Source: Actinomadura pelletieri DSM 43383 | Lineage (GTDB): Bacteria; Actinomycetota; Actinomycetes; Streptosporangiales; Streptosporangiaceae | Length of the DNA: 64,000 bases | Direction of reading: 5' to 3' | Assembly: GCF_003634705.1 (NCBI RefSeq) | Contig: NZ_RBWU01000004.1 | Span: 558,001-622,000, forward strand | Part shown: one piece after another, positions 1 to 64,000 of the stretch | How the letters are laid out: each line of letters starts with the position of its first letter | Position numbering within the stretch: position 1 is the stretch's first letter | Position numbers and translations under genes: made by a program | The notes under the pieces: generated by a model | Databases searched by the model: none | Told to the model about the DNA's origin: nothing | Seen by the model: only the letters and a program-made list of their open reading frames with translations

Positions 1-763
1 AGATCGACTGACCGGTGACATAGGACGCCGACGCCGACGCCAGGAACACCGCCGCGCCCGCGAAGTCCTCGGCCAGGCCGTTACGGCCGGTCATCGTCCG
101 GGCCGCCAGGGCCCGTGTCATCTCCGGGTCCGACGCCAACCGGGCGTTCAGCGGCGTCATCACGAACCCCGGCACCAGCGTGTTGGCGGTGACACCGCGG
201 CTCGACCACGCCTCGGCCTGCGACCGCGCCAACGCCACCAGCCCCGCCTTCGACACCCCGTAGGCGCCGCTGGTCACCGACGCCCGGAACGCCTGCTGGG
301 ACGCGATGTGGACCAACCTGCCGAACCCCCGCGCGGCCATCCCCGGACCGAACCGCTGCCCGAGCAGGAACGGCGCGTCCAGGTTCACCGCCATCGTGGT
401 GTCCCACACGTCCGCGCCGAGCTCGTCCATCGGCGGCCGCAGGTTGACCGCGGCCGCGTTCACCAGGATGTCGGGCTCCCCGAACACCGCCGCCGCGGCC
501 TCGGCGGCCCGCGCGACCCCGTCCCGCGAACCCAGGTCGGCGCTCACCCACGCCGCCCGGCAACCGTGCCCCTCCAGGTCCCGGACGGTCGCGGCCAGCT
601 CGGCCTCCCGCCGCGCCACGATCACCACGGACGCGCCCGCCCGTCCCAGCGCCTCGGCGATCGCCCGGCCGATGCCCGAACTGCCGCCCGTCACCACCGC
701 GACCCGGCCCTCCAGCGAGAACAACTCCGACAGATACGGAAGCGGTGACCGGTGATCGCCCAT
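1..763 (-). CDS. SDR-family NAD(P)-dependent oxidoreductase, 3' end outside window
   Basis: Short-chain dehydrogenase/reductase, Rossmann-fold NAD(P)H-dependent alcohol/ketone oxidoreductase of unknown substrate. Starting at the ATG at 763, the protein shows the cofactor motif TGGSSGIG (residues 25-32), the NAAA motif near 102-105, catalytic Ser155, and the YGVSK active site with Tyr168 and Lys172. The ATG lies 10-15 residues before the first beta strand, as is usual for classical SDRs. About 254 codons are visible and the frame is open through base 1, so only the extreme C-terminus is missing. Longer open frames in this stretch are antisense or out-of-frame shadows. The family call is solid; the substrate is not predictable. 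Confidence 0.9.
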   Translation of the reverse strand, partial: MGDHRSPLPYLSELFSLEGRVAVVTGGSSGIGRAIAEALGRAGASVVIVARREAELAATVRDLEGHGCRAAWVSADLGSRDGVARAAEAAAAVFGEPDILVNAAAVNLRPPMDELGADVWDTTMAVNLDAPFLLGQRFGPGMAARGFGRLVHIASQQAFRASVTSGAYGVSKAGLVALARSQAEAWSSRGVTANTLVPGFVMTPLNARLASDPEMTRALAARTMTGRNGLAEDFAGAAVFLASASASYVTGQSI

Positions 764-839
764 GACCGAACAGTGTACGGGCGTCGAAGACGGCCGCGCG
801 GGTCACCGACAGTCCTCACCGTCAGTGCCCGCCGGTTGC

Positions 840-1375
840 TCATGATCGGCGACCCCCACGAGCAGGCGCCTCGACGGACGACGGGCGAACGACCCAGGCG
901 GAACCAGGCAGGTGGCGGGGGTTGGGGACCAACGCGGGCGCAGGGCGAATCGCCGGCCCCACACGGCCCAGGCGACCGCCAGGATCCTCACGACTTATGG
1001 TCCCCGTGGGCAGACGCCTCGACGGACGACGGGGCGGACAATCCAGATGGGACTGGGTTGGTGCGGGGTTGGGGACCGTCGCGGGCAGGGCGAATCGCCG
1101 GCCCCGCACGGCCCAGGCGACGGCGGGCGGCCGGCGCCCGCCTTGCCGTCAGGCGCCCGCCAGGGTCCTCATGACCTACGGTCCCCGTGGCAGGCGTCTC
1201 GACGGATGATGGGGCGGACGACGGGGCGAACGATTCAGACGGGACCGGGCCGGTGGCGGGGTTGGGAACCCGTCGTGGGTAGGGCGAATCGCCGGACGCA
1301 CACGGCCCGGGCGACCGGCCTCGCCGTCAGGTGGTCGCCGGGGCCCTCACGATCGACGGTCCCTGCGGGCAGGCG
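840..1375. repeat. Imperfect direct-repeat array, three to four units
   Basis: The gap between the SDR gene and the next minus-strand gene holds three to four degenerate units of about 145-190 bp. Each has, in order, a CTCGACGGA(C/T)GA block, GGGGTTGGGGACC, GCGAATCGCCGG, CACGGCCC(A/G)GGCGA and GGTCCCCGTGG. The GAATCGCCGG anchor recurs at about 947, 1092 and 1286. The first unit lacks a stretch of about 35 bp (GGCGGGCGGCCGGCG region) present later. Open frames crossing it are arginine/glycine-rich and look non-coding. I see no spacers of CRISPR type and no transposase. Confidence 0.6.
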
Positions 1376-2222
1376 GCGCAATGGGCTCGGAGGCGGACGA
1401 TTCGGAGGGCGATTCGGAGGGCGATTCGGCGGAGGACCTGGCGGGCCGCGCGGCCTGACGTCTGCGCCGGCGGGCCTCCCGCACCGTGACACCCACCGCG
1501 ACCAGGATCGGCCCCCAGAACTTCGCGGTCGCCAGGATCACGGTCACCCACGGCGGTACCGACACATCCGGCGGATCGGGCCACGGCACGTCCGGCCAGG
1601 GAATGTCCGGACGCGGGATCGACGGCAGGTCCACTCCCGGCAGCCGCACGTCCGGCGACGGCAACGCCCTCAGCAGCGCCCGCACCAACAGACCCAACCC
1701 CAGCAGCGGGAACAGGACCCGCCCGACCGCCACCACCACATGCCGCGAGGCGTACAGGGTCGGATGCGCCCGCGCCAGCGCCTCCCGCCGCGCCGCCCGC
1801 GTCCCCTCCGCGGGCTCGAACGCCACCCGCTCCGCCCCGACCTCCTCGCCCTCGTTCCGAGCCTCGTCACGGTCCTTGTTCAGGTTCACCGTCGGGGCCG
1901 AGTCGGGGATGGTCGCGGTGTCCGGCCCCGCCTCGTCCTCGCCGGGGGTGGACGGGACCAGGTCGCAACGTGCCGCCTGCCCGTCGACGAACCCGAGCGC
2001 GTCGAACCCGACGACGACGCTCGACCCGCCGGACGGCTCCCCGTACGGAAGGGTCGCCGTCAACCAGTCGGTCGTGGTCTCCCCGGCGAGGTCACCGTCC
2101 ACGAACAGCCGCACGACCCGGTTCCACCCGACGCGCCCGGTCTCCACCTGCAGGCGGCGACCGTCGTGGACGAGCGTCCAACGGCCCGCGGGCCCGCCGC
2201 TCAAGGAGATGCCCCCAGTCAT
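1347..2222 (-). CDS. Two-TM protein with proline-rich extracytoplasmic loop, unknown function
   Basis: 291-aa protein I cannot place in a named family. Residues 1-120 are a soluble domain rich in beta-type sequence (GRWTLVHDGRRL near the start). Two membrane segments follow at about 151-172 and 216-237. The loop between them (about 177-215) is a run of PDV/PDI repeats spaced by prolines (RPDIPWPDVPWPDPPDV). The C-terminus is basic and then has an SESP-type repeat encoded by tandem GATTCGGAGGGC copies near 1400-1430. With two TM helices the proline loop should face outside and both ends inside. The ATG at 2222 is preceded by a GGGGG tract; the frame is open further upstream, so the start is moderately certain. 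The upstream gene is the PPOX gene 110 bp away. Confidence 0.65.
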   Translation of the reverse strand: MTGGISLSGGPAGRWTLVHDGRRLQVETGRVGWNRVVRLFVDGDLAGETTTDWLTATLPYGEPSGGSSVVVGFDALGFVDGQAARCDLVPSTPGEDEAGPDTATIPDSAPTVNLNKDRDEARNEGEEVGAERVAFEPAEGTRAARREALARAHPTLYASRHVVVAVGRVLFPLLGLGLLVRALLRALPSPDVRLPGVDLPSIPRPDIPWPDVPWPDPPDVSVPPWVTVILATAKFWGPILVAVGVTVREARRRRRQAARPARSSAESPSESPSESSASEPIAPPARRDRRS

Positions 2223-2331
2223 ACCCCCGATTCTCGGCGGCGCCGGCGGCGCGGGAATCGCCCGAACGGCCACGCCCGGTAGACCAAAGTCGACACGCCC
2301 GCGGACCGGGGTCGCCGGCCGGCCCCCGGGG

Positions 2332-2853
2332 TCAGGGGAAACGCCACCGGGTCGCGCCGAACGGCTCGCGGATCCCGACCGCGACGACGGTGTGGAAGGT
2401 GAACCGGTACACGTGCCAGGGCGGCGGGCCCGCGCTCTGCGCGCTGAACGGCGCGGTGACCGCGTCGCCGTCCACCCGCGCGGGCCAGCCGCCCTCCCGG
2501 TAACCGGCGGCGACCGGCTCCAGCACCGCCGGGTCGGTGACGCGCCGCGCCTCGCCCTCCAGCACCACGTCCGCGATCGGGGTGCGGACCGACAGCGTGC
2601 ACGCCGGGTTCGCCGCCAGGTCACGGGACTTGCGGGTGCCGGGCCCGCTGGTGAAGTACAGGTCGCCGTCATGCCACAGCGCGCCGACGCCCGCCGCGTG
2701 CGGACGGCCGTCGGGCCGGACCGTCCCCAGGAACACCGGTGTCTCCATCTTCGGCAGCGCCTCGACCAGCGCGTCCCGCACCGCGTCCCACGCCAGCTCA
2801 CCACCGCCGTAGATGTCGAGGTTCCGGGCGTCGCCGGGCTCACGGTCACTCAT
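2332..2853 (-). CDS. Pyridoxamine 5'-phosphate oxidase-fold (PPOX) flavin/F420 protein
   Basis: 173-aa split-barrel protein of the pyridoxamine 5'-phosphate oxidase-like superfamily, whose members bind FMN, F420 or heme. Typical features are visible: the N-terminal strand [16 protein letters not shown], then [14 protein letters not shown], then the segment [16 protein letters not shown] where the phosphate of the cofactor is usually bound, and a final WHVYRF strand. The ATG at 2853 overlaps the last 8 bp of the LysR gene (ATGAGTGA), so the two are translationally coupled. The substrate is unknown; in actinomycetes many such proteins are F420-dependent reductases. Confidence 0.85.
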
Positions 2854-3850
2854 CGTCGTCCTCGCCTTCCTCGTCGGAACCGTTCCCGTCGAAGGTGCCC
2901 CCGTCGGGTCGGGTCTCACCCGATGTCGACCGCGCCGGGCGCGGGAACTCATCGCCGCCCACGCCCCGGGCCACCAGTTCCTCCAGCAGCGCCTGCACCG
3001 CCGGGGGACGCGGACCCGCCGGGACCAGCGCGCTGATGCGGCGGCGGCCGACCCCGGGCACGTCGCGGGACGCGACGCCCGGCTCGGTGTGCAGGCCCAA
3101 CGCCAGCGCCGGCAGCGTGGTGACCGCCAGACCCCGAGCGACCAGCCGCTGGATCGCGACATGGTCTTCGGTGGCGTAGGCGATGTCGGGTTCGAAGCCC
3201 GCCCGCGCGCACGCCCACCGCAGGTGGTCGCGGCACCGCGCGCACCCCGACGCCCACGTCTCGGCGGCCAGGTCGCCCAGCCGCGGCCGGTCCGCGGCGG
3301 TGACCGGATGCCCGGCCGGGACGACCACGCGCAGCGGATCGTCGCCCAGCACCACCTCCCGGAACCGCGCGTCGGTGTCGGGACGCATCTGCGCGTACCG
3401 GAACACCACCGCGATGTCGGTCTCCCCGGCCCGCAGCAGGCCCAGCGCCTCGGTCGGGTCGGCGTCCGCCAGCGTCACCGACACGCCCGGCGCGCGGGCC
3501 CGCAGCCCCGCCAGCGCGTCGGGCAGCAACCCGCCCGCCGCGGTCTGGAACACCGCCACCCGCACCCGCCCGGCCCGCAACCCGGCGATCGCGGCGATCC
3601 GCTCCTCGGCGTCGTCCATCCGGGCCAGGACGTCCTCGACGTGCTCGACCAGGATCCGGCCCGCCTCGGTCAACCGCACGCCCCGGCCGTGCCGCACCAC
3701 CAGCGGCGTCCCGACCTCGGCCTCCAACCGCGCGATGTGGTGCGACACCGCCGGCTGGGTGTAGGCCAGCGCCCGCGCCGCCGCGGTCATCGACCCCAGC
3801 CGCGCCACCTCCCGCAGGATCCGGCCCCGATGCAGGTCCAACATCCCCAC
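2846..3850 (-). CDS. LysR-family transcriptional regulator
   Basis: 334-aa LysR-type regulator. The N-terminal winged HTH is clear ([20 protein letters not shown], then [11 protein letters not shown]) and is followed by the periplasmic-binding-like effector domain (about 90-300). The C-terminus ends in an acidic tail rich in Glu and Asp. The start is GTG 3850 or ATG 3844; GTG is chosen because a GGGG tract sits 10 bp upstream. It is divergent from the aminotransferase gene at 3929 across a 78-bp gap, the normal arrangement for a LysR regulator and its target, and is coupled to the PPOX gene. The effector is unknown. Confidence 0.9.
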
Positions 3851-3928
3851 AAACTATCAACCCCGTTTATGGGTCACCCAGGTAACCGTACTTTGTGCTA
3901 TGGCCGGGGTGTGGTCGACGATCAGTGC

Positions 3929-4996
3929 ATGACCCTTTCCGTGCAGGACGCGCAACGCCGCTTCGGCGCCGACGTCGCCTACCTCAACACCGCCACCTAC
4001 GGCCTGCCGCCCCGCGCCGCGCACGAGGCGATGCTCACCGCCGAACGGGACCGGGCCGCCGGGCTGATGACGCCCGCCCTGCTGGACGAGGCGGTCACCC
4101 GGTCCCGGGAGGCGTTCGCGCGGCTGCTCGGCGTGCCCGCCGCGCGGGTCGCGTGCGGGCCGCAGGTGTCCCACTTCGTCGGGCTGGTCGCCGCGTCGCT
4201 GCCGCCCGGCGCCACCGTCCTGGTCGCCGACGGCGACTTCACCTCGCTGCTGTGGCCGTTCGCCGCCCGCGCCGACCTGACCGTCCGGTCGGCGCCGCTG
4301 GACCGGATCGCCGACCACGTCGACGCCGCCACCACCCTGGTCGCGGTGTCGGCCGTGCAGTCCGCCGACGGCCGCGTCGCCCCCCTCGACCAGGTGATCG
4401 GCGCCGCCCGCGCGCACGGCGCCCGGATCCTGCTGGACGCCACCCAGGCCGCCGGATGGCTGCCGCTGCCCGCCGACCGCGTCGACTGGCTGGTGTGCGG
4501 CGGCTACAAGTGGCTCCTCGGCCCCCGCGGCACCTGCTTCCTCACCGGCACCGCCGAGGCCCTGGACGCCCTGCCCGCCCTCGCCGCCGGATGGTACGCC
4601 GGCGCCGACATCTGGGACTCGGTGTACGGGCTGCCGCTACGTCTGGCGCGGGACGCGCGGCGCCTGGACCTGTCCCCGGCGTGGCAGTGCTGGGCCGGGC
4701 ACGCCCCCGCCCTGGAACTGCTGGAACGCGTCGGCGTCACCGCCGTCCACGACCATGACGTGCGGCTGGCGCGGCGTTTCCGCGCGGCGCTGGACCTGCC
4801 GGCCGACGACCTGGCGGACGGGTCGGCGATCGTGTCGGTCGCCGTCCCCGACGGCACGGCCGACCGGCTCCGCGCCAACGGGGTGATCGCGTCGATGCGG
4901 GCGGGACGGCTGCGCTGCGCCTTCCACCTGAGCACCACCGACGCCGACGTCGACAAGGCCGCCGCCCTCCTCGCGCCCCTGCTCGCCCACGCCTGA
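3929..4996 (+). CDS. Class V aminotransferase (PLP-dependent, SufS/NifS fold)
   Basis: 355-aa fold-type I PLP enzyme of aminotransferase class V. The Schiff-base lysine is Lys194 in [11 protein letters not shown]. The aspartate contacting the pyridine nitrogen is Asp170 in [10 protein letters not shown]. The N-terminus [11 protein letters not shown] resembles isopenicillin N epimerase/cysteine desulfurase-type relatives. There is no mobile cysteine loop typical of SufS, so a desulfurase role is not supported; racemase, epimerase or lyase activity is equally possible. It is divergent from the LysR gene and probably controlled by it. Confidence 0.87.
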
Positions 4997-5119
4997 CCCC
5001 ACCCGCACCCCCGAAGGGCCCGCAGCCGGGGGCGGGAAGTCCTTACGAGGTGCGAACGGCGCGCCGCGGCGGGCCCGTCACCGGCCGTCCGGCGCCCGCG
5101 GCGTTCTACGTTCGTCGGC

Positions 5120-6274
5120 ATGAACGTACTGCTCACCGGGTCGGCCGGGTTCATCGGCTCCCACATCGCCGAGGCCCTCACCGCCGCCGGCCACCACGTC
5201 CGCGGCCTCGACACCCGGCCCGGCCCCCACGGCCCCGCCGACACCACGGTCGGCGACGTCAGGGACGCCGACGCGGTCGCGCGGCGGCTGAAGGGCGTCG
5301 ACGCCGTCTGCCACCAGGCCGCCAAGGTCGGCCTCGGCGTGGACGTGTCCGACCTGCCCGACTACACCTCCGTCAACGTGCAGGGCACCGCCGTGCTGCT
5401 GGCGCAGATGGCCCGCGCCGGAGTCGGCGTCCTGGTCCTTGCGTCCTCGATGGTGGTGTACGGGGAGGGCGCCTACACCTGCGACCGGCACGGCCCCGTC
5501 CGCCCCGGGCCGCGCCCGGAGGACGCGCTGCGCGCCGGACGGTTCGAACCCGACTGCCCCACCTGCGGGCGCCCCCTCGCCCCCGCCGCCGTGGGAGAGG
5601 ACGCCCCACCCGACCCCCGCAACGCCTACGCCGACACCAAACTCGCCCAGGAACACCTGGCCGCGTCGTGGGCCCGGGCCACCGGCGGGACGGTCGCGGC
5701 GCTGCGGTACCACAACGTGTACGGGCCGCGGATGCCCCGCGACACCCCCTACGCGGGCGTCGCGGCGATCTTCCGGTCGCGGCTGGCGAACGGCCGGGAG
5801 CCGCTGGTGTTCGAGGACGGCGGACAGCGCCGCGACTTCGTCCACGTCCGCGACGTCGCCCGCGCCAACGTCCTGGCACTCGAACACGCCGCCACACCCA
5901 CGACCACACCGCCCACGACCACACCGCCCACGACCGAACCGGGCACGACCGAACCGGGCACGACCGAACCGGGCACGACCGCCACGGGCACGACCGCCAC
6001 GGGCACGACCGCCACGGGTGGGCTCGAGCCGGGTGGGTCGCGTGCCTACAACATCGCCAGTGGCATGCCCCGCACGGTCGGTGACCTGGCCGCCGCGCTG
6101 GCCGACGCGGTCGGCGGGCCCGCGCCGCGCGTCACCGGCGACTACCGGCTCGGGGACGTCCGCCACATCGTCGCCCGCCCCGACCGGGCCCGCCGCGAAC
6201 TCCGATTCACCGCGTCGGTCACGTTCGACGACGGCATCGCCGAGTTCGCGCGACGCCCCGTCACCAGTTCGTAA
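5120..6274 (+). CDS. NAD-dependent epimerase/dehydratase with Cys cluster and Thr/Pro repeat insert
   Basis: 384-aa extended SDR acting on nucleotide sugars. It has the NAD motif TGSAGFIGSH (residues 6-15) and the YADTK active site (Tyr170, Lys174). Two insertions stand out. Residues 119-150 hold a cysteine cluster (YTCDRHGPV near 121 and CPTCG at 146-150) that could bind zinc. Residues 249-290 are a low-complexity linker made of TTPP, TTEPG and TTATG units, encoded by 15-bp tandem repeats at about 5898-6018. The repeat sits inside the C-terminal domain just before the conserved AYNIASG segment. It is the first gene of a seven-gene operon reaching 11424. The exact sugar is unknown. Confidence 0.88.
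   Translation: MNVLLTGSAGFIGSHIAEALTAAGHHVRGLDTRPGPHGPADTTVGDVRDADAVARRLKGVDAVCHQAAKVGLGVDVSDLPDYTSVNVQGTAVLLAQMARAGVGVLVLASSMVVYGEGAYTCDRHGPVRPGPRPEDALRAGRFEPDCPTCGRPLAPAAVGEDAPPDPRNAYADTKLAQEHLAASWARATGGTVAALRYHNVYGPRMPRDTPYAGVAAIFRSRLANGREPLVFEDGGQRRDFVHVRDVARANVLALEHAATPTTTPPTTTPPTTEPGTTEPGTTEPGTTATGTTATGTTATGGLEPGGSRAYNIASGMPRTVGDLAAALADAVGGPAPRVTGDYRLGDVRHIVARPDRARRELRFTASVTFDDGIAEFARRPVTSS
5898..6018 (+). repeat. 15-bp tandem repeat inside epimerase gene
   Basis: About eight in-frame 15-bp units in three subfamilies: two of CCCACGACCACACCG type, three of GGCACGACCGAACCG type and three of GGCACGACCGCCACG type. They encode TTPP-, TTEPG- and TTATG-like pentapeptides. Copy-number change would keep the frame and only alter linker length, so this is a candidate for strain-to-strain variation. 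Confidence 0.85.
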
Positions 6275-6311
6275 GGGTCGCCCGACCGTCACCCACAGTA
6301 ACGTCGGAGCC

Positions 6312-6992
6312 GTGATCGATGTGATTCTCCCGTGCCTCAACGAGGCCGAGGCGCTGCCCTGGGTCCTGGGCCGGATGCCCGCTGGGTTCCGGCCGCTGGT
6401 CGTCGACAACGCCTCCACCGACGGCTCCGCGCGCGTCGCCGCCGGGCACGGCGCCCGGGTCGTCGCCGCACCCGACCGCGGCTTCGGCGCCGCCTGCCAC
6501 CAGGGGCTGCTGGCCGCCCGCACCGACGTGGTGTGCGTGATGGACGCCGACGCGTCCCTGGACCCCGCCGACCTGCCCCGCCTCACCGCCGCGCTGCACG
6601 CCCAGCGGGACGGCGGCGCGGCCGGGCTGGTGCTCGGCCGGCGCCGCCCGACCGGGCGCGGCGCGTGGCCGCCGCACGCCCGGCTCGGCAACGCCGTCCT
6701 GGCCCGGTCCCTGAACCGGCGCGCCGGCACCCGCCTGCACGACCTCGGCCCGATGCGCGCCGCCCACCGCGACGCGCTCCTCGCCCTCGACCTGACCGAC
6801 CGCCGGTTCGGGTACCCGCTGGAGATGGTGCTGCGCGCCGCCCGCGCCGGCTGGCCGATCGGGGAGGTCGACGTCGCCTACCGTCCCCGCACCGGGCACT
6901 CCAAGGTCACCGGGACCCTCGGCGGGACGGTCCGCGCCGTCCGCGACATGCGCCGTGTCATGCGCCGCGTCCTGACCGAGGTGACCCCGTGA
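6312..6992 (+). CDS. GT2-family glycosyltransferase (dolichyl-phosphate-sugar synthase type)
   Basis: 226-aa family 2 glycosyltransferase starting at GTG 6312, with a GGAGC tract just upstream. The N-terminal strand DVILPCLNEAEALP and the metal-binding aspartates in VMDADASLDP (about 76-85) are typical of GT-A enzymes that move a sugar from a nucleotide donor to a lipid carrier. RTGHSKVTG near residue 200 is also usual in this group. No C-terminal membrane helices are present, so the enzyme should sit in the cytoplasm or loosely on the membrane. Its stop overlaps the next start (GTGA). Confidence 0.88.
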   Translation: MIDVILPCLNEAEALPWVLGRMPAGFRPLVVDNASTDGSARVAAGHGARVVAAPDRGFGAACHQGLLAARTDVVCVMDADASLDPADLPRLTAALHAQRDGGAAGLVLGRRRPTGRGAWPPHARLGNAVLARSLNRRAGTRLHDLGPMRAAHRDALLALDLTDRRFGYPLEMVLRAARAGWPIGEVDVAYRPRTGHSKVTGTLGGTVRAVRDMRRVMRRVLTEVTP

Positions 6993-7708
6993 CCCCTGCG
7001 GCGGGCGGTGGCCCGGCGGACCTGATCGTGATCGCCAAGGAGCCCGTGCCGGGGCGGGTCAAGACACGGCTGACCCCCGCCTACACGCCCGCCGAGGCCG
7101 CCGCGCTGGCCGAGGCGGCGCTGCGCGACACCCTCACCGCCGTCGCCGCGACCCCGGCGGGGCGTCGCATCCTCGCGTTGGACGGCGCGCCCGGGCCGTG
7201 GCTGCCCGCCGGGTTCACCGTCACCGTCCAACGCGGCGACGGCCTGGACGAACGGCTGGCCCACGCGTTCACCGACGCCTGGGCGGGCCGCCCGCTGGTC
7301 CTCATCGGGATGGACACCCCGCAGGTCACGCCCGCGCTGCTCGCCCGGGCCCAGCGGGCCCTGCGCCGCCGCGCCGCGGTGTTCGGCCCGGCGACCGACG
7401 GCGGGTTCTGGTTGCTGGGACTGCGGCGCCCCGACGCCCGGCTGCTGCGCGGCGTCCCGATGTCGCGCCCCGACACCGGCGGCGCGCTGCTGGCGCGGCT
7501 GCGCGCCGCCGGACTGGACGTCGCCGAACTGCCCGCCCTCACCGACGTCGACACCCCCGCCGACGCCGCGTCCGTCGCCGCCGCCCTCACCCGTGACGGC
7601 CGCCCGCACGGCCGGTTCGCCGCGACCGTCCACGCACTGTCTCGGAACGCACAGTCCCGGAACGCGCCGACCCAAGACGCGCGGGACGGCCGGGGTGTTC
7701 CGGCGTGA
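6989..7708 (+). CDS. TIGR04282/DUF2064-family arsenosugar-type glycosyltransferase homologue
   Basis: 239-aa GT-A-like protein of the DUF2064 (TIGR04282) group. Diagnostic segments are VIAKEPVPGRVKTRLTP near residues 14-30, LIGMDTPQVTP, FGPATDGGFWLLGL and LTDVDTPAD, which mimic nucleotidyltransferase/GT-A cores. Family members are often beside a GT2 gene and a methyltransferase, as here. The C-terminal 35 residues are a Gln/Asn/Arg-rich tail unlike the core. GTG start at 6989 overlaps the preceding stop and the stop overlaps the next gene. Biochemical role in this operon is not known. Confidence 0.85.
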   Translation: MTPAAGGGPADLIVIAKEPVPGRVKTRLTPAYTPAEAAALAEAALRDTLTAVAATPAGRRILALDGAPGPWLPAGFTVTVQRGDGLDERLAHAFTDAWAGRPLVLIGMDTPQVTPALLARAQRALRRRAAVFGPATDGGFWLLGLRRPDARLLRGVPMSRPDTGGALLARLRAAGLDVAELPALTDVDTPADAASVAAALTRDGRPHGRFAATVHALSRNAQSRNAPTQDARDGRGVPA

Positions 7709-8322
7709 TCGGTGAACTGTACGAGGACGCGTTGCGCGGTGGCGGCCCGGTCGAGATCGAACACGCCGACGGGCGCCGCAGGCCCCTGCCCGTGCGGGAA
7801 TGGCTCGCGGACCGGCCCGGCGACGGCGGGCTGCTGGCCCGCTGCCACGGCGCCACCCTCGACGTCGGATCGGGGCCGGGCCGCCTCACCGTGGCACTGG
7901 CGCGGCGCGGCGTCCCGGTACTGGGCATCGACATCGCGCCCGCCGCGGTCGCGTTGACGGTCGCCGCGGGCGGCCCCGCGCTGTGCCGGGACGTGTTCGG
8001 CCGCGTCCCCGGCACCGGACGGTGGCGGACCGTGCTGCTCGCCGACGGCAACATCGGCATCGGCGGCGACCCCGCCGCGCTGCTGCGCCGCGTCCTGACG
8101 CTGCTCGCCCCCGACGGCCGGGTGTTGGTCGAGGTCGACCCGCCCGGCGCCGCGTCCCACGTGGAGCCGCTGCGGCTGCGGTCGGGCCGCGCGGTCGGCG
8201 CGTGGTTCCCCTGGGCGCACGTGGCGGCCGACGCCGCCGCCGGGCTCGCCGCCGCGTGCGCCGCGACCGTCACCGACACCTGGGAGGAGGCGGGCCGATG
8301 GTTCGTCGCCCTCCACCGCTGA
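7705..8322 (+). CDS. Class I SAM-dependent methyltransferase
   Basis: 205-aa Rossmann-type methyltransferase. The SAM-binding motif I is LDVGSGPGRLTVAL (about 51-64), followed by the acidic ribose-contact strand VLGIDIAP. A later VLVEVDPPG segment corresponds to the strand that follows the catalytic region. Short for the family but apparently complete. GTG start at 7705 is coupled to the upstream gene and the end overlaps the next gene by 25 bp. The substrate is unknown; genomic context suggests a lipid-linked or small glycan intermediate. Confidence 0.85.
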   Translation: MIGELYEDALRGGGPVEIEHADGRRRPLPVREWLADRPGDGGLLARCHGATLDVGSGPGRLTVALARRGVPVLGIDIAPAAVALTVAAGGPALCRDVFGRVPGTGRWRTVLLADGNIGIGGDPAALLRRVLTLLAPDGRVLVEVDPPGAASHVEPLRLRSGRAVGAWFPWAHVAADAAAGLAAACAATVTDTWEEAGRWFVALHR

Positions 8323-9527
8323 ACCTCCCCGCGGCCCTGGCCCGCCTGGCGACCCGCCGACCGTGGACGGGACCACCGGCGATACCGCACCGGGTGCTGC
8401 GCGTCGGGCCGGACGGGGTGTCGGGGCGGTTCACCAGCCGTCTGCACGACGAGCGGGTCGCGGCGTGGCTGGGCGTGGCGCTCGGCGTGAGTTTCGTGTC
8501 GGCGTTCGCGACCGGGCTGATCTCCCACTTCATGCAGCACCCGCCCGGCTGGGCGCAGTGGCCGTCGCGTCCGGTGAACCTGTACCGGGTCACCCAGGGC
8601 GTCCACGTGATCGGCGGGCTGGCGACGGTGCCGCTGCTGCTGGCCAAGCTGTGGACGGTCTACCCGAAGCTGTGGCAGTGGCCGCCCGTCCGGTCGCTGA
8701 CGCACGCGGCACGCCGGCTGGCGATCTTCGCGCTGGTCGGTGGGGCGCTGTTCCAGACCGTCACCGGCGTGCTGAACATCGGGTACTGGTACGCGTTCCC
8801 GTTCCTGTTCACCACCGCGCACTACTGGACCGCCTACATCGTTTTCGGCGCGTTGCTGATCCACGCCGCCGACCGGTGGCCCGCCACGCGGCGCGCGGTG
8901 ATGACCCGCCCGCAGGACGCGGTGGGCCGCCGCGGGTTCCTGCTCACCGTCGCCGCCGCGAGCGGGGTCATCGCCGCGACCACGGTCGGGGAGACGTTCG
9001 CGCCGCTGGCGCGGCTGGCGGTGCTGGCGCCGCGCCGACCCGGCCACGGGACCCCGGCCGGACCCCGTGACCTGCCGGTCAACAAGTCCGCCGCCGCCGC
9101 GGGGGTGACCGTGGCGGCCCGCGACCCCGGCTGGCGGCTGACGGTCACCGGACGTGTCCGCCGCGAACTCGTCCTGTCGCTGGAGGAGCTGCGCGCCCTC
9201 CCGCAGCACTCGGCGCGGCTGCCGATCGCGTGCGTGGAGGGCTGGAGCGTCGACGGCGACTGGCGCGGGGTGCGGCTGCGGGACCTGCTGGCCCTGGCCG
9301 GCGCCCCCGACGACGCGCGGGTGCGGGTGGAGTCGCTGCAGGCCGCCGGGATCTACCGCACCTCGCAGGTCGACGCCCGGCACTGGCACGACCCGCTGAC
9401 CCTGCTGGCCCTGGACCTGGGCGGCGCGCCCCTCGACCTCGACCACGGCCGACCGTGCCGCCTGATCGCGCCCAACCGGCCCGGGGTCATGCAGACCAAA
9501 TGGGTGCACCGGCTGGTGATCACATGA
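8298..9527 (+). CDS. Membrane molybdopterin-dependent oxidoreductase (sulfite oxidase fold) fused to b-type cytochrome-like domain
   Basis: 409-aa two-domain protein. Residues about 50-195 hold four TM helices with histidines positioned as in di-heme cytochrome b561-like domains (ISHFMQHP, GVHVIGG, TTAHYW, LLIHAADRW). A twin-arginine-like RRGFLLTVAAASG at 211-223 follows with one more hydrophobic segment. The C-terminal domain (about 270-409) is the oxidoreductase molybdopterin-binding domain; Cys312 in ACVEGWSVDG is the likely Mo ligand. The visible plan is a catalytic Mo domain outside the membrane passing electrons to heme in the membrane. The ATG at 8298 has GGAGGAGG upstream. Linking a redox enzyme to sugar-transferase genes is the odd feature of this operon. 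Confidence 0.86.
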   Translation: MVRRPPPLNLPAALARLATRRPWTGPPAIPHRVLRVGPDGVSGRFTSRLHDERVAAWLGVALGVSFVSAFATGLISHFMQHPPGWAQWPSRPVNLYRVTQGVHVIGGLATVPLLLAKLWTVYPKLWQWPPVRSLTHAARRLAIFALVGGALFQTVTGVLNIGYWYAFPFLFTTAHYWTAYIVFGALLIHAADRWPATRRAVMTRPQDAVGRRGFLLTVAAASGVIAATTVGETFAPLARLAVLAPRRPGHGTPAGPRDLPVNKSAAAAGVTVAARDPGWRLTVTGRVRRELVLSLEELRALPQHSARLPIACVEGWSVDGDWRGVRLRDLLALAGAPDDARVRVESLQAAGIYRTSQVDARHWHDPLTLLALDLGGAPLDLDHGRPCRLIAPNRPGVMQTKWVHRLVIT

Positions 9528-9991
9528 GGGTCGTCGTGACCGTGGCGGGACTGGCGCTGATCGCCTGGGGCGCCTACGGGATCGCCGCGCACGTCGACGC
9601 CGCCGCGTGGGCGGTGTGGTTCGCCGGCGCCGCGGTCCTGCACGACGCCGTCCTGGTCCCGGTGGTGCTGGTGGCGGGCGTGGCGACCGGGCGGCTGCCC
9701 GGGCCGTGGCGGCGCGCCGCGCGGACCGCGCTGGTCATCGGGGGAGCGGTGACCCTGGTGGCGGCGCCGCTCGTCCTCGGGTACGGGCGCCGCGCCGACG
9801 AGCCGTCCCGCCTGCCGCTGCCCTACGACCGCAACCTGGCGGTGGTGCTGGCGGTCGTGGTGGTGCTCTGCGCGGCCGGGCCCCCGGCCAGGTCCGCGGG
9901 GTCCGTGGCGGGGTTCGCGGGGTCCGTGGCGGGGTTCGCGGGGAAGGTCGTGGCCCGCCGGGCCGCCGCGCGGCGGGAGAGGCGCCGATGA
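9524..9991 (+). CDS. Small three-TM membrane protein, unknown
   Basis: 155-aa protein with hydrophobic segments near residues 5-25, 28-55, 65-85 and 103-118, a loop with GRRADEPSRLPLPYDRN, and a basic C-terminal tail containing a duplicated GSVAGFAG unit (tandem GGGGTTCGCGGGGTCCGTGGC repeat split around 9905-9940). ATG 9524 overlaps the preceding stop (ATGA) and the last codons overlap the next ATG. It may be a subunit or partner of the Mo enzyme, but that rests only on position. Confidence 0.7.
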   Translation: MRVVVTVAGLALIAWGAYGIAAHVDAAAWAVWFAGAAVLHDAVLVPVVLVAGVATGRLPGPWRRAARTALVIGGAVTLVAAPLVLGYGRRADEPSRLPLPYDRNLAVVLAVVVVLCAAGPPARSAGSVAGFAGSVAGFAGKVVARRAAARRERRR

Positions 9992-11424
9992 CGCCCACCC
10001 CGACCCGCGACCGGACCCGCGCCCGGATCGGCACCCGGACCCGAAGCGCGCCGTGGGGGACGGGAGGGCGGTGGGCCGGGTGGGGCGCCGTGGCGGTGTG
10101 GGCGGTCGGGATCGCGGCGGCGTTCACGGTCGGCTGGTATCTGCGCCGCGCCGGCCTGGCCACCGAGGACGACCTGCCGCCCCTGCACGCGCGGGCCCGG
10201 GAACGGCCGCTGACCTGGGATCTGCTTCCCGTCGTCGGCGTCGCGGCCGCCGCCGTGGTGTTCCTGCCGGTGCTGGCGGCGCGGCTGCCGTGGCGGACCC
10301 TGCCACCGGTCGCGTGGGCGGCCGCCGCGGTGTGGACGGTGGCGCTGGCCGCCACCGACGGGTGGGACGCGCTCGCCCGGCCCCTGGACGCGCCGACCGA
10401 GTACCCGGCGGGCCTGGCGCAGCTGCGCCCGGACCCCCTGGAGTGGCTGCGGACGTTCACCGAACGCCTCGGCGGCTACACCACCCACGTGCGGGGGCAT
10501 CCGCCGCTGCCGACGCTGGTGCTGTGGGCGCTGGAACGCGTCGGGCTCGGCGGCACCGGCTGGGCGGCCGCGTTCCTCATCGCCGCGGGCACCTCCACGG
10601 TCGCCGCGGTCGCGGTGACGGTGCGGTGCGCGGCCGGGGAACGCGCGGCGCGGGCGGCGGTGCCGTTCCTGGTCCTGGCGCCGCTGGCGCTGTGGGTCGC
10701 GACCGCGATGGACGCGTTGTTCATGGCCGTGGGCGCGTGGGGGACGGCGCTGCTCACGGTCGCGGCCCGCCGCGACCGCGGGGGTGTCGGCGCGGTCGCG
10801 GCCGCGGTCGCGGCCGCGGCGGGCGGTGGGCTGCTGCTGGGCTGCCTGCCGTACCTGAGCTACGGGCTGTTGCCGCTGGCCGCGGTGCCCTTGGCGGCGG
10901 TGGTGCTGGTGGGACGGGTGGCGTGCCGTCCCCGCGCGGTCCTGGTGGTCGCCGCGGCGGTGGGTCTGGCGGTGGTGCCGGCGACGTTCACGGCGCTGGG
11001 GTTCTGGTGGCCGGACGGTGTCCGCGCCACCCTGGACACCTACCTGGTCAGCCGCGGGTCAGCGCAACGCTCCTACGCGTACTTCTCGGCCGCGAACCTG
11101 GCCGTGCTGGGCCTGCTGACCGGCCCGGCGGTCGCGCACGCGCTGCCCCGGGCGGCGGGCGCGCTGCGCGACGCGGCCCGGACCCGGGCCCGGGCCCGCA
11201 CCCCGGCCGCCGCGGTCGCGGTCCTCGCCGCGGCCGGGCTGGTCGGGGCGCTGGCCTTGGACGTCTCGGGTGTGACCAGGGGAGAGGTGGAACGGATCTG
11301 GGTGCCGTACGCCGTGTGGCTCATGACCGCCGCGGCGCTGCACCGTCCCCCGGCCCGGGCGTGGCTGGCGGCGCAGGCGGCGACCGCGGTGACCGTCCAG
11401 GCGCTGGTGCTGTCCCCCTGGTGA
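9988..11424 (+). CDS. Polytopic integral membrane protein, GT-C-like, last gene of operon
   Basis: 478-aa protein with about ten TM helices. An extracytoplasmic segment near residues 130-170 contains WLRTFTERLGGYTTHVRGHPP, and a second loop has DTYLVSRGSAQRSYAYF. The overall plan, with an early acidic/aromatic loop and many helices, resembles GT-C membrane glycosyltransferases that use lipid-phosphate sugars, which would fit the upstream GT2 gene. I see no signature that proves it. ATG 9988 is coupled to the previous stop. A CCCCCCGGGGGG run follows the stop. Confidence 0.72.
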   Translation: MTPTPTRDRTRARIGTRTRSAPWGTGGRWAGWGAVAVWAVGIAAAFTVGWYLRRAGLATEDDLPPLHARARERPLTWDLLPVVGVAAAAVVFLPVLAARLPWRTLPPVAWAAAAVWTVALAATDGWDALARPLDAPTEYPAGLAQLRPDPLEWLRTFTERLGGYTTHVRGHPPLPTLVLWALERVGLGGTGWAAAFLIAAGTSTVAAVAVTVRCAAGERAARAAVPFLVLAPLALWVATAMDALFMAVGAWGTALLTVAARRDRGGVGAVAAAVAAAAGGGLLLGCLPYLSYGLLPLAAVPLAAVVLVGRVACRPRAVLVVAAAVGLAVVPATFTALGFWWPDGVRATLDTYLVSRGSAQRSYAYFSAANLAVLGLLTGPAVAHALPRAAGALRDAARTRARARTPAAAVAVLAAAGLVGALALDVSGVTRGEVERIWVPYAVWLMTAAALHRPPARAWLAAQAATAVTVQALVLSPW

Positions 11425-11586
11425 CCCACCCCCCGGGGGGACGGCACCCCTCCTGCCGCTTCTCACCTGCGCCGACACCTCCCAAGAAAAATCTTGAAGA
11501 AGAATCCGGTGGCATGTCGAAACGGTGGGGCCGTGCGCGACGCGTCAGTGAAAGGCCGATGAGACCCGCACGGAAGGACCCCCGTC

Positions 11587-12060
11587 ATGACCGCCACCCA
11601 GACCCCCGCCACCACTCCCGCCACCGGCCCTGCCCCCGCCTTCGCTGTGGAGGGTGGTCGCCGCCCGCTCCGGAAGGTGCTGTGGGCCGCGCAGATCCTG
11701 CTGGCGGCGTTCCTGTTCTTCGCCTCCGCGCTGCCGAAGTTCGCCGGGCAGTCCGACGCCGTCACGACCTTCACCGAGATCGGCTGGGGCCAGTGGCTGC
11801 GGTACGTGACCGGGACCGTCGAGGCCGCGGGGGCGATCGGCCTGGTCGTCCCGCGCCTGGCGGGACTCGCGGCGACCGGGCTGATCGGGCTGATGGGCGG
11901 CGCCGTCCTCACCCAGCTGCTGGTGCTGGAGCCGCTGTGGAGCCTGCTGCCCGCCGCGTTCGCCGTCGTGTTCGCCGCGGTCGCCTGGGACCGCCGCGCC
12001 GAGTCCCGCCGGGTGCTGGACGCGGTGACGCGCCCCCGGGGATCGGCCCGCCGACACTGA
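11587..12060 (+). CDS. DoxX-family membrane protein
   Basis: 157-aa four-helix membrane protein of the DoxX/DoxD-like group. Helices lie at about 30-48, 70-90, 95-115 and 118-132; the first contains AAFLFFASALPKFAGQ, close to the common LFxxxGxxKL motif. The N-terminal 25 residues are Thr/Pro-rich and disordered. Start ATG 11587 has GGAAGGA upstream. The preceding 160 bp hold no gene. DoxX relatives are linked to redox or thiol stress, but no partner gene here supports a specific role. Confidence 0.82.
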   Translation: MTATQTPATTPATGPAPAFAVEGGRRPLRKVLWAAQILLAAFLFFASALPKFAGQSDAVTTFTEIGWGQWLRYVTGTVEAAGAIGLVVPRLAGLAATGLIGLMGGAVLTQLLVLEPLWSLLPAAFAVVFAAVAWDRRAESRRVLDAVTRPRGSARRH

Positions 12061-12216
12061 CCGGCGCCGCCCGTCCGGAAGAAAAACCGCACGCCACGCT
12101 GTGGACTTTGCCAAGGAGGCGGGGGAACCAGCGCAAGATGGCTACCGTTCTCGTTAGACAGACGAACACGGGCGGGTGACAACGAGCCCGCACGGGCCGA
12201 TACGGAGGTAGACACA

Positions 12217-12792
12217 GTGGGAGTCAGTCTGAGCAAGGGCGGCAACGTCTCGCTGACCAAGGAGGCTCCAGGACTGACCGCCGTCGTGGTCGGTCTGGGC
12301 TGGGATGTGCGGACCACGACCGGGACCGACTTCGACCTGGACGCGAGCGCGCTGCTGTGCTCGACGGAGAACAAGGTCTTGTCGGACCAGCACTTCGTGT
12401 TCTTCAACAACCTCAAGAGCCCCGACGGCTCGGTGGAGCACACCGGCGACAACCTCACCGGTGAGGGCGAGGGCGACGACGAGCAGATCAAGGTGAACCT
12501 GGCCACCGTCCCGGCCGAGGTCTCCAAGATCGTGTTCCCGGTGTCGATCTACGACGCCGACGGCCGCCAGCAGAACTTCGGCCAGGTGCGCAACGCCTTC
12601 ATCCGCGTGGTGAACCAGGCCGACAACAGCGAGATCGCGCGCTACGACCTGTCGGAGGACGCCTCGACCGAGACCGCAATGGTGTTCGGCGAGCTGTACC
12701 GCAACGGCGCGGAGTGGAAGTTCCGCGCCGTGGGCCAGGGGTACGCCTCCGGCCTGTCCGGCATCGCGTCCGACTTCGGCGTCAACGTCTGA
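12217..12792 (+). CDS. terD: TerD-family tellurium resistance/stress protein
   Basis: 191-aa TerD-domain protein (calcium-binding stress protein, cytoplasmic). The typical opening [19 protein letters not shown] is followed by the calcium-site segments [31 protein letters not shown] and [13 protein letters not shown] start at 12217 has GGAGG eight bases upstream. It stands alone, not in a terABCDE cluster; solitary copies are common in actinomycetes and often act in stress or differentiation rather than tellurite resistance. A strong terminator follows. Confidence 0.95.
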
Positions 12793-12821
12793 GCGTGACC
12801 GTGGGCGCGTGACGCGCCGTG

Positions 12822-12860
12822 GCGGGGCGTCCCCGAGGGCCATCCTCGGGGACGCCCCGC
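12822..12860 (+). terminator. Rho-independent terminator after terD
   Basis: Perfect 16-bp inverted repeat GCGGGGCGTCCCCGAG / CTCGGGGACGCCCCGC with a 7-nt loop, followed by TTTC. It lies 30 bp after the terD stop and before the next same-strand gene. Confidence 0.85.
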
Positions 12861-12938
12861 TTTCACGTGCCGGAGGTCACGCGGCCACCGGGCCCGGGGA
12901 CCGTCCGGGCGGCGATCTCCGCCTGCGACACTGGGGGC

Positions 12939-13718
12939 ATGAGCGAGCGTGGGCCCATCGACTACTGGCTGTCGGACATGGACGGGGTGCTGGTGCACGA
13001 GGGACGTCCCGTCCCCGGCGCCGAGGAGTTCATCGGCCGGCTGTCGGCGTCCGACAAACCGTTCCTCGTCCTGACCAACAACTCGATCTACACGCGCCGG
13101 GACCTGTCGGCGCGGCTGGCGGCCGCCGGGCTCCGCGTCCCCGCCGAATCGATTTGGACGTCGGCTCTCGCCACGGCTCGATTTCTTGCGGACCAGCGGC
13201 CCGAGGGGTCGGCGTACGTGATCGGTGAGGCGGGCCTGACGACCGCGCTGCACGAGTCGGGGTTCGTGCTGAGCGACATCGACCCCGACTACGTCGTCCT
13301 CGGCGAGACCCGCACCTACAGCTTCTCCCAGATCACCCGGGCGATCCGGCTGATCGAGGGCGGCGCGCGGTTCGTCGCGACCAACCCCGACCCGATCGGC
13401 CCGTCCCCGGAGGGATCCCTGCCGGCGTGCGGCGCCGTCGCCGCGATGATCACCCGGGCGACGGGGGTGGAACCCTACTTCGTCGGGAAACCGAACCCGT
13501 TGATGATGCGGACCGCGCTGAACGTGGTCGGCGGGCACAGCGAACGCACCGCGATGGTCGGCGACCGGATGGACACCGACATCGTCGCCGGTGTCGAGGC
13601 CGGGCTGGAAACGATCCTGGTGCTGACGGGCGTGACCGGCAAGGACGAGATCGCCCGGTTCCCGTTCCGGCCGCACCGCGTCGTCGCGTCCATCGCCGAC
13701 CTCATCGACCTGGTGTAA
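12939..13718 (+). CDS. HAD-IIA family sugar/nucleotide phosphatase (NagD-like)
   Basis: 259-aa haloacid dehalogenase-like phosphatase. Motif I DMDGVLVHEG (Asp13, Asp15), motif II LTNNS, the GKPNP lysine segment and motif IV VGDRMDTDI are all intact. The cap between motifs II and III makes it type IIA, like NagD, so it likely dephosphorylates small phosphorylated metabolites in the cytoplasm. The ATG at 12939 has GGGGG upstream. One downstream inversion to non-coding sequence begins right after the stop. Confidence 0.92.
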   Translation: MSERGPIDYWLSDMDGVLVHEGRPVPGAEEFIGRLSASDKPFLVLTNNSIYTRRDLSARLAAAGLRVPAESIWTSALATARFLADQRPEGSAYVIGEAGLTTALHESGFVLSDIDPDYVVLGETRTYSFSQITRAIRLIEGGARFVATNPDPIGPSPEGSLPACGAVAAMITRATGVEPYFVGKPNPLMMRTALNVVGGHSERTAMVGDRMDTDIVAGVEAGLETILVLTGVTGKDEIARFPFRPHRVVASIADLIDLV

Positions 13719-14061
13719 AGCATCCGGGCGATGTCGCCCTCGTCCAAGAAGCCCGGGCCTTGCCGGCGCGCACGCGGCGGTGAGCCTCGAAGACCGAGCC
13801 GCGCGCCCGCGCCGAGGAGTACGGCGATCTCGTCGACGTCCGGTACGGCGCGGAGGCGACCGGGCTCGCGCAGGACGCCGACCAGGTCACGGCGCCGACG
13901 AGGTCACGGCGCCGACGACGGACCACCGCGACGGGCGCGCAGAGGACCCTGCGCGCCCGCCATGTGAGCGGCGGCGCCGGGGCCACCTTCATCGCGATCC
14001 CGTCGGGGACGGGCCCCGCGGTGCGCTCGAACGGGCACCACGCCCTACACTCGGGGCGGCC
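13719..14061 (+). pseudogene. Intergenic gap with scrap of FAD-dependent oxidoreductase
   Basis: No intact gene. Bases 13811-13900 in the plus frame read AEEYGDLVDVRYGAEATG and then LAQDADQVTAP, which looks like the second strand pair of an FAD-dependent monooxygenase or dehydrogenase (the usual text is VDVRYGxEVTGL..DADGV). Both ends run into arginine-rich sequence without start or stop in the right place. I read it as a decayed remnant; the resemblance is short and unverified. Confidence 0.3.
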
Positions 14062-14688
14062 ATGCGCACGATCAGACAGGCGGGTACCCGGGAGCTGGAG
14101 GTCCGGCGGTCCCGGTTCGTGTGCACCCTCGCCCGCGCCGCCGACGAGGACGAGGCGACCGAGTTCCTGGCCCGGCACCGGCGGGCGCACCACGACGCCA
14201 CCCACAACTGCACCGCCTACGTCGTCGGTGAACACGGCGAGATCACCCGCAGCAACGACGACGGTGAGCCCGCGGGCACGGCCGGGATCCCGATGTTGCA
14301 GGTGCTGGTGCGGCGCGGTCTGACCGGCACGGTCGCGGTCGTCACCCGCTACTTCGGCGGGGTGAAGCTCGGCGCGGGCGGCCTGGTCCGCGCCTACGGG
14401 CAGGCCGTCGCCGACACCGTCGACGCGGTGGGGGTGGTGGACCTGCTCCCGGTGGTGACGGTCACGGTGGGCGTGGAGCACGCGCTGGCGGGACGGTTCC
14501 TCGGCGACCTGCACGCGCGGGGAGTGCGGCCCGGCGACGTCCGCTACGGCCGCGACGTGCAGGCCGACGTCGCGGTCCCGGCCGACGACCTGGAGGAGTT
14601 CGAGGCCTGGGCGGAACGGATCACCGCGGGACGGGTGACGCTGCGGCGCGGCGCCCACGGCCACATCGAGGTCCCCACCACCCCCTGA
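14062..14688 (+). CDS. YigZ/IMPACT-family protein
   Basis: 208-aa protein of the UPF0029/IMPACT family. Diagnostic residues are HHDATHNCTAYVVG, SNDDGEPAGTAGIP, VVTRYFGGVKLGAGGLVRAY in order through residues 45-115, then the smaller C-terminal domain. The family is linked to translation control in eukaryotes and has unknown function in bacteria. ATG 14062 follows a GGGGCGGCC stretch. Length matches the family (about 200 aa). Confidence 0.93.
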   Translation: MRTIRQAGTRELEVRRSRFVCTLARAADEDEATEFLARHRRAHHDATHNCTAYVVGEHGEITRSNDDGEPAGTAGIPMLQVLVRRGLTGTVAVVTRYFGGVKLGAGGLVRAYGQAVADTVDAVGVVDLLPVVTVTVGVEHALAGRFLGDLHARGVRPGDVRYGRDVQADVAVPADDLEEFEAWAERITAGRVTLRRGAHGHIEVPTTP

Positions 14689-14734
14689 GCGGAACGGCCG
14701 TGGACGGTCGGACGCGGGGTGCCGGGTGCGCCGG

Positions 14735-14986
14735 TCAGCCGCCGAGGTTCTCCAACGCGACGTCCAGGCGCTGCGCGAGGTTCTCCAACTGTTCCTCGTT
14801 GGCGCCGGTGTCGAGTTCGGCGATCACCGCGTCACGGGTCGTGATGACCAGCGCGTCCTCGGGGCCGTCACCGCGACCCGGATCGACGGGGACGACGGTG
14901 GCGCGGCCCTCGACGACGACGAGCGCGGCGTCGCGGTGGGCCGAGCCCAACAGGGCGTGCAGATGCTCGGCGGTGATCGTCGGCAT
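14735..14986 (-). CDS. Small hypothetical protein, 83 aa
   Basis: Short acidic protein beginning MPTITAEHLHALLG with an ideal GGAGGT ribosome site 7 bp before ATG 14986. The body alternates beta-like (AALVVVEGRATVVPV) and helical (NEEQLENLAQRLDVALENL) stretches, typical of a compact alpha/beta fold. GC3 is high as in its neighbours, supporting a real gene. No recognised family. Confidence 0.7.
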   Translation of the reverse strand: MPTITAEHLHALLGSAHRDAALVVVEGRATVVPVDPGRGDGPEDALVITTRDAVIAELDTGANEEQLENLAQRLDVALENLGG

Positions 14987-15036
14987 GGGGTGACCTCCAG
15001 GGTTGTCCGCACCGGGGACGCCGGTGGCGGGGGTGG

Positions 15037-16098
15037 TCAGGGACGGCGGCCGACACCGGAGGCGACCTCGCCGACCCGGCCCGGCCCACCGGCTCCGGGC
15101 GCCAGCGGCGGGGTGCCGCGCCCGGCTCCGGTCCGCAGCCCCTCCAGAAACTCGGTGATCGCGTCCCGGGCGGTGTGCCGCGGCGCCCAGCCGAGCACGT
15201 CACGGGCCCGGGCGGTGTCCATCAACGGGACCTGCAGGACCAGGTCGAACAGGCCGGGGGACGCGGGAACCAGATGCAACGTCCACGCGGCGGCCAGCGC
15301 GGCGCGCGCCCCCCGCACCGGGACACGGACGGTGCGCGCGCCGAGGATGTCGGCGAGCTCGGCGGCGTCCAGCACCGGTTCGGCGGCGATGTTGAACGCG
15401 CCGCGGGCCGCACCGGTGACGGCGAGCCGGAACGCCTCACCCGCGTCCGCCGAATGCAACGCCTGCAGCCGCAGGCCCGGCATGTCCGGCACCACGGGGA
15501 TCACCCCGGGGCGGACGAGACGGCCCGGCAACAGCGGCCCGGCGAACAGGCGCCGCTGCTGCGACGCGGACTGCCGCTCGAAGATGAACCCCGGGCGGAT
15601 CCGCACGACCCGGCACGTCGGGTTGCTGGACTCGAAGGCGTCCAGGAGCCGTTCGACATAGGCCTTCTCACGGCTGTAGGCGGCGCCGGGCCACCCGTGC
15701 GTGGGCCACGACTCGTCGACCGGCCGGTCCTTGGGGCCCGGCGAGTACGCGCCGATCGACGAGGAGTACACCAGCGCGGACACGCCCGCCCGCGCGGCGG
15801 CGTCGAACACGCGGGCGCTGCCGACGACGTTGGCGTCCCAGGTCACCGCCGGACGGTGCGTGGGCTGGAACAGCCACGCCAGGTGCACCACGACGTCCGC
15901 GCCCCGCATCACCGGGACCAGGTCGCTGTCGGTGACGTCCGCCTCGACCCACTCGACCGCGTCACCGCCCGGGGCGGTGCGGCGGTCGGGTCGGCGGCGC
16001 GCCAGCCCGGTGATCGCGGTCACCGCCGGGTCCGCGGCGAGCGCGCGGACCGTGTTGGTGCCGATGTTCCCGGTGGCGCCGGTGACGACGACGCGCAT
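15037..16098 (-). CDS. NAD-dependent epimerase/dehydratase
   Basis: 353-aa extended SDR. The N-terminus MRVVVTGATGNIGTNTV carries the NAD motif; VYSSSIGAYSPG supplies the catalytic Ser region and AYSREKAYVE the Tyr/Lys pair. The C-terminal domain has the DAGEAFRLAV segment usual in nucleotide-sugar and steroid-type epimerases. ATG 16098 is preceded by GGGGAGGGTG. The last 25 residues are Gly/Pro-rich. Substrate not predictable; it is not in the 5.1-11.4 kb operon. Confidence 0.88.
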   Translation of the reverse strand: MRVVVTGATGNIGTNTVRALAADPAVTAITGLARRRPDRRTAPGGDAVEWVEADVTDSDLVPVMRGADVVVHLAWLFQPTHRPAVTWDANVVGSARVFDAAARAGVSALVYSSSIGAYSPGPKDRPVDESWPTHGWPGAAYSREKAYVERLLDAFESSNPTCRVVRIRPGFIFERQSASQQRRLFAGPLLPGRLVRPGVIPVVPDMPGLRLQALHSADAGEAFRLAVTGAARGAFNIAAEPVLDAAELADILGARTVRVPVRGARAALAAAWTLHLVPASPGLFDLVLQVPLMDTARARDVLGWAPRHTARDAITEFLEGLRTGAGRGTPPLAPGAGGPGRVGEVASGVGRRP

Positions 16099-16453
16099 CT
16101 CACCCTCCCCTTCGTCGGACCACCCACGGGACCGCCCCATTCCCCCCACACGCCGATATATACCCACCCCACCCCGACCACCCGAACAGCCGCGACGGCC
16201 AGACCCCGCCCCGGGGCGCCGGCGCCCCAGAACGACGGGCGGCCGGGCGCCGGGCCCGATCCACCGCCCCAGCCGATTCGGCGCCGCGCCCCGGGGAGCA
16301 CCGCTCAGCGGCCGGTCACCGAGCTGCGGGCTTGAGGCCGGGCACCTCGGCGCGGCGCCCCGAGGTCCGGTTCTGAGGTCGGTGTGATCGGCGTCGGCGG
16401 CACGGGTCGGGCGCTGGCGGCCCGTGGGTGTCGGATGAGGTCGGTCGTGGGCG
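16099..16453. other. Gene-free gap with small inverted repeat
   Basis: 355 bp without a supported gene, separating the epimerase promoter side from the end of the alkyltransferase gene. It holds a 7-bp inverted repeat ACCTCGG (16344-16350) / CCGAGGT (16360-16366) with a 9-nt GC loop, and a near copy of its CGGCGC-GCGCCCCG core about 70 bp earlier. It could end the minus-strand transcript, but there is no T tract. Confidence 0.4.
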
Positions 16454-17260
16454 TCAGGCGGGGGTGGTGTCGCCGGGGTGGCAGTGCAGGCAGGGCCGGT
16501 AGCCGGCGGCGAGCGCGGCGGTCAGGTCGCGGAAGCCGTGCCGGTGCCCGGGGGTGATCCGCCGCGCGTCCGCGCACGTCGGGTAGCAGACGACGCCGGT
16601 GGTGTCGCTGCCCACCAGCCGCACCCCCTGCCGCGCCAACTCGGTGATCTCCTCGACGTCGACGTCCTCGGCGCGCAGCAGCCGTTCCTTGGCGGCCGCG
16701 CCGAACACGTAGTCGCCGAGCGTCCCGTCGGAGCGGGTGACTCGGTGGCACGGGATCAGCAGCGGGACGGGGTTGCGGCCCAGCGCCGACCCCACCGCGC
16801 GGACCGCCCGCGGCCGTCCCGCCGCCCGCGCCACCCACGCGTACGGGCGGGTCTGCCCGCGCGGGATCCGCGCCGCGGCGCGCAGCACGGCGGCCTCGAA
16901 GTCGCTGAGGCCGCGCAGGTCCAGCCGCAGCCCGCCGAGCCGCCCGCCGCGCAGCGCCGGCACCAGCCCGGCGGGCGGACGGGACGCGGGCAGCAGCGGA
17001 CGCGCGAACCGGGCCCGGAACGACGCGACGAACTCCTCGTCGTCCATCCCGGCGCGCAGGTAGGCGACACCGTGGTCGGTGAACGCGACCTGCAGCCCCT
17101 CCAGCGGTCCGGCGACGTGGACGCGGCGCGCCGCGATGCGGTCCAGCAGGGACGGGGGAGCGTCGGCGGCCAACCCTGCCAGCTCACCGGCCAGCTCACC
17201 CGCCAGTTCGCCGGTGGGTCGGGGGTCGGGTGTCCCGTGGGTGGGATCGGTGTGGTTCAT
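16454..17260 (-). CDS. O6-alkylguanine-DNA alkyltransferase with C-terminal Ada Cys4 zinc domain
   Basis: 268-aa fusion for alkylation-damage repair. Residues about 45-205 form the MGMT domain, whose acceptor is Cys171 in LIPCHRV. Residues 215-262 look like the zinc domain found at the N-terminus of Ada: Cys225 and Cys229 in VVCYPTC, and Cys257 and Cys260 in GYRPCLHC, as a CxxxC...CxxC set. In E. coli Ada this domain takes methyl groups from phosphotriesters and acts as the regulatory switch. Here the domain order is reversed and there is no AraC HTH. An N-terminal GELAGELAGELAG repeat precedes the core. ATG 17260 overlaps the stop of the ECF sigma gene by 4 bp, so the two are co-translated. 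Confidence 0.88.
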   Translation of the reverse strand: MNHTDPTHGTPDPRPTGELAGELAGELAGLAADAPPSLLDRIAARRVHVAGPLEGLQVAFTDHGVAYLRAGMDDEEFVASFRARFARPLLPASRPPAGLVPALRGGRLGGLRLDLRGLSDFEAAVLRAAARIPRGQTRPYAWVARAAGRPRAVRAVGSALGRNPVPLLIPCHRVTRSDGTLGDYVFGAAAKERLLRAEDVDVEEITELARQGVRLVGSDTTGVVCYPTCADARRITPGHRHGFRDLTAALAAGYRPCLHCHPGDTTPA

Positions 17261-17952
17261 CGGTTACCCCCTCGCTGGTCGAAACGCCCCGAACCTGAAT
17301 CAGAATCCGGTTCGGTTTCGGGATGTGGGTCGGGTGGTGTGGTCTGTTCAGTGCGGAGGGCCCGTAGTCGTGCCAGGCCCCGGGAGATGTGCGACTTGAC
17401 GGTGCCCTCCGGCAGGCCCAGCACCACGGCGATCTCCGCGACGGGCAGGTCGGTGACGTGGCGGAGCACCACCGCGGCGCGCTGGGCGTGGGGGAGTTCG
17501 GCGAGCAGCCCGGCCAGTTCCCGGCCCGTCTCGTGGCGGGCGGCGGTGTCCTCCACGCCCTCACCCTGGTCCGGCGGGTCCGGGGCGTCCTCCAACGGGC
17601 CGCCGGGCGGTGGGCGCCGCGCCGCCGTCCGCAGGCTGTTGCGCCACACGTTCGTCAGGATCGTCAGCAGCCACGCCCTGGGCCGCAGCCCCGCGATCCG
17701 CTCCGGCCCGTACCCGCACAACGCCCGGTAGGCGCGCAGGAACGCCTCGGCGGACAGGTCCTCGGCCTCGGCCCACCGCCCGCACAGCCGCAGCGCCGTG
17801 GAGAACACCGCGCCCCGGTACGCCTCGTACAGGGCCTCGAACCCGATGTCCAGGTCACGCGCCAACGCCGCGGCGACCCGGGCGCCGGCGGGGTCGGTGC
17901 CCCGGTCGGCTCCGGGCGGGGCGTGGTCGAGAGCTTCGTCCGTAACCGTCAC
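17257..17952 (-). CDS. ECF-type RNA polymerase sigma factor
   Basis: 231-aa sigma-70 family ECF factor. Region 2 is at about 35-105 (FEALYEAYRGAVFSTALRL, then AEDLSAEAFLRAYRAL), and region 4 at about 145-200 (HAQRAAVVLRHVTDLPVAEI, GLPEGTVKSHISRGLARL). The C-terminus is an acidic, Ser/Asp/Gly-rich tail after region 4. GTG/ATG usage supports the start at 17952 in a poor ribosome context. No anti-sigma gene is adjacent; instead the alkyltransferase-Ada fusion follows with a 4-bp overlap. Confidence 0.93.
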   Translation of the reverse strand: MTVTDEALDHAPPGADRGTDPAGARVAAALARDLDIGFEALYEAYRGAVFSTALRLCGRWAEAEDLSAEAFLRAYRALCGYGPERIAGLRPRAWLLTILTNVWRNSLRTAARRPPPGGPLEDAPDPPDQGEGVEDTAARHETGRELAGLLAELPHAQRAAVVLRHVTDLPVAEIAVVLGLPEGTVKSHISRGLARLRALRTEQTTPPDPHPETEPDSDSGSGRFDQRGGNR

Positions 17953-18020
17953 ATCCGTTCAACACCGCCGCCACCGGCCGGGTTGCGGCCCCGGCACCCG
18001 GGCGGGCGGGTTCGGGCGGG

Positions 18021-18686
18021 TCAGCCGAGCCATCCGGGACGGATCATGCCCGTCTCGTAGGCCAACACCACCAGCTGCGCCCGGTCCCGCGCCCCGAGCT
18101 TGGCGAGGATCCGGCTGACGTGGGTCTTGGCGGTGGCGGGCGACAGCACCAGCCGCCCGGCGATCTCCTCGTTGGACAGGCCCGCCGCGACCAGCTCCAG
18201 CACCTCCCGCTCCCGGTCGGTGAGCACGTTCAGCTCCGCGGTCGGCGGCGGCGCCGTGATCCGCGACGCGAAGTCGGCGATGAGCCGCCGCGTCACCGTC
18301 GGCGCCAGCAGCGCGTCGCCGCGCGCCACCACCCGCACCCCGTGGATCAGTTCGGGCGGCTCGGTGTCCTTCACCAGGAACCCGCTGGCCCCCGCCTTGA
18401 TCGCCCCGTACACGTAGTCGTCCAGGTCGAACGTCGTCAAGATCACGACTCGGACGGCGCCGAGCCGCGGGTCGCCCATGATGCGGCGGGTGGCCTCCAG
18501 CCCGTCCAGCACGGGCATGCGGATGTCCATCAGCACCACGTCGGGCAGCAGTTCGGTCGCCTGCCGCACCGCCTGTTCCCCGTCTCCGGCCTCGGCGACG
18601 ATCTCGATGTCGTCCTCGCCCTCCAGGATCGACCGGAACCCCGCCCGCACCAACGTCTGGTCGTCGGCCAGCGACACTCGGATCAC
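18021..18686 (-). CDS. NarL/LuxR-family response regulator
   Basis: 221-aa response regulator. The receiver domain (1-120) has the acidic pair ADD at residues 7-9, phosphoacceptor Asp54 in VLMDIRMP and the LVKD lysine. The C-terminal LuxR HTH is LTDREREVLELVAAGLSNEE onward. The GTG start at 18686 overlaps the sensor kinase stop (GTGA), so the pair is coupled. Likely binds DNA as a dimer when phosphorylated by the kinase encoded just upstream; target genes unknown. Confidence 0.95.
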   Translation of the reverse strand: MIRVSLADDQTLVRAGFRSILEGEDDIEIVAEAGDGEQAVRQATELLPDVVLMDIRMPVLDGLEATRRIMGDPRLGAVRVVILTTFDLDDYVYGAIKAGASGFLVKDTEPPELIHGVRVVARGDALLAPTVTRRLIADFASRITAPPPTAELNVLTDREREVLELVAAGLSNEEIAGRLVLSPATAKTHVSRILAKLGARDRAQLVVLAYETGMIRPGWLG

Positions 18687-20170
18687 GCGTCTTCCTCCAT
18701 CGGCTCCCGCTCCTCGTCCAGACCGCCCAACGGCAGCCACGCCCATACCCGGAACCCGCCCGCCGGGCCCGGCCCCGCCGTCAGCCGCCCGCCGACGGAC
18801 GCGGCGCGCTCACGCATGCCGCGCAGCCCGTTCCCGTCCGTCCCACCGGTGAACCCGGCCCCCGCGGCGGTGGGCGCGTCGGGTCCGGGGCCGTCGTCGT
18901 CGACCTGCACGATCACCGCGTCCGGCCGCCGCCGCACCTCCACCGTCACCGTCGCGGCACCCGAATGCCGCACGGCGTTGGTCAGCGCCTCCTGCACGAT
19001 CCGGTATCCGGCGAGTCCCACCGGCGCGGGCACGTCCGCCAACGCCGCCGTTGCCGTGCCGGGCCCGGGGGCGCCCTCCGCCTCATTGTCGGGGGACGGT
19101 TCGGTGGGGGGTGCGGCGAGGTCTCCGGCGCGGCGCACGGTCAGGCCCGCCGCGGCGGTCTGCGCCAGCAGTTCGTCCACCCGCGCCAGCGACGGCTGCG
19201 GCGCGACCGGCCCCGCACCGTCCTGACCTGCACCGTCCTGACCGGCCCAAGCTTGACCGGCACCGTCCTGGCCGTCCCCGGCGGCGTCGTCGACCTGCCG
19301 CAGCACACCGAGCACCCCGCGCAGTTCCCGCAACGTGTCCTTGGACGCCGCCTTGATCGCCTCCAACGCCTCGTAGGCGCGGCCCGGATCGTCCCGGCGG
19401 TGCAGCGCCGCCCCCGCCTGCACGTTGATCAGCGAGATCTGGTGGGCCAGCACGTCGTGCAGCTCCCGCGCGATCCGCAGCCGCTCGGCGATCGCGCGGC
19501 GCCGTGCCTCCTCCTCCCGGCTCCGCTCGGCCTCCGCGGCGCGCCGCTCGGCCGCCTCGGCCTGCAGATGGCGGCTGCGCACGTACTGCCCGAGCGCCAC
19601 CGCCAGCAGCAGCGCCAGCGACAGCGTCGCCACGCTCCGGGCGTCCACGACCGCTTCCGGGTCGCCGCCGCCGTCACCGTCACCGCCCACCCATGCCGCC
19701 AGCAGGAACCCGGCGTTGGCGACGATCACCGCGCCGAGGGACACCGCCAGCCCGCACTCCACGGCCGCGGTGAACAACGCCACCCACAGCACCAGCGCGA
19801 TCGGCCCGTCCGGATACCCCAGCGGGTAGTACAGCGGCGGCGCCGCCACCCCCACCACCAGGACCGGCACCGGATACCGGCGCCGCACCGCCAGCGCCAG
19901 CGTCGCCACCACGATCACCGCGACCCCGCCCGGCCACAGCGCCCGATCCTCGGGCCGTTCGGCCTGTGCGCTCATCACCAGCGTGAACACGCACGCCACC
20001 ACCGCGAAAGCGGTGTCGGCGGCCTGGCCCCACCCCGGCGACCGCGCCGGACGCGCCGCCGCACGCACGGCCCGGAGCGCACGCGGAAGGACGCGCCGCT
20101 CCCGAGCCGGGGGACCCGGGGGAGCCGGTGGGGTCGGGGGAGTCACGGTCACGCGCCAACCGTAGTTCAC
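18683..20170 (-). CDS. NarL-type sensor histidine kinase (HisKA_3)
   Basis: 495-aa sensor kinase with about five to six TM helices at 50-205, a short coiled stretch of AAEAER type, the HisKA_3 dimerisation box ELHDVLAHQISLINVQAG with phospho-His near 238, and an HATPase_c domain (VQEALTNAVRHSG, then GNGLRGMRER). Between dimerisation and ATPase parts is a GQDGAGQ-type low-complexity repeat (about 300-325). ATG 20170 is used; a GTG 18 bp later is possible. No large extracytoplasmic sensor, so it probably senses a membrane or cell-wall signal. Divergent from a second two-component system. Confidence 0.93.
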   Translation of the reverse strand: MNYGWRVTVTPPTPPAPPGPPARERRVLPRALRAVRAAARPARSPGWGQAADTAFAVVACVFTLVMSAQAERPEDRALWPGGVAVIVVATLALAVRRRYPVPVLVVGVAAPPLYYPLGYPDGPIALVLWVALFTAAVECGLAVSLGAVIVANAGFLLAAWVGGDGDGGGDPEAVVDARSVATLSLALLLAVALGQYVRSRHLQAEAAERRAAEAERSREEEARRRAIAERLRIARELHDVLAHQISLINVQAGAALHRRDDPGRAYEALEAIKAASKDTLRELRGVLGVLRQVDDAAGDGQDGAGQAWAGQDGAGQDGAGPVAPQPSLARVDELLAQTAAAGLTVRRAGDLAAPPTEPSPDNEAEGAPGPGTATAALADVPAPVGLAGYRIVQEALTNAVRHSGAATVTVEVRRRPDAVIVQVDDDGPGPDAPTAAGAGFTGGTDGNGLRGMRERAASVGGRLTAGPGPAGGFRVWAWLPLGGLDEEREPMEEDA

Positions 20171-20267
20171 GCCCGTCCCATTCCGCGCCGCACCCGTCCA
20201 GGGTCGCGCCCGTCCCCGCGGCGCCCTTGACTTTCGTCAGTAACCTCGCAGTTCACCGGCTTGTAGC

Positions 20268-22220
20268 GTGGAGCGCGTGAAGGACCCGGCGACCACCGTC
20301 CACGACCTCGCCAACGCCTGCGCCCCTGACCCGATCGACGACCCGGCCCGTCCCGACGGCCGCGCCGAGGTGGGCCGATCCGCCGGGGCCGACGGCCCCG
20401 GCGCGCGTACCGCGCTGCCCGCCAGGCTGCGGGACGCGTCGCGCGCGATGCGCCGTGCCGTTCACCGGTCGACACGGTCCGCGCTGGTCAAGGACCTCGT
20501 GCTGTACGTGGTCGTGGCGTTCCCCGTCGCCGCCGGGCTCCTGCCGCCCACCGACCCCGCCCCGTCGAGCTGGGCGCCCCAGGCCGCCGGGCTCGTCGCC
20601 CTCGCCGCCGCCATCGCCGTGTGCCGCGCCTGGCCCACGGCCGCGCTGCTCACCGCCGTCTCGCTGACCGCCGTCCACGGCAACTTCCTGTTCGCCATGC
20701 CCGTCCTGTCCTACCTGACGGGACGGCGCACCCCCCGCGCGCAGCCGCCGCTGTGGACGTTCACCACCGTCCTGGTCGGCGGCGCCGCCCTGGCGACGAT
20801 CCGTGGCCTGGACGTCACCGCCTGGTTCCCCTTCACCATCTGGCTGGTGCTGCTCGGCGTCATGCCCTGGCTCGTGGGCCGCTACTGGCGCCAGTACCAG
20901 GAGCTCCTGCGCGCCGGCTGGGAACGCGCCGAACGCCTCGAACACGAACAGCGCATCACCGCCGAACGCGAACGGCTCCGCGAACGCGCCCGCATCGCCC
21001 AGGACATGCACGACTCCCTCGGCCACGAACTCGCCCTGATCGCCGTCCGCGCCGGAGCCCTCCAGGTCGCCCCCGGCCTCGACGCCCCCTACCGCGACGC
21101 CGCCGCGCAGCTCCGCGCGGGCGCCGCCGAGGCCACCGAACAGCTCCGGGAGATCATCGGAGTCCTCCGCGACGACACCACCCCGGCCGGTTCCACGGAC
21201 CCGGCCGCGCCGGTGCGGCCGTTCCGCGAAAGCATCCCCGACCTCGTCGAACGCGCCCACGCGTCCGGCGTCCCCGTCCGCCTGGTCACCGACCCCGATT
21301 CCCACGCCCCGCCCGCCGACCTGCCGCCGATGGTCGCGATCGCCGCCCACCGCGTCGTGCAGGAGGCCGTCACCAACGCCGCCAAACACGCCCCCGGCGC
21401 CGCCGTCACCGTGCACCTCACCCACCGCGAACACGACCCCGACGGCGATGGCCGTGGCCGTGGCGGTGGCCGTGGCGGTGGGGGGACGGTCGGAGGTGGG
21501 ACGGTCGTGGTCACGGTCACCAACGACCCGCCACCGGGCGGGCGGCCGCTGCTGCCGTCCGGCGGGCACGGCCTCACCGGCCTCACCGAACGGGTCCGCC
21601 TTCTCGGCGGCGCCCTGCACGCCGGTCCCACCCCCGCGGGCGGCTTCACGGTCACCGCCCACCTGCCCACCGTCCCGCCCACCACCGCCCCCACCAGCGG
21701 GACCTCGCCTGGGTCCGCGACTGTGCCCGCGAGTGGGCCCGCGACCGGACCGGCGGCGGGGGAGTGGGCGTCCGAATCGGCCCGCCACCTCGCCGACGAA
21801 CGCCGCCGCGTCCGCCGTGGCCTGATCACCGCCATCGCCGTCCCCACCGGACTCATGTCCGTCATCGGCGCCATCATGGTCGGCTACTACATCTACGTCA
21901 CCCTCAACTCCGTCCTGCCGCCCGCCGACTACGCCGCGCTGCGCCTCGGCACCGCCCAGGCCACCGTCCAGACCACCCTGCCGCCCATGCAGGCCATGGG
22001 CACCCGCGAACTCCGCGAGCGCGTCCCCGAACCCGCCGGCGCCGTCTGCCGCTACTACCGGCCCGACGCCAACCTCCTCGGCATCAACCACTACTACCGG
22101 CTGTGCTTCACCGACGGTCGACTGACCAGCAAGAATTCCTACGACACCGCACAACTCAACGCACGCCAACCCGTCCACGGCAGCACCGTGGACGACTCCG
22201 ACCGGAAGGACGACGAGTGA
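20268..22220 (+). CDS. Sensor histidine kinase (HisKA_3) with extra C-terminal TM and extracytoplasmic domain
   Basis: 650-aa kinase from GTG 20268. Residues 75-215 hold the N-terminal TM block; HisKA_3 follows with phospho-His248 in QDMHDSLGHELALIAVRAG; the HATPase_c domain includes VQEAVTNAAKHAPG and GGHGLTGLTERVRLLGG. Unusually, the ATPase domain is not the end. A Thr/Pro/Ser-rich linker (about 475-510) leads to a further TM helix at about 528-550 and a 100-aa tail containing VCRYYRPDANLLGI and YRLCFTDGRLTSKNSY. That tail should lie outside the cell and looks like a small BamE/SmpA-type fold (my inference). Coupled to the response regulator by GTGA. Confidence 0.9.
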   Translation: MERVKDPATTVHDLANACAPDPIDDPARPDGRAEVGRSAGADGPGARTALPARLRDASRAMRRAVHRSTRSALVKDLVLYVVVAFPVAAGLLPPTDPAPSSWAPQAAGLVALAAAIAVCRAWPTAALLTAVSLTAVHGNFLFAMPVLSYLTGRRTPRAQPPLWTFTTVLVGGAALATIRGLDVTAWFPFTIWLVLLGVMPWLVGRYWRQYQELLRAGWERAERLEHEQRITAERERLRERARIAQDMHDSLGHELALIAVRAGALQVAPGLDAPYRDAAAQLRAGAAEATEQLREIIGVLRDDTTPAGSTDPAAPVRPFRESIPDLVERAHASGVPVRLVTDPDSHAPPADLPPMVAIAAHRVVQEAVTNAAKHAPGAAVTVHLTHREHDPDGDGRGRGGGRGGGGTVGGGTVVVTVTNDPPPGGRPLLPSGGHGLTGLTERVRLLGGALHAGPTPAGGFTVTAHLPTVPPTTAPTSGTSPGSATVPASGPATGPAAGEWASESARHLADERRRVRRGLITAIAVPTGLMSVIGAIMVGYYIYVTLNSVLPPADYAALRLGTAQATVQTTLPPMQAMGTRELRERVPEPAGAVCRYYRPDANLLGINHYYRLCFTDGRLTSKNSYDTAQLNARQPVHGSTVDDSDRKDDE

Positions 22221-22891
22221 TCCGGGCACTGCTCGCCGACGACGAGACCATGATCCGCGCCGGAGTACGCGCGATCCTGGCCGCCGACCCCGGCATCGAC
22301 GTGGTCGCCGAGGCCGCCGACGGGCACGAGGCCATCGAGCTCACCCTCCGGCACCGCCCCCAGGTCGCCCTCCTCGACATCCGCATGCCCCGACTCGACG
22401 GCCTCGCCGCCGCCGCCGAACTACGCCGCGTCGCCCCCGCCACCGCCGTCATCATGCTCACCACGTTCGGGGAGGACGAGTACATCGCCCGCGCCCTGGC
22501 CGGCGGCGCCAGCGGCTTCCTCCTCAAGTCCGGCGACCCCCACGAACTCATCGCCGGAGTCCGCGCCGTCGCCGACGGCGCGGCCTACCTGTCCCCGAAG
22601 GTCGCCCACCGCGTCATCACCGAACTCGGCGGCGGCCACCTCACCGGCGTCGCCCGCGAACGCGCCCGCCGCCGCACCGCCGGCCTCACCCCCCGCGAAC
22701 GCGACGTCCTCGCACTGCTGGGCGCGGGCCTGTCCAACGCCGAGATCGCCGCGCGTCTCCACCTCGTCGAAGGAACCGTCAAGGCCTACGTCAGCGCGAT
22801 CCTCACCCGCCTGGACGTCCGCAACCGCGTCCAGGCCGCCGTCATCGCCTACGAGGCCGGACTCGTCGACGGGATCGACGAACCCACCTGA
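22217..22891 (+). CDS. NarL/LuxR-family response regulator
   Basis: 224-aa response regulator starting at GTG 22217, overlapping the kinase stop. Receiver domain with ADDE at 7-10, phosphoacceptor Asp54 (ALLDIRMPRL) and LLKSGDP; LuxR-type HTH LTPRERDVLALLGAGLSNAE with VKAYVSAILTRLDVRNR. It forms a pair with the unusual kinase upstream. The N-terminal sequence is close to the regulator at 18021-18686, suggesting the two systems are related paralogues. Confidence 0.95.
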   Translation: MIRALLADDETMIRAGVRAILAADPGIDVVAEAADGHEAIELTLRHRPQVALLDIRMPRLDGLAAAAELRRVAPATAVIMLTTFGEDEYIARALAGGASGFLLKSGDPHELIAGVRAVADGAAYLSPKVAHRVITELGGGHLTGVARERARRRTAGLTPRERDVLALLGAGLSNAEIAARLHLVEGTVKAYVSAILTRLDVRNRVQAAVIAYEAGLVDGIDEPT

Positions 22892-22964
22892 CCCCGCACG
22901 GACCCCGCACGGACCCCGCACGGACCCCGCACGGACCCCGCACGGACCCGGCACGGGCCCGTGC
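22891..22964 (+). repeat. 11-bp tandem repeat and palindrome between convergent genes
   Basis: About five to six copies of ACCCCGCACGG directly after the response regulator stop, ending in the 14-bp palindrome GCACGGGCCCGTGC (22951-22964). Any repeat unit can pair with the final GTGCGGG, so several alternative hairpins are possible. The position between converging genes fits a bidirectional transcription end. Confidence 0.75.
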
Positions 22965-22973
22965 GGGCGCGGA

Positions 22974-23729
22974 TCAGGAGAGCGGCTCCTGCCGGCGGGT
23001 CACGCCGCCCATCACGTCCGGCACCGTCACCTCCGACTGCCCCGCCACATCGGGCAACGCCAGATCGGGGATCGTCACCGACGCCCCCACCGAACCCCCG
23101 GCCGCGGCCGTGCCTGTGCTCGGCGGAACCTGGCCCATGCCCAACAGCGCCGCGCCCACCCCGACACCGCGGACCGCGTCCACCAACCGGCCCGCCACCA
23201 TCGCGGCCACCAGCACCACCACCGGAGCCACCACCACCCCGACCAGGAACCCCGCCGCCACATCATGCGGATAGTGCACGCCCACGAACACCCGCGAGAA
23301 CGCCATCAGCGCCGCCAGCGGCAACACCACCGGCGCCAACGCCCGCCACGCCACCACGATCACCGCCGCGGACGCCGCCGCGATCGTCGCGTGATTACTC
23401 GGAAACGACCAGTCGCCCGGCGCCGGACACGCCGCGATGTGCACCGCCCCCGACACCGCGCGACACGGCCGCTCCTCCTCCAGGAAAGTCTTGGACACCT
23501 CACTCACCAGATACGCCGCCACCACCGCGAACGGCGCCGCCAACGCCAACCCCATCGCCCGCGCGTCCCGCACCCGCGCCCGCCACCAACCCGCCACGAA
23601 CAACACGGCGAACAGCAACAACCCCGCGTCGGTCCCCACCTCCGCCGCCGAATGCACCCACGACGGCGTCCCCTCGGCGAACTCCGTGATGTCCCGGTAC
23701 AGATCCGCGCTGAAATCCGGCGCTTCCAT
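22974..23729 (-). CDS. PAP2-superfamily membrane phosphatase
   Basis: 251-aa membrane phosphatase of the phosphatidic acid phosphatase type 2 family. The three catalytic motifs are present: KTFLEEERPCR (KxxxxxxRP), WSFPSNHA (PSGH-like, here PSNH) and SRVFVGVHYPHDV. Five to six TM helices surround them, so the active site faces the outside. The C-terminal 60 residues are a Gly/Ala/Val-rich tail with IPDLALPDV and VPDV repeats. ATG 23729 is chosen over GTG 23741 because AGGGAG lies seven bases before the ATG. Likely acts on undecaprenyl pyrophosphate or lipid phosphates. Confidence 0.9.
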   Translation of the reverse strand: MEAPDFSADLYRDITEFAEGTPSWVHSAAEVGTDAGLLLFAVLFVAGWWRARVRDARAMGLALAAPFAVVAAYLVSEVSKTFLEEERPCRAVSGAVHIAACPAPGDWSFPSNHATIAAASAAVIVVAWRALAPVVLPLAALMAFSRVFVGVHYPHDVAAGFLVGVVVAPVVVLVAAMVAGRLVDAVRGVGVGAALLGMGQVPPSTGTAAAGGSVGASVTIPDLALPDVAGQSEVTVPDVMGGVTRRQEPLS

Positions 23730-23843
23730 GCTCTCCCTCACGAATTCAAGCGGCCCCCGCCCGACATCCGTGAGACACCGCGAAGACCGCTGAAGTTCAC
23801 CCTAGGGCCACCCGCACGTCACGTCCGCCCGCCCCGCCGATCA

Positions 23844-24530
23844 CTACTCCGACGCCGACGCCACCCGTTCGGCGGCCTTCCCCGCCCCCTCACCCTCCGA
23901 ACCGCCCTCCGGGTTCCCAACCGGACGCGACACCCCACGACGGCGCCGCCGCAGGAACCGCGCACCCTCCACGACCACCGTCACCGACAACGCCAACCCG
24001 ATCCCGACCGCCACGCCCTTCAACGGATCGTCCTCGAACGCCCTCCCACCCACATACCCCAACAACCCCCCGTACACCGCCCACGACACCGCCGCCACCG
24101 CCGCGAACATCGAGAACGACCGCAACCGGAACCCCACCGCGCCCATCGTCAACGTCACCGCCGTCCGCCCACCCGGCACATACCGCGCCACCACCAGGAT
24201 CAACCCGCCCCGCTCCGCCATCTGCCCCTCCGCCCACGCGAACGCCGCCGCCCGCCGCGACCCCGGACTCAACCCCCGCGCCACCCGCCCCCGCGACCCA
24301 CGCCCGATCAGATACGACACATGATCACCGGTGAACGCCCCCACCGCCGCCAACACCACCACCAACACCAACTCCGGCTGCCCCGACGCCGCGTACACAC
24401 CCCCCGTGATCACCATGCTCTCGCTCGGCACCACCGGAAAGAACCCGTCCAACGCCGCCACCACGAACAGCGCCAGATAGAACCACGGCGACGTCACCGC
24501 CGTGTCCAACAAACCCATCACCTCGTCCAT
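23844..24530 (-). CDS. DedA-family membrane protein
   Basis: 228-aa DedA (SNARE-associated/VTT domain) protein. Features are ALDGFFPVVPSESMVI near residue 27, the GDHVSYLIGRGSRGR segment and the conserved RYVPGGRTAVTLTMGA arginine motif near 115-130, with four to five TM helices. C-terminal 40 residues are charged and cytoplasmic. DedA proteins act as lipid-carrier flippases; some move undecaprenyl phosphate, which makes the adjacent PAP2 phosphatase (same strand, about 115 bp downstream) a meaningful neighbour. Confidence 0.92.
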   Translation of the reverse strand: MDEVMGLLDTAVTSPWFYLALFVVAALDGFFPVVPSESMVITGGVYAASGQPELVLVVVLAAVGAFTGDHVSYLIGRGSRGRVARGLSPGSRRAAAFAWAEGQMAERGGLILVVARYVPGGRTAVTLTMGAVGFRLRSFSMFAAVAAVSWAVYGGLLGYVGGRAFEDDPLKGVAVGIGLALSVTVVVEGARFLRRRRRGVSRPVGNPEGGSEGEGAGKAAERVASASE

Positions 24531-24722
24531 GCACCGAGGCTAAGGAACGACCACCCACCAGCGAATCCGCCGGAAGGACAGCACCACCCCCTAACTTCCG
24601 ACAGGTTCCCTCCCCACCCCCGCCCTCCACACGGGGGAGCGACCCGTCACCCCCACGGCACCCGGGCCGCCCACCCCACGCCTCAACATCTACTCAACGT
24701 CTACTCCACAACCCTCGAACGC

Positions 24723-25073
24723 TCACCGGGCGACGAGCGGCGACGCGGACGCGATGAGCCCCGCCACACTCGCACGAGCCTTCGTCAGATCGGCTATACG
24801 GGCCTCCAGATCGGCCAGGTGATCGGTCAGATGACCCCGCACGCACGGCTGCAGCTCATCACCCTCAAAGCAGGGCATCAGCTCACGGATCGTCCGCGTC
24901 GGAAAACCCGCGGCCAACAAACGACGGATACGAGCGACGGCGACCGGAGCATCCGACGCGTAGACACGATGACCACCCTCCGTGCGCTCAGACGCAAGCA
25001 ACCCCTGCGACTCGTAATAACGCAGCAGCCGAACGGCCACGCCCGTCTCCCGAGACAACTCACCGATCTTCAT
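24723..25073 (-). CDS. MerR-family transcriptional regulator
   Basis: 116-aa MerR regulator. The winged HTH is MKIGELSRETGVAVRLLRYY, and the dimerisation helix is LADLEARIADLTKARASVAG. A single cysteine pair is seen (PCFEGDELQPC near 75-86), which could be a ligand or redox site. ATG 25073 (MKIGEL) is the usual family start; an in-frame GTG at 25112 would add 13 residues without a ribosome site. Divergent from the monooxygenase gene, with a MerR-type operator between them. Confidence 0.9.
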   Translation of the reverse strand: MKIGELSRETGVAVRLLRYYESQGLLASERTEGGHRVYASDAPVAVARIRRLLAAGFPTRTIRELMPCFEGDELQPCVRGHLTDHLADLEARIADLTKARASVAGLIASASPLVAR

Positions 25074-25099
25074 GTGAGCCACGACACCGGGCAAAGCAG

Positions 25100-25131
25100 T
25101 TGAAGCTGACACCTATGTCACGTCCTAACCT
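25100..25131 (+). promoter_or_regulatory. MerR-type promoter with long spacer and dyad operator
   Basis: TTGAAG (25100-25105) and TAACCT (25126-25131) are separated by 20 bp, the over-long spacing typical of MerR-activated promoters. The spacer holds the dyad TGACA-CCTA-TGTCA (25107-25120). Transcription would begin about 25138-25139, exactly at the ATG of the monooxygenase gene, implying a leaderless mRNA. Confidence 0.6.
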
Positions 25132-25138
25132 CAGCCAC

Positions 25139-25456
25139 ATGACCACTACGGCAGTACAAGCACCGGTATCGCTCTACGGATTCCTCACCCCCAAGCCCGG
25201 CCACACAGACGACCTACGCACGCTGCTCCTCGACCTCGTCGAACCCTCCCGCACCCACGAAGGCAACCTGGAATACCACCTGCACGAACAAGAAGACGGA
25301 CGCTTCTTCCTGTACGAGGTGTGGCGTTCCCAGGAGGCCCTGAACCGCCACCACGCCACGGAGGTGGTGAAGGCATTCCTCAAGGCCCTGCCCGACCACG
25401 TCGACGGCCAGCCGGAGGCCTACTCCGGGACGATGAAGAGCCCCTACCCCAAGTGA
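25139..25456 (+). CDS. Antibiotic biosynthesis monooxygenase (ABM) domain protein
   Basis: 105-aa dimeric alpha/beta ferredoxin-like protein of the ABM family (cofactor-free quinol or polyketide oxygenases, and stress-linked homologues). Typical text: FLTPKPGHTDDLRTLL, THEGNLEYHLHEQEDGRFFLYE, and RHHATEVVKAFLKAL. No ribosome site precedes ATG 25139, in line with a leaderless transcript from the MerR-type promoter. Probably induced by the divergent MerR regulator in response to a redox-active or quinone-like compound. Confidence 0.87.
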   Translation: MTTTAVQAPVSLYGFLTPKPGHTDDLRTLLLDLVEPSRTHEGNLEYHLHEQEDGRFFLYEVWRSQEALNRHHATEVVKAFLKALPDHVDGQPEAYSGTMKSPYPK

Positions 25457-25963
25457 ACAACGACCGTCCACCCACCAACCCCGGCCACCGCGACCACCCG
25501 CCGCGGTGGCCGTAACCAACCCCCGAACCCCAACCCCCACACCCCTGCCCACCCCACCGGCGGCACCGAACCCAGACGATTTGCCACACCCACCGCGCCA
25601 CCCCCAGGCTGCCTTTCCCCGCACCACCACCGCCCCCGGCACGCCGCCCCGACCGCAACAACAGACCCCCCGCACCCTCGTCAAGAGCAACCAACCGAGG
25701 ACAAGGCCTACAAGCCGCCGACTCACACCGCAGTCGAACCGCAGGCGCAGGTCGGCCACAACGAGATCGATGGTGCGACGGCTGAACCCCCACATGACGC
25801 TTCGCACGCGATGCGCCGCCCACCACCGGAGGCGACGCCCCCACCCGCTCGAAGCCCAAGAACCCACGTCGCCGGCGGAGCCTACGACACCCGCGCGCCA
25901 TCCACGCACTCGCCCAAACCCCCACACGCCATGATGGACACTCGCCACAACACGGGAGCGCCC
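25457..25963. other. C-rich gap without supported gene
   Basis: 507 bp between the monooxygenase and a membrane-protein gene. The plus strand is strongly C-rich (CCACCACC-type) and open frames here are Pro/Arg/Thr-rich and look non-coding. On the minus strand around 25730-25800 a short stretch reads SRRTIDLVVADLRLRFDCGV, which could be a scrap of a lost gene, but no start, stop or family is recognisable. Confidence 0.4.
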
Positions 25964-26686
25964 ATGACGTCCACGCCGTCCACCCAACCCGACACGCCCC
26001 CGGACGGCCCCACCACCACACCACCGGCCACGGACACGCCGCTCCGCCAAGGACACCCCGTGCGCTGGCTCACCGCCTGCGCCCTCCTCTACACGCTCAC
26101 CCACCACATCGGCTTCGGCCTCGCCGGACTCGGCACCGTCGGCCGCACCCGATGGGCCGACTGGATCGACATCCTCACCCCCTACACCGTCCTGCTCACC
26201 GCCGCCGCCACACTCCACACCGCACACGCCGGACGCCGCACCTGGGCCCTCTACCTCACCGGCGCCTTCACCTACATCGAAGGCCACGGCATCCACCTCG
26301 CCGCCAACTCCGTCGGCAACGACGCCCCCGGCGACGTCGCCCACCTCTGGGACGAGGTCACCGGCCACTACCTCTGGTACGCCGGAACCGCCCTCGTCAT
26401 CGCCGCCCTCGCCGCCGCACTCGCCCACCGGCCCGCCCCACCCACCCACCTCACCCTCCTCCCGGCCCTCGGCGTCGCCTTCACCTGGACCAGCAACTCA
26501 CTCGAAGGCGGAACCGCCGTCATGGGCCTCACCATCGCCATCGCCTTCACCACCTGGGGCCTGCACACCCGCCACCACCTCGGCCGCGTCCTCATCCCCG
26601 CCTTCGCCCCCGCCATCGTCATGCTCACCGGCTACGGCATCTGGCACCACGGCTTCCCCCAACCCACCGAACTCGGCTGGGTCTGA
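25964..26686 (+). CDS. Polytopic membrane protein with conserved-looking His/Glu/Asp residues, unknown
   Basis: 240-aa protein with about seven TM helices after a Thr/Pro-rich N-terminus. Polar residues sit inside or at helix ends: LTHHIGFGL, FTYIEGHGIHLAANS, DEVTGHYLWY, SNSLEGG and GIWHHGF. Such buried His, Glu and Asp in a seven-helix protein recall metal-dependent membrane hydrolases of the CREST type, but I cannot name the family. ATG 25964 has GGGAG seven bases upstream; an earlier ATG at 25931 lacks one. It precedes a converging recombinase gene. Confidence 0.75.
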   Translation: MTSTPSTQPDTPPDGPTTTPPATDTPLRQGHPVRWLTACALLYTLTHHIGFGLAGLGTVGRTRWADWIDILTPYTVLLTAAATLHTAHAGRRTWALYLTGAFTYIEGHGIHLAANSVGNDAPGDVAHLWDEVTGHYLWYAGTALVIAALAAALAHRPAPPTHLTLLPALGVAFTWTSNSLEGGTAVMGLTIAIAFTTWGLHTRHHLGRVLIPAFAPAIVMLTGYGIWHHGFPQPTELGWV

Positions 26687-26692
26687 CCCCCC

Positions 26693-27832
26693 TCAACCAC
26701 CCCGGCGGCCCTCCACCGGCCCCAACAGCGGATGAACCCGCATCGCCGCCTCCAACTCACCCGGCAACTCGTCCCGGTAACGCCCCAACGTCGCCAGATC
26801 CGCATGCCCCAACACCCGCCGCACCGCATCCATGTCCGTCGCCGCCGCCAACAAATGCGTCGCCGTCGTATGCCGCAACCCATGCGGCGTCACACTCCGC
26901 CGCCGCCCCGGCTCCACCCGCGCCAACACCCGATCGATCACCGCCTGCACATCCCCCCGCGCCAACCGGCGCCCCCGCCACGACAACAACAACGCCTTCG
27001 GCTCCACACCCCGATCCAACCCACCCCGACCCCCCGCCACATACGCGTCCAACACCTCCACCACCGGACCCGGCAACGGCACATCCCGCGTCCGACCCCC
27101 CTTACCGAAGATCCGCCAATACCGCGTCCCCCCATTGACGAAGAAGTCCTCCACGTTCGCCGCCGTCAACTCCGACACCCGCGGCCCCACCGCCGCCAAC
27201 AACAACACGATCAGACCGTCCCGCAACTCCGTCCGCTGATCCACACGCCGACGACCCCCACCCTCCGCCACCCCACCCTCGACACCCACCTCCGCCAAAC
27301 CCCGCGCCGCACCCAACAACCCCTCCGCCTGCTCCACCGTCAACGCCCGCCGCTCCGCCCGCAACCCACCCCGCTGCACCGACCGCACCGTCACCGCCCG
27401 CATCGGATCCAACTGCACCCAACCCGCCACCACCGCGTACTTGAAGAACGCCGACACCGACCTCCGAAACCGCGCCTGCGACGCCGCACTCTGCACCGGC
27501 CCCTCCACCGGCCGCACCACCGCCCCGGCACGCCGCCGCCCATCAGGCTTACGCGCGAACGCCAACAACACCTCATCGACGTCCTGACCCGTCAAATCGT
27601 CCAGAACCCGACCACCACCCGCCAACTCCACGAACGTCAACACATCCCGCACGTACACCTCCGCCGTCCGCGGAGTCAACGCACCCGTCGACGTCTTCGC
27701 ACGCACCATCTCCGCGTAACGATCGGCACTCTCGGCAACGGTCACACGCTGAACATCAGAGGGACGCACCCGCCGGACGCTACCCACCCCCACCGACAGA
27801 ACCCCAACCCGCGACCGGGCACCACCACCCAC
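26693..27832 (-). CDS. Tyrosine recombinase/integrase
   Basis: 379-aa site-specific recombinase of the XerCD/phage integrase type. The SAM-like core-binding domain (about 30-165) is followed by the catalytic domain: Arg in GPRVSELTAANVED, HGLRHTTATHLL (His-x-x-Arg), LGHADLATLGRY with nucleophile Tyr near 352. All catalytic positions are intact. GTG 27832 is used but the N-terminus is unsure. No tRNA or direct attachment repeats are visible beside it. It borders the accessory stretch 27.9-33.7 kb. It could equally be a resident chromosomal recombinase. Confidence 0.88.
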   Translation of the reverse strand: MGGGARSRVGVLSVGVGSVRRVRPSDVQRVTVAESADRYAEMVRAKTSTGALTPRTAEVYVRDVLTFVELAGGGRVLDDLTGQDVDEVLLAFARKPDGRRRAGAVVRPVEGPVQSAASQARFRRSVSAFFKYAVVAGWVQLDPMRAVTVRSVQRGGLRAERRALTVEQAEGLLGAARGLAEVGVEGGVAEGGGRRRVDQRTELRDGLIVLLLAAVGPRVSELTAANVEDFFVNGGTRYWRIFGKGGRTRDVPLPGPVVEVLDAYVAGGRGGLDRGVEPKALLLSWRGRRLARGDVQAVIDRVLARVEPGRRRSVTPHGLRHTTATHLLAAATDMDAVRRVLGHADLATLGRYRDELPGELEAAMRVHPLLGPVEGRRGG

Positions 27833-27888
27833 CGGGGGAGAGGCCCAGCAGTGCCACGAACACCGACCACAGCGACAACACTGAACGA

Positions 27889-28528
27889 GTGAACCTCAGC
27901 GCGGGGACCGGAGCACTCAGCGCAGCAGTCGCCGTCATCGCCGCCGTCATCGCGGTTTGGCAAGCCCGAATCGCCCGCACAGCGGTCGACGCCGCACAAC
28001 GCCAAGCACAGGCCTCCGAACAACAGGTCGCCCTACTGCAACAGCAACTCCTCGACGACGCCACCCAACGAGCCATGGACGACCGACACGAACGCACCAT
28101 GGGCGGCGCCGCACTGGTCAAGCAGGTCAGACACGCGGCACAGGCCTACGAACTCGTCCGAGAACACCTCTACAAACGCGGCCACGACATCGACGGATAC
28201 GTCACCGACCTGGCAAAGAGAACCAGCACCAGCATGCTCTCGCTCGACGCCACCCACACATCGGCCGCCTCCTCAACACCCCCAATACCAAAAAACCGTT
28301 CTCCAAACCATAGAACAGTTCGCACGCGTAGCCGCAACCCTAGGAACCGAACTCGACACCCTCACAAAAGCCAACCAACAGTTCTCCTGGACGAAATCAG
28401 GCCGTCAACGGAACACCGCGCTAACGGCCAGCAGGCAATTACTGGAACAACTCGACCAAGCCGAAAACGCCATCGTCACCGCCGTACAGAACTGGAACCA
28501 AAGCGACCAACCACCCGACCTACCGTAG
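27889..28528 (+). pseudogene. Membrane-anchored coiled-coil protein, frame-broken
   Basis: From GTG 27889, one frame encodes a TM helix (residues about 8-25, ALSAAVAVIAAVIAVW), then a coiled coil (QAQASEQQVALLQQQL) and a helical region to about 28240. The coding signal then moves to the frame reading QYQKTVLQTIEQFARVAATL and TALTASRQLLEQLDQAENAI, ending at the TAG at 28526-28528. The switch occurs between about 28240 and 28285. A single-base change, a decaying gene or a sequencing error would all explain it; programmed frameshifting is less likely as no slippery site is evident. Function unknown; it lies next to the recombinase in divergent orientation. Confidence 0.6.
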
Positions 28529-28660
28529 CCCCAGGCACTCGGAAACATGATCAACCGCCCGAGGATATCGTCGAAATCCGGCACCGAGTCAAGCCGACCA
28601 ATCCGAGCCCGGCGGCGACGAAACAACGGCCCCACAAACCCACAGAGGAGGCACGCGGAA

Positions 28661-29629
28661 TTGTTAAAGATCGAGGCGCTCGAGCCAAGAACCTCCAAGA
28701 AACAGGACCTCGACGCCTGGTGCGCCATATTCACCGAAGGACAGGCGGAACTATCCGGCGACGTCACCGACTCCGACGCACTGGCCGAACGAATACGCCT
28801 GGAACCCGAGAACCGGACACAACGATGGCTCGCCCGCCAGGCCGGAACGCCCTGTGGCGTCGCAGAGTTGCAGGCGCAGCAGCACGATCCCGCAACCGGA
28901 TACCTCCGCCTGTTCGTCACACCACCGGCACGACGAAGGGGAGTGGGAACCAGATTGCTCGCCCAAGTCGCAGCCGACGCGGACGTGGAACGGATCCAGG
29001 CGACCGTACTGTCGGGACCACCTGGAGAGCCGTTCGTCGGCCGATGGCGGGTGGTGCTGCGACTGGAACTGCACGAGCAACGACTCGAACAGAACACGCT
29101 GCGGCGCTGCCATGAGCTGGCGACGGCAGCGCACCCCGACCACCGGCTGGTCACCTGGCAGGGCCCGGCGCCCGAGGAATCGGCGGCCTCGTTCGGACGG
29201 GTGATGGGCCATGTCCTGGACGCCCCCGGCGCCGAACTGCAGATGGCCACCAGACCCTGGGACACCACGGCGGTCCGTGCGTGGGAGGCAGAAATGGGCG
29301 GGCGGCACCTGCTTGTCACCGCAGCGGTTCACTCACCATCAGGCGACATCGTCGGTGCCACGGTCACCACGGTCGGATGCGGCGAAACCACAGTGGCCGA
29401 GCAACACGACACCGCGGTACTGCCCGGACAACGGCGCGGCGGGCTCGCCCGCTGGATGAAGGCCCGACAGACTCTGCGCCTGCATGAGCTGTTCCCAAGG
29501 GTCGAGTCGGTCAGGGTAACGGTCAACCAGCAGAACGCACCGATGCTCGCCGTGAACCGCGCGGTCGGCTACCACCTTCTGCGGCAACGTCTGCTCGTGG
29601 AAGCACCAACGCACCAATTGAGAGCCTGA
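28661..29629 (+). CDS. Tandem GNAT-domain acetyltransferase-like protein
   Basis: 322-aa protein with two GNAT-like halves. In the N-terminal half, YLRLFVTPPARRRGVGTRLL is a full acetyl-CoA motif A. In the C-terminal half the counterpart is HDTAVLPGQRRGGLARWMKA, followed by VTVNQQNAPMLAVNRAVGY, as in mycothiol synthase-like double GNATs. The start is probably TTG 28661, placed nine bases after GAGGAGG; the open frame runs further upstream without a ribosome site. GC3 is a little lower than in core genes. Substrate unknown. Confidence 0.8.
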   Translation: MLKIEALEPRTSKKQDLDAWCAIFTEGQAELSGDVTDSDALAERIRLEPENRTQRWLARQAGTPCGVAELQAQQHDPATGYLRLFVTPPARRRGVGTRLLAQVAADADVERIQATVLSGPPGEPFVGRWRVVLRLELHEQRLEQNTLRRCHELATAAHPDHRLVTWQGPAPEESAASFGRVMGHVLDAPGAELQMATRPWDTTAVRAWEAEMGGRHLLVTAAVHSPSGDIVGATVTTVGCGETTVAEQHDTAVLPGQRRGGLARWMKARQTLRLHELFPRVESVRVTVNQQNAPMLAVNRAVGYHLLRQRLLVEAPTHQLRA

Positions 29630-30037
29630 GAACCGGTGATTTCCTCCGGGCCGGCTCACCACCCAAGGCCTCGAACTCGAATCATCAGATGATCGCGATG
29701 GGGGAGCGGGGTTCACGCCTCCGGGGGAGGAATGGACCGTCCATCAACACACAGTGATCACGCACATACAGAGAAGTCGCCAGAAAAGCGCCCGAAGGTA
29801 GGGGAGAGGCCGCGGGGGACATTCGAGGGGCGTTGCCGAATCGGTCGCGCGGTTCACGGACTGCGCCGGAGCTTCGTCGCGGGTTCGTCACGAACATTGG
29901 TGTGACCGACGGAGAAGCCAACTCTTTACACCATACAGAATTTGGCTTCTGTCTGGTTTGGGATCTAAAACGCGGAACCGGACGCCGCAGGGGAGGTGGC
30001 GGCGCGGCTCACGCGCACCGCCACCCCGACCTCGCGG
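29630..30037. other. AT-richer gap with inverted repeat
   Basis: 408 bp without a supported gene. An inverted repeat AGAAGCCAA (29913-29921) / TTGGCTTCT (29942-29950) encloses 20 nt of AT-rich sequence. It lies about 90 bp after the stop of the minus-strand gene ending at 30038 and may be its terminator, though no clear T run follows on that strand. Confidence 0.4.
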
Positions 30038-30565
30038 TCACTTCTTGTACGGCGCGACCTTCTCGCGCAGCTCGCGCATCGAGCTCTGCAGCAACTGCCG
30101 AAGCCGGTCACGGTCCGGACCGTCCGCGTCGGCATAGTCGTCGATGTCGATCAGCTGCTTCTTCGTCGCGGTGATCGAGTTGAGCTGGTGGTCGAGCTTG
30201 ATGTCACCGAACCAGGGACTGCGCAGCATGTTCGCCATGTCCGTGCGGAACATGGCGACCAGGTCGTCGGGGTCGGCGATGTGGTTCTTGACCTCGGCCA
30301 CGAACGTCAGCATCGCCTTGCTGCCCAGCACCGCCTGCTGCAGCACACCGTCACCGGTCTTACGGTCCAACACGATCGTGAAGCTGTACAGGACCGGGTC
30401 GCCGACCGGCTTGAACCGCACGTACTGCAGGCCGCCGCCGGACTGGATCCCGATCACCGGGCATCCCAGATGCGCCATCGTGAACACCATCTCGCCGATG
30501 AGCGCCTCGTCCTTGCTCTCCCGCGCCTCGGCGTTGTTCTTGAACTTGTTGATCATCGAAAGCAT
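30038..30565 (-). CDS. Unknown protein, second gene of paralogous pair
   Basis: 175-aa soluble protein starting MLSMINKFKNNAEARESKDE, with GGAGA five bases before ATG 30565. The middle holds beta-type sequence (LQYVRFKPVG, LYSFTIVLDRKTGDGVLQQA) between helices and the C-terminus is helical and charged (RDRLRQLLQSSMRELREKV). It aligns in layout with the next gene: helix, Y(V/L)RF strand, a second strand, and a helix. I recognise no family; the alpha-beta-alpha plan recalls secretion-chaperone or YbjN-like folds, which is speculation. Follows its partner by 13 bp. Confidence 0.7.
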   Translation of the reverse strand: MLSMINKFKNNAEARESKDEALIGEMVFTMAHLGCPVIGIQSGGGLQYVRFKPVGDPVLYSFTIVLDRKTGDGVLQQAVLGSKAMLTFVAEVKNHIADPDDLVAMFRTDMANMLRSPWFGDIKLDHQLNSITATKKQLIDIDDYADADGPDRDRLRQLLQSSMRELREKVAPYKK

Positions 30566-30578
30566 GGCGGTCTCCGGT

Positions 30579-31139
30579 TCAGGCGGCGATACGGCCGTGC
30601 AGGTACTTCGCACAGGCCTGGCTGACGGCGGCGATGTGCTCCTGCAGCACCGGGTACTTCACCGTGTACTGGTCGGCGAAGTACTGGTCCAGGTCCAGCA
30701 GCAACGGGACCTGGACGTAGACGTAGCCGGTGCCGAGGTCGGCGTCGACGGTGAACACCCCGGGTTCGCCGACGTCGAGGAAGCCGCTTTTCACCTCGGA
30801 CTTCAGTGCCTGCCACACCGTTCGCGCGTCCTGGACGTACTCGCCGTAGGCCATGGTCACGGCCGCGTGCTGGCCCAGGATCTTGGCCGCGGTGACGGTG
30901 CCGGACAGGTGGGTCAGCTGGAACATCAGGCGGTGTTTGTGCTCGCGGTGCTGGAAGCGCAGGTAGTGGTGGTTGCTGTCGGAGTTCAGGTCGATGAGGG
31001 CGTTGCCCTGGGCGACCGCCGCGGTGATGACGGCTCCGACGAGCAGGTCGTCCATCTGGCGGGTGTGAAGTTCTTCGTTGAACCGCTGCCAGCTGCGGTT
31101 GACGAGCTGACCGAAGACCTGGTCGAGGTGCTCGCTCAC
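30579..31139 (-). CDS. Unknown protein, first gene of paralogous pair
   Basis: 186-aa soluble protein. GTG 31139 has GAAAGG at a proper distance; the GTG two codons earlier does not. Sequence runs LLVGAVITAAVAQGNALIDL, HHYLRFQHREHKHRLMFQL, SGTVTAAKILGQHAAVTMAY, then VYVQVPLLLDLDQYFADQY. The YLRF strand and following elements line up with those of the downstream gene, suggesting an old duplication. A sigma70-like promoter lies about 140 bp upstream. No homologue is recognised; a two-subunit complex is a reasonable guess. Confidence 0.7.
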   Translation of the reverse strand: MSEHLDQVFGQLVNRSWQRFNEELHTRQMDDLLVGAVITAAVAQGNALIDLNSDSNHHYLRFQHREHKHRLMFQLTHLSGTVTAAKILGQHAAVTMAYGEYVQDARTVWQALKSEVKSGFLDVGEPGVFTVDADLGTGYVYVQVPLLLDLDQYFADQYTVKYPVLQEHIAAVSQACAKYLHGRIAA

Positions 31140-31286
31140 GATCACCTTTCGGATGTGTGGATCAAGGGACGGCGGTGAGACTCCCGCGCCGCGGGTTCGG
31201 TTTCACCGAGTTCGTCACACGGCCGGTGCGTCGCGGGTGAGAACGCGCGCGTCAGCGCCTCTTTCAGGCGGTCCTAGGGTTGGTCG

Positions 31287-31315
31287 ATAATGGTCGATAA
31301 TGCACATTATGTTAA
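31287..31315 (-). promoter_or_regulatory. Sigma70-like promoter for the paralogous pair
   Basis: On the minus strand TTAACA (-35) and CATTAT (-10) are separated by exactly 17 bp, in one of the few AT-rich patches of the window. The spacer and flanks include a duplicated TGGTCGATAA (31281-31300) and an ATAATG-CA-CATTAT dyad (31297-31310), a possible operator. The start would be near 31280, giving a leader of about 140 nt. Confidence 0.5.
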
Positions 31316-31325
31316 GTAGAAGAGG

Positions 31326-31412
31326 TCCGACCGCGTCGTCGGCGACGCCATGAGGAACTACCACCCGCACGGCGACACCGCCTTCTACGACGCGCTGGTC
31401 GGGCTGGCATAG
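31326..31412 (+). pseudogene. gyrA fragment A (breakage-reunion domain)
   Basis: Reads [20 protein letters not shown] then YDALVGLA and stop. This is the conserved GyrA/ParC segment just before the active-site tyrosine region (usual form VVGDVMGxYHPHGDxxIYDALVRMAQ). No start, no upstream domain. Confidence 0.75.
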
Positions 31413-31558
31413 CGGTGGTCGACGGGAACGACACAGCGTGCGGAGCGCCCGTCGACCAGCGCGAGCCTGTTCGCGCCGAACGTCTCCTGGAGCTGCGTGT
31501 GCTTGTCCAGGTTGTTCAGGACGATCTTGGCGACCGCGTCGCGCTTGAGGACGATGCC
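31413..31558 (-). pseudogene. gyrA fragment B, inverted
   Basis: On the minus strand: [37 protein letters not shown], then degenerate sequence where the usual GVPRTLRLDQ should be. It matches the GyrA segment KRDAVAKVVxNNLYKHTQLQ...GANMLAxVDG, which is normally about 250 residues downstream of fragment A. It lies in the opposite orientation to fragment A. Confidence 0.75.
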
Positions 31559-31631
31559 GAGGCGCTGACCCGTCCGGCCGGACGTCTGCCGGGGATGTCT
31601 GCCGCTCCGCGCCCGAGGGAGGCACCGTTGC

Positions 31632-31709
31632 CCCGGCGAGCTGTCGGACTGCCAGTCCCCCGATCCCAGCGAGTCGGAGCTGTACATCGTCGGGGGCGAC
31701 TCGGCGGGG
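31632..31709 (+). pseudogene. gyrB fragment C (TOPRIM domain)
   Basis: Reads [20 protein letters not shown] then GGDSAG. This is the GyrB TOPRIM segment LPGKLADCxSxDPxxSELYxVEGDSAGGSA, with the catalytic Glu of VEGDSAG changed to Gly. Confidence 0.78.
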
Positions 31710-31770
31710 CGCTGCCCGAGGTCCGCGACGGCTTGAAGCCGCGCGCCGTCGCGTCCTGTACGCGAACCTG
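31709..31770 (+). pseudogene. gyrA fragment D (N-terminus), frameshifted
   Basis: Immediately fused to fragment [12 protein letters not shown], then after an indel RRRVLYANL, matching the GyrA start [21 protein letters not shown]. Confidence 0.75.
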
Positions 31771-31842
31771 GAGAATAACGAAGTGCAGGCGATCATCACG
31801 ATGCTCGGCACCGGTGCGCACGACGAGGTCGACGTCGCCAAG
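31771..31842 (+). pseudogene. gyrB fragment E
   Basis: In the same frame as the end of fragment [21 protein letters not shown] then DVAK, matching GyrB [21 protein letters not shown]. In GyrB this part lies about 40 residues after fragment C. The junction with fragment D falls at RVL, present in both GyrA (HRRVLYAM) and GyrB (DRVLKNTEVQ). Confidence 0.78.
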
Positions 31843-31874
31843 CCAGCCGCTCCTCTCCCAGATCACCGCTTGGA

Positions 31875-32299
31875 GTGGCTCCGGCTCGTCCTCACGAGCC
31901 AGTCGAGCTCCTCCCCTATCGGGTCGTCGTCGCTCTCGTCCTGCTCTGTGCCCGACCGATGATCCGGGTCGTGAGGCTCGAGTTCAACGCGGTCGTCGAC
32001 ACCGCCGACGGCTTGTTCATCAAGCTCGGAGACGACCGGGCCCCTGTCCCCGGCCCCTTCGCGGCACTCGTCCGCAAGCACTTGGCGAACAAACCAAACC
32101 TCCGCACCGGCTCCGCCGGCCGCAATGTGTGGCCGTTCGCCGGCACCCGAGCCGGCGCCGCCCTTCCCGCCCCCATCGCTGCCACTATGCTCGGTTACAG
32201 CCCGCAGGTCATTTAAAGCACGCCGGTGACACTGCCACCCCGTGGGCTGCCTACGCCGACACGATCAGAGAACGCATGACCAGCACAGCTGCAGACTAG
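31875..32299 (+). pseudogene. C-terminal remnant of tyrosine recombinase-like protein
   Basis: The frame from about 31959 reads VVDTADGLFIKLGDDRAPVP, GPFAALVRKHLANKPNLRTG and AATMLGYSPQV, then meets TAA at 32214. Shifting frame continues the family text KHAGDTATPWAAYADTIRER to a stop at 32299. This resembles the end of a recombinase-like protein common in actinomycetes (typical text PNLRTG, WLFPGTRAG, MLGYSxQVTxKHAxxAxxPWxxYA). The N-terminal three quarters are missing and the middle is shortened, so it is dead. Confidence 0.6.
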
Positions 32300-32379
32300 T
32301 GAGGATCACCGGTCAGTCTGATCGGCGGTTCTCAGTTGAAGCAGCATGGGTCGGTCTCTAGTCGACGAGAGGAACGGCC

Positions 32380-32850
32380 ATGACCAGCAAGTGGCGGTTG
32401 CCGCGCGGGGCGACGGGCTTCTGGAGTGAGAAGTCTGATGCGCTTCCTCAGACCGATAGTCGTGGTTTCGCGACCTATTGTCACGAGGCAGCGCGACGTT
32501 CAGGCGGCCGGGTGCTCACGATAACTCCGCCCGGGGTGACGCCTAACTTCTATACGGCTGTGATTCTTCGAGGTGATGGGCGACTGGCGCTTTTGGGACA
32601 TCTGCAACTGCCCGTCACCGCGATCGCGGAGGTCCCCGCGGCCGGTGAGTGCTCGCTCAACTTCGTTGAGGACGAGGCCCTCCGGAACGCGACGATGTCG
32701 ATGGACACGTTCCGTCTTCTCACCGTCGACGAGTTGGAGACGCCTGTTTCCTCTGTCGATCTCTCGTCGTTGGACTCTGCGGAGCACAGCCAGATTGCCT
32801 ACTGGATGCCGGAGACCGTCGGCGAGCTCTTCTTCAACTACTGGGATTGA
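32380..32850 (+). CDS. Hypothetical protein, 156 aa
   Basis: Intact reading frame with GAGGAACGGCC before ATG 32380. The protein starts MTSKWRLPRGATGFWSEKSD and ends WMPETVGELFFNYWD; the middle has ITPPGVTPNFYTAVILRGDG and LGHLQLPVTAIAE. The fold looks like a small alpha/beta domain. Third-position GC is clearly lower than in flanking core genes (many T-ending codons), marking it as probably acquired. The size, isolation and final aromatic motif would suit an immunity-type protein, but that is a guess. Confidence 0.72.
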   Translation: MTSKWRLPRGATGFWSEKSDALPQTDSRGFATYCHEAARRSGGRVLTITPPGVTPNFYTAVILRGDGRLALLGHLQLPVTAIAEVPAAGECSLNFVEDEALRNATMSMDTFRLLTVDELETPVSSVDLSSLDSAEHSQIAYWMPETVGELFFNYWD

Positions 32851-33189
32851 TTCACGGTTCACGGGATTACCGGCCGGAGTGAGTCTCAGAGGTCACCGGT
32901 AGGGCTCGCTGAGGCCCTCTCCCGGGCTCGGGCGGGTGTGTCGGTGGCAGTGACGGTTGCCGGTGTCAGTCGCCCCAACCCGCGTCCGTCCTGCGCTGCT
33001 GGCCGCCGGGAGCGTCCCTACCGCTTAGTCGCTCCTGCGGGATGGTGCAGGTCGAGGTGGGTGGCCAGACCGACGTCGGCGGCCTTGCAGCCAAGGTCTG
33101 CGGTTCGTTCGTGTGCTGGAGGAGTTCGAGGCGGTGCTCGTGGGGCTTTTGGCGGTGGAGTTGCGCGTGGACCCGGTGCCGCTCCCCCA

Positions 33190-33275
33190 GGATGATCCGT
33201 GCGTCGGACGTCCCGCGGGATCGTCGGTCCGTCTCGTCCAGCTGTCTGCTCATGGTGAGAACTTGTCCTTCATGT
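33190..33275 (-). pseudogene. Lrp/AsnC regulator fragment
   Basis: On the minus strand from ATG 33253: MSRQLDETDR, then degenerate sequence with SDAR. The DNA is almost identical to the start of the intact Lrp/AsnC gene at 62267. From CATGAAGG(A/G)CAAGTTCTC through ATGAGCAGACAGCTGGACGA the two copies differ at one base, including about 20 bp upstream of the ATG. Similarity fades after about 20 codons. Confidence 0.8.
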
Positions 33276-33636
33276 TCGATGCGGCCCTGAGGTCGGAGGT
33301 GTTGGCTCGTTGGGCCACAACATAGGGAGACAAGTGGTTACGCTGAGTGATTGACCGGTGGGCTGTTCGGTGGAGTCGCTGGGTCACGCGTGGGAGCCGG
33401 GAAAGGTGATCCGGGTAGGTGGGGGGTGTTCGGCGCGGAGTTGGTGGCGGTCTCCTCCAGGCCCTGGATCGTCCGCCCGGTGTTCTTCTGGGCGGCCCGT
33501 TCGGTGGCGTGTGCTTCGGGCGGGCCTGTTCAGTCGCGCGGAGTGCGTCGGCGCGGGGATGGTTGGTCCGGCGGTTGGGCTTGTTGCGGGGGTTGTTGGT
33601 CGGGCGGGGCTGTTAGCGCTGTTTGGGTGCGCTCCC

Positions 33637-33659
33637 CCGGCGGCGGATCCGCCGGTTTT
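33637..33659 (+). terminator. Terminator-like hairpin
   Basis: CCGGCGG-CGGAT-CCGCCGG followed by TTTT: 7-bp stem, 5-nt loop and a short U tract, about 90 bp before the MFS gene. Confidence 0.5.
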
Positions 33660-33749
33660 AAGGGATGCGTGGGGTCGGGGTGTGGGGTTAGGGTGCGGGG
33701 TGTGACGTGGCGACATTGATCCTCAGGTGAGGCGAGGCTCGCGCGTAGG

Positions 33750-34886
33750 TTGTACGCCTACGCGTTCCTCGAGGATTTCATTCTTCTGTACCCGGTGTAC
33801 GCGTTGCTGTTCGCGGACACGGGGTTGTCTCCTGCGGCGATCTCGTCGTTGTTCGTGATCTGGTCGGTCACGACGTTCATGCTTGAGGTGCCGTCCGGTG
33901 TGTGGGCGGACGTGTTCTCGCGCCGGTTGTTGTTGGTGGCCTCTCCCCTGTTGGCGGGTGTGGGCTTCGGGTTGTGGTCGTTCTTTCCTTCGTATGCGGT
34001 GTTCGCCGTGGGTTTTGTGTTGTGGGGTGCGGGGTCGGCGTTGCGTTCGGGGACGATGCAGGCGTTGGTGTACGAGGAGTTGGAGCGGGTGGGGGCGGCG
34101 GGGTCGTATGCGCGGTTGATCGGGCGGTCGGAGGCGATGTCGTTGGTGGGTGTGGTGGTGGCGTCGGCGTTGGCGTCGCCGGTGTTGGCTGCGGGTGGGT
34201 ATCGGGCTTTGGGTGTGGCGAGTGTGGTGGTGTGCGGGTTGTGTGCGGTGGCGGGGTGGTTGTTGCCGGAGTCGCGGGGTGGCGGTGGTGGTGGGGAGGA
34301 GCCGTCGTTGGGGTCGGTGGTGCGTGCGGGGTGGGCGCAGGTGCGTGGGGGGCCGTCGGTGCGGTGGGCTTTGGTGTTGGTGATGGTGGTGGAGGGGGTG
34401 ACGTCGTTGGATGAGTATGTGCCGTTGTTGGCGCGGTCGACGGGTGTGGCGGTGGCGGTGGTGCCGTTGCTGGTGTTGGTGGTGACGGTGGGTGATGCGG
34501 TTGGGGGGTGGGTGGCGGGGCGTGGGGTGCGGTGGTTGGCGCCGGTGTTGGGGGTGGGTGGGGTGTTGTTGGCGGTGGGGGCGTTGAGTGGGAGTGCGGG
34601 TGGGATGGTGCTGGTGGGGGCGGCGTTCGGGGTGTTCCGTTGGGCGATGGCGGCGGCGGATGCGCGGTTGCAGGAGCGGATCGGTGATGGGGCGCGGGCG
34701 ACGGTGACGTCGGTGGCCGGGTTTGGGGCGGAGGTGGTGGCGTTGTTGGTGTATGTGGGTTATGCGTTGGGGTCGCGGTGGGCGGGTGCGGGGGTGTTGG
34801 TGGGGGTGGCTGCGGTGCCGTATGTGGTGGTGGCGGTGGTGTTGGGGGTGGTGGGGCGGCGGGGTCGCGTACATCGGGGGATGTAG
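33750..34886 (+). CDS. MFS transporter
   Basis: 378-aa major facilitator superfamily protein with twelve predicted TM helices. The N-terminus LYAYAFLEDFILLYPVYALL and the loop GVWADVFSRRLLL (motif A-like, G-x-x-x-D-x-x-x-R-R) are typical; a Gly-rich central loop (RGGGGGGEEP) separates the halves. TTG 33750 is the only start before an in-frame stop at 33717 and has a weak ribosome site. Codons here favour G and T in third position (TTG, GTG, GGG) far more than in the left part of the window. Substrate unknown. Confidence 0.83.
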   Translation: MYAYAFLEDFILLYPVYALLFADTGLSPAAISSLFVIWSVTTFMLEVPSGVWADVFSRRLLLVASPLLAGVGFGLWSFFPSYAVFAVGFVLWGAGSALRSGTMQALVYEELERVGAAGSYARLIGRSEAMSLVGVVVASALASPVLAAGGYRALGVASVVVCGLCAVAGWLLPESRGGGGGGEEPSLGSVVRAGWAQVRGGPSVRWALVLVMVVEGVTSLDEYVPLLARSTGVAVAVVPLLVLVVTVGDAVGGWVAGRGVRWLAPVLGVGGVLLAVGALSGSAGGMVLVGAAFGVFRWAMAAADARLQERIGDGARATVTSVAGFGAEVVALLVYVGYALGSRWAGAGVLVGVAAVPYVVVAVVLGVVGRRGRVHRGM

Positions 34887-35009
34887 GGCGTGGGGTGGTG
34901 GTACGCGAAAGGTGCAGGGTGGTTGACGGCTTGCGCCTGATCCGGTGGTGGGGTGTGCGGGCGGAGGATCGTGGGGTTGTCGGCAGGTCGATTTTTGGGG
35001 TGTGTGGTG

Positions 35010-36263
35010 ATGGGTGTGGATTCGTTGGGGTTGGCGCGGGCGCAGTTCGCGTTGACGGCGGCCACGCATTTCTTGTTCGTGGCGTTGACGTTGGGGTTGG
35101 CGACGTTGGTGGCGTTGACTCAGACGCGTGCGGTGGTGTCGGGTCGTGCGGTGGATGCGCGGATGACGCGGTTCTGGGGGCAGTTGTATGTGGTGAATTA
35201 TGCGGTGGGGATTGTGACGGGTTTGGTGATGGAGTTTCAGATCGGGTTGAACTGGTCGGGGATGTCGCGGGTGACGGGGAGTGTGTTCGGGGCGCCGTTG
35301 GCGTTGGAGACGATTGTGGCTTTCTTTGTGGAGTCGACGTTTCTGGGGTTGTGGATTTTCGGGTGGGATCGGTTGAATCGGTGGGTGCATTTGGTGTTGA
35401 TCTGGGTGGTGACGTTGACGGCGTATTTGTCGGCTTATTTTGTGTTGGTGGCGAATGGGTGGCTGCAGCGTCCGGTGGGCTACGAGATGGTGGACGGTGT
35501 GGCGCGGTTGACGGATGTGGGTGCGTTGTTGATGAATCCGACGGCGGTGTTGGCGTTTTTCCATGTGTTGTTCGGGGGGTTGTTGACGGCGGGGTTCTTC
35601 ATGGCGGGGGTGAGTGGTTTTCATTTGTTGCGGCGGACGGCGGAGGTGGAGTTCTTCCGGCGGTCGATGCGGGTCGGGTTGGTGGCGGTGGTGGTGTCGG
35701 TGGTTCCGGTCGTGGTTTTCGGGGGGACGCAGTTCCGGTACGTCCAGCCGACGAAGCGGGGTGGCGGGGACGGTGCGGCGGTCGCGGTGGCGGACTTCAC
35801 GGCGCGGTTCGGGCCGGATGGGTACATGCCGCCGCGGTTGGCGCAGGTCGCTCTGGGGTTGATGGTGGCGATGTGGTTTTTGATGGTGTTGGTGGCGGTG
35901 GCGGCTTTGGTGAAGTTGCCGTTCGGGGGGTGGTTGGTTCGGGGGCGGGTCTTCCATGTGGTGATGATCGCGGCGGTGCCGGTGCCGTATGTGGCGATGG
36001 TGTCGGGGTGGGTGTTCCGTGAGGTGGGTCGGCAGCCGTGGATGGTGTACGGGGTGGTGAAGACGCGGGACGCGTTGTCGCCGGGGGTGGGTTCGGGGGC
36101 GATGGCGGCGTCGTTCGTGGTGTTCACCGTGTTGTTCGCGGTGCTGTTCGGGGTGAACGCGTGGTTGTTGGCGCGGTTCGCGCGGCGGGGTCCCGAGGGG
36201 GCGCAGTTGGGTGCCTCTCCCCCGCCGGAGCCGGTGTCGCCGGAGATGAGTCCGACGTTCTGA
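35010..36263 (+). CDS. cydA: Cytochrome bd ubiquinol/menaquinol oxidase subunit I
   Basis: 417-aa CydA, the quinol-oxidising and heme-carrying subunit of the high-affinity terminal oxidase. The N-terminal LARAQFALTAATHFLFVALT holds the b595 ligand His; MEFQIGLNW gives the heme b558 environment; GWVFREVGRQPWMVYG is the invariant GWxxxEVGRQPW motif near residue 330. The Q-loop is short, as in actinobacterial types. ATG 35010 lies nine bases after GGGG. Followed by cydB, cydD and cydC on the same strand. Confidence 0.96.
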   Translation: MGVDSLGLARAQFALTAATHFLFVALTLGLATLVALTQTRAVVSGRAVDARMTRFWGQLYVVNYAVGIVTGLVMEFQIGLNWSGMSRVTGSVFGAPLALETIVAFFVESTFLGLWIFGWDRLNRWVHLVLIWVVTLTAYLSAYFVLVANGWLQRPVGYEMVDGVARLTDVGALLMNPTAVLAFFHVLFGGLLTAGFFMAGVSGFHLLRRTAEVEFFRRSMRVGLVAVVVSVVPVVVFGGTQFRYVQPTKRGGGDGAAVAVADFTARFGPDGYMPPRLAQVALGLMVAMWFLMVLVAVAALVKLPFGGWLVRGRVFHVVMIAAVPVPYVAMVSGWVFREVGRQPWMVYGVVKTRDALSPGVGSGAMAASFVVFTVLFAVLFGVNAWLLARFARRGPEGAQLGASPPPEPVSPEMSPTF

Positions 36264-36312
36264 AGCCCCCGTTCCTCGACCTGGTTCACGACGCTTCGAC
36301 AGGAGTCTGGTG

Positions 36313-37056
36313 ATGGATGTTCTCGCGGTGATGTTGCTGGCGGTGTTCTCCGGCGCGTATCTGGCGTTGGCGGGTGCGGACATCGGGGTGGGGATGTTGC
36401 TGCCCTGGCTGGGTCGGGATCAGCGGGAGCGGCGGTTGGTGATCGCGTCGTTCGCGCCGTTCTTCCTCGGGAACGAGGTGTGGCTGGTGGCGTCGGCGGG
36501 GCTGGTCGCGGGAGCGTTCCCGGGCCTTGAACACGAGCTGCTGGAGGAGCTGTATCCGCTGTTCGTGGTGCTGCTGATCGGGTGGGTCGTGCGGGACATG
36601 GGCCTGTGGTCGCGGGGACGTGTCGACGCGGTGGCGTGGCGCGATGGGTGCGATGCGGCGGTGGTGGCGGGAAGTTGGGCGTTGGCCGTGGCGTGGGGGG
36701 CGGTGCTGGGGTCGTTGCTGTTCGGTGGCGGGCTGGGCGTCGGGACTGTGGTCGGGGTGCCGCTGGTGGTGCTGTTCGTGTGGCACGGTGCGGGGTTCGC
36801 GCGGTGGCGGTTGCCGGTGGGGCTGGCGGGACGGGCGGCGCGGATCCCGTCCCGGTACGGGTTGTCGGTGTTGGTGATGGCGTCGTTGCCGGTGGTGGCC
36901 GGTGCGGAGGTGTCGTGGTCGCGGGTGGTGGCCGAGGGCGCGGGGTTGACGATGACGGCGGTGACGACGGCGGCGGTGTTGCCGTTGCTGGTGGCGTCGC
37001 AGGCGTTGGTGTGGTGGACGTTCCGGGGGCGTGTGGAGTCGCCCTCGTACCTGTAG
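36313..37056 (+). CDS. cydB: Cytochrome bd oxidase subunit II, short form
   Basis: 247-aa membrane protein in the cydB position. It has about seven TM helices and segments such as YLALAGADIGVGMLLPWLG and FAPFFLGNEVWLVASAG that match the beginning of CydB (GxDxGVGxLL, NEVWLV). Most CydB proteins are 330-380 aa, so the second half is reduced. AGGAG sits eight bases before ATG 36313. No frameshift is apparent, so this is a natural short form rather than a broken gene. Confidence 0.87.
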   Translation: MDVLAVMLLAVFSGAYLALAGADIGVGMLLPWLGRDQRERRLVIASFAPFFLGNEVWLVASAGLVAGAFPGLEHELLEELYPLFVVLLIGWVVRDMGLWSRGRVDAVAWRDGCDAAVVAGSWALAVAWGAVLGSLLFGGGLGVGTVVGVPLVVLFVWHGAGFARWRLPVGLAGRAARIPSRYGLSVLVMASLPVVAGAEVSWSRVVAEGAGLTMTAVTTAAVLPLLVASQALVWWTFRGRVESPSYL

Positions 37057-37097
37057 CGGGCGGGCCGGGGTCCAGGTGACGGGGTCGTGAGGGGGTC

Positions 37098-38744
37098 GTG
37101 GTGAAGGCTGTGGAGCGGCGGTTGCTGCGGTGTGCGCCGCGGTGGGTGCTGGTGGCGTTGGGGGTTTCGGCGGCGGCGCAGGGTGCGCTGGTGGTGGCGC
37201 AGGCGGAGTTGCTGGTGCGGGCGGTGGTGGGGCTGGACGCGGGTCCGTTGCCGTGGCTGGCGGGTGCGGTGGCGGCGCGGGCGGTGCTGGCGTGGGTGGT
37301 GGGGGTGGTCGCGGGTCGGATGGCCGCGGGCGTGAAGCGGGGGCTGCGGGTGGCGTTGACGGGGCGTCCGGCGGGTGACGCGGGGGCGCGGGTGACGTTG
37401 TTGACGCGGGGGTTGGACGCGGTGGACCCGTTCTTCACGGGGTATGTGCCGCAGTTGCTCGCGGCGTGCGCGGTCCCGGTGATCGTGTGGGCGCGGCTGG
37501 TGACGGTGGACCGGGCGTCGGCGGTGGTGGTGTTGGCGACGGTGCCGTTGGTGCCGGTGTTCGGGGCGTTGGTGGGGATGCGGACGGCGGCGTTGACGGG
37601 ACGGCAGTGGGGGCTGTTGCGGCGGCTCGGCGGGCATTTCCGGGACGTGCTGGCGGGGTTGGGGACGTTGCGGTCGTTCGGGCGGGCCGGGCATCAGTCG
37701 CTGGTGGTGCGGGAGTTGGCGGACGGGCACCGCCGGGCGAGCGTGCGGGCGTTGCGGGTGGCGTTCCTGTCGTCGCTGGTGTTGGAGTTGGTGTGCGCGT
37801 TGTCGGTGGCGTTGGTGGCGGTTCCGGTGGGGTTGCGGTTGTTGGCCGGGGAGATGGTGCTGTCGGCGGGGTTGCTGGTGCTGGTGTTGACGCCGGAGGC
37901 GTATCTGCCGTTGCGGGCGCTGGGCCAGAGGTTCCATGCGAGCGCCGAGGGCGTGGCCGCCGCGGAGGAGGCGTTCACGGCTCTGGAGACGCCGGAGACA
38001 TCGGAGGCGTCGGAGGCGCGCCCGGCGGGTGCGCGGCCGGTGCTGCGGACGCCGGCGCCGGGCGCTCCGGAGCTGGAGTTGCGTGAGGTGACCGTGCGGT
38101 ATCCGGGGGCGAGGGAGCCGGCGCTGGAGAAGGTGTCGTTGCGGGTGGCGGCGGGTGAGCGTGTCGCGGTCACGGGCCCGTCGGGCGCCGGGAAGTCGAC
38201 GCTGCTGCTGGTGCTGGCCGGGCTGGTCGTCCCCGACTCGGGTCGGGTGCTGGTGGACGGGGTGGACGTGGCGGAGCTGGACCCGCGGGCGTGGCGGGCG
38301 CGGGTGGGCTGGGTGCCGCAGCGTCCGCACCTGTTCGCGGGGTCGGTGGCCGACAACGTCCGGCTCGGTGACCCCGACGCCGACGACGCGCGGGTGGTGG
38401 AGGCGGCGCGGGCGGCGACCGCGGCGGAGTTCGTCGAGGACCTGCCGGACGGGTACGCGACGGTGCTCGGTGAGGGCGGCGCCGGGTTGTCGGCGGGCCA
38501 GCGGCAGCGGCTGGCGGTGGCGCGCGCGTGGCTGTCGGGGGGTTCGGTGATGCTGTGGGACGAGCCGACGGCGCGGCTGGACCTGCGCAGCGAGCGGGCG
38601 CTGGTGGAGGGCGCGGCGCGGTTGCTCGCGGGGCGGACGGCGGTGTTGGTGGCGCATCGTCCCGCGTTGGTGGGCGTCGCGGACCGGGTGGTGCGGGTGG
38701 AGGGCGGCCGGGTCGCCGGTGACGTGCGGGGGGCGGCGGCGTGA
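37098..38744 (+). CDS. cydD: Thiol reductant ABC exporter subunit CydD
   Basis: 548-aa fused TM/ATPase half-transporter. Six TM helices (about 15-300), then the ATPase: Walker A GPSGAGKSTLLL, Q-loop GWVPQRPHLFAGSV, signature LSAGQRQRLAVARAW, Walker B VMLWDEPTARLD and the H-loop VAHRP. With CydC it exports cysteine or glutathione-like thiols needed for cytochrome bd maturation. GTG 37098 or 37101 is the start. Ends in a 4-bp overlap with cydC. Confidence 0.92.
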   Translation: MVKAVERRLLRCAPRWVLVALGVSAAAQGALVVAQAELLVRAVVGLDAGPLPWLAGAVAARAVLAWVVGVVAGRMAAGVKRGLRVALTGRPAGDAGARVTLLTRGLDAVDPFFTGYVPQLLAACAVPVIVWARLVTVDRASAVVVLATVPLVPVFGALVGMRTAALTGRQWGLLRRLGGHFRDVLAGLGTLRSFGRAGHQSLVVRELADGHRRASVRALRVAFLSSLVLELVCALSVALVAVPVGLRLLAGEMVLSAGLLVLVLTPEAYLPLRALGQRFHASAEGVAAAEEAFTALETPETSEASEARPAGARPVLRTPAPGAPELELREVTVRYPGAREPALEKVSLRVAAGERVAVTGPSGAGKSTLLLVLAGLVVPDSGRVLVDGVDVAELDPRAWRARVGWVPQRPHLFAGSVADNVRLGDPDADDARVVEAARAATAAEFVEDLPDGYATVLGEGGAGLSAGQRQRLAVARAWLSGGSVMLWDEPTARLDLRSERALVEGAARLLAGRTAVLVAHRPALVGVADRVVRVEGGRVAGDVRGAAA

Positions 38745-40513
38745 GGCGCGGCGACAGAAGTGGAGGCGGGAGCGGGGGCGTGTGGGGTGCGGTGCGACCG
38801 CACGCGTGGCGACTGGTGGCCGCGGGGCTGGCCGGGGCGGCGGCGGAGCTGTGCGGGTTGGGGCTGGTCGCGGCGGCCGCATGGCTGATCGCGCGGGCCG
38901 CGCAGCAACCGGAACTGGCGGCGCTGTCGGTGGCGATCGCGGCCGTGCGGGGTCTGGCGTTGGCGAAGGGATCGCTGCGGTATGTGGAGCGGCTGGCCGG
39001 GCACGACGCGGCGTTGCGTGCGCTGGCGGAGCTGCGGGGCCGGGTGTTCGACGCGCTGGCGGCCGCGCCGCCCCCGTCCTCGCCCCCGCCCGCGTCCCGG
39101 TCGGGGGGCCGGTCGGGGGGCCGGTCGGGGGTGCGGGACGGTGACGCGTTGACCCGGATGGTGTCGGACGTCGAGGCCGTCCAGGACGTGCTGCTGCGGT
39201 GCGCGCTGCCTGCGGTCGCGGCGGTGGCGTGCGGCGCCGCGGGTGTGGTGGTGTGCGGGCTGGTGTGGGCGCCCGCGGCGGTGGTCCTGGCGGGCGGCCT
39301 GCTGGTGGCGGGCGTGGTGGTGCCGGTGGCGGCGGCCACGGCGGGCGGCCGGGCGGCGGCGCGGGTGGCCGCGGGACGGCGGGCGCTGGCGGTGCGGGCC
39401 CTGGACGTGGTGGAGGGCGCGGCGGACCTGGCGATGTTCGGCGCGTCGGAGCGGTTCGCGGCACGGGCCGGGGACGCGGCACGGCGGCTGGAGCGGGCCG
39501 AGCGGTCGGCGGCGCGGGTGTCGGCGCTGGTGACCGCGGCCGGTCACGTGGTGCAGGGCGCCACGGTCGCGGTGGTGCTGTGGGCGGCGTCGCGGGCCGG
39601 CGCGGGGGTGGACGAGGTGGACGCGGCGGTACTGGCGTTGACGGCGCTGGTGGCGGTGGAGTCGGTGTCGCCGCTGGCCGCGGCGGCGCGGCGGCTGCGG
39701 GAGGTGTGGCCGTCGGTGCGGCGGGTCCAGGCGGTACTGGCCGCTCCCCCGGCCCCGGGGCCGGCGCCGGCGCGGGCGTCGCGTGGGCCGTTGGAGGTGG
39801 AACTGCTCGGCGTGCGCGTCTCCTACGGGGCGGGTCGGGCGCTGGACGGGGTCGACCTGCGGGTGGAGCGGGGACGGCGCGTGGCGGTGGTCGGGGCGAG
39901 CGGCGCCGGGAAGAGCACGCTGCTGGCGGCGGTGGCCGGTGACGTGGCCGTCGAAGCGGGCGCGGTGGTGGTCGGCGGCCGGACGGTGGACCGTGACAGG
40001 CCCGGGGAGGTGCGGGGGCTGCTGCAGGACGCGCACGTGTTCGCCGGGACGGTCCGGGCGAACCTGCTCCTGGCCTGCCCCGACGCGGACGAGGAGCGGT
40101 TGCGGGCGGCGGCGGGGCGGGCGCGTTTCCTGGAGGTCGTGGAGTCGCTGCCCGACGGGTGGGACACCGTCGTCGGCGCGGGTGGTCGGGGCCTGTCGGG
40201 CGGGCAGCGGCAACGGCTGCTGCTGGCACGGGCGCTGCTCGCCGACCCGCCGGTCCTGGTGCTGGACGAGCCCACCGAGGCACTGGACCCGGCACTGGCG
40301 GACGCGGTGGTCGAAGAACTCCTGACCCGGCCGGGCGGAGGGACGTTGCTGCTGGTGACACATCGGCTCGCGGCACTGGGCGCCGCCGACGAGGTGGTGG
40401 TCCTGGACCGGGGCCGGGTGGTGCAACGCGGCCGGCACGAGGACCTGCTGACGGTGCCGGGCGCCTACCGGGACCTGTGGGACGCCGAGACCCTCGCCGC
40501 GGGCACCCTGTGA
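38741..40513 (+). CDS. cydC: Thiol reductant ABC exporter subunit CydC
   Basis: 590-aa partner of CydD. TM domain about 15-330, including a Pro/Ser/Gly-rich insert (PPPSSPPPASRSGGRSGGRS) at about 110-130; ATPase with Walker A GASGAGKSTLLA, signature LSGGQRQRLLLARAL, Walker B VLVLDEPTEALD and H-loop VTHRL. GTG start overlaps cydD stop. Completes a cydABDC operon for microaerobic respiration. Confidence 0.92.
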   Translation: MRRGDRSGGGSGGVWGAVRPHAWRLVAAGLAGAAAELCGLGLVAAAAWLIARAAQQPELAALSVAIAAVRGLALAKGSLRYVERLAGHDAALRALAELRGRVFDALAAAPPPSSPPPASRSGGRSGGRSGVRDGDALTRMVSDVEAVQDVLLRCALPAVAAVACGAAGVVVCGLVWAPAAVVLAGGLLVAGVVVPVAAATAGGRAAARVAAGRRALAVRALDVVEGAADLAMFGASERFAARAGDAARRLERAERSAARVSALVTAAGHVVQGATVAVVLWAASRAGAGVDEVDAAVLALTALVAVESVSPLAAAARRLREVWPSVRRVQAVLAAPPAPGPAPARASRGPLEVELLGVRVSYGAGRALDGVDLRVERGRRVAVVGASGAGKSTLLAAVAGDVAVEAGAVVVGGRTVDRDRPGEVRGLLQDAHVFAGTVRANLLLACPDADEERLRAAAGRARFLEVVESLPDGWDTVVGAGGRGLSGGQRQRLLLARALLADPPVLVLDEPTEALDPALADAVVEELLTRPGGGTLLLVTHRLAALGAADEVVVLDRGRVVQRGRHEDLLTVPGAYRDLWDAETLAAGTL

Positions 40514-40720
40514 CCCCGTCCCGCCTCGCCCGCCCGCACTCGTGGTCGCGCCCGCCCCGGCGACACACGGCCCGCGATGAGCCGCCGCCACCGGGCCGCC
40601 CGGGTCCGCAGCGCCCGGCGACGCCCGGGTTCGGGCTGGCGTCGTGTGCGGGGAGGTGCGGGTCTGAACGGGCGGCCCGGCGGGGTTGCGCGGCGCCGCC
40701 TTGAGTGTTCTCGCGCCCGG

Positions 40721-42211
40721 TCAGTGCAGGTCGCGGAGGGCCCGGCCGAGGGCGGCGACTCCGTCGGTGATGTCGGAGGCCGCCACGGCGGCGTAGCCGA
40801 GGACCAGTCCCGGCGGACACGGCCGCTGCGCGTGCCACGACAGCGGGTGGACCTTGACGCCCTGGTTCAGGGCGGCCGCGGCGAGGTCGGTGTCGCGGAA
40901 CCGGCCGGTGAAGGTGACGGTGAGGTGCAGCCCGGCGGCGGTGCCGTGCACGGCCGCCCCCGGCAGGTGCGCGCCGATAGCGGTGATCATGGTGTCGCGG
41001 CGTCGGCGGTGGCGGCGCCGCGCCAGCCGCAGGTTCCGTTCCATCTCGCCGGACTCCATCAGTTCGGCGAGGACGAGCTGCGGCAGTGCCGCGTTGCCGA
41101 GGTCGGCGAAGCGTTTCTCGTCCACGATGGCGTCCAGATGGGCGGGCGGGGGCAGCAGCCAACCGGTCCGCAGCGCCGGGGCCAGCAGTTTCGACACGCT
41201 GCCGGTGTAGAAGACGCGGTCGGTGAGCAGGGACCGCAGCGCGGGGGCCGGGGGCCGGTCGTAGCGGTGTTCGGCGTCGTAGTCGTCCTCGATGACCAGG
41301 CCGCCGTCCGCGGCCCAGGCCATCAGGTCGCGGCGGCGGTGTCCGCCGAGGACGGCGCCGGTCGGGAACTGGTGGGCGGGGGTGAGCAGGACGGCGGGCG
41401 CGGCGGTGGCGCGCAGCGCGTCGACGCGGACGCCGTCGGTGTCGACGGGGACCGGTGGGGTGCGCATGCCCCAGTGCCGCAGGTGCTGGCGGACGCCGAG
41501 GGAGCCGGGGTCCTCGACGGCGACCGTGTCGACGCCGTCGCGGGCCAGGACGCGGGCGATGAGGCCGAGGGCCTGGGCGGTGCCCGCGACGATGACGATG
41601 CCGTCGGGGTCGGCGCGCAGGCCGCGGTTGCGGGCGAGCCAGTGGGCGGCGGCGGCGCGCAGGGGCGGGGCGCCGCGGGGGTCGCCGTAGCCGAGGGCGG
41701 AGGCGGGCAGGGCGCGCAGCACGGTGCGTTCGGCGCGTTGCCAGGCGGCGCGGGGGAACGCCGACAGGTCGGGGACGCCGGGGGTCAGGTCGATGCGGGC
41801 GGACGCGCCGCGCAGGACGTCGAACACGTCGGATCCGGGACTGCCGGGGAAGGACATCCCGGCCCCGGCGGGATCGATGGGACCGGTGGGAGGGGTGGGT
41901 GTGCCGGCGGTGAGGGGGGCGGCGACGACGGTGGTGCCGGCGCGGCCGCGGCCGGCGATGTGACCGTCGTCGACCAGGCGCTGATAGGCCTCGGTGACGA
42001 CGCCGCGTGAGACGCGCAGGTCGGCGGCGAGGACACGGGTCGCGGGCAGGCGGCTGCCGACGGGCAGGCGGCCGTCGGCGATCGCGGCGCGGAGCCGTCC
42101 GGCGAGCCAGTCCGACAGGCCGCCGGGCGGCGCGTCGGCGGGGTCGAGTTGCAGGAAGTCCGACCCCCGCGATACGGACCTGTCGGATCCATCCGGATTG
42201 GACCTGTTCAC
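40721..42211 (-). CDS. MocR/PdxR-type regulator (GntR HTH fused to aminotransferase domain)
   Basis: 496-aa fusion regulator. The N-terminal GntR winged HTH is about residues 30-95 (LAGRLRAAIADGRLPVGSRL, then VSRGVVTEAYQRL). The rest is a fold-type I aminotransferase domain with PLP lysine in YTGSVSKLLAPALRTGW and the Asp in VIEDDYDAEH. Such proteins sense PLP or an amino acid. GTG start at 42211; divergent from the methyltransferase gene by only 29 bp, which is therefore a possible target. Confidence 0.93.
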   Translation of the reverse strand: MNRSNPDGSDRSVSRGSDFLQLDPADAPPGGLSDWLAGRLRAAIADGRLPVGSRLPATRVLAADLRVSRGVVTEAYQRLVDDGHIAGRGRAGTTVVAAPLTAGTPTPPTGPIDPAGAGMSFPGSPGSDVFDVLRGASARIDLTPGVPDLSAFPRAAWQRAERTVLRALPASALGYGDPRGAPPLRAAAAHWLARNRGLRADPDGIVIVAGTAQALGLIARVLARDGVDTVAVEDPGSLGVRQHLRHWGMRTPPVPVDTDGVRVDALRATAAPAVLLTPAHQFPTGAVLGGHRRRDLMAWAADGGLVIEDDYDAEHRYDRPPAPALRSLLTDRVFYTGSVSKLLAPALRTGWLLPPPAHLDAIVDEKRFADLGNAALPQLVLAELMESGEMERNLRLARRRHRRRRDTMITAIGAHLPGAAVHGTAAGLHLTVTFTGRFRDTDLAAAALNQGVKVHPLSWHAQRPCPPGLVLGYAAVAASDITDGVAALGRALRDLH

Positions 42212-42240
42212 CGGACCATTGTGCGGCCACGGTGGCAGGC

Positions 42241-43094
42241 ATGGAAACAGCGACGACGATCACCGCCGGGGGAACCGAACCCCCCGGCGGATATGTCCAC
42301 GGATACTCGGGTCGGGAGGCGCGGCGACTGGGCGACCAGGCCGACGCCCTGGCCGACCTGCTGCACGAGGGGACCCGCTACCCGGCCGGGAGCCGGGTCC
42401 TGGAGGTCGGCTGCGGTGTCGGCGCGCAGACGGCGCATCTGCTGGACCGCTCCCCCGGCGCGCACCTCACGGCCGTGGACGTGTCCCGGGAGTCCCTGGA
42501 GCAGGCCCGAGCGCGGGTGGCGGCGTCCCACCCCGGGGCGCAGGTGCGGTGGCGGCACGGCGACCTGCACGACCTGCCGTTCCCCGACGCCGCGTTCGAC
42601 CACGTGTTCGTGTGCTTCGTCCTGGAACGTCTCCCCGACCCGCGGGCCGCGCTCGCGGCCTGCGACGGGTGCTGCGGCCCGGCGGCACCCTCACCGTCAT
42701 CGAAGGCGACCACGGGTCGGTGTTCCTGCACCCCGACAGCACGCACGCCCGCGCGGTCGTCGCGCACCTGGTCGCGTTGCAGGCCGCGGCGGGCGGCGAC
42801 CCGCTCATCGGGCGGCGGCTGGCGCCGCTGCTGGCGTCCGCCGGATACGACCGGGTCCAGGTGTCCCCCCGGACGGTGTACACCGACCGGTCCCGGCCCG
42901 CGCTCGCGCGGGCATTCACCCTGGACACCTTCACCGCGATGGTCGCGGCCGTCCGCGACGCCGCGGTCGCCGCCGGGTTGACCACGCCCACCGACTGGGA
43001 CCGTGGCATCGCCGACCTGCGCCGCGCCGCCGCACCGGACGGCACGTTCCACTACGCGTTCTTCAAGGGCGTCGCCGTCAACCCCGACCCCTGA
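42241..43094 (+). pseudogene. SAM-dependent methyltransferase with frameshift
   Basis: ATG 42241 begins an ArsM/UbiE-like methyltransferase with motif I VLEVGCGVGAQTAHLL and FDHVFVCFVLERLPDPRAAL. At about 42660-42665 the frame changes: the expected ALRRVLRPGGTLTVIEGDHG continues in the next frame and runs to the TGA at 43094. Loss of one base in CTCGCGGCCTGC explains it. Apart from that the gene is well conserved (end: TFHYAFFKGVAVNP), so the break is recent or a sequencing error. Confidence 0.8.
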
Positions 43095-43228
43095 CCCCGC
43101 TCGATGCGCCCGGGCCGGTGGGTCGCCGGTGGGGCGATCGTCGGGAGTCAGCGCCGCCGGTTCGCCGCGGCTCCACAAGAACGGCGTGAACGGCGTACCG
43201 GACGGGCCGTGAGGGGCCGCTGGGGCGG

Positions 43229-43612
43229 TCAGTCCGGCAGCAACGGGCCCAGCGGCCCCAGGTCGAGGTTGAGGTCGTGGTCGTCCAGACCGAAATGGTC
43301 CTTGAGCCGGGTCATGGCCTCGTCCAGCCGCATCAGCGCCAGCCCCAGCGCCTCGATCTGCTCGTCGGTCAGGTCGCCGCCGTCGGCGCGGCGCAGCGCC
43401 TGCCGTTCCATCAACTGCCGGATCAGCTCCACCAGGGTCAGCACCAGCTTCACCAGGTCCCGCTCGACCGTCTCGGGGTCGGTCTGCAGCCGCCGCAACG
43501 TCGGCGCGGGACGCTCGAACGGATGCGGGGACGACGACCCCGGCACCTGCCCGGGCAGCTGCTCGGACGGGTGCACGTCGGGCGGGTGCACGGAGGTGTC
43601 GGGTCGGGTCAT
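43229..43612 (-). CDS. gvpK: Gas vesicle protein K
   Basis: 127-aa GvpK. After a Pro-rich N-terminus the conserved helical body begins: TVERDLVKLVLTLVELIRQL, MERQALRRADGGDLTDEQIE, LGLALMRLDEAMTRLKDHFG. GvpK is an accessory assembly protein for gas vesicles. Last gene of the eight-gene operon; its ATG overlaps the gvpS stop by 4 bp. Confidence 0.95.
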   Translation of the reverse strand: MTRPDTSVHPPDVHPSEQLPGQVPGSSSPHPFERPAPTLRRLQTDPETVERDLVKLVLTLVELIRQLMERQALRRADGGDLTDEQIEALGLALMRLDEAMTRLKDHFGLDDHDLNLDLGPLGPLLPD

Positions 43613-43833
43613 GGCGGGTCCTCCTGTCCTTCCTGCTCCGGGAGCAGCTCGTCACGGACCGTGGTGATCAGCGCCCGCAGCGACACCTGCACCAGGTCGA
43701 CGCCCGCGATGGAGATCACCAGGTCGCCGACGATGACGACACCGCCGGCCAGCAGCCGGTCCAGCAGGTCGACCAGCGCGATCCGCTCCGCCGGGGCGCC
43801 GGTCCCGTTCTCGTGGTGCAGGACGGCGGTCAC
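43609..43833 (-). CDS. gvpS: Gas vesicle protein GvpA/J/S family (GvpS position)
   Basis: 74-aa protein with the gas vesicle shell domain: RIALVDLLDRLLAGGVVIVG, DLVISIAGVDLVQVSLRALI. This helix-strand-strand-helix core is shared by GvpA, GvpJ, GvpM and GvpS; position between gvpL and gvpK is that of gvpS in Streptomyces-type clusters. GTG 43833 overlaps the gvpL stop (GTGA). Confidence 0.88.
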   Translation of the reverse strand: MTAVLHHENGTGAPAERIALVDLLDRLLAGGVVIVGDLVISIAGVDLVQVSLRALITTVRDELLPEQEGQEDPP

Positions 43834-44693
43834 CGGTCCTCCGGCTCCCGCGCGGGCGTGGCGTCGGCGGTGTCGATGAAGGAGTACGGCGGCCACGGCC
43901 CCGTCACCTCCACCTCGATGCCCGCCAGCCGCTCCCCCGCCGCCCGCGCCACCGCCAGGAAACCGTCCGTCTGCTCCTCGTCCAGCAGGTAGGCGGCGTT
44001 GAGGATCTGGACCCCGGGACGTCCCGACAGGCGCGGATCCTGCGGCGGGTGATGCCGGAACGCCACCGCGTGATCGGCGAGTTCGGCGTGCACGTCACCG
44101 GCCCGCGCGGCGGCCTCGCGTCCGGCGTCCTCGCGGCGGCGACGCTCCCGCCGACGACGCTGGAGATACGCCGCCCCCGCCCCCGTACCGCCGGGCCCGG
44201 GGACGGATTCGGCGACGGACTCGGCGGGCCGGTCGACGGTGTCGGCGGCGGCGCGCGGCGGCTCGGGGACGGTGTAGGCCTTCACGCCCCACTCGGCGCG
44301 GCCCTCGACACGGTCCAGCACCTCACCGAACCGCGCGCCCTGCGCCGTCAGCACCTCGGCGACCCGCGCGTCGTCACGGTAGATCGTCGCGATCCGGACC
44401 GGCGCGGTCGGCGCGGCCCGCGCGGCCCGGTCCACCACGTCGTGGTGGGCGCGGGCGGTGGCCTCCAGCCATCCCAGGTCCTCCAGGTTGGCGCGCAGCG
44501 CCGCCTCCCCGTAGTCGGCCAGCCGCACGGTGCTGACCAGCGCGGTCAGGCCGTCGGCGACGACACCGCGGACCCGCGCTCCCGCGACCCCGTGCGCGTC
44601 GCGCAACGCGGTCGGGTCCAGGCCGCGGGTCACCCCGTACAGGTAGACGGCGGTGCCGTCCGCCCGGTCACCCGCCTGCGAAGTACCGGTCAT
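43830..44693 (-). CDS. gvpL: Gas vesicle protein GvpL/GvpF family
   Basis: 287-aa GvpL/F protein. N-terminal AVYLYGVTRGLDPTAL and YGEAALRANLEDLGWLE with VRIATIYRDD; the C-terminal part has NAAYLLDEEQTDGFLAVAR and VTGPWPPYSF, the family end motif. A charged, Arg-rich linker (RRRRERRRREDAGREAAAR) at about 180-200 joins the halves. Two bp after gvpJ. Accessory assembly protein. Confidence 0.93.
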   Translation of the reverse strand: MTGTSQAGDRADGTAVYLYGVTRGLDPTALRDAHGVAGARVRGVVADGLTALVSTVRLADYGEAALRANLEDLGWLEATARAHHDVVDRAARAAPTAPVRIATIYRDDARVAEVLTAQGARFGEVLDRVEGRAEWGVKAYTVPEPPRAAADTVDRPAESVAESVPGPGGTGAGAAYLQRRRRERRRREDAGREAAARAGDVHAELADHAVAFRHHPPQDPRLSGRPGVQILNAAYLLDEEQTDGFLAVARAAGERLAGIEVEVTGPWPPYSFIDTADATPAREPEDR

Positions 44694-44695
44694 GA

Positions 44696-45139
44696 TCAGG
44701 GCTCCTTCCCCTGCTCCGCGACCCGTCGCCGCTCCGAGTCCTCGGCGGGCTCCGCGGCGGTGGCGGCGCCGGACTCCAGCGCCGCCAGCCGCTCACGGAG
44801 CCGCCGGTTCTCCTCCACCAACTCCCGGTCCGCGGCGCCCTCGCCGGCGCCGTCGCCGGCGCCATCACCGGATACGGCGCGCCCGGCCTTGGACGACAGC
44901 GACGGGTCGTGCTCCCACCAGTCGATGCCCATCTCCTTCGCCCGGTCCACCGACGCCACCAGCAGCCGCAGTTTGATCGTCAGCAGCTCGATGTCCAGCA
45001 GGTTCACCCGGATGTCCCCGACGATCACGATGCCCTTGTCGAGGATGCGTTCCAGCAGGTCCGCCAGGTTCGCCGGCTGTCCCTCACCGGGCATCGACCG
45101 GGCGGCCGACCGGCCACCGGCCCAGGAGATATCACTCAC
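44696..45139 (-). CDS. gvpJ: Gas vesicle protein GvpJ with coiled-coil tail
   Basis: 147-aa GvpA/J-type protein. The shell core is at about 22-70 (NLADLLERILDKGIVIVGDI, RVNLLDIELLTIKLRLLVAS), then GIDWWEHDPSLSS, typical of GvpJ. The C-terminal half has a GDGAGDGAGEG run and a short coiled coil (VEENRRLRERLAALE). Six bp after gvpO. Minor tip or ring protein of the vesicle. Confidence 0.92.
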   Translation of the reverse strand: MSDISWAGGRSAARSMPGEGQPANLADLLERILDKGIVIVGDIRVNLLDIELLTIKLRLLVASVDRAKEMGIDWWEHDPSLSSKAGRAVSGDGAGDGAGEGAADRELVEENRRLRERLAALESGAATAAEPAEDSERRRVAEQGKEP

Positions 45140-45145
45140 GGTGTC

Positions 45146-45406
45146 TCAGTCCCTCCCCACCCGTCCCCGGGTGTAGCGGCGGACGCGACGGTAGGCGACC
45201 AGCTCACCGTCGCCGTCCACCTCGGTGTCGTAGACCGCGAGGATGTCGGCGGAGTCGGGGATGCGGTGGGTCTCCACGACCTCCACCGTGACGCGCCAGC
45301 CGCCCTCGTCGGCGCGCTCCATTCCCACCACGGACTCCGCGCGCCGACCGGTCATCGCGGTGACGTGCTCGACCGCCCGTTCGGCGGCCCGGGACGCGGA
45401 CATCAT
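45146..45406 (-). CDS. gvpO: Gas vesicle protein GvpO
   Basis: 86-aa GvpO. Text EHVTAMTGRRAESVVGMERA, WRVTVEVVETHRIPDSADIL, AVYDTEVDGDGELVAYRRVR RYTRG matches GvpO of halophiles and Streptomyces. ATG 45406 overlaps the gvpG stop. GvpO is needed for vesicle formation, probably as a regulator or chaperone. Confidence 0.92.
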   Translation of the reverse strand: MMSASRAAERAVEHVTAMTGRRAESVVGMERADEGGWRVTVEVVETHRIPDSADILAVYDTEVDGDGELVAYRRVRRYTRGRVGRD

Positions 45407-45639
45407 CGCCGGGCGCGGCCCTCGTTCAACCGCCCAATGAGTTCCTCCTCCCGGGCGGCGGCCTCCTCCTCGGTGATCTCACCGGCGGCGGCCTGGTCGG
45501 CGATCGCCTGCATCTCCGCGGCGATCCGCCCCGGGTCGTACAGTTGCGCCTCGGCCTGCTCGGTCAGCGTCTCCGCCAGCCACACCACCCCGCGCACGGG
45601 CGCCAGCGGCAGCGTCACCAACCCGGTGAAGAACCCCAT
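45403..45639 (-). CDS. gvpG: Gas vesicle protein GvpG
   Basis: 78-aa GvpG: MGFFTGLVTLPLAPVRGVVW, LAETLTEQAEAQLYDP, then a Glu-rich helical tail (EITEEEAAAREEELIGRLNE). Accessory protein forming part of the GvpF/G/L-type assembly complex. Five bp after gvpF. Confidence 0.93.
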   Translation of the reverse strand: MGFFTGLVTLPLAPVRGVVWLAETLTEQAEAQLYDPGRIAAEMQAIADQAAAGEITEEEAAAREEELIGRLNEGRARR

Positions 45640-45644
45640 CGCCC

Positions 45645-46490
45645 CTACACCTCGGGGACGAAGTCGTAGGGCGGCAGCGGCCCGACCAGCCGGAGCCGGA
45701 CCCGGTCGGCGTGGGCGCGGCCCAACTCCTCGACGGCCTCCTCGAACTCGGCGCGCCGGTCGGTGGCCACCAGGAACGAGGCGTCCAGGACGTCCTCCTC
45801 CCGGACCGGGGGCTTGGGCGAGACCGCCTCGGCGGCCGGGGCCGCGGCCTCCAGCAGCACCTGCCCGTCGGTCTCGCGGCGCCGCGTCACCGCCTGCGCG
45901 ATCAGCTCACCGAGCCGGACCCGGTCGTAGTACACCGCGTCGGCGATGTCGGGCGGCACCTCCCGCAGCCGCCGCGCCAGCTCGGCGATCTCCGGTTCGG
46001 CCTCCATGATCTCGCGGAGCACCGTCTCCTGGACGTAGGTGGCCTTCAGCCGCAGCTCCACCCGGCCCTCCAGCCGGTCCAGCGCCTCGGTGAACCGGGC
46101 GATGTTGTCGGCCAGCAGTTCCTTCTCCACGGCGGTGGTGTCGGTCAGCGCCGACCCGAACCGGAACGGCAGCACCACGGTCCCGGCCTCCACCAGCGCG
46201 TTCAACACCCGCTGATGCGCGATCAGATCGGCGCGCTCACCGAGCGCGCGATCCGCCGGCAGGTCACTGACGATCGCGGCGCACGCGCCACCGCCGTCCA
46301 CCAACCTGACCGGGTGATCGTCGAGACCGGTGACATCGGCCGGGAGCGCCGCGCCCGACCGCGTCACCCCGTACACGTACTGCGGGCCGTGCCCGTCGGC
46401 CGACGCCGCACCGGACTCCGCCGCGGACTGCGACGCGGGCTGCGACGCGGGCTGCGACGCGGATCCAGGTGTGGGGGTCGTCATCGTCAC
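45645..46490 (-). CDS. gvpF: Gas vesicle protein GvpF/GvpL family
   Basis: 281-aa GvpF. A Ser/Gln/Ala-rich N-terminus ([14 protein letters not shown]) precedes the core: [48 protein letters not shown], and the end [17 protein letters not shown] 46490 overlaps the gvpA stop and has AGGAGG close by; ATG 46484 is an alternative. In crystal structures of this family, it binds GvpA before assembly. Confidence 0.94.
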
Positions 46491-46921
46491 TCGTCCTCCT
46501 TACGCCGGGACCGGCGCCGCGAGGACTGCTCTTCCTTGTCGGAGTCCTCATCGTCGCCGGAGTCGCCGAAGGTCTCCTTGAGCCGTTCCGAGGCGCCTTC
46601 GAGCGCCCCCTTGGTCTTCTTCTTGGCGCCCGACTCCTGCATGCCGTCCAGGACCTGCGGCAGGCCCTGCGAGGTGCCGTCGTGGGCGATGTCGAGCCGG
46701 TTCACCGCCTCGGCGAACCGCAGGTAGGTGTCGACGCTGGCGATCACGATCCGCACGTCCACCGTCAGGATCTCGATGCCGACCAGCGACACCCGCGCGT
46801 ACAGGTCGATGACCAGACCCTTCTCCAGGATCAGGTCGACCACGTCGGCCAGGCTGCTGCCCGACCCGCCGCGTTGGACGTAATTGCTGCCCGAAGTCTG
46901 CTGGGCTACAGGCCCAGTCAT
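46487..46921 (-). CDS. gvpA: Gas vesicle major structural protein GvpA with long C-terminal tail
   Basis: 144-aa GvpA. The shell core occupies about 22-75: [56 protein letters not shown]. Classical GvpA is about 70 aa; here another 65 residues follow, Lys/Glu/Asp/Arg-rich and low complexity ([19 protein letters not shown]). ATG 46921 has AAGGAG eight bases upstream. It heads the operon gvpA-F-G-O-J-L-S-K on the minus strand, in which adjacent genes overlap or lie within 6 bp. No gvpN is present. Confidence 0.93.
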
Positions 46922-47436
46922 CTCAACTCCTTCATCGGGGGTGTTCGTCTGGGGTTGAAGCAACCTCGGGTGTACCCGTCACGAGCTGCCTAAACGGGTC
47001 GTCGGAATTCGGTCACGCGACCGTCAAGGCCACACGCCCACGCCCAGAACGACCAAAAGCCGCCACCGACCGGGCCCACGGGACCGATGCCCGCCCTCAG
47101 CCGAGGGCGGCCGCGCCCTGCCCCTGAGCCTCGGCGAGTTCCCTGACCATGCCCGACTCGCCCCTCCAGGCGGACAGGCCGATCGGGTCGGGAGCGCCGT
47201 AAGTCTGCTGCGGTCGCCGCCGCGCCGCGGTGGCCCTACCGAAGCCGGTGACGAGTCGGGAGGTGCGGTGGACGGCCGGGCGGGGGCCGTCGGACACCCG
47301 CACGTTCCGCACTCGGGTCACATCGGCGACTACACCGCCCGGCTCACCGCCGGAGTCGCCGTCCCCACCCTGCTCACCCTGCTCATCCTCCGGCTCCCAC
47401 CGCTCGAGCGCCCGCATCGGACACGGGCGCGTCCGC
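46922..47436. other. gvp upstream region and gene-poor gap
   Basis: 515 bp. The part next to 46922 must hold the gvpA promoter; a GGGTACACCCG near-palindrome lies about 45-55 bp before the start, but I cannot assign -10/-35 boxes. Near 47330-47400 the plus strand reads GHIGDYTARLTAGVAVPTLL followed by more hydrophobic residues, a possible membrane-protein scrap. No gene is supported. Confidence 0.4.
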
Positions 47437-48066
47437 TCACCCGCTCCACAGGCGCCGCTTGCGGTAGCGGGGCTCCCACGTCACCCGGTTCAGATCCCGC
47501 AGCGGCTCCGGCAACGCCGCCAGGAACCGGCTCCGCTCGATCGGCGCGATCCCGTCCACCACCCACGGGACGAACGTCGGCGTCCTGGCCTCGCACCGCC
47601 GCCCCGCCTCCACGGCGAACGCCTCCCACTCCTCGGCCGCCAGCACCGACTCCGCCAACGGCAGCACGCCCGTCGCCTCGTGCCGCACATGCGCCTCCAG
47701 AGCCGCGCGCAGGTCCCGCACCGCCGACGGCAGATCCCCGCCGTCCCGCATGACCGCGTCGACCCGGCCGATCAGCGACCCGATCCGGTCGTTGTCGGCG
47801 CGCAGCACCGTCAGCACACCCCGCTCGGCGCGGCGGTCCCCCACCGCCCGCTCCACCCGCGGCCACAGCACCCGCTCCGTCAGCTCCTGGTGCAGCCCGA
47901 ACAGGTCCTTGAAGTTCTCCCAGCCCGCGCGGACGTGCGACGCCCGGCCCTTGCCCGCCGCCGCGGCCGCCGCGAGCCGGTCCAGGTCACGACGGAAGGC
48001 GTCGTGCGCGCCACGCAGGATGGTGTCGTACGTCCTGCCGCGCTGCCGGATCACGAAAGCTCCCAT
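47437..48066 (-). CDS. Hemerythrin HHE-domain protein
   Basis: 209-aa protein with a four-helix hemerythrin-like core and likely di-iron site: His in [13 protein letters not shown], HxxxE in [15 protein letters not shown] and [12 protein letters not shown]. The C-terminal segment [20 protein letters not shown] is seen in related actinobacterial HHE proteins. ATG 48066 is preferred; an ATG at 48102 would add 12 residues. Possible roles are O2, NO or redox sensing. Divergent from the UvrA-like gene. Confidence 0.85.
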
Positions 48067-48199
48067 ACCTGTATGAGCCCTCCACGACCTCGGATGTGAC
48101 ATCGCGGGCGCGACACGAGACGCACATCACACCCGCCCCCCGCACGCGCACCCGGACGGGCCCGGCGGAGACGGTCACGACACCCCGCCCGATGCCATA

Positions 48200-48240
48200 A
48201 GGTACCTAACTGTTTATGCCGTATAGTATTTAGCGAGGAG
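48200..48240 (+). promoter_or_regulatory. Candidate operator/promoter of UvrA-like gene
   Basis: AT-rich for this genome. AGGTACCT palindrome (48200-48207), then TAACTGTTTATGCCG and a TATAGT box (48222-48227), with GAGGAG (48234-48239) before ATG 48246. A -35 match is weak, as expected for a regulated promoter. Confidence 0.4.
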
Positions 48241-48245
48241 CCAGC

Positions 48246-50537
48246 ATGCCACTGCCGTCCGCCGCGGGCACGGCCGCCGACGCCCACGACGTCATCCAGG
48301 TCCGCGGCGCCCGGGAGAACAATCTCGCCGGCATCGACGTCGACGTCCCCAAACGCCGCCTGACCGTCTTCACCGGGGTGTCCGGCTCGGGCAAGTCCTC
48401 GCTGGTCTTCGGCACGATCGCGGCCGAGTCACGGCGCCTGATCAACGAGACCTACACCGCGTTCGTCCAGGGGTTCATGCCGAGCGTCGGCCGGCCCGAC
48501 GTCGACGCGCTGCGCAACCTCAGCGCCGCCATCGTCGTCGACCAGGAACCGATGGGCGCCAACTCCCGCTCCACGGTCGGCACCGCCACCGACGCCCACG
48601 CCATGCTGCGGATCATCTTCAGCCGCCTCGGCGAACCGCACGTGGGCACCTCCACCGCGTTCAGCTTCAACAACGCCGAGGGCATGTGCCCCGCGTGCGA
48701 GGGCCTCGGCCGCGCCTCCCGCATCGACGTCGACCAGATCGTCGACCGGGACCTGTCACTGAACGAGGGCGCCATCACCGTCCCGAACTTCGGCGTCGGC
48801 ACCTGGTACTGGAAGATCATCGCCGGGTCCGGGCTGTTCGACCCCGACCTGCCGCTGCGCGACTACACCCCCGCCCAGTGGGACGACCTGCTCCACAAAC
48901 CCGCCACCAAGATCAACAGCGGCGGGTTCAACACCAGCTACGAGGGCGTCCTGGTCAAGGTCAAACGCCTCTACCTCGACCGCGACACCGAGACGCTGCA
49001 ACCCCACATCCGCGCGTTCGTCGACCGCGCCGTCACCTTCAGCGCCTGCGGCGCCTGCGGCGGCACCCGCCTGGCCCCCGCCGCGCTGTCCAGCCGCATC
49101 GACGGCCGCAACATCGCCGACTGCGCCGCCATGCAGATCGACGACCTGGCCGACTTCGTCCGCGGCATCGACGACGCCTCCGTCGCGCCCGTGGTCGCCG
49201 CCCTGCGCGACACCCTCGACTCCCTCGTCGAGATCGGCCTCGGCTACCTCAGCCTGGACCGCGAGTCCACCACCCTGTCCGGCGGCGAGGCCCAACGCGT
49301 GAAGATGGTCCGCCACCTCGGCTCCAGCCTCACCGACGTCACCTACGTCTTCGACGAACCCACCGTCGGACTCCACCCCCACGACATCGCCCGCATGAAC
49401 GACCTGCTCCTGCGCCTGCGCGACAAGGGCAACACCGTCCTGGTCGTCGAGCACAAACCCGAGACGATCGCGATCGCCGACCACATCGTCGACCTCGGCC
49501 CCGGCGCGGGCGCGGACGGCGGCCGGATCTGCTACACCGGCGACCTCGCCGGCCTCCGCGCCTCCGGCACCCTCACCGGACGGCACCTGGACCACCGCGC
49601 CCGCCTGCGCGGCGACGGAACCAAGGTCCGCGAACCGTCCGGGCACCTCACCGTCAAAGGCGCGTCCCTGCACAACCTCAAGGACGTCGACGTCGCATTC
49701 CCCCTCGGCGTCCTCACCGTCGTCACCGGCGTCGCCGGATCCGGCAAGAGCTCCCTCGTGCACGGGTCACTGCCCGGCCGCGACGGCGTCGTCGTGGTCG
49801 ACCAGACCCCCATCCGCGGATCACGCCGCAGCAACCCCGCCACCTACACCGGGCTGCTGGACGCCGTCCGCGCCGCGTTCGCCAAGGCCAACGGCGTCAA
49901 GGCCGCCCTGTTCAGCGCCAACTCCGCCGGCGCGTGCCCCGCCTGCAAGGGCATCGGCCTGACCTACACCGACCTGGCGATGATGGCCGGAGTCGCCACC
50001 GTCTGCGAGAAATGCCAGGGCCGCCGCTACACCGACGAGGTCCTCACCTACACCCTGCGCGGCAAGAACATCAGCGAGGTCCTGGCCATGCGGGTCGACC
50101 AGGCCCGCGAGTTCTTCACCACCGGACAGGCCCGCGCCGTCCTGGACCGCCTCGCCGCCGTCGGACTCGGCTACCTCGGCCTCGGACAACCCCTCACCAC
50201 CCTGTCCGGCGGAGAACGGCAACGCCTCAAACTCGCCATCCACATGGCCGGCGAGGCCTCCGTGTACGTCCTGGACGAACCCACCACCGGGCTCCACCTC
50301 GCCGACGTCGACCAACTCCTGGCCCTGCTCGACCGGCTCGTCGACGACGGCAACACCGTCATCGTCATCGAGCACCACCAGGCGGTCATGGCACACGCCG
50401 ACTGGATCATCGACCTGGGCCCCGGCGCCGGAGCCGACGGCGGACAGATCGTTTACACCGGCACCCCCGCCGACCTCGTCTCCGACGCCGACACCCTCAC
50501 CGCCCGACACCTACGCGCCTACACCACCCACCCCTGA
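48246..50537 (+). CDS. UvrA-like ABC ATPase (short, UvrA2/drug-resistance type)
   Basis: 763-aa double-ABC protein related to excinuclease UvrA. First half: Walker [14 protein letters not shown] (about 43-55), zinc-type [19 protein letters not shown], signature [20 protein letters not shown]. Second half: [25 protein letters not shown] and CEKCQGRRY, signature [20 protein letters not shown]. Canonical UvrA is about 950 aa; the missing part is mainly the UvrB-binding/insertion region, so this is the short class (UvrA2, DrrC, EcrC-like) tied to intercalator or antibiotic tolerance rather than normal excision repair. GAGGAG precedes ATG 48246. A MarR gene lies downstream. Confidence 0.92.
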
Positions 50538-50588
50538 CCCGCACCAGCCCGGAAACGCGACGCCCCGGACGGCGGAACGGACACCGCA

Positions 50589-50720
50589 GGCGACAACGAA
50601 CTCGTCCTGCGGGTCGGCCTGGACGGGGACGCCTCGTTCGCCGACCTGGTGTCCCGGGTCCGCGCCGAGCGACTCGCCCTGCTCGACCACCGCGACCTGC
50701 CGTCCGAGCGGCTCCCCGTC
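50589..50720 (+). pseudogene. Scrap of NRPS condensation-type domain
   Basis: Plus-strand text NELVLRVGLDGDASFADLVS, RVRAERLALLDHRDLPSERL matches the late part of condensation domains (typical NxLVLRxDLSGDPSFxELLxRVRExxLxAxxHQDLPFExL). It has no start, no HHxxxDG motif and runs into arginine-rich sequence, so it is a leftover of a larger gene, lying 50 bp after the UvrA-like gene. Confidence 0.55.
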
Positions 50721-50792
50721 GCTGACGAGCGTCGGCGAGGAAGCCGCGCCCGGCGGGCGCCTCTCGCGCCGGGCAAGCGCGTTCCGGACAGG

Positions 50793-51293
50793 TCAGTCGA
50801 GGGAGGTGTCGCCCAACGACTCCAGCAGCGTCCGCAGCGCTCCCGCCAACCGTTCCCGCTCCGCCGGGTCCAGCGCCGCCAACAACCGGTCCTCGTTGGC
50901 GGCGTGCAGACCCACCAGCTCGTCCACGATCCGCAGGCCCTCCGGCGTCAGCCGGACCCGAACCGACCGCCGGTCACCGGTGTCGCGGACCCGCTCGACC
51001 AGCCCCTTGGCCTCCATCCGGTCGATCCGGTTGGTGATCGCCCCGGAGGTGACCATCGCCGCCCGCAACAACTCGCCCGCCGTCAACTCGTACGGGGCGC
51101 CGTGGCGGCGCAGTGTCGCCAGCACGTCGAACTCCCACGTCTCCAGCCCCCGCTCGGCGAAGAAGTCCTTCAACTCCCGGCGCAGCAGCTGGTTCGCCCG
51201 CGAGATCCGCCCGACCACGCCCATCGGTGACACGTCCAGGTCAGGCCGCTGCCTGCCCCACTGCGCCAGGATCGCATCCACCGCGTCGGCCAT
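50793..51293 (-). CDS. MarR-family transcriptional regulator
   Basis: 166-aa MarR regulator: winged HTH about 55-125 (TAGELLRAAMVTSGAITNRI, DRMEAKGLVERVRDTGDRRS, VRVRLTPEGLRIVDEL) flanked by dimerisation helices. ATG 51293 has GGAGGTGGG upstream. Inverted repeats next to its start point to autoregulation. It may also control the UvrA-like gene whose end faces it. Confidence 0.93.
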   Translation of the reverse strand: MADAVDAILAQWGRQRPDLDVSPMGVVGRISRANQLLRRELKDFFAERGLETWEFDVLATLRRHGAPYELTAGELLRAAMVTSGAITNRIDRMEAKGLVERVRDTGDRRSVRVRLTPEGLRIVDELVGLHAANEDRLLAALDPAERERLAGALRTLLESLGDTSLD

Positions 51294-51308
51294 GGACCCA
51301 CCTCCATC

Positions 51309-51338
51309 CACAATCTCAACGTTGTGAATATCAACAAC
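51309..51338. promoter_or_regulatory. MarR operator-like inverted repeats
   Basis: Overlapping dyads just upstream of the MarR gene: CACAA-N8-TTGTG (51309-51326), containing CAACGTTG, and GTTGT-N8-ACAAC (51321-51338). The TTGT...ACAA form is usual for MarR-family sites. Confidence 0.55.
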
Positions 51339-52000
51339 GCGGGCTCACCGCTACGAGCCGCGCGGGCGTAAAGACCGCCCAGAGCCCGTGAGTGATTCCG
51401 AGGCCCCAGGTGAAGGCGTCGACGGCCGGGGCGATGTCCACTCGGCCGGTGTAGAGGGGACCCCCAGATGCTCCTGCATGGCCGGCAGCGGGTCCCGTCA
51501 GACGGAGTGCGGGCGGTCCGGGAGCCGACGGAGAGGGGCGGTGGTCACCTACGAGGCGGCCTGAGTAGGGCAGGTCGCCGAGGAGGCGATCCACGGGGCG
51601 GTGCAGTCGAAGGACGACCCGGCCGAACTGATCGATGTGGCAGGTGAGGAGCCGGTCCGCGCACGCTGCGAACCGCGCGGACACGCCGGCGATTCCCACC
51701 ACGACGGCCCAGGCGCTCCGCGCCGAGATGAACATGGGTTCAGCTGGTGGCCGGGCGCCTGGACGTGAGCGGACGGTCCCGCCCGGCTGGGCCGCCGGTG
51801 GTCGACCGGTCAGCCGGCGCAGCGAGCTAGTCGACGCCGCCCCACGCGGGGTCTCGGAAGATGCGCGGCCGAACTCGCCGGTGAGTTTCGCGCACACGAT
51901 CGCGACCGAAGTCCGCGATGGCGTGATGACCATGCCTTGGCCTCCGCTCCACAGTCGCCCGGGGCCCAGGTGTCCCTCCGGCGGTGCGTGCGATGACTGT
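51339..52000. other. Gap with doubtful minus-strand reading frame
   Basis: About 660 bp without a supported gene. On the minus strand 51331-51735 is open from an ATG (MFISARSAWAVVVGIAGVSA ... FTWGLGITHGLWAVFTPARL) with moderately high GC3, but there is no ribosome site and no family match by eye. It could be a decayed membrane-protein gene. Confidence 0.35.
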
Positions 52001-53269
52001 TCATCGGACGCGGGCGGTGACGACGGTCGCCGGCACGATGGCCAGTGCCAGGATGCCGCCGCCGATGGCCAGGAGTGGGTAGCCGGCAGCGGCGACGACG
52101 AGGCCCGAGGCCATGCCGCCGGTGGCGCCGGAGATGGCGATGGCGACATCGACCAGGCCCTGCGTCTTGGCGCGCGTGGCCAGCGGAACGGCGTCGGTGA
52201 CGATCGCGGTGCCGCTGATGACACCGAAGTTCCAGCCCAACCCCAGCAGCGCGAGGGCCACCACGAGCGCAGCGACGGAGCCGCCGGGTGCGTTGGCCGC
52301 GACGATCCCGGCGGCGAGCAGGGTCAGCCCGGAGGCGGCGGCGATCGTGAGTCGGCCATAGCGGTCGACGAGCCGGCCGGTCAGGGGCGAGGGCAAGTAC
52401 ATCGCGCCGATGTGGACGGCGATGACGAAGCCGGAGGCGCCGGCGCCGTGGCCGTGGTCGCGCATGTGGACGGGCGTCATCGTCATGATCGCGACCATGA
52501 CCAGTTGGGTGAGCACCATGACCAGCGCGCCGACCAGCATGCGGGAGCGGTGTCCTTCGACCGCCGGGCGCGGTGGGTCGGCGGCCTTGCCCGGCAGCGC
52601 GCGCGCCGCGGCGACGCGCTCGGCCTCCAGGGCGCCGGCCAGCAGCAACGGGTCGGGGCGCAACCAGACCACCAGGATCAGGGCGGCCAGCACATAGACG
52701 GTGCCGGCGAGCAGGAACGGCCCGGCCAGGTAGGGGATGCCGAGGGCGTGAGCGAGGTCGCCGGTGGGTGCGGTGAGACTGGGGCCGACCACGCCGCCCA
52801 CGGTGGTGGCGACGAGCACGGTGGACACCGCGCTCGCGCGGCGCGCGGGAGACGCCAGATCGGCTCCGGCGTAGCGGGCCTGCAGGTTGGTCGCCGCACC
52901 GGCCCCGTACACGAACAGCGAAAGGAACAGCAGGACGGCGTCGTCGGCGACGGCCGCGACGATGACACCCGCGCTGCCGACAGCACCGGCCAGATACCCG
53001 GCGGCCAGACCGGGGCGGCGGCCACGGGCCTGAGAGACGCGTCCGACGGCGAGGGCCGCCAGCGCGGAACCGGCGGTGCCCAGGGCACTGGGCAGACCGG
53101 CAAGACCGGTCGAGCCGAGCATCTCCTGCGCCAGCAGGGCACCGACGGTCACCCCGGCCGCCAGGCCGGCGCCGCTGAGAACCTGAGCGGCGACCAGGAC
53201 GATCAGGACGCGCCGCTGCACCTGGCGATGCGGGAGGTCCTCGGCCCAGGCGGGCACGGTGTCGGTCAC
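52001..53269 (-). CDS. MFS transporter
   Basis: 422-aa MFS protein with twelve TM helices. GYLAGAVGSAGVIVAAVADD and GRVSQARGRRPGLAAGY (motif A-like) are in the N-half, and SPLTGRLVDRYGRLTIAAAS in the C-half. GTG 53269 (VTDTVPAWAEDLPHRQ) is chosen with GAAGG ten bases upstream; a longer frame exists but is Arg-rich. Likely drug or metabolite exporter. Confidence 0.87.
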   Translation of the reverse strand: MTDTVPAWAEDLPHRQVQRRVLIVLVAAQVLSGAGLAAGVTVGALLAQEMLGSTGLAGLPSALGTAGSALAALAVGRVSQARGRRPGLAAGYLAGAVGSAGVIVAAVADDAVLLFLSLFVYGAGAATNLQARYAGADLASPARRASAVSTVLVATTVGGVVGPSLTAPTGDLAHALGIPYLAGPFLLAGTVYVLAALILVVWLRPDPLLLAGALEAERVAAARALPGKAADPPRPAVEGHRSRMLVGALVMVLTQLVMVAIMTMTPVHMRDHGHGAGASGFVIAVHIGAMYLPSPLTGRLVDRYGRLTIAAASGLTLLAAGIVAANAPGGSVAALVVALALLGLGWNFGVISGTAIVTDAVPLATRAKTQGLVDVAIAISGATGGMASGLVVAAAGYPLLAIGGGILALAIVPATVVTARVR

Positions 53270-53417
53270 AGGAGAATGTACCTTCAACAGGCCAAGAGGC
53301 GTGAACCGCCCGGACCGCGCCGCCGGCGCCGTCCTCGACGGGGCGCGAACGACGGGCAAACGGCGTCGACGGACCGGGCGGCCACCACTCCGGGCGGCCA
53401 CGACTCCGATCAGCCCG

Positions 53418-54206
53418 TCAACCCTGGTCCCCGAAGTCCAAACGGTCGATCAACCCGGCGGCGGTGAAGGCGGCCACCAGTTCGTCCCGACCCTCGGTGA
53501 AGTGCGCCCAACCCTCGTAGTGGACGGGAACCACCCTGCGGGCGCCGAGGATCGCGACGGCCTCGGCGGCCTGGGCGCTGGTGAGGACGAGGGGCGCGCC
53601 GTCGAATCGGACGGCGAAGCGCGGAGCCCCGGCGAAGAGGATCGTGGTGTCCACCGGACCGAAGCGCTCGGCGACCTGCTTGACCGCGTCCAGCGAGGCG
53701 TTGTCGCCGCTGACGTAGATCGTGGGCAGCCCTTCCCCGGTCAGGACGAATCCAACGACCTGGCCGGCGATCGGTTCGACCTCCTCGCGTGCCCCGGGCC
53801 CGTGGATGGCGGGCACGCCCGTCACGGTGAGCGTGCCACCGCCGGGACGATCCAACTCGATCGACTCCCAGTCGGTCAGGCCCCTGGCCCCGTTCCCCAG
53901 ACGTTGCCCGCCCCCGGGTGTGGTGAGGGTGAGGGGGACGTCCGCGAGCAGTGCCCGGCCGGAGTGGTCGAGGTTGTCCGGGTGCTGGTCGTGAGAGAGC
54001 AGAACCACGTCGATCCGGCCGAGGTCGCCCGGTGCGGCGGAGGACGGCGCGAGCTTGGTCAACTGGCCACCCGGCACGGGGTAATCGCGGGGAGGGTCGA
54101 ACGTCGGGTCGGTCAGGAACCGCAGGCCACCGTACTCGAAAAAGGCGGTCGGGCCGCCCAGGACGCGGACAGGGATCTGCTCGGTCGTCGTGTTGGCACT
54201 GGCCAT
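53418..54206 (-). CDS. MBL-fold metal-dependent hydrolase (UlaG-like)
   Basis: 262-aa metallo-beta-lactamase-fold protein. The metal motif is VVLLSHDQHPDNLDHSG (HxxHxDNLD variant), with later ligands in VPAIHGPG, YVSGDNASLD and VPVHYEGWAHF. N-terminus: RVLGGPTAFFEYGGLRFLTD PTFD. GAGGTG lies five bases before ATG 54206. Faces the CGNR regulator across 85 bp containing three repeated half-sites, so probably regulated by it. Confidence 0.9.
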   Translation of the reverse strand: MASANTTTEQIPVRVLGGPTAFFEYGGLRFLTDPTFDPPRDYPVPGGQLTKLAPSSAAPGDLGRIDVVLLSHDQHPDNLDHSGRALLADVPLTLTTPGGGQRLGNGARGLTDWESIELDRPGGGTLTVTGVPAIHGPGAREEVEPIAGQVVGFVLTGEGLPTIYVSGDNASLDAVKQVAERFGPVDTTILFAGAPRFAVRFDGAPLVLTSAQAAEAVAILGARRVVPVHYEGWAHFTEGRDELVAAFTAAGLIDRLDFGDQG

Positions 54207-54214
54207 TCGGCACC

Positions 54215-54265
54215 TCACGGATGAGAAGTGGTTTATCCGTGAAAAACGTACTGGTTTCTCACGGA
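54215..54265. promoter_or_regulatory. Three TCACGGA half-sites between MBL and CGNR genes
   Basis: TCACGGAT (54215-54222), ATCCGTGA (54235-54242) and TCACGGA (54259-54265), in alternating orientation. The first pair is separated by 12 bp, the second by 16 bp. The block lies in the shared promoter of the divergent genes. Confidence 0.65.
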
Positions 54266-54291
54266 CGAGCGCAAGCCGTACCATGAGAACC

Positions 54292-54891
54292 ATGAGTGAC
54301 GCCCTGACCGCCGAGCCCGCGCCGCAACCCGCGCCGGGGGCGGAGGACCATCTCGCCCTCGACTTCGTCAACACCGTCCTCGCGCGGCCCGGGGGACAGC
54401 TCATCGATCTCCTCGACACCCCCGCGGCGACGAATCGGTGGCTCACCGAACGCGGCCTCGCTCCCGCCGACGCCGGGATACAGGAGATGTGCGCGACGCA
54501 ACTGCGCTCGCTGCGTGAACACATCAGGGCATTGTTCGTCGCCCATGTCTCCGGGCTGCCCGCCCTGCCCACGGCCCTGTCCGCCGTCAACGACGCGCTG
54601 AGCAGGGCCCCCACGGCCGCCCTCCTGTACTGGGACGAGAAGACCGGCCCCTACCGGGCGACCCCCTGCCCCACCAACGAGATCCTCGACCGCGCCCTCG
54701 CCACCCTCGCGGCGAACGCGGCCGACCTCCTCACCGGCCCCGACGCCGAGCGCCTCACCGCCTGCGGTTCTGCCCCCTGCAGGCGCTACCTGCTGCGCCA
54801 CGGCCGCCGCCACTGGTGCTCCACCCGCTGCGGCGACCGCGCCCGCGCCGCCCGCGCCTACGCCCGCCGCACCCGACCGAACACAGACTGA
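54292..54891 (+). CDS. ABATE/CGNR zinc-finger transcriptional regulator
   Basis: 199-aa protein with the ABATE domain (LALDFVNTVLARPGGQLIDL at the N-terminus) and a C-terminal CGNR zinc finger: CGSAPCRRYLLRHGRRHWCS, TRCGDRARAARAYARR, where the Cys set is CxxxxC...CxxxCG. Actinomycete CGNR proteins are stress-type regulators. ATG 54292 (MSDAL) follows GAGAA; ATG 54283 is an alternative. Confidence 0.9.
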   Translation: MSDALTAEPAPQPAPGAEDHLALDFVNTVLARPGGQLIDLLDTPAATNRWLTERGLAPADAGIQEMCATQLRSLREHIRALFVAHVSGLPALPTALSAVNDALSRAPTAALLYWDEKTGPYRATPCPTNEILDRALATLAANAADLLTGPDAERLTACGSAPCRRYLLRHGRRHWCSTRCGDRARAARAYARRTRPNTD

Positions 54892-55722
54892 CGAACGCAG
54901 ACCGACGAACGCAGACCGACGAACGTCCCCCGCCCGGACACCCGGACGCTGGAACACCCGGACGCGGAAACTCGGCCCCGGGAGCGTGCGTCCGATCGCG
55001 CTCCGCCCCCTCCTGGACGCCGGTGGCACGGTCGGTGGTGGCGTCGGGCCACAGCAACCTCGACGCCTGGTCCATCGACGGCACCGCGATCGACGACCGC
55101 GCACCGCCGGTTCCGCCGGTTCCGCCGGTTCCGGCGCGGCCGGTCAGGTGGCGGGTTCGGATGGGTGACGAACCCGGCGCAGTGACCGGCGGCGACGCGC
55201 AGGGACGGAACCGGTCGACCCGCCCGCGCGCCGCCGCATCGGATCGCGTCGGGGCCGGAACGTTCGAGCGGCGGGGGCTCGTACGGGCCTCCATCGCCCG
55301 CCAGACCGACCTCCACGCCGAGCCCCGTCGCGGCCACAGGAACGTTGGTCGACACGCCGACTCCCCCACCGGACGGTAAGTGACGGCGGTTCCGAACGTT
55401 CCCGTCGCGATAGCGCGCAGCACCTTCGCCGACCGTCCGACAGCCGCACAGCCCATCGGAATGCTCGCAAGCTCTCATCCGCCGCCTGGGCGCGGCCCAC
55501 GGCGCGCGGCTCCTCCAAATCGAGGATGTGGTCGTCGGGGGGTGCCGGGCGACACGTGCGGCCACCCGGCCGGCGGCGTCCTCGCGCGTTCCGACGAGCC
55601 GCAGTAGGGGTGGACGGCAAGGGGCGCGCGCCGTCCAGCGGGGCCGCCGGACGGCGCGCGCAACGCGGCGGACCGGGCTCGGCATCGCCGGGCCCGGTCC
55701 GCCGACGCCCATCGAGCAGCCG
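54892..55722. other. Gap with short tandem repeats, no supported gene
   Basis: 831 bp. Directly after the CGNR stop there are three copies of a 14-bp unit (GACGAACGCAGACC type, about 54890-54930) and two ACCCGGACGC copies. Near 55110-55140 TTCCGCCGG is repeated three times. Open frames on both strands are Arg/Pro/Ser-rich and none has a ribosome site or recognisable domain. Confidence 0.45.
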
Positions 55723-56118
55723 TCAAGCGACGGCGGTTCCTTCGAGTTCGACCATCAGGTCGGGGATCGCCAGCCGGGTCACCCCGAGCATCGTGGTGGA
55801 CGGCGCCGCCCCCGCGGCGCCCAACCGCGACGCCAGCACCCCGTAATGCTCGAAGAGCCGGTCGACGTCGGTGGCGTAGACGTTGAGCCGGACGAGGTTC
55901 GCCAGGGACATGCCCGCCTCGGCGAGCACGGCCTCCACGTTGTCCAGGCTCAACGCCAACTGCGCCGCCATGTCACCGATATGCTGGGGCTTTCCGTCGC
56001 CGCCCATCGCGGCCTGCCCCGCGCAGTACAGGGTCCGGGTGTGCCCGGAGACGACCTCACCCTGGTTGTAGCCCAACTCCACCGACCACGCCCACGGGTT
56101 GACCGCCGTCCGCTCCAT
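55723..56118 (-). CDS. RidA-family (YjgF/UK114) enamine/imine deaminase-like protein
   Basis: 131-aa RidA-superfamily protein. Typical text: YNQGEVVSGHTRTLYCAGQA, GDMAAQLALSLDNVEAVLAE, ANLVRLNVYATDVDRLFEHY, and the end PDLMVELEGTAVA. The catalytic Arg of RidA proper (CPxxRxxV region) is not seen in the final loop, so this is probably a Rid2-7 subgroup member. ATG 56118 has AGGTG upstream; ATG 56151 would add 11 residues. Divergent from the WYL regulator. Confidence 0.87.
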   Translation of the reverse strand: MERTAVNPWAWSVELGYNQGEVVSGHTRTLYCAGQAAMGGDGKPQHIGDMAAQLALSLDNVEAVLAEAGMSLANLVRLNVYATDVDRLFEHYGVLASRLGAAGAAPSTTMLGVTRLAIPDLMVELEGTAVA

Positions 56119-56216
56119 CACCACACCTACTCCATTCGTTTCCTCGGCCATCGTCCGAGCCCGCCGGCCCAGAAGCCGACGCCTCGTCCGTCACACCGAC
56201 AACCCTCCCAACGAAT

Positions 56217-56235
56217 CACGACATCTCTTGTCGTG
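56217..56235. promoter_or_regulatory. Operator-like dyad between RidA and WYL genes
   Basis: Perfect inverted repeat CACGACA-TCTCT-TGTCGTG. It ends 21 bp before the ATG of the WYL regulator, where it would overlap that promoter. Confidence 0.6.
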
Positions 56236-56256
56236 TATTTCTGTAGGGTTTCGCGT

Positions 56257-57258
56257 ATGCGCGCCGACCGGCTCGTCTCCCTGGTTCTGCTGCTGCGGCG
56301 GCACGGTCGGATGTCGGCGCCCGCGCTGGCCCGCGAACTGGAGGTGTCGACCCGCACGGTCCTGCGCGACATCGAGGCACTGTCCGCGGCGGGAGTCCCG
56401 GTCTACGCCGAACGCGGCCGACACGGCGGTTTCACGCTGCTCCCCGGATTCCAGACCGAGCTCACCGGACTGAACCACGACGAGGCCCTCGCCCTGCTGG
56501 TCGCTGGATCACGACGCGGCGCGCAGGCGTTCGGACTCGGCTCCGCGCTCGCCTCGGCGATGCGCAAGGTCGTCGACGCGCTCCCCGAAGGCCACCGCGC
56601 CACCGCCGCCGACGCCGCCGAACGACTGCTCATCGACCCCGACACCGACCTCCTCTCGCGCCGTTCCGTCCCCGACGAGGTTCCCGACACCGTCGTGGCC
56701 GAGGTCCGACGCGCCGTGCTCGCCGGACACAAGCTGCGCATCCACTACGCCGCGGTCGACCAGCCCCCCACATGGCGCACGGTGGACCCGATCGGTCTGG
56801 TCACCGTGCGCGACCAGGGCTACCTGCTCGCCACCAGGTCCGGCTCGGACCGCACCTACCGGTTGGCGCGAATCCGGGCCGCCGAGGAACTCGACGAACC
56901 CGCGCAACGCCCGGACCGGGTCGACCTGGACCGGGCCTGGCAGGAGCGCGGCACACGGTTCCGGACCGGCGGCGACCAGGTCACCGTCCTGGTCCGGGTG
57001 AACCCGGCACGCCGCGGGGAACTGGTCGACACCGCGCTGACCGTCCGCGCCGAACAGACCGACGCCGACGGCTGGCTGAGGTTGGAGGCGACCTTCCAGG
57101 ATCCGAGACACGCCACGTGGGCGCTGTGGCAGCTCACCACGCACGCCGAAGCACTGTCCCCGCGGTGGCTGCGCGACTCCCTGCGCGCCCGAGCCACCGC
57201 GATCGCCGCCCTCTACGACCCGCCACCAGAACCCACGCGACCGGGCACCCAGGACTGA
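56257..57258 (+). CDS. WYL-domain transcriptional regulator with DeoR-like HTH
   Basis: 333-aa regulator. HTH_11 at the N-terminus (RLVSLVLLLRRHGRMSAPAL, ARELEVSTRTVLRDIEALSA) and the WYL domain at about 145-210 (RIHYAAVDQPPTWRTVDPIG, LVTVRDQGYLLATR), then the WCX extension. WYL domains bind nucleic acid or small ligands. No ribosome site precedes ATG 56257, and a leaderless transcript is possible. Confidence 0.92.
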   Translation: MRADRLVSLVLLLRRHGRMSAPALARELEVSTRTVLRDIEALSAAGVPVYAERGRHGGFTLLPGFQTELTGLNHDEALALLVAGSRRGAQAFGLGSALASAMRKVVDALPEGHRATAADAAERLLIDPDTDLLSRRSVPDEVPDTVVAEVRRAVLAGHKLRIHYAAVDQPPTWRTVDPIGLVTVRDQGYLLATRSGSDRTYRLARIRAAEELDEPAQRPDRVDLDRAWQERGTRFRTGGDQVTVLVRVNPARRGELVDTALTVRAEQTDADGWLRLEATFQDPRHATWALWQLTTHAEALSPRWLRDSLRARATAIAALYDPPPEPTRPGTQD

Positions 57259-58050
57259 GTTCGCCCCACCCGGCAGCGCCCATGCCCTTCGACACCAACG
57301 GCAGACGGCGTCTCGAATCCGGTGCGAGCAGGCAGGTCGAGGAGTTCGGCATCGACGATGTCGACACCCTATGCGGAGCGGCCGGTGGCGGGGCTACCCG
57401 CCTCACGAGCGCGTCGACGCGTCGGCGCTGATGCCGGACGGCCGGGCGGTGAGACGGCGGGACAGTAAGGCGGGGGTGACGCAGGGCGGCGCCCCCCGGT
57501 CCGCCACTCGCTGACGCGGGTGCGGGCGACGGCCTTCCGGACGATCCAGCGGGTCCGTACCGCCTCGGCGAGCGTGTCACGCACCGGGCCCGGAGCGGGA
57601 CGCGCGGGACTCGATCAGCGAATGCTCGGGCAGCACCACCGGCGACGCGGCGCACCTCTACGCACTCCCCCACGCCGTCCTCGCCCCCCGTCCGCCCACG
57701 ACGGGTCCCCTGGCCAGCGGGGAATCGATGTCAACGGACCGGACGGGCCGGGCCCCGCGATTCCATGTGACGTGCGCGCCCCCGTCCGATCACCGCCTCC
57801 GTCCGCCGCACCCGTGGCGCGGACGGCGGCGACATTCGCGGGGAAGCTCCGCAGCTCCCCGGAAAGGGCCGACCAGCATGCGGTCTCCGAGCGCGGTGCA
57901 CCGGACGAGGGCGACGCTCACCCCGTCGGCGGGACGGGCGCGGGCGCGCACGCGCAACGTCCCTTCGGCTCCGGTGCCCCACCGCCTCCGCCAGGTGCTG
58001 GATGGACGCGCCGCCGCCATCGGATCCGTGATGGGCGAGGGGACGGTCCT
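57259..58050. other. Gap with decayed coding scraps
   Basis: 792 bp without a supported gene. Bases 57282-57431 are open for a 49-aa peptide (MPFDTNGRRRLESGASRQVE ... EFGIDDVDTLCGAAGGGATR) without ribosome site. On the minus strand near 57590-57645 the text VVLPEHSLIESRASRSGPG resembles the C-terminus of LacI-type regulators (VLLPxxLVVRxSTGP). Both are probably leftovers. Confidence 0.35.
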
Positions 58051-58824
58051 CTACTCGCGGTCCGCTGGACCCGGCTCGGTGGTGCTGGTCGAGGTCCTCT
58101 CGGGCCCGCCGTGGAGGACCTCGCGGGCCTGTTCGGCGGCGCGGACGGTGCCCTCGCTGACGATTTCGAGGAAGCGGGCGGTCCTCTCCAGGCGGACGGC
58201 GGCGGGGGTGTGCCCGCCGAGAACGTCGGCCCCCTGCCGGGCGGTCTCGATGATCTGGGTGAGAGATCGGATGGTGGCCGTCATCGACCGGAACCAGATG
58301 TCGTCGTCGACGATGTAGCGCTCGCGGCGTCGTTCGTCGCGTTCACGGCGGACCAGGCCCTGGCTCTCCAGGAACGTGATCGCCTTGGAGATGGACGCCG
58401 GGCTGACCCGCAGCCGCCGGGCAAGTTCGGCCGCGGTGAGGCTCCCGGTGTCGGTGATGGTGAGGCAGGTCAGGACTCGGGCCGTCATCTTCGGCAGGCC
58501 CGACGTCATGAGGACGGTGGTGAAGGTCTCCGCGAACTCGCTCACGGCCTCCGCGTCGCGTCCGTGCGCCTGGGGAACCGGCTCCGTCCCCCGGGACGAC
58601 GCGGACCCGCGCCGGCGGGCCCGGAGTTCGGTGGCGCGGTGGGCCAGGTCGGCGCGGTACGCGGCCGGGCCGCCGTTCCGCATCACCTCACGGGTGATCG
58701 TCGAGGTCGGACGGTCGAGGCGGCGGGCGATCTCCGCGTAGGCGAGGCCGTCGGCCACCCCCACCGCGATCTGTTGACGCTCCTGCTGGGTGAGTCGGCC
58801 TCCCGGCACCGCGACCTCCTTCAT
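58051..58824 (-). CDS. GbsR/MarR-type regulator with N-terminal resolvase/IS30-like HTH
   Basis: 257-aa regulator with two DNA-binding modules. Residues 10-60: LTQQERQQIAVGVADGLAYA, EIARRLDRPTSTITREVMRN, an HTH_38-type helix-turn-helix as in IS30 transposases. Residues about 95-190: GbsR/MarR winged helix ([60 protein letters not shown]). ATG 58824 has GGAGGT close upstream. Divergent from the DrrAB-like exporter; likely its repressor. Confidence 0.88.
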   Translation of the reverse strand: MKEVAVPGGRLTQQERQQIAVGVADGLAYAEIARRLDRPTSTITREVMRNGGPAAYRADLAHRATELRARRRGSASSRGTEPVPQAHGRDAEAVSEFAETFTTVLMTSGLPKMTARVLTCLTITDTGSLTAAELARRLRVSPASISKAITFLESQGLVRRERDERRRERYIVDDDIWFRSMTATIRSLTQIIETARQGADVLGGHTPAAVRLERTARFLEIVSEGTVRAAEQAREVLHGGPERTSTSTTEPGPADRE

Positions 58825-58899
58825 GATGACCTCCACCGCCCGCAGCCTAGCGTTCCCCCACAGCTCATTGCAACATGGCGAGCACCTCTTCATTGCACT

Positions 58900-59005
58900 G
58901 AGCTGACGCTTATCGCAACGATTTCAAGTGTATGACCTGCAATAACTCCTTCTCTATGCAACGACTTCGTTGCGCGAACATGAAAAGCAACGTAGCTTTT
59001 CCGTT
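58900..59005. promoter_or_regulatory. CAACG-repeat operator region of the DrrAB-like operon
   Basis: Unusually AT-rich. It contains the 16-bp palindrome GCAACGACTTCGTTGC (58958-58973), the dyad GAAAAGC-AACGTA-GCTTTTC (58982-59001), and further single CAACG or CGTTG copies at about 58916, 58989 and 59003. Likely binding sites of the divergent GbsR-type regulator. Confidence 0.6.
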
Positions 59006-59034
59006 GTTGGAAATATCGGCACGGAAGAGGCGAG

Positions 59035-60006
59035 ATGGAGAAGTTCGTCACAGAGCCGCCGACGGGCGACGCGATCACGGCACGCGGGCTGCGCAAGTCC
59101 TACGGCGACAAGGTCGTCCTGGACGGGATCGACCTGACGGTTCCGCGGGGCACGGTCTTCTCCCTGCTGGGGCCGAACGGGGCCGGCAAGACCACGACGG
59201 TGCAGATCCTGTCGACCCTGATCCGGGCGGACGGCGGCGAGGTGACCGTCGCGGGCTTCGACCTGACGCGTCGGGCCGACGACGTCCGCGGCGCGATCGG
59301 GGTCACCGGCCAGTACTCCGCGGTCGACAAGCTGCTGACCGGCGAGGAGAACCTGCGGCTCATGGCCGACCTGAAGCACCTGCCACGCCGGGAGGGACGG
59401 CGCCGGGCGGCCGAACTCCTCGACCGGTTCGACCTGGCCGAGGCGGCGCGCAGACCCGCCTCCACCTACTCCGGCGGGATGCGCCGGCGACTGGACCTGG
59501 CGATGACCCTGGTCGGCGACCCCGAACTGATCTTCCTGGACGAGCCCACCACCGGCCTGGACCCGCGCAGCCGCCGCTCCCTGTGGCGGATCGTGCGGGA
59601 ACTGGTCGCCGGCGGCGTCACCATCTTCCTCACCACCCAGTACCTGGAGGAGGCCGACGAACTCGCCGACCGCATCGCCGTCCTCGACCAGGGACGACTG
59701 ATCGCCGAAGGCACCGCCGAAGAACTCAAGCGCCGCATCCCCGGCGGCCACGTGGCGCTGCGGTTCACCGGCGACGACGCGCTCAACGGCGCGCTCGGCG
59801 CGCTCGGCCGGGGTTTCGTGGACCCGGCCGACGACGACCGGCTCACGCTGCGGGTCCCCTCCGACGGCGGTGTGGCGTCCCTGCGTGAACTGCTCGCCGT
59901 TCTCGACGCCGCGGGCATCGAACCGGCCGACCTCAGCGTGCACACCCCCAACCTCGACGACGTCTTCCTCACCCTCACCGGTCAGCACAAGGAGGCCACC
60001 CGATGA
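59035..60006 (+). CDS. ABC exporter ATP-binding protein, DrrA-like
   Basis: 323-aa ATPase of the daunorubicin-resistance DrrA family. Walker A GPNGAGKTTTVQ (about 44-55), Q-loop VTGQYSAVDKLLTGEENL, signature YSGGMRRRLDLAMTL, Walker [15 protein letters not shown]-loop FLTTQYLEEADELADRI, and the DrrA C-terminal domain (VHTPNLDDVFLTLTG). AGAGGCGAG precedes ATG 59035. Overlaps the permease gene by 4 bp. Confidence 0.94.
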   Translation: MEKFVTEPPTGDAITARGLRKSYGDKVVLDGIDLTVPRGTVFSLLGPNGAGKTTTVQILSTLIRADGGEVTVAGFDLTRRADDVRGAIGVTGQYSAVDKLLTGEENLRLMADLKHLPRREGRRRAAELLDRFDLAEAARRPASTYSGGMRRRLDLAMTLVGDPELIFLDEPTTGLDPRSRRSLWRIVRELVAGGVTIFLTTQYLEEADELADRIAVLDQGRLIAEGTAEELKRRIPGGHVALRFTGDDALNGALGALGRGFVDPADDDRLTLRVPSDGGVASLRELLAVLDAAGIEPADLSVHTPNLDDVFLTLTGQHKEATR

Positions 60007-60776
60007 GCGCCCTCACCCTCGCCGCACGTGACTCCTCCACCATGGTCCGACGCCAACTCAGGCGCCTGGTCCGCTACCCGTCCATGACCGTGCAGCTGAT
60101 CCTCACGCCCGTCGTCATCCTGGTCGTGTTCGTCTACGTCTTCGGCGGCGCGCTCGGCGACGGACTCGGCGGCGGACGCGACGCCTACGTCGACTACGTC
60201 GTCCCGGGCGTCCTGCTCATGGCGGTGGCCACCGCCGCGACCGGAACCGCCGTCATGGTCGCCACCGACATGACCGAGGGCATCATCGCCCGGTTCCGCA
60301 CGATGCGGATCTCCCGGGCCTCGGTCCTCACCGGCCATGTCGTCGGCGCCGTCGTCCAACAACTGCTCGGCATGGCCGCCGTGATCGGCGTGGCCCTGGC
60401 CATGGGCTTCGACCCGAACGCCACCATCGTCGAGTGGCTGGCCGCGGCCGGGCTGCTCACCCTGTTCGTCATCGCGGTCACCTGGCTGTCCGTCGCTCTC
60501 GGAATGAGGTCCTCGACCCCCGAGGCCGCCAGCAACGCCCCCATGCCCCTGATCCTGCTGCCCTTCCTCGGCAGCGGGTTCGTCCCCACCGACTCCATGC
60601 CCGCCGTCCTGCGCTGGTTCGCCGAGTACCAGCCCTTCACCCCCGTCATGGAGACCGTCCGCGGCCTCCTGCTCGGAACCCCCATCGGCAACAGCGCCGC
60701 CATCGCCACCGCCTGGTGCATCGGCATCGCCGCCGTTTCCTACCTCTGGGCCAGGCACACCTTCAACAGACCGTGA
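60003..60776 (+). CDS. ABC-2 type exporter permease, DrrB-like
   Basis: 257-aa ABC-2 permease with six TM helices; N-terminal RRQLRRLVRYPSMTVQLILT, then YVDYVVPGVLLMAVATAATG and FGS-type LPFLGSGFVPTDSMP, EYQPFTPVMETVRGLLLG, standard for DrrB. Pairs with the ATPase to export a hydrophobic drug or lipid. Followed by decayed sequence. Confidence 0.93.
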   Translation: MSALTLAARDSSTMVRRQLRRLVRYPSMTVQLILTPVVILVVFVYVFGGALGDGLGGGRDAYVDYVVPGVLLMAVATAATGTAVMVATDMTEGIIARFRTMRISRASVLTGHVVGAVVQQLLGMAAVIGVALAMGFDPNATIVEWLAAAGLLTLFVIAVTWLSVALGMRSSTPEAASNAPMPLILLPFLGSGFVPTDSMPAVLRWFAEYQPFTPVMETVRGLLLGTPIGNSAAIATAWCIGIAAVSYLWARHTFNRP

Positions 60777-61228
60777 ACCGCCTCACCAGGACCGTCGCCC
60801 CGGCGCGACAGGGGGCGTAGATATGGGTCGGATCGAGGTCCGGACGGGTCATCCCCGGCAGGCACATCACCAAGGCCACTCCGGACGGGACCTCACCAGA
60901 CATGCCCAAGGCAGTAGGTTCGACGCTCTCGGCGAACCCGAGAATCTGCACGTGCGTGAGGCCGGGGTCGGCGATCCCGGCCTCGACGAGATGCGGATCC
61001 GCGTCGACGCGATCGCCTCACCCGGGCCGAGCCCCGGACATGACCGGTTTCGCCTTCGGCGACACCATCGGCGTCGTTCCCGCCTGATCGCCACCGCCGC
61101 CGAGCGGCTGGACACCGTTCTGAGCGGGTGGCGCTCTAGTGATCGCGCGTCAACGTTCCGGCCGGTAGGACAGGGTCCGGCGCAGCCGCAGGTCGACGGC
61201 CGTTCTTCGAATGCACACGCGCGATCGG
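60777..61228. other. Post-operon gap containing a dehydrogenase remnant
   Basis: 452 bp between the permease and the DMT transporter. Apart from the alcohol dehydrogenase scrap at 60902-61083 (listed separately) I see no gene. Confidence 0.45.
60902..61083 (+). pseudogene. Zinc-type alcohol dehydrogenase/quinone oxidoreductase remnant
   Basis: ATG 60902 reads MPKAV, then after a 1-base shift FDALGEPENLHVREAGVGDP, GLDEMRIRVDAIA, the N-terminus of MDR-type zinc alcohol dehydrogenases. A second shift and a deletion join it to GFAFGDTIGVVPA and a stop. The catalytic and NAD-binding domains are gone. Confidence 0.65.
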
Positions 61229-62185
61229 TCATCGGGCGGACTTCTCCTCGGCGGGCGCTGGGAGGACGGGCCGCGGCGTTCGCGTGATGGCCTTGCTGAC
61301 GTTGAGGACCACCGCCGCGATGATGACGGTTCCCCCCAGGACCAGGTTGGCGGTGAGGACCTCGTCCGCGAGCAGGGTCCCGAGCGCGACGGCGACCATC
61401 GGGTTGACGTAGGCGTAGGTGGCGACCGTGTCGGTGGGCAGGTGGGCGATGGCGTAGACATAGGCCGTGAACGCGATCATGGAGCCGGCGACGATCAGCC
61501 AGAGGAGACCGACGATGGACCGGGTGGTGATCGCCGCGAAGTCGAGCCGGGCGAACTCGCCCGTCGCCGCGGCGGCGATGATCAGCACCAGCCCACCGGC
61601 GAGCATCTCCAGTGACGTCACCACCAACGGATGCGACGGCAACGGCAGGCGGCGGGAGCACACCGAGCCCGCCGCCCAGCACACCGACGCGAACAGCACC
61701 ACACCGGCGCTCAGTACGTCCACGCGGGCACCGGGACCGCCGATCAGCACGGCGACGCCGACCGTGCCGAGCGAAAGCGTCAGCACCATCGTGCCCGTGA
61801 CCCTCGTCCGGGTGACCGCCGCGTTGATCAGCACCATCCAGACCGGCACGGTCGCGACGATGAGCGCGGCCGCGGCGGAGTCCAGGCGGGTCTCGCCGAC
61901 ACTGAGCAGGCCGTTGCCGCCCACCAGCAGCAGCACGGCGACGATCAGCACCGAGCGCAGCTGCCGCGCGGTCGGGCGCCCGGCCCCGCGAGCGTGCCGC
62001 GGGCCGACGAACGCGAACATCACCAGCCCTGCCGTCAGGAACCGGACGCCTGCCATGAGCAGCGGTGGGATCGTGTCCACGGCCTCGCGGATCGCCAGAT
62101 AGGTGGACCCCCACACGATCCACACGGTGAGCAGCGCCAGCCACGCGACCACCGGCCGATGATTCAACTGAGGGGCAGCGGACAC
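61229..62185 (-). CDS. EamA/DMT-family transporter
   Basis: 318-aa drug/metabolite transporter with ten TM helices and two EamA repeats: WIVWGSTYLAIREAVDTIPP in the first and LLWLIVAGSMIAFTAYVYAI ... YVNPMVAVALGTLLADEVLT in the second. The start is GTG 62185. Divergent from the Lrp/AsnC gene across 81 bp; such pairs usually export amino acids or analogues under control of the regulator. Confidence 0.92.
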   Translation of the reverse strand: MSAAPQLNHRPVVAWLALLTVWIVWGSTYLAIREAVDTIPPLLMAGVRFLTAGLVMFAFVGPRHARGAGRPTARQLRSVLIVAVLLLVGGNGLLSVGETRLDSAAAALIVATVPVWMVLINAAVTRTRVTGTMVLTLSLGTVGVAVLIGGPGARVDVLSAGVVLFASVCWAAGSVCSRRLPLPSHPLVVTSLEMLAGGLVLIIAAAATGEFARLDFAAITTRSIVGLLWLIVAGSMIAFTAYVYAIAHLPTDTVATYAYVNPMVAVALGTLLADEVLTANLVLGGTVIIAAVVLNVSKAITRTPRPVLPAPAEEKSAR

Positions 62186-62266
62186 AATGCCTCACTAACT
62201 AAGGCGAAATCGACATAACGCTTTTGAAAGATTAGGTTGATCTTCCATGAAGGGCAAGTTCTCACC

Positions 62267-62734
62267 ATGAGCAGACAGCTGGACGAGGTGGATCGGACGA
62301 TCCTGCGGGAGATGACGTCCGACGCACGGCAGACCATCCGGGCGCTCGCCGCGACCGTGAGGCTCTCGGAGCCGTCGGTGCGCGACCGCCTGCAACGCCT
62401 GGAGCGCGACGGGGTGATCACCGGCTACCACGCGGCCCTGGATCCGGCGAGCGTGGACGCCGACACGACGGCGTTCGTGGCGCTGCGTTTCACGATGTCG
62501 GCCAAGGAAGAGGTCAACGCGGCGCTCGCCCGCGACCCCCGTGTCCTGGAAGTGCACGAGGTGGCGGGCGAGGACTGCTACTGGCTGAAGGTGCGCGTCG
62601 CCGGAACGGGCCCGTTGGCGGACACGCTCGACCACATCCGCGCGATCCCCTCGGTGACCGGGACCAGCACCACCATCGTGCTGCGCACCGTCTTCGAACG
62701 CCCGCTGGGCGTCGACCCCTCAGCCCCCGGGTGA
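62267..62734 (+). CDS. Lrp/AsnC-family transcriptional regulator
   Basis: 155-aa Lrp/AsnC regulator. HTH 5-55: LDEVDRTILREMTSDARQTI, RALAATVRLSEPSVRDRLQR, LERDGVITGYHAALDP; RAM domain thereafter with VLEVHEVAGEDCYWLKVRVA, where amino acids bind. ATG 62267 is the family start; an upstream ATG at 62246 would be in-frame. A degenerate copy of its first codons and promoter side lies at 33190-33275. Confidence 0.93.
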   Translation: MSRQLDEVDRTILREMTSDARQTIRALAATVRLSEPSVRDRLQRLERDGVITGYHAALDPASVDADTTAFVALRFTMSAKEEVNAALARDPRVLEVHEVAGEDCYWLKVRVAGTGPLADTLDHIRAIPSVTGTSTTIVLRTVFERPLGVDPSAPG

Positions 62735-62770
62735 GCGCACACGCCCAGCCCGCCCACCCCGCCGACGCCA

Positions 62771-62794
62771 CCGCCCGGGAAAGGCCCCGGGCGG
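62771..62794. terminator. Hairpin between convergent Lrp/AsnC and kinase genes
   Basis: CCGCCCGGG-AAAGGC-CCCGGGCGG, 9-bp perfect stem with 6-nt loop, about 36 bp after the Lrp/AsnC stop. No T tract, but its place suits a two-way transcription barrier. Confidence 0.45.
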
Positions 62795-63003
62795 GCACCG
62801 GCCGACCGGTGCGTCGAGTTCGACACGGCCCCTTCCCGACGCGGCTGCGAGGCCGCTTCGTCTGACCAAAATCTGGGAGGTGGCCGCCCCTCAGAACGGC
62901 TGAACCCGTGCCCGGCGGAAACGCGGCTTCTTCCGCGCCGCGCGCCGGGCGACCCGGGCCGGGCGAACCAACACGAGCACCGGAGCCGCCGTCCGCTGTT
63001 CCT

Positions 63004-64000
63004 TCAACGAGGGGTCGGATGAGGTCCGTGCGCGAACCGCACGGTGATGAACAGGCCGCCCTCCGGGCGGGCGGTGGCGGTCACGGACGCGCGATGGGCC
63101 TGCGCGACGGCGTCCACGATCGCGAGGCCCAGACCGTGGCCGTCCTGACGATCGGGCGTCAGCTTCTGGAAGGCCTGGAAGAGCCGCCGAACCTGGTCCG
63201 CCGGGACGACCGGGCCGCTGTTGGCGACCGTGAGCGCCGCCCGCCCGTCGGACGTCCCGGTGGTGACGTGCACGTGTCCGCCCGCGTGGTTATGGCGGAC
63301 GGCGTTGTCGACGAGGTTGGCGACCAGGGCTTCGAGCAACCCCGGGTCCCCGGCCGTCACCGCGGACACCAGGTGCCCGGTGAGGGCGACGCGCCGCTCG
63401 GCCGCCTGGTCGCGGCGGGAGGCGAGCACCTCCTCGACGACGTCGGCGAGGTCGACGGCGTCCCGGCGGGTCACGCCGCGTTCGCCGGTGGCCAGGGTCA
63501 GCAGCGCCCGGACGAGCCGCTCCTGGTGCGCGCCGAGCTCCAGCGCGTCCCGGCACGCCGCGCGCAGGGAGTCGGCGTCGGCGCCGGGGTCGGCGAGGGC
63601 GACCTCCAGCAGGGTTCGCAGCCCGGCGAGCGGGGTGCGCAGCTCATGGGAGGCGTTGGCGACGAAGTGGCGTTGCGCGTCGAAGGCCGCCTGCAGGCGG
63701 GCGAACAGATCGTCGAGGGTACGGCCGAGCTCGGTCAGCTCGTCGACCGGTTCGCCGAGATCGAGCCGCCGGTGCAGGTCGCCCGCCGAGATGACCTGGG
63801 CGGTGGCGGTGATGGCGCGCAGCGGGCGCAGGAACCGTCCGGCGACGAACCAGCCGAGCGCCCACGCGACCGGGACCAACGCGACCAGGGCGACAGCCGA
63901 CCCCGCCAGGAGCCGGCCCAGGCCGACCCCCGGCCCGGACCCGCTGGTCACGCCCGAGACCGGGCGGCCCTCGGGTCCGGCCGCGTCGACGCTGGCCAGC
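63004..64000 (-). CDS. Sensor histidine kinase, N-terminus outside window
   Basis: Partial membrane kinase, at least 331 residues visible. From the window edge: end of the extracytoplasmic part, TM helix (LLAGSAVALVALVPVAWALG), HAMP (RPLRAITATAQVISAGDLHR), HisKA with phospho-His in ANASHELRTPLAGLRTLLEV, HATPase_c N-box LVANLVDNAVRHN and G-box DGHGLGLAIV. Belongs to the PhoR/OmpR-type class, unlike the NarL-type kinases at 18-22 kb. Its response regulator should lie beyond base 64000. Confidence 0.92.
   Translation of the reverse strand, partial: LASVDAAGPEGRPVSGVTSGSGPGVGLGRLLAGSAVALVALVPVAWALGWFVAGRFLRPLRAITATAQVISAGDLHRRLDLGEPVDELTELGRTLDDLFARLQAAFDAQRHFVANASHELRTPLAGLRTLLEVALADPGADADSLRAACRDALELGAHQERLVRALLTLATGERGVTRRDAVDLADVVEEVLASRRDQAAERRVALTGHLVSAVTAGDPGLLEALVANLVDNAVRHNHAGGHVHVTTGTSDGRAALTVANSGPVVPADQVRRLFQAFQKLTPDRQDGHGLGLAIVDAVAQAHRASVTATARPEGGLFITVRFAHGPHPTPR

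Follow-up and report, generated by a model that had tools for sequence, protein, structure and literature searches.

On the minus strand of the window, i.e. the whole 64,000-nucleotide stretch of DNA analysed here, a gene for an ECF sigma factor of 231 aa (17257..17952) is followed by a gene for a 268-aa protein that contains an MGMT domain and an Ada domain (16454..17260). The sigma gene lies upstream, and its stop codon and the start codon of the MGMT-Ada gene share a 4-bp overlap (ATGA). This is the arrangement put forward in an initial annotation of the region, and the open reading frames, the Pfam results and the span all agree with it. The sigma factor was assigned using Pfam, NCBIfam and a sigma tree. 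Region 2 (Sigma70_r2, 2.3e-15) was located at residues 41-113 and region 4 (Sigma70_r4_2, 4.9e-16) at residues 145-196, with no other domains apart from weaker HTH-family matches that overlap region 4; the match to the NCBIfam family SigE-fam_strep, at 105 bits, is under the curated cut-off of 141.55. The sigma gene had also been described as lacking an anti-sigma partner, and Pfam detected no anti-sigma domain in five proteins of the window (the sigma factor, MGMT-Ada, a response regulator, a histidine kinase and an epimerase). A histidine kinase/response regulator pair identified by Pfam lies upstream of the sigma gene (18021-20170, minus strand), and a second apparent two-component pair, recognized from ORF translations alone, is situated on the other strand (20268-22891, plus strand).

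The MGMT DNA-binding/active-site domain (PF01035, E value 1.7e-28) occupies residues 120-200 of the MGMT-Ada protein (16661..16903, minus strand), with the PCHR motif at residues 170-173. The codon of Cys171, the predicted alkyl acceptor, is found at 16748..16750 (minus strand). In an alignment of 35 MGMT sequences, Y140, R154, N163, C171, H172 and E198 are invariant; the Y, R, N, C and E of this set are presumably those of human AGT. An AlphaFold2 model based on 35 sequences (pLDDT 82) aligns over residues 42-201 with the C-terminal part of Escherichia coli Ada (1sfe) with a Z score of 17.6. Among the 78 full-length fusions considered below, PCHR is present in all 78, and the Y/R/N/C/E set with fixed spacing in 72; in the remaining six the final E falls one position later, as judged by eye. 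The protein can thus be classed as an MGMT/Ogt.

The C-terminal domain was examined in the same way. PF02805 (Ada_Zn_binding) matches residues 213-262 with 36.5 bits, against a cut-off of 23, so the expectation that the C-terminal cysteines would match the Ada profile was correct. The Cys4 domain as a whole (residues 203-264; 16469..16654, minus strand) contains C225, C229, C257 and C260 in a C-x3-C-x27-C-x2-C spacing, and residues 203-264 of the model align with the N-terminal part of E. coli Ada (1u8b_A) over 60 residues (Z 7.9). From this spacing and the alignment to N-Ada chains, Cys225 (codon 16586..16588, minus strand) takes the position of E. coli Ada Cys38, the methylphosphotriester acceptor, and we assume by homology that it has the same role; methyl acceptance is thus predicted for this domain. 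The strict Cys4 pattern was observed in 71 of the 78 fusions, and the other seven, judged by eye, retain all four cysteines but have A or S in front of the third. In all four fusions scanned with Pfam (that of the window and three further ones), the Ada domain scored over the cut-off and the MGMT domain was likewise confirmed.

The protein resembles E. coli Ada in that a PCHR-containing MGMT domain and an Ada Cys4 domain are joined in a single polypeptide, both halves matching in fold. It differs in the order of the two domains, which is reversed, as had been noted from the translation alone: the MGMT domain (120-200) precedes the Cys4 domain (213-262), whereas the latter is N-terminal in E. 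coli Ada. It differs also in lacking the AraC-type HTH between the domains, PF01035 and PF02805 being the sole Pfam matches at E values up to 1, and in being encoded alongside a dedicated sigma factor. Since it has no AraC-type HTH, MGMT-Ada should not act like E. coli Ada.

Residues 1-41 (17138..17260, minus strand) form an extension in front of the MGMT fold, which is a candidate site of contact with the sigma factor. Two helices are predicted in this region (16-29 and 36-42) with moderate confidence in the AlphaFold2 model, and almost no row of the structure-match table covers residues 1-41. The sigma-linked MGMT proteins of the fusion clade (clade A, see below) have 149-199 residues before PCHR (median 160, n=56) and those of a second clade (clade B) 155-196 (n=24), as compared with approximately 135 in Ogt. 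Against an extension specific to sigma-linked proteins, one MGMT protein for which no sigma gene was found (L223) also has a long N-terminus; the starts of the other unlinked MGMT proteins are unsure.

Conservation of the gene pair was assessed in three samples, namely 150 genomes of the order (E values up to 1e-20), a species-genome scan that reaches close relatives only, and 396 genomes of the phylum (E values up to 1e-30). Matches were obtained in 40 genomes, at 35 loci and in 61 genomes, respectively, and the best named matches in the species-genome scan were from Actinomadura, with up to 90% identity. These yielded 78 full-length reversed fusions (18, 33 and 27 from the three samples, that of the window included), which represent 77 distinct loci as L004 and L040 are the same contig. 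Two further loci were set apart from the 78, one in which the gene is cut by the contig start (L021) and one in which the MGMT gene is interrupted and the sigma gene does not adjoin it (L026).

It is apparent that the sigma gene is directly upstream, on the same strand, in all 78 fusion loci across the Actinomycetota. The 4-bp overlap is present in 63 of them and the genes of the remainder lie within about 30 bp of each other. The survey of co-occurrence suggested in the initial annotation thus gave a clear result: the pairing is not due to chance. The pair is kept in other classes, well beyond Actinomadura, and no other gene consistently adjoins it, either in flanks of 1.5-4 kb or among the downstream ORFs. 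The upstream two-component system was considered as a part of the module and rejected. Histidine kinase and response regulator genes are found upstream of the pair at most Actinomadura loci, but matches to the kinase, the response regulator and the epimerase on the strand of the pair were confined to that genus (flanks of 1.5-4 kb); at one locus from outside Actinomadura (L076), a response regulator gene lies near the pair but on the opposite strand.

The Ada domain is not a constant part of the pair. At five loci of the fusion clade (L022-L025 and L066), the sigma gene is accompanied by an MGMT gene to which no Ada domain is fused. A tree of sigma factors with 126 rows was constructed by a quick method with SH-aLRT support only; it comprised the sigma factors of 75 fusions, the five Ada-less members, 24 other MGMT-linked sigma factors and 22 other sigma factors of the window's genome, and the fragments L016 and L035 were left out as too short. 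The Ada-less rows fall at two places within the fusion clade (clade A, support 89). This is explained most simply by at least two losses of the Ada domain inside the sigma clade, with the sigma factor and MGMT staying together. A separate clade B (support 98) is formed by the 24 sigma factors whose genes adjoin an MGMT gene lacking the Ada fusion. MGMT matches outside the fusion clade had been obtained at 39 loci, from which these 24 were drawn; no adjacent sigma gene was found at the other 15, one of which is cut by the contig end.

Detached Ada domains were also sought. None was found beside the Ada-less pairs L022-L025, and L066 has a weak match further downstream (25.7 bits). Among the 24 clade B loci, detached matches were observed at L032 (20.2 bits) and L228 (18.9 bits), the former being a separate gene of 127 aa downstream of the pair. 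These sequence comparisons indicate that the Ada domain is optional and dispensable for the sigma/MGMT partnership.

The search for a shared -35/-10 motif that had been recommended for the locus was also productive. In the window, a predicted -10 element, GGTGTT, is located at 17961..17966 and a predicted -35 element, GCAACC, at 17981..17986, 14 nt from the -10 (both minus strand; site G000:C4:575961-575986). The GTG start codon of the sigma gene is 8 nt downstream of the predicted -10, so that the transcript would be near-leaderless. The consensus directly upstream of the sigma genes is GCAAC[C/G]-N14-GGTGTT (i.e. GCAAC-N15-GGTGTT), typically 8-9 nt before the start codon. With a tolerance of two substitutions and spacers from 12 to 18, 68 of 83 pairs had a promoter-like match before the sigma gene as against 7.5% of shuffles, a count in which some matches have two substitutions or lie off the start, and in which L034 and L035 have no upstream DNA, the match scored for L034 being an artefact. 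The element is also present in front of Ada-less pairs. At three of these (L023-L025) it is visible upstream with a GGGGTT -10 and a spacing of 13-14, the segments used for the count probably having been cut too early. The clade B sigma genes apparently have a different promoter, approximately TCTCACA...CGTCTAC shortly before the sigma start, which was noted by eye in several of the 24 (L227, L228, L245 and L252).

The exact element was counted genome-wide. It occurs 48 times in 15 pair-bearing genomes versus eight occurrences of the reversed pattern, and 97 times in 23 further pair-bearing genomes versus ten; in 16 genomes without a detected fusion the figures are 16 and four. A search of 15 genomes from other classes for the exact TG[AC]AAC form located only 11 sites, six of which are the sigma gene's own. 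The window's genome contains exact sites before the sigma gene, before a standalone Ogt gene (C7:387079-387104) and at one position with no clear gene. Of the 97 sites mentioned above, 63 were read and 30 were assigned by position to sigma or Ogt; G548:C9, G562:C1:2314680 and two sites at G559:C4 were left out. Thirteen of the 63 sites read precede no recurrent gene.

The types of gene behind the sites are those for the sigma factor, standalone Ogt, an EamA transporter, a PF09859 oxygenase, a SnoaL-like protein, an MFS protein and a short-chain dehydrogenase. In 29 pair-bearing genomes, the exact element precedes Ogt in 25, EamA in 20 and the PF09859 oxygenase in eight. For Ogt, an exact site was present in 20 members of a 23-genome set (including one at G556:C35 before the Ogt of L199) and a site with at most one mismatch in all 23, as compared with 0 of 1150 shuffles; 24 genomes had been queried, and a Pseudonocardia genome (G566) lacking a match to this Ogt was left out. 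A separate group of six pair-bearing genomes gave an exact Ogt site in five, among which the site of G081 is 431 bp from Ogt and that of G113 may fall within the final part of the gene upstream; G051 has the pair and no Ogt site. EamA sites were found in 16 of the 23 and four of the six genomes, and PF09859 sites in eight of the 23 and none of the six. The PF09859 family is described in Pfam as acting on damaged DNA. Two of the eight oxygenases and two SnoaL-like proteins were examined with Pfam, the rest being assigned by eye from their N-termini; no NCBIfam family was obtained for either kind of protein, and comparison of the oxygenase with solved structures gave no match at E<0.1.

Genomes without a detected pair provided a comparison. 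An Ogt site was observed in one of the four that have this Ogt, and an EamA site in one of seven. Both exceptions are the same genome, G126, an assembly of 740 contigs in which no pair was detected and yet Ogt, EamA and MFS sites are present; with so fragmented an assembly, the pair may be hidden in a gap. Fisher tests of pair against site, with G126 counted, gave p values of 0.023 for Ogt and 0.013 for EamA, values that ignore kinship among genomes that are not phylogenetically independent.

One kind of target was tried and rejected as a member of the regulon. The site before a short-chain dehydrogenase gene (g1 type) is present also in five of the seven genomes of the genus in which no pair was detected. 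The element is therefore not peculiar to this sigma factor, and another sigma factor may share it there. The conserved site before this gene is of the GCAACCTA type, with the same -35/-10 letters, and was seen in Actinomadura at L108, L110, L112, L124, L150-L152, L159 and L160. Five genomes belonging to a second genus (g7; L103, L120, L129, L135 and L136) have the element 36-39 nt before a different short-chain dehydrogenase gene (product MDLQLSGR or close), possibly a lineage-specific target.

Genes next to the pair in other lineages were also identified. Of 68 loci, 44 belonging to clade A (mostly non-Actinomadura) and 24 to clade B, 60 provided an ORF downstream of the pair; as the ORFs were chosen by length, the frame of some may be incorrect. 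The Pfam families of the 60 ORFs included EamA (seven), PF09859 (two), PF13532 (two) and a second MGMT (one), and the rest had other families or none; no anti-sigma family was among the 25 of 35 families listed. PF13532 is a 2OG-Fe(II) oxygenase family, for which AlkB-like is our own label. The AlkB-like gene is next to the Ada-less pair of L066, and at L224 and L228 a PF09859 gene is next, with a 4-bp overlap. The second MGMT gene (L088:971-1495) was seen in a single distant genome, where it and the end of the MGMT-Ada gene have 4 bp in common. The evidence from operons and that from promoters appear to agree on the same kinds of gene.

That the locus represents an alkylation circuit, as was first suggested, is supported by these data, since the element of the sigma gene recurs before Ogt and PF09859 genes and, elsewhere, AlkB-like, PF09859 and second MGMT genes are found downstream of the pair. 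A role of the Ada domain as the necessary sensor was not supported, in view of its apparent loss on at least two occasions and the existence of clade B. The pairing of a sigma factor with MGMT is already known. ECF122, a group of the 2021 classification of Casas-Pastor as cited in PMC8999054, has a 6-O-methylguanine DNA methyltransferase in its conserved neighbourhood, and its mechanism is given there as 'unknown'. The present sigma factor can be likened to it by description: an ECF sigma factor without a cognate anti-sigma factor, with an MGMT gene beside it. The description of ECF122 in PMC8999054 makes no mention of a C-terminal Ada domain, a promoter or a regulon. What appears to be new here is the Ada-fused clade, its putative promoter and the predicted repair regulon, no description of which was found in the openly licensed literature.

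The best explanation of these observations, to which we would give an even chance, is that an adaptive response to DNA alkylation, driven by the sigma factor, has this pair as its core, with the MGMT protein serving both as repair enzyme and as regulator of the sigma factor. The sigma factor would transcribe its own operon from the GCAAC-N15-GGTGTT promoter and, in Actinomadura, the standalone Ogt gene as well; in some species, the PF09859 oxygenase and exporters would be added. Unalkylated MGMT protein would hold the sigma factor inactive, probably via the N-terminal helical extension, and alkyl transfer to Cys171 would change or destabilize the protein and so free the sigma factor. Cys225 of the Ada domain would be an optional second acceptor, for phosphotriesters. 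Newly made, unalkylated MGMT would then repair the damage and afterwards turn the sigma factor off again. Control of the sigma factor by MGMT is suggested by its being the sole consistent co-encoded partner, by the sigma-then-regulator gene order and by its longer N-terminus; that order is the usual layout of sigma and anti-sigma genes. The specific proposal of a repair enzyme as anti-sigma factor, in which the suicide alkylation of MGMT would free a dedicated ECF sigma factor in parallel to classical Ada and the fused Ada domain would add a phosphotriester input, is put forward tentatively, at somewhat short of an even chance. The absence from the MGMT protein of an ASD or ZAS domain recognizable by Pfam counts against such a role.

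That same absence is in keeping with a rather unlikely alternative, in which MGMT-Ada is output only: the sigma factor would be controlled by another anti-sigma factor, a two-component system or transcription, and autoregulation would merely co-produce the enzyme. Repair genes within a regulon need not be regulators, many ECF groups are without an anti-sigma factor according to PMC8999054, and a histidine kinase and response regulator are encoded upstream in most Actinomadura loci. Outside that genus, however, the two-component genes were not found on the strand of the pair (flanks of 1.5-4 kb), although the pair itself persists in other classes, and no other gene consistently adjoins it. An opposite sign of regulation, in which alkylated MGMT(-Ada) would contact the sigma factor and assist RNA polymerase at the promoter, much as the polymerase of E. 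coli is assisted by methylated Ada, seems improbable. An interaction of Ada with a sigma subunit is indicated by the title of Landini 1998 (a reference in PMC4437013), and a two-hybrid signal of Caulobacter Cada2 with RpoA under methylation damage is described in PMC10957082. Promoter DNA binding in the manner of Ada is not to be expected without an AraC HTH, however, and the conserved upstream element resembles a plain sigma promoter near the start codon.

The model of the initial annotation, in which sensing of methylphosphotriesters by the Ada domain would switch the sigma factor, is favoured by the Pfam scores in all four fusions scanned, the four cysteines kept in the fusions and the N-Ada fold match. 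It is nevertheless distinctly improbable: Ada-less members keep the sigma factor and MGMT, with the promoter element in front, clade B sigma factors pair with MGMT without fused Ada, and no HTH was found that would convert methylation into DNA binding. As the partnership persists without an Ada domain, the MGMT cysteine is the likelier switch, and the MGMT protein, with its active-site cysteine and N-terminal extension, the likelier sensor-regulator. For control by the MGMT cysteine there is a precedent in Cada2, which has no Cys4 domain and is activated by methylation of the PCHR cysteine of its MGMT domain (PMC10957082). Cada2 is a DNA-binding HTH activator, unlike the protein described here, for which the sigma factor would do the activating. 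Alkylated OGTs are reported to lose stability (PMC5751216).

The adaptive responses to alkylation known from bacteria take the form of transcription factors of the Ada type. If the present reading is true, a sigma factor that commands a repair regulon would provide the Actinomycetota with a second logic for this task. A pairing of the ECF122 type also gains a candidate promoter and a list of targets. If MGMT is the sensor, O6-benzylguanine, which alkylates MGMT without DNA damage, should induce the regulon.

The genome that contains the window also encodes a canonical fusion of AdaA, AraC HTH and AlkA with an adjacent MGMT gene (G000 C1, locus L145). The two loci have as a shared theme alkylation repair genes and an Ada domain, which in the L145 fusion is N-terminal; that fusion differs from MGMT-Ada in its canonical order and in having an HTH and AlkA. 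Control of this canonical ada-alkA locus by the sigma factor was considered and rejected, as no GCAAC-N15-GGTGTT element was found within one mismatch in the 5.5 kb of L145. Two alkylation systems thus coexist in the genome.
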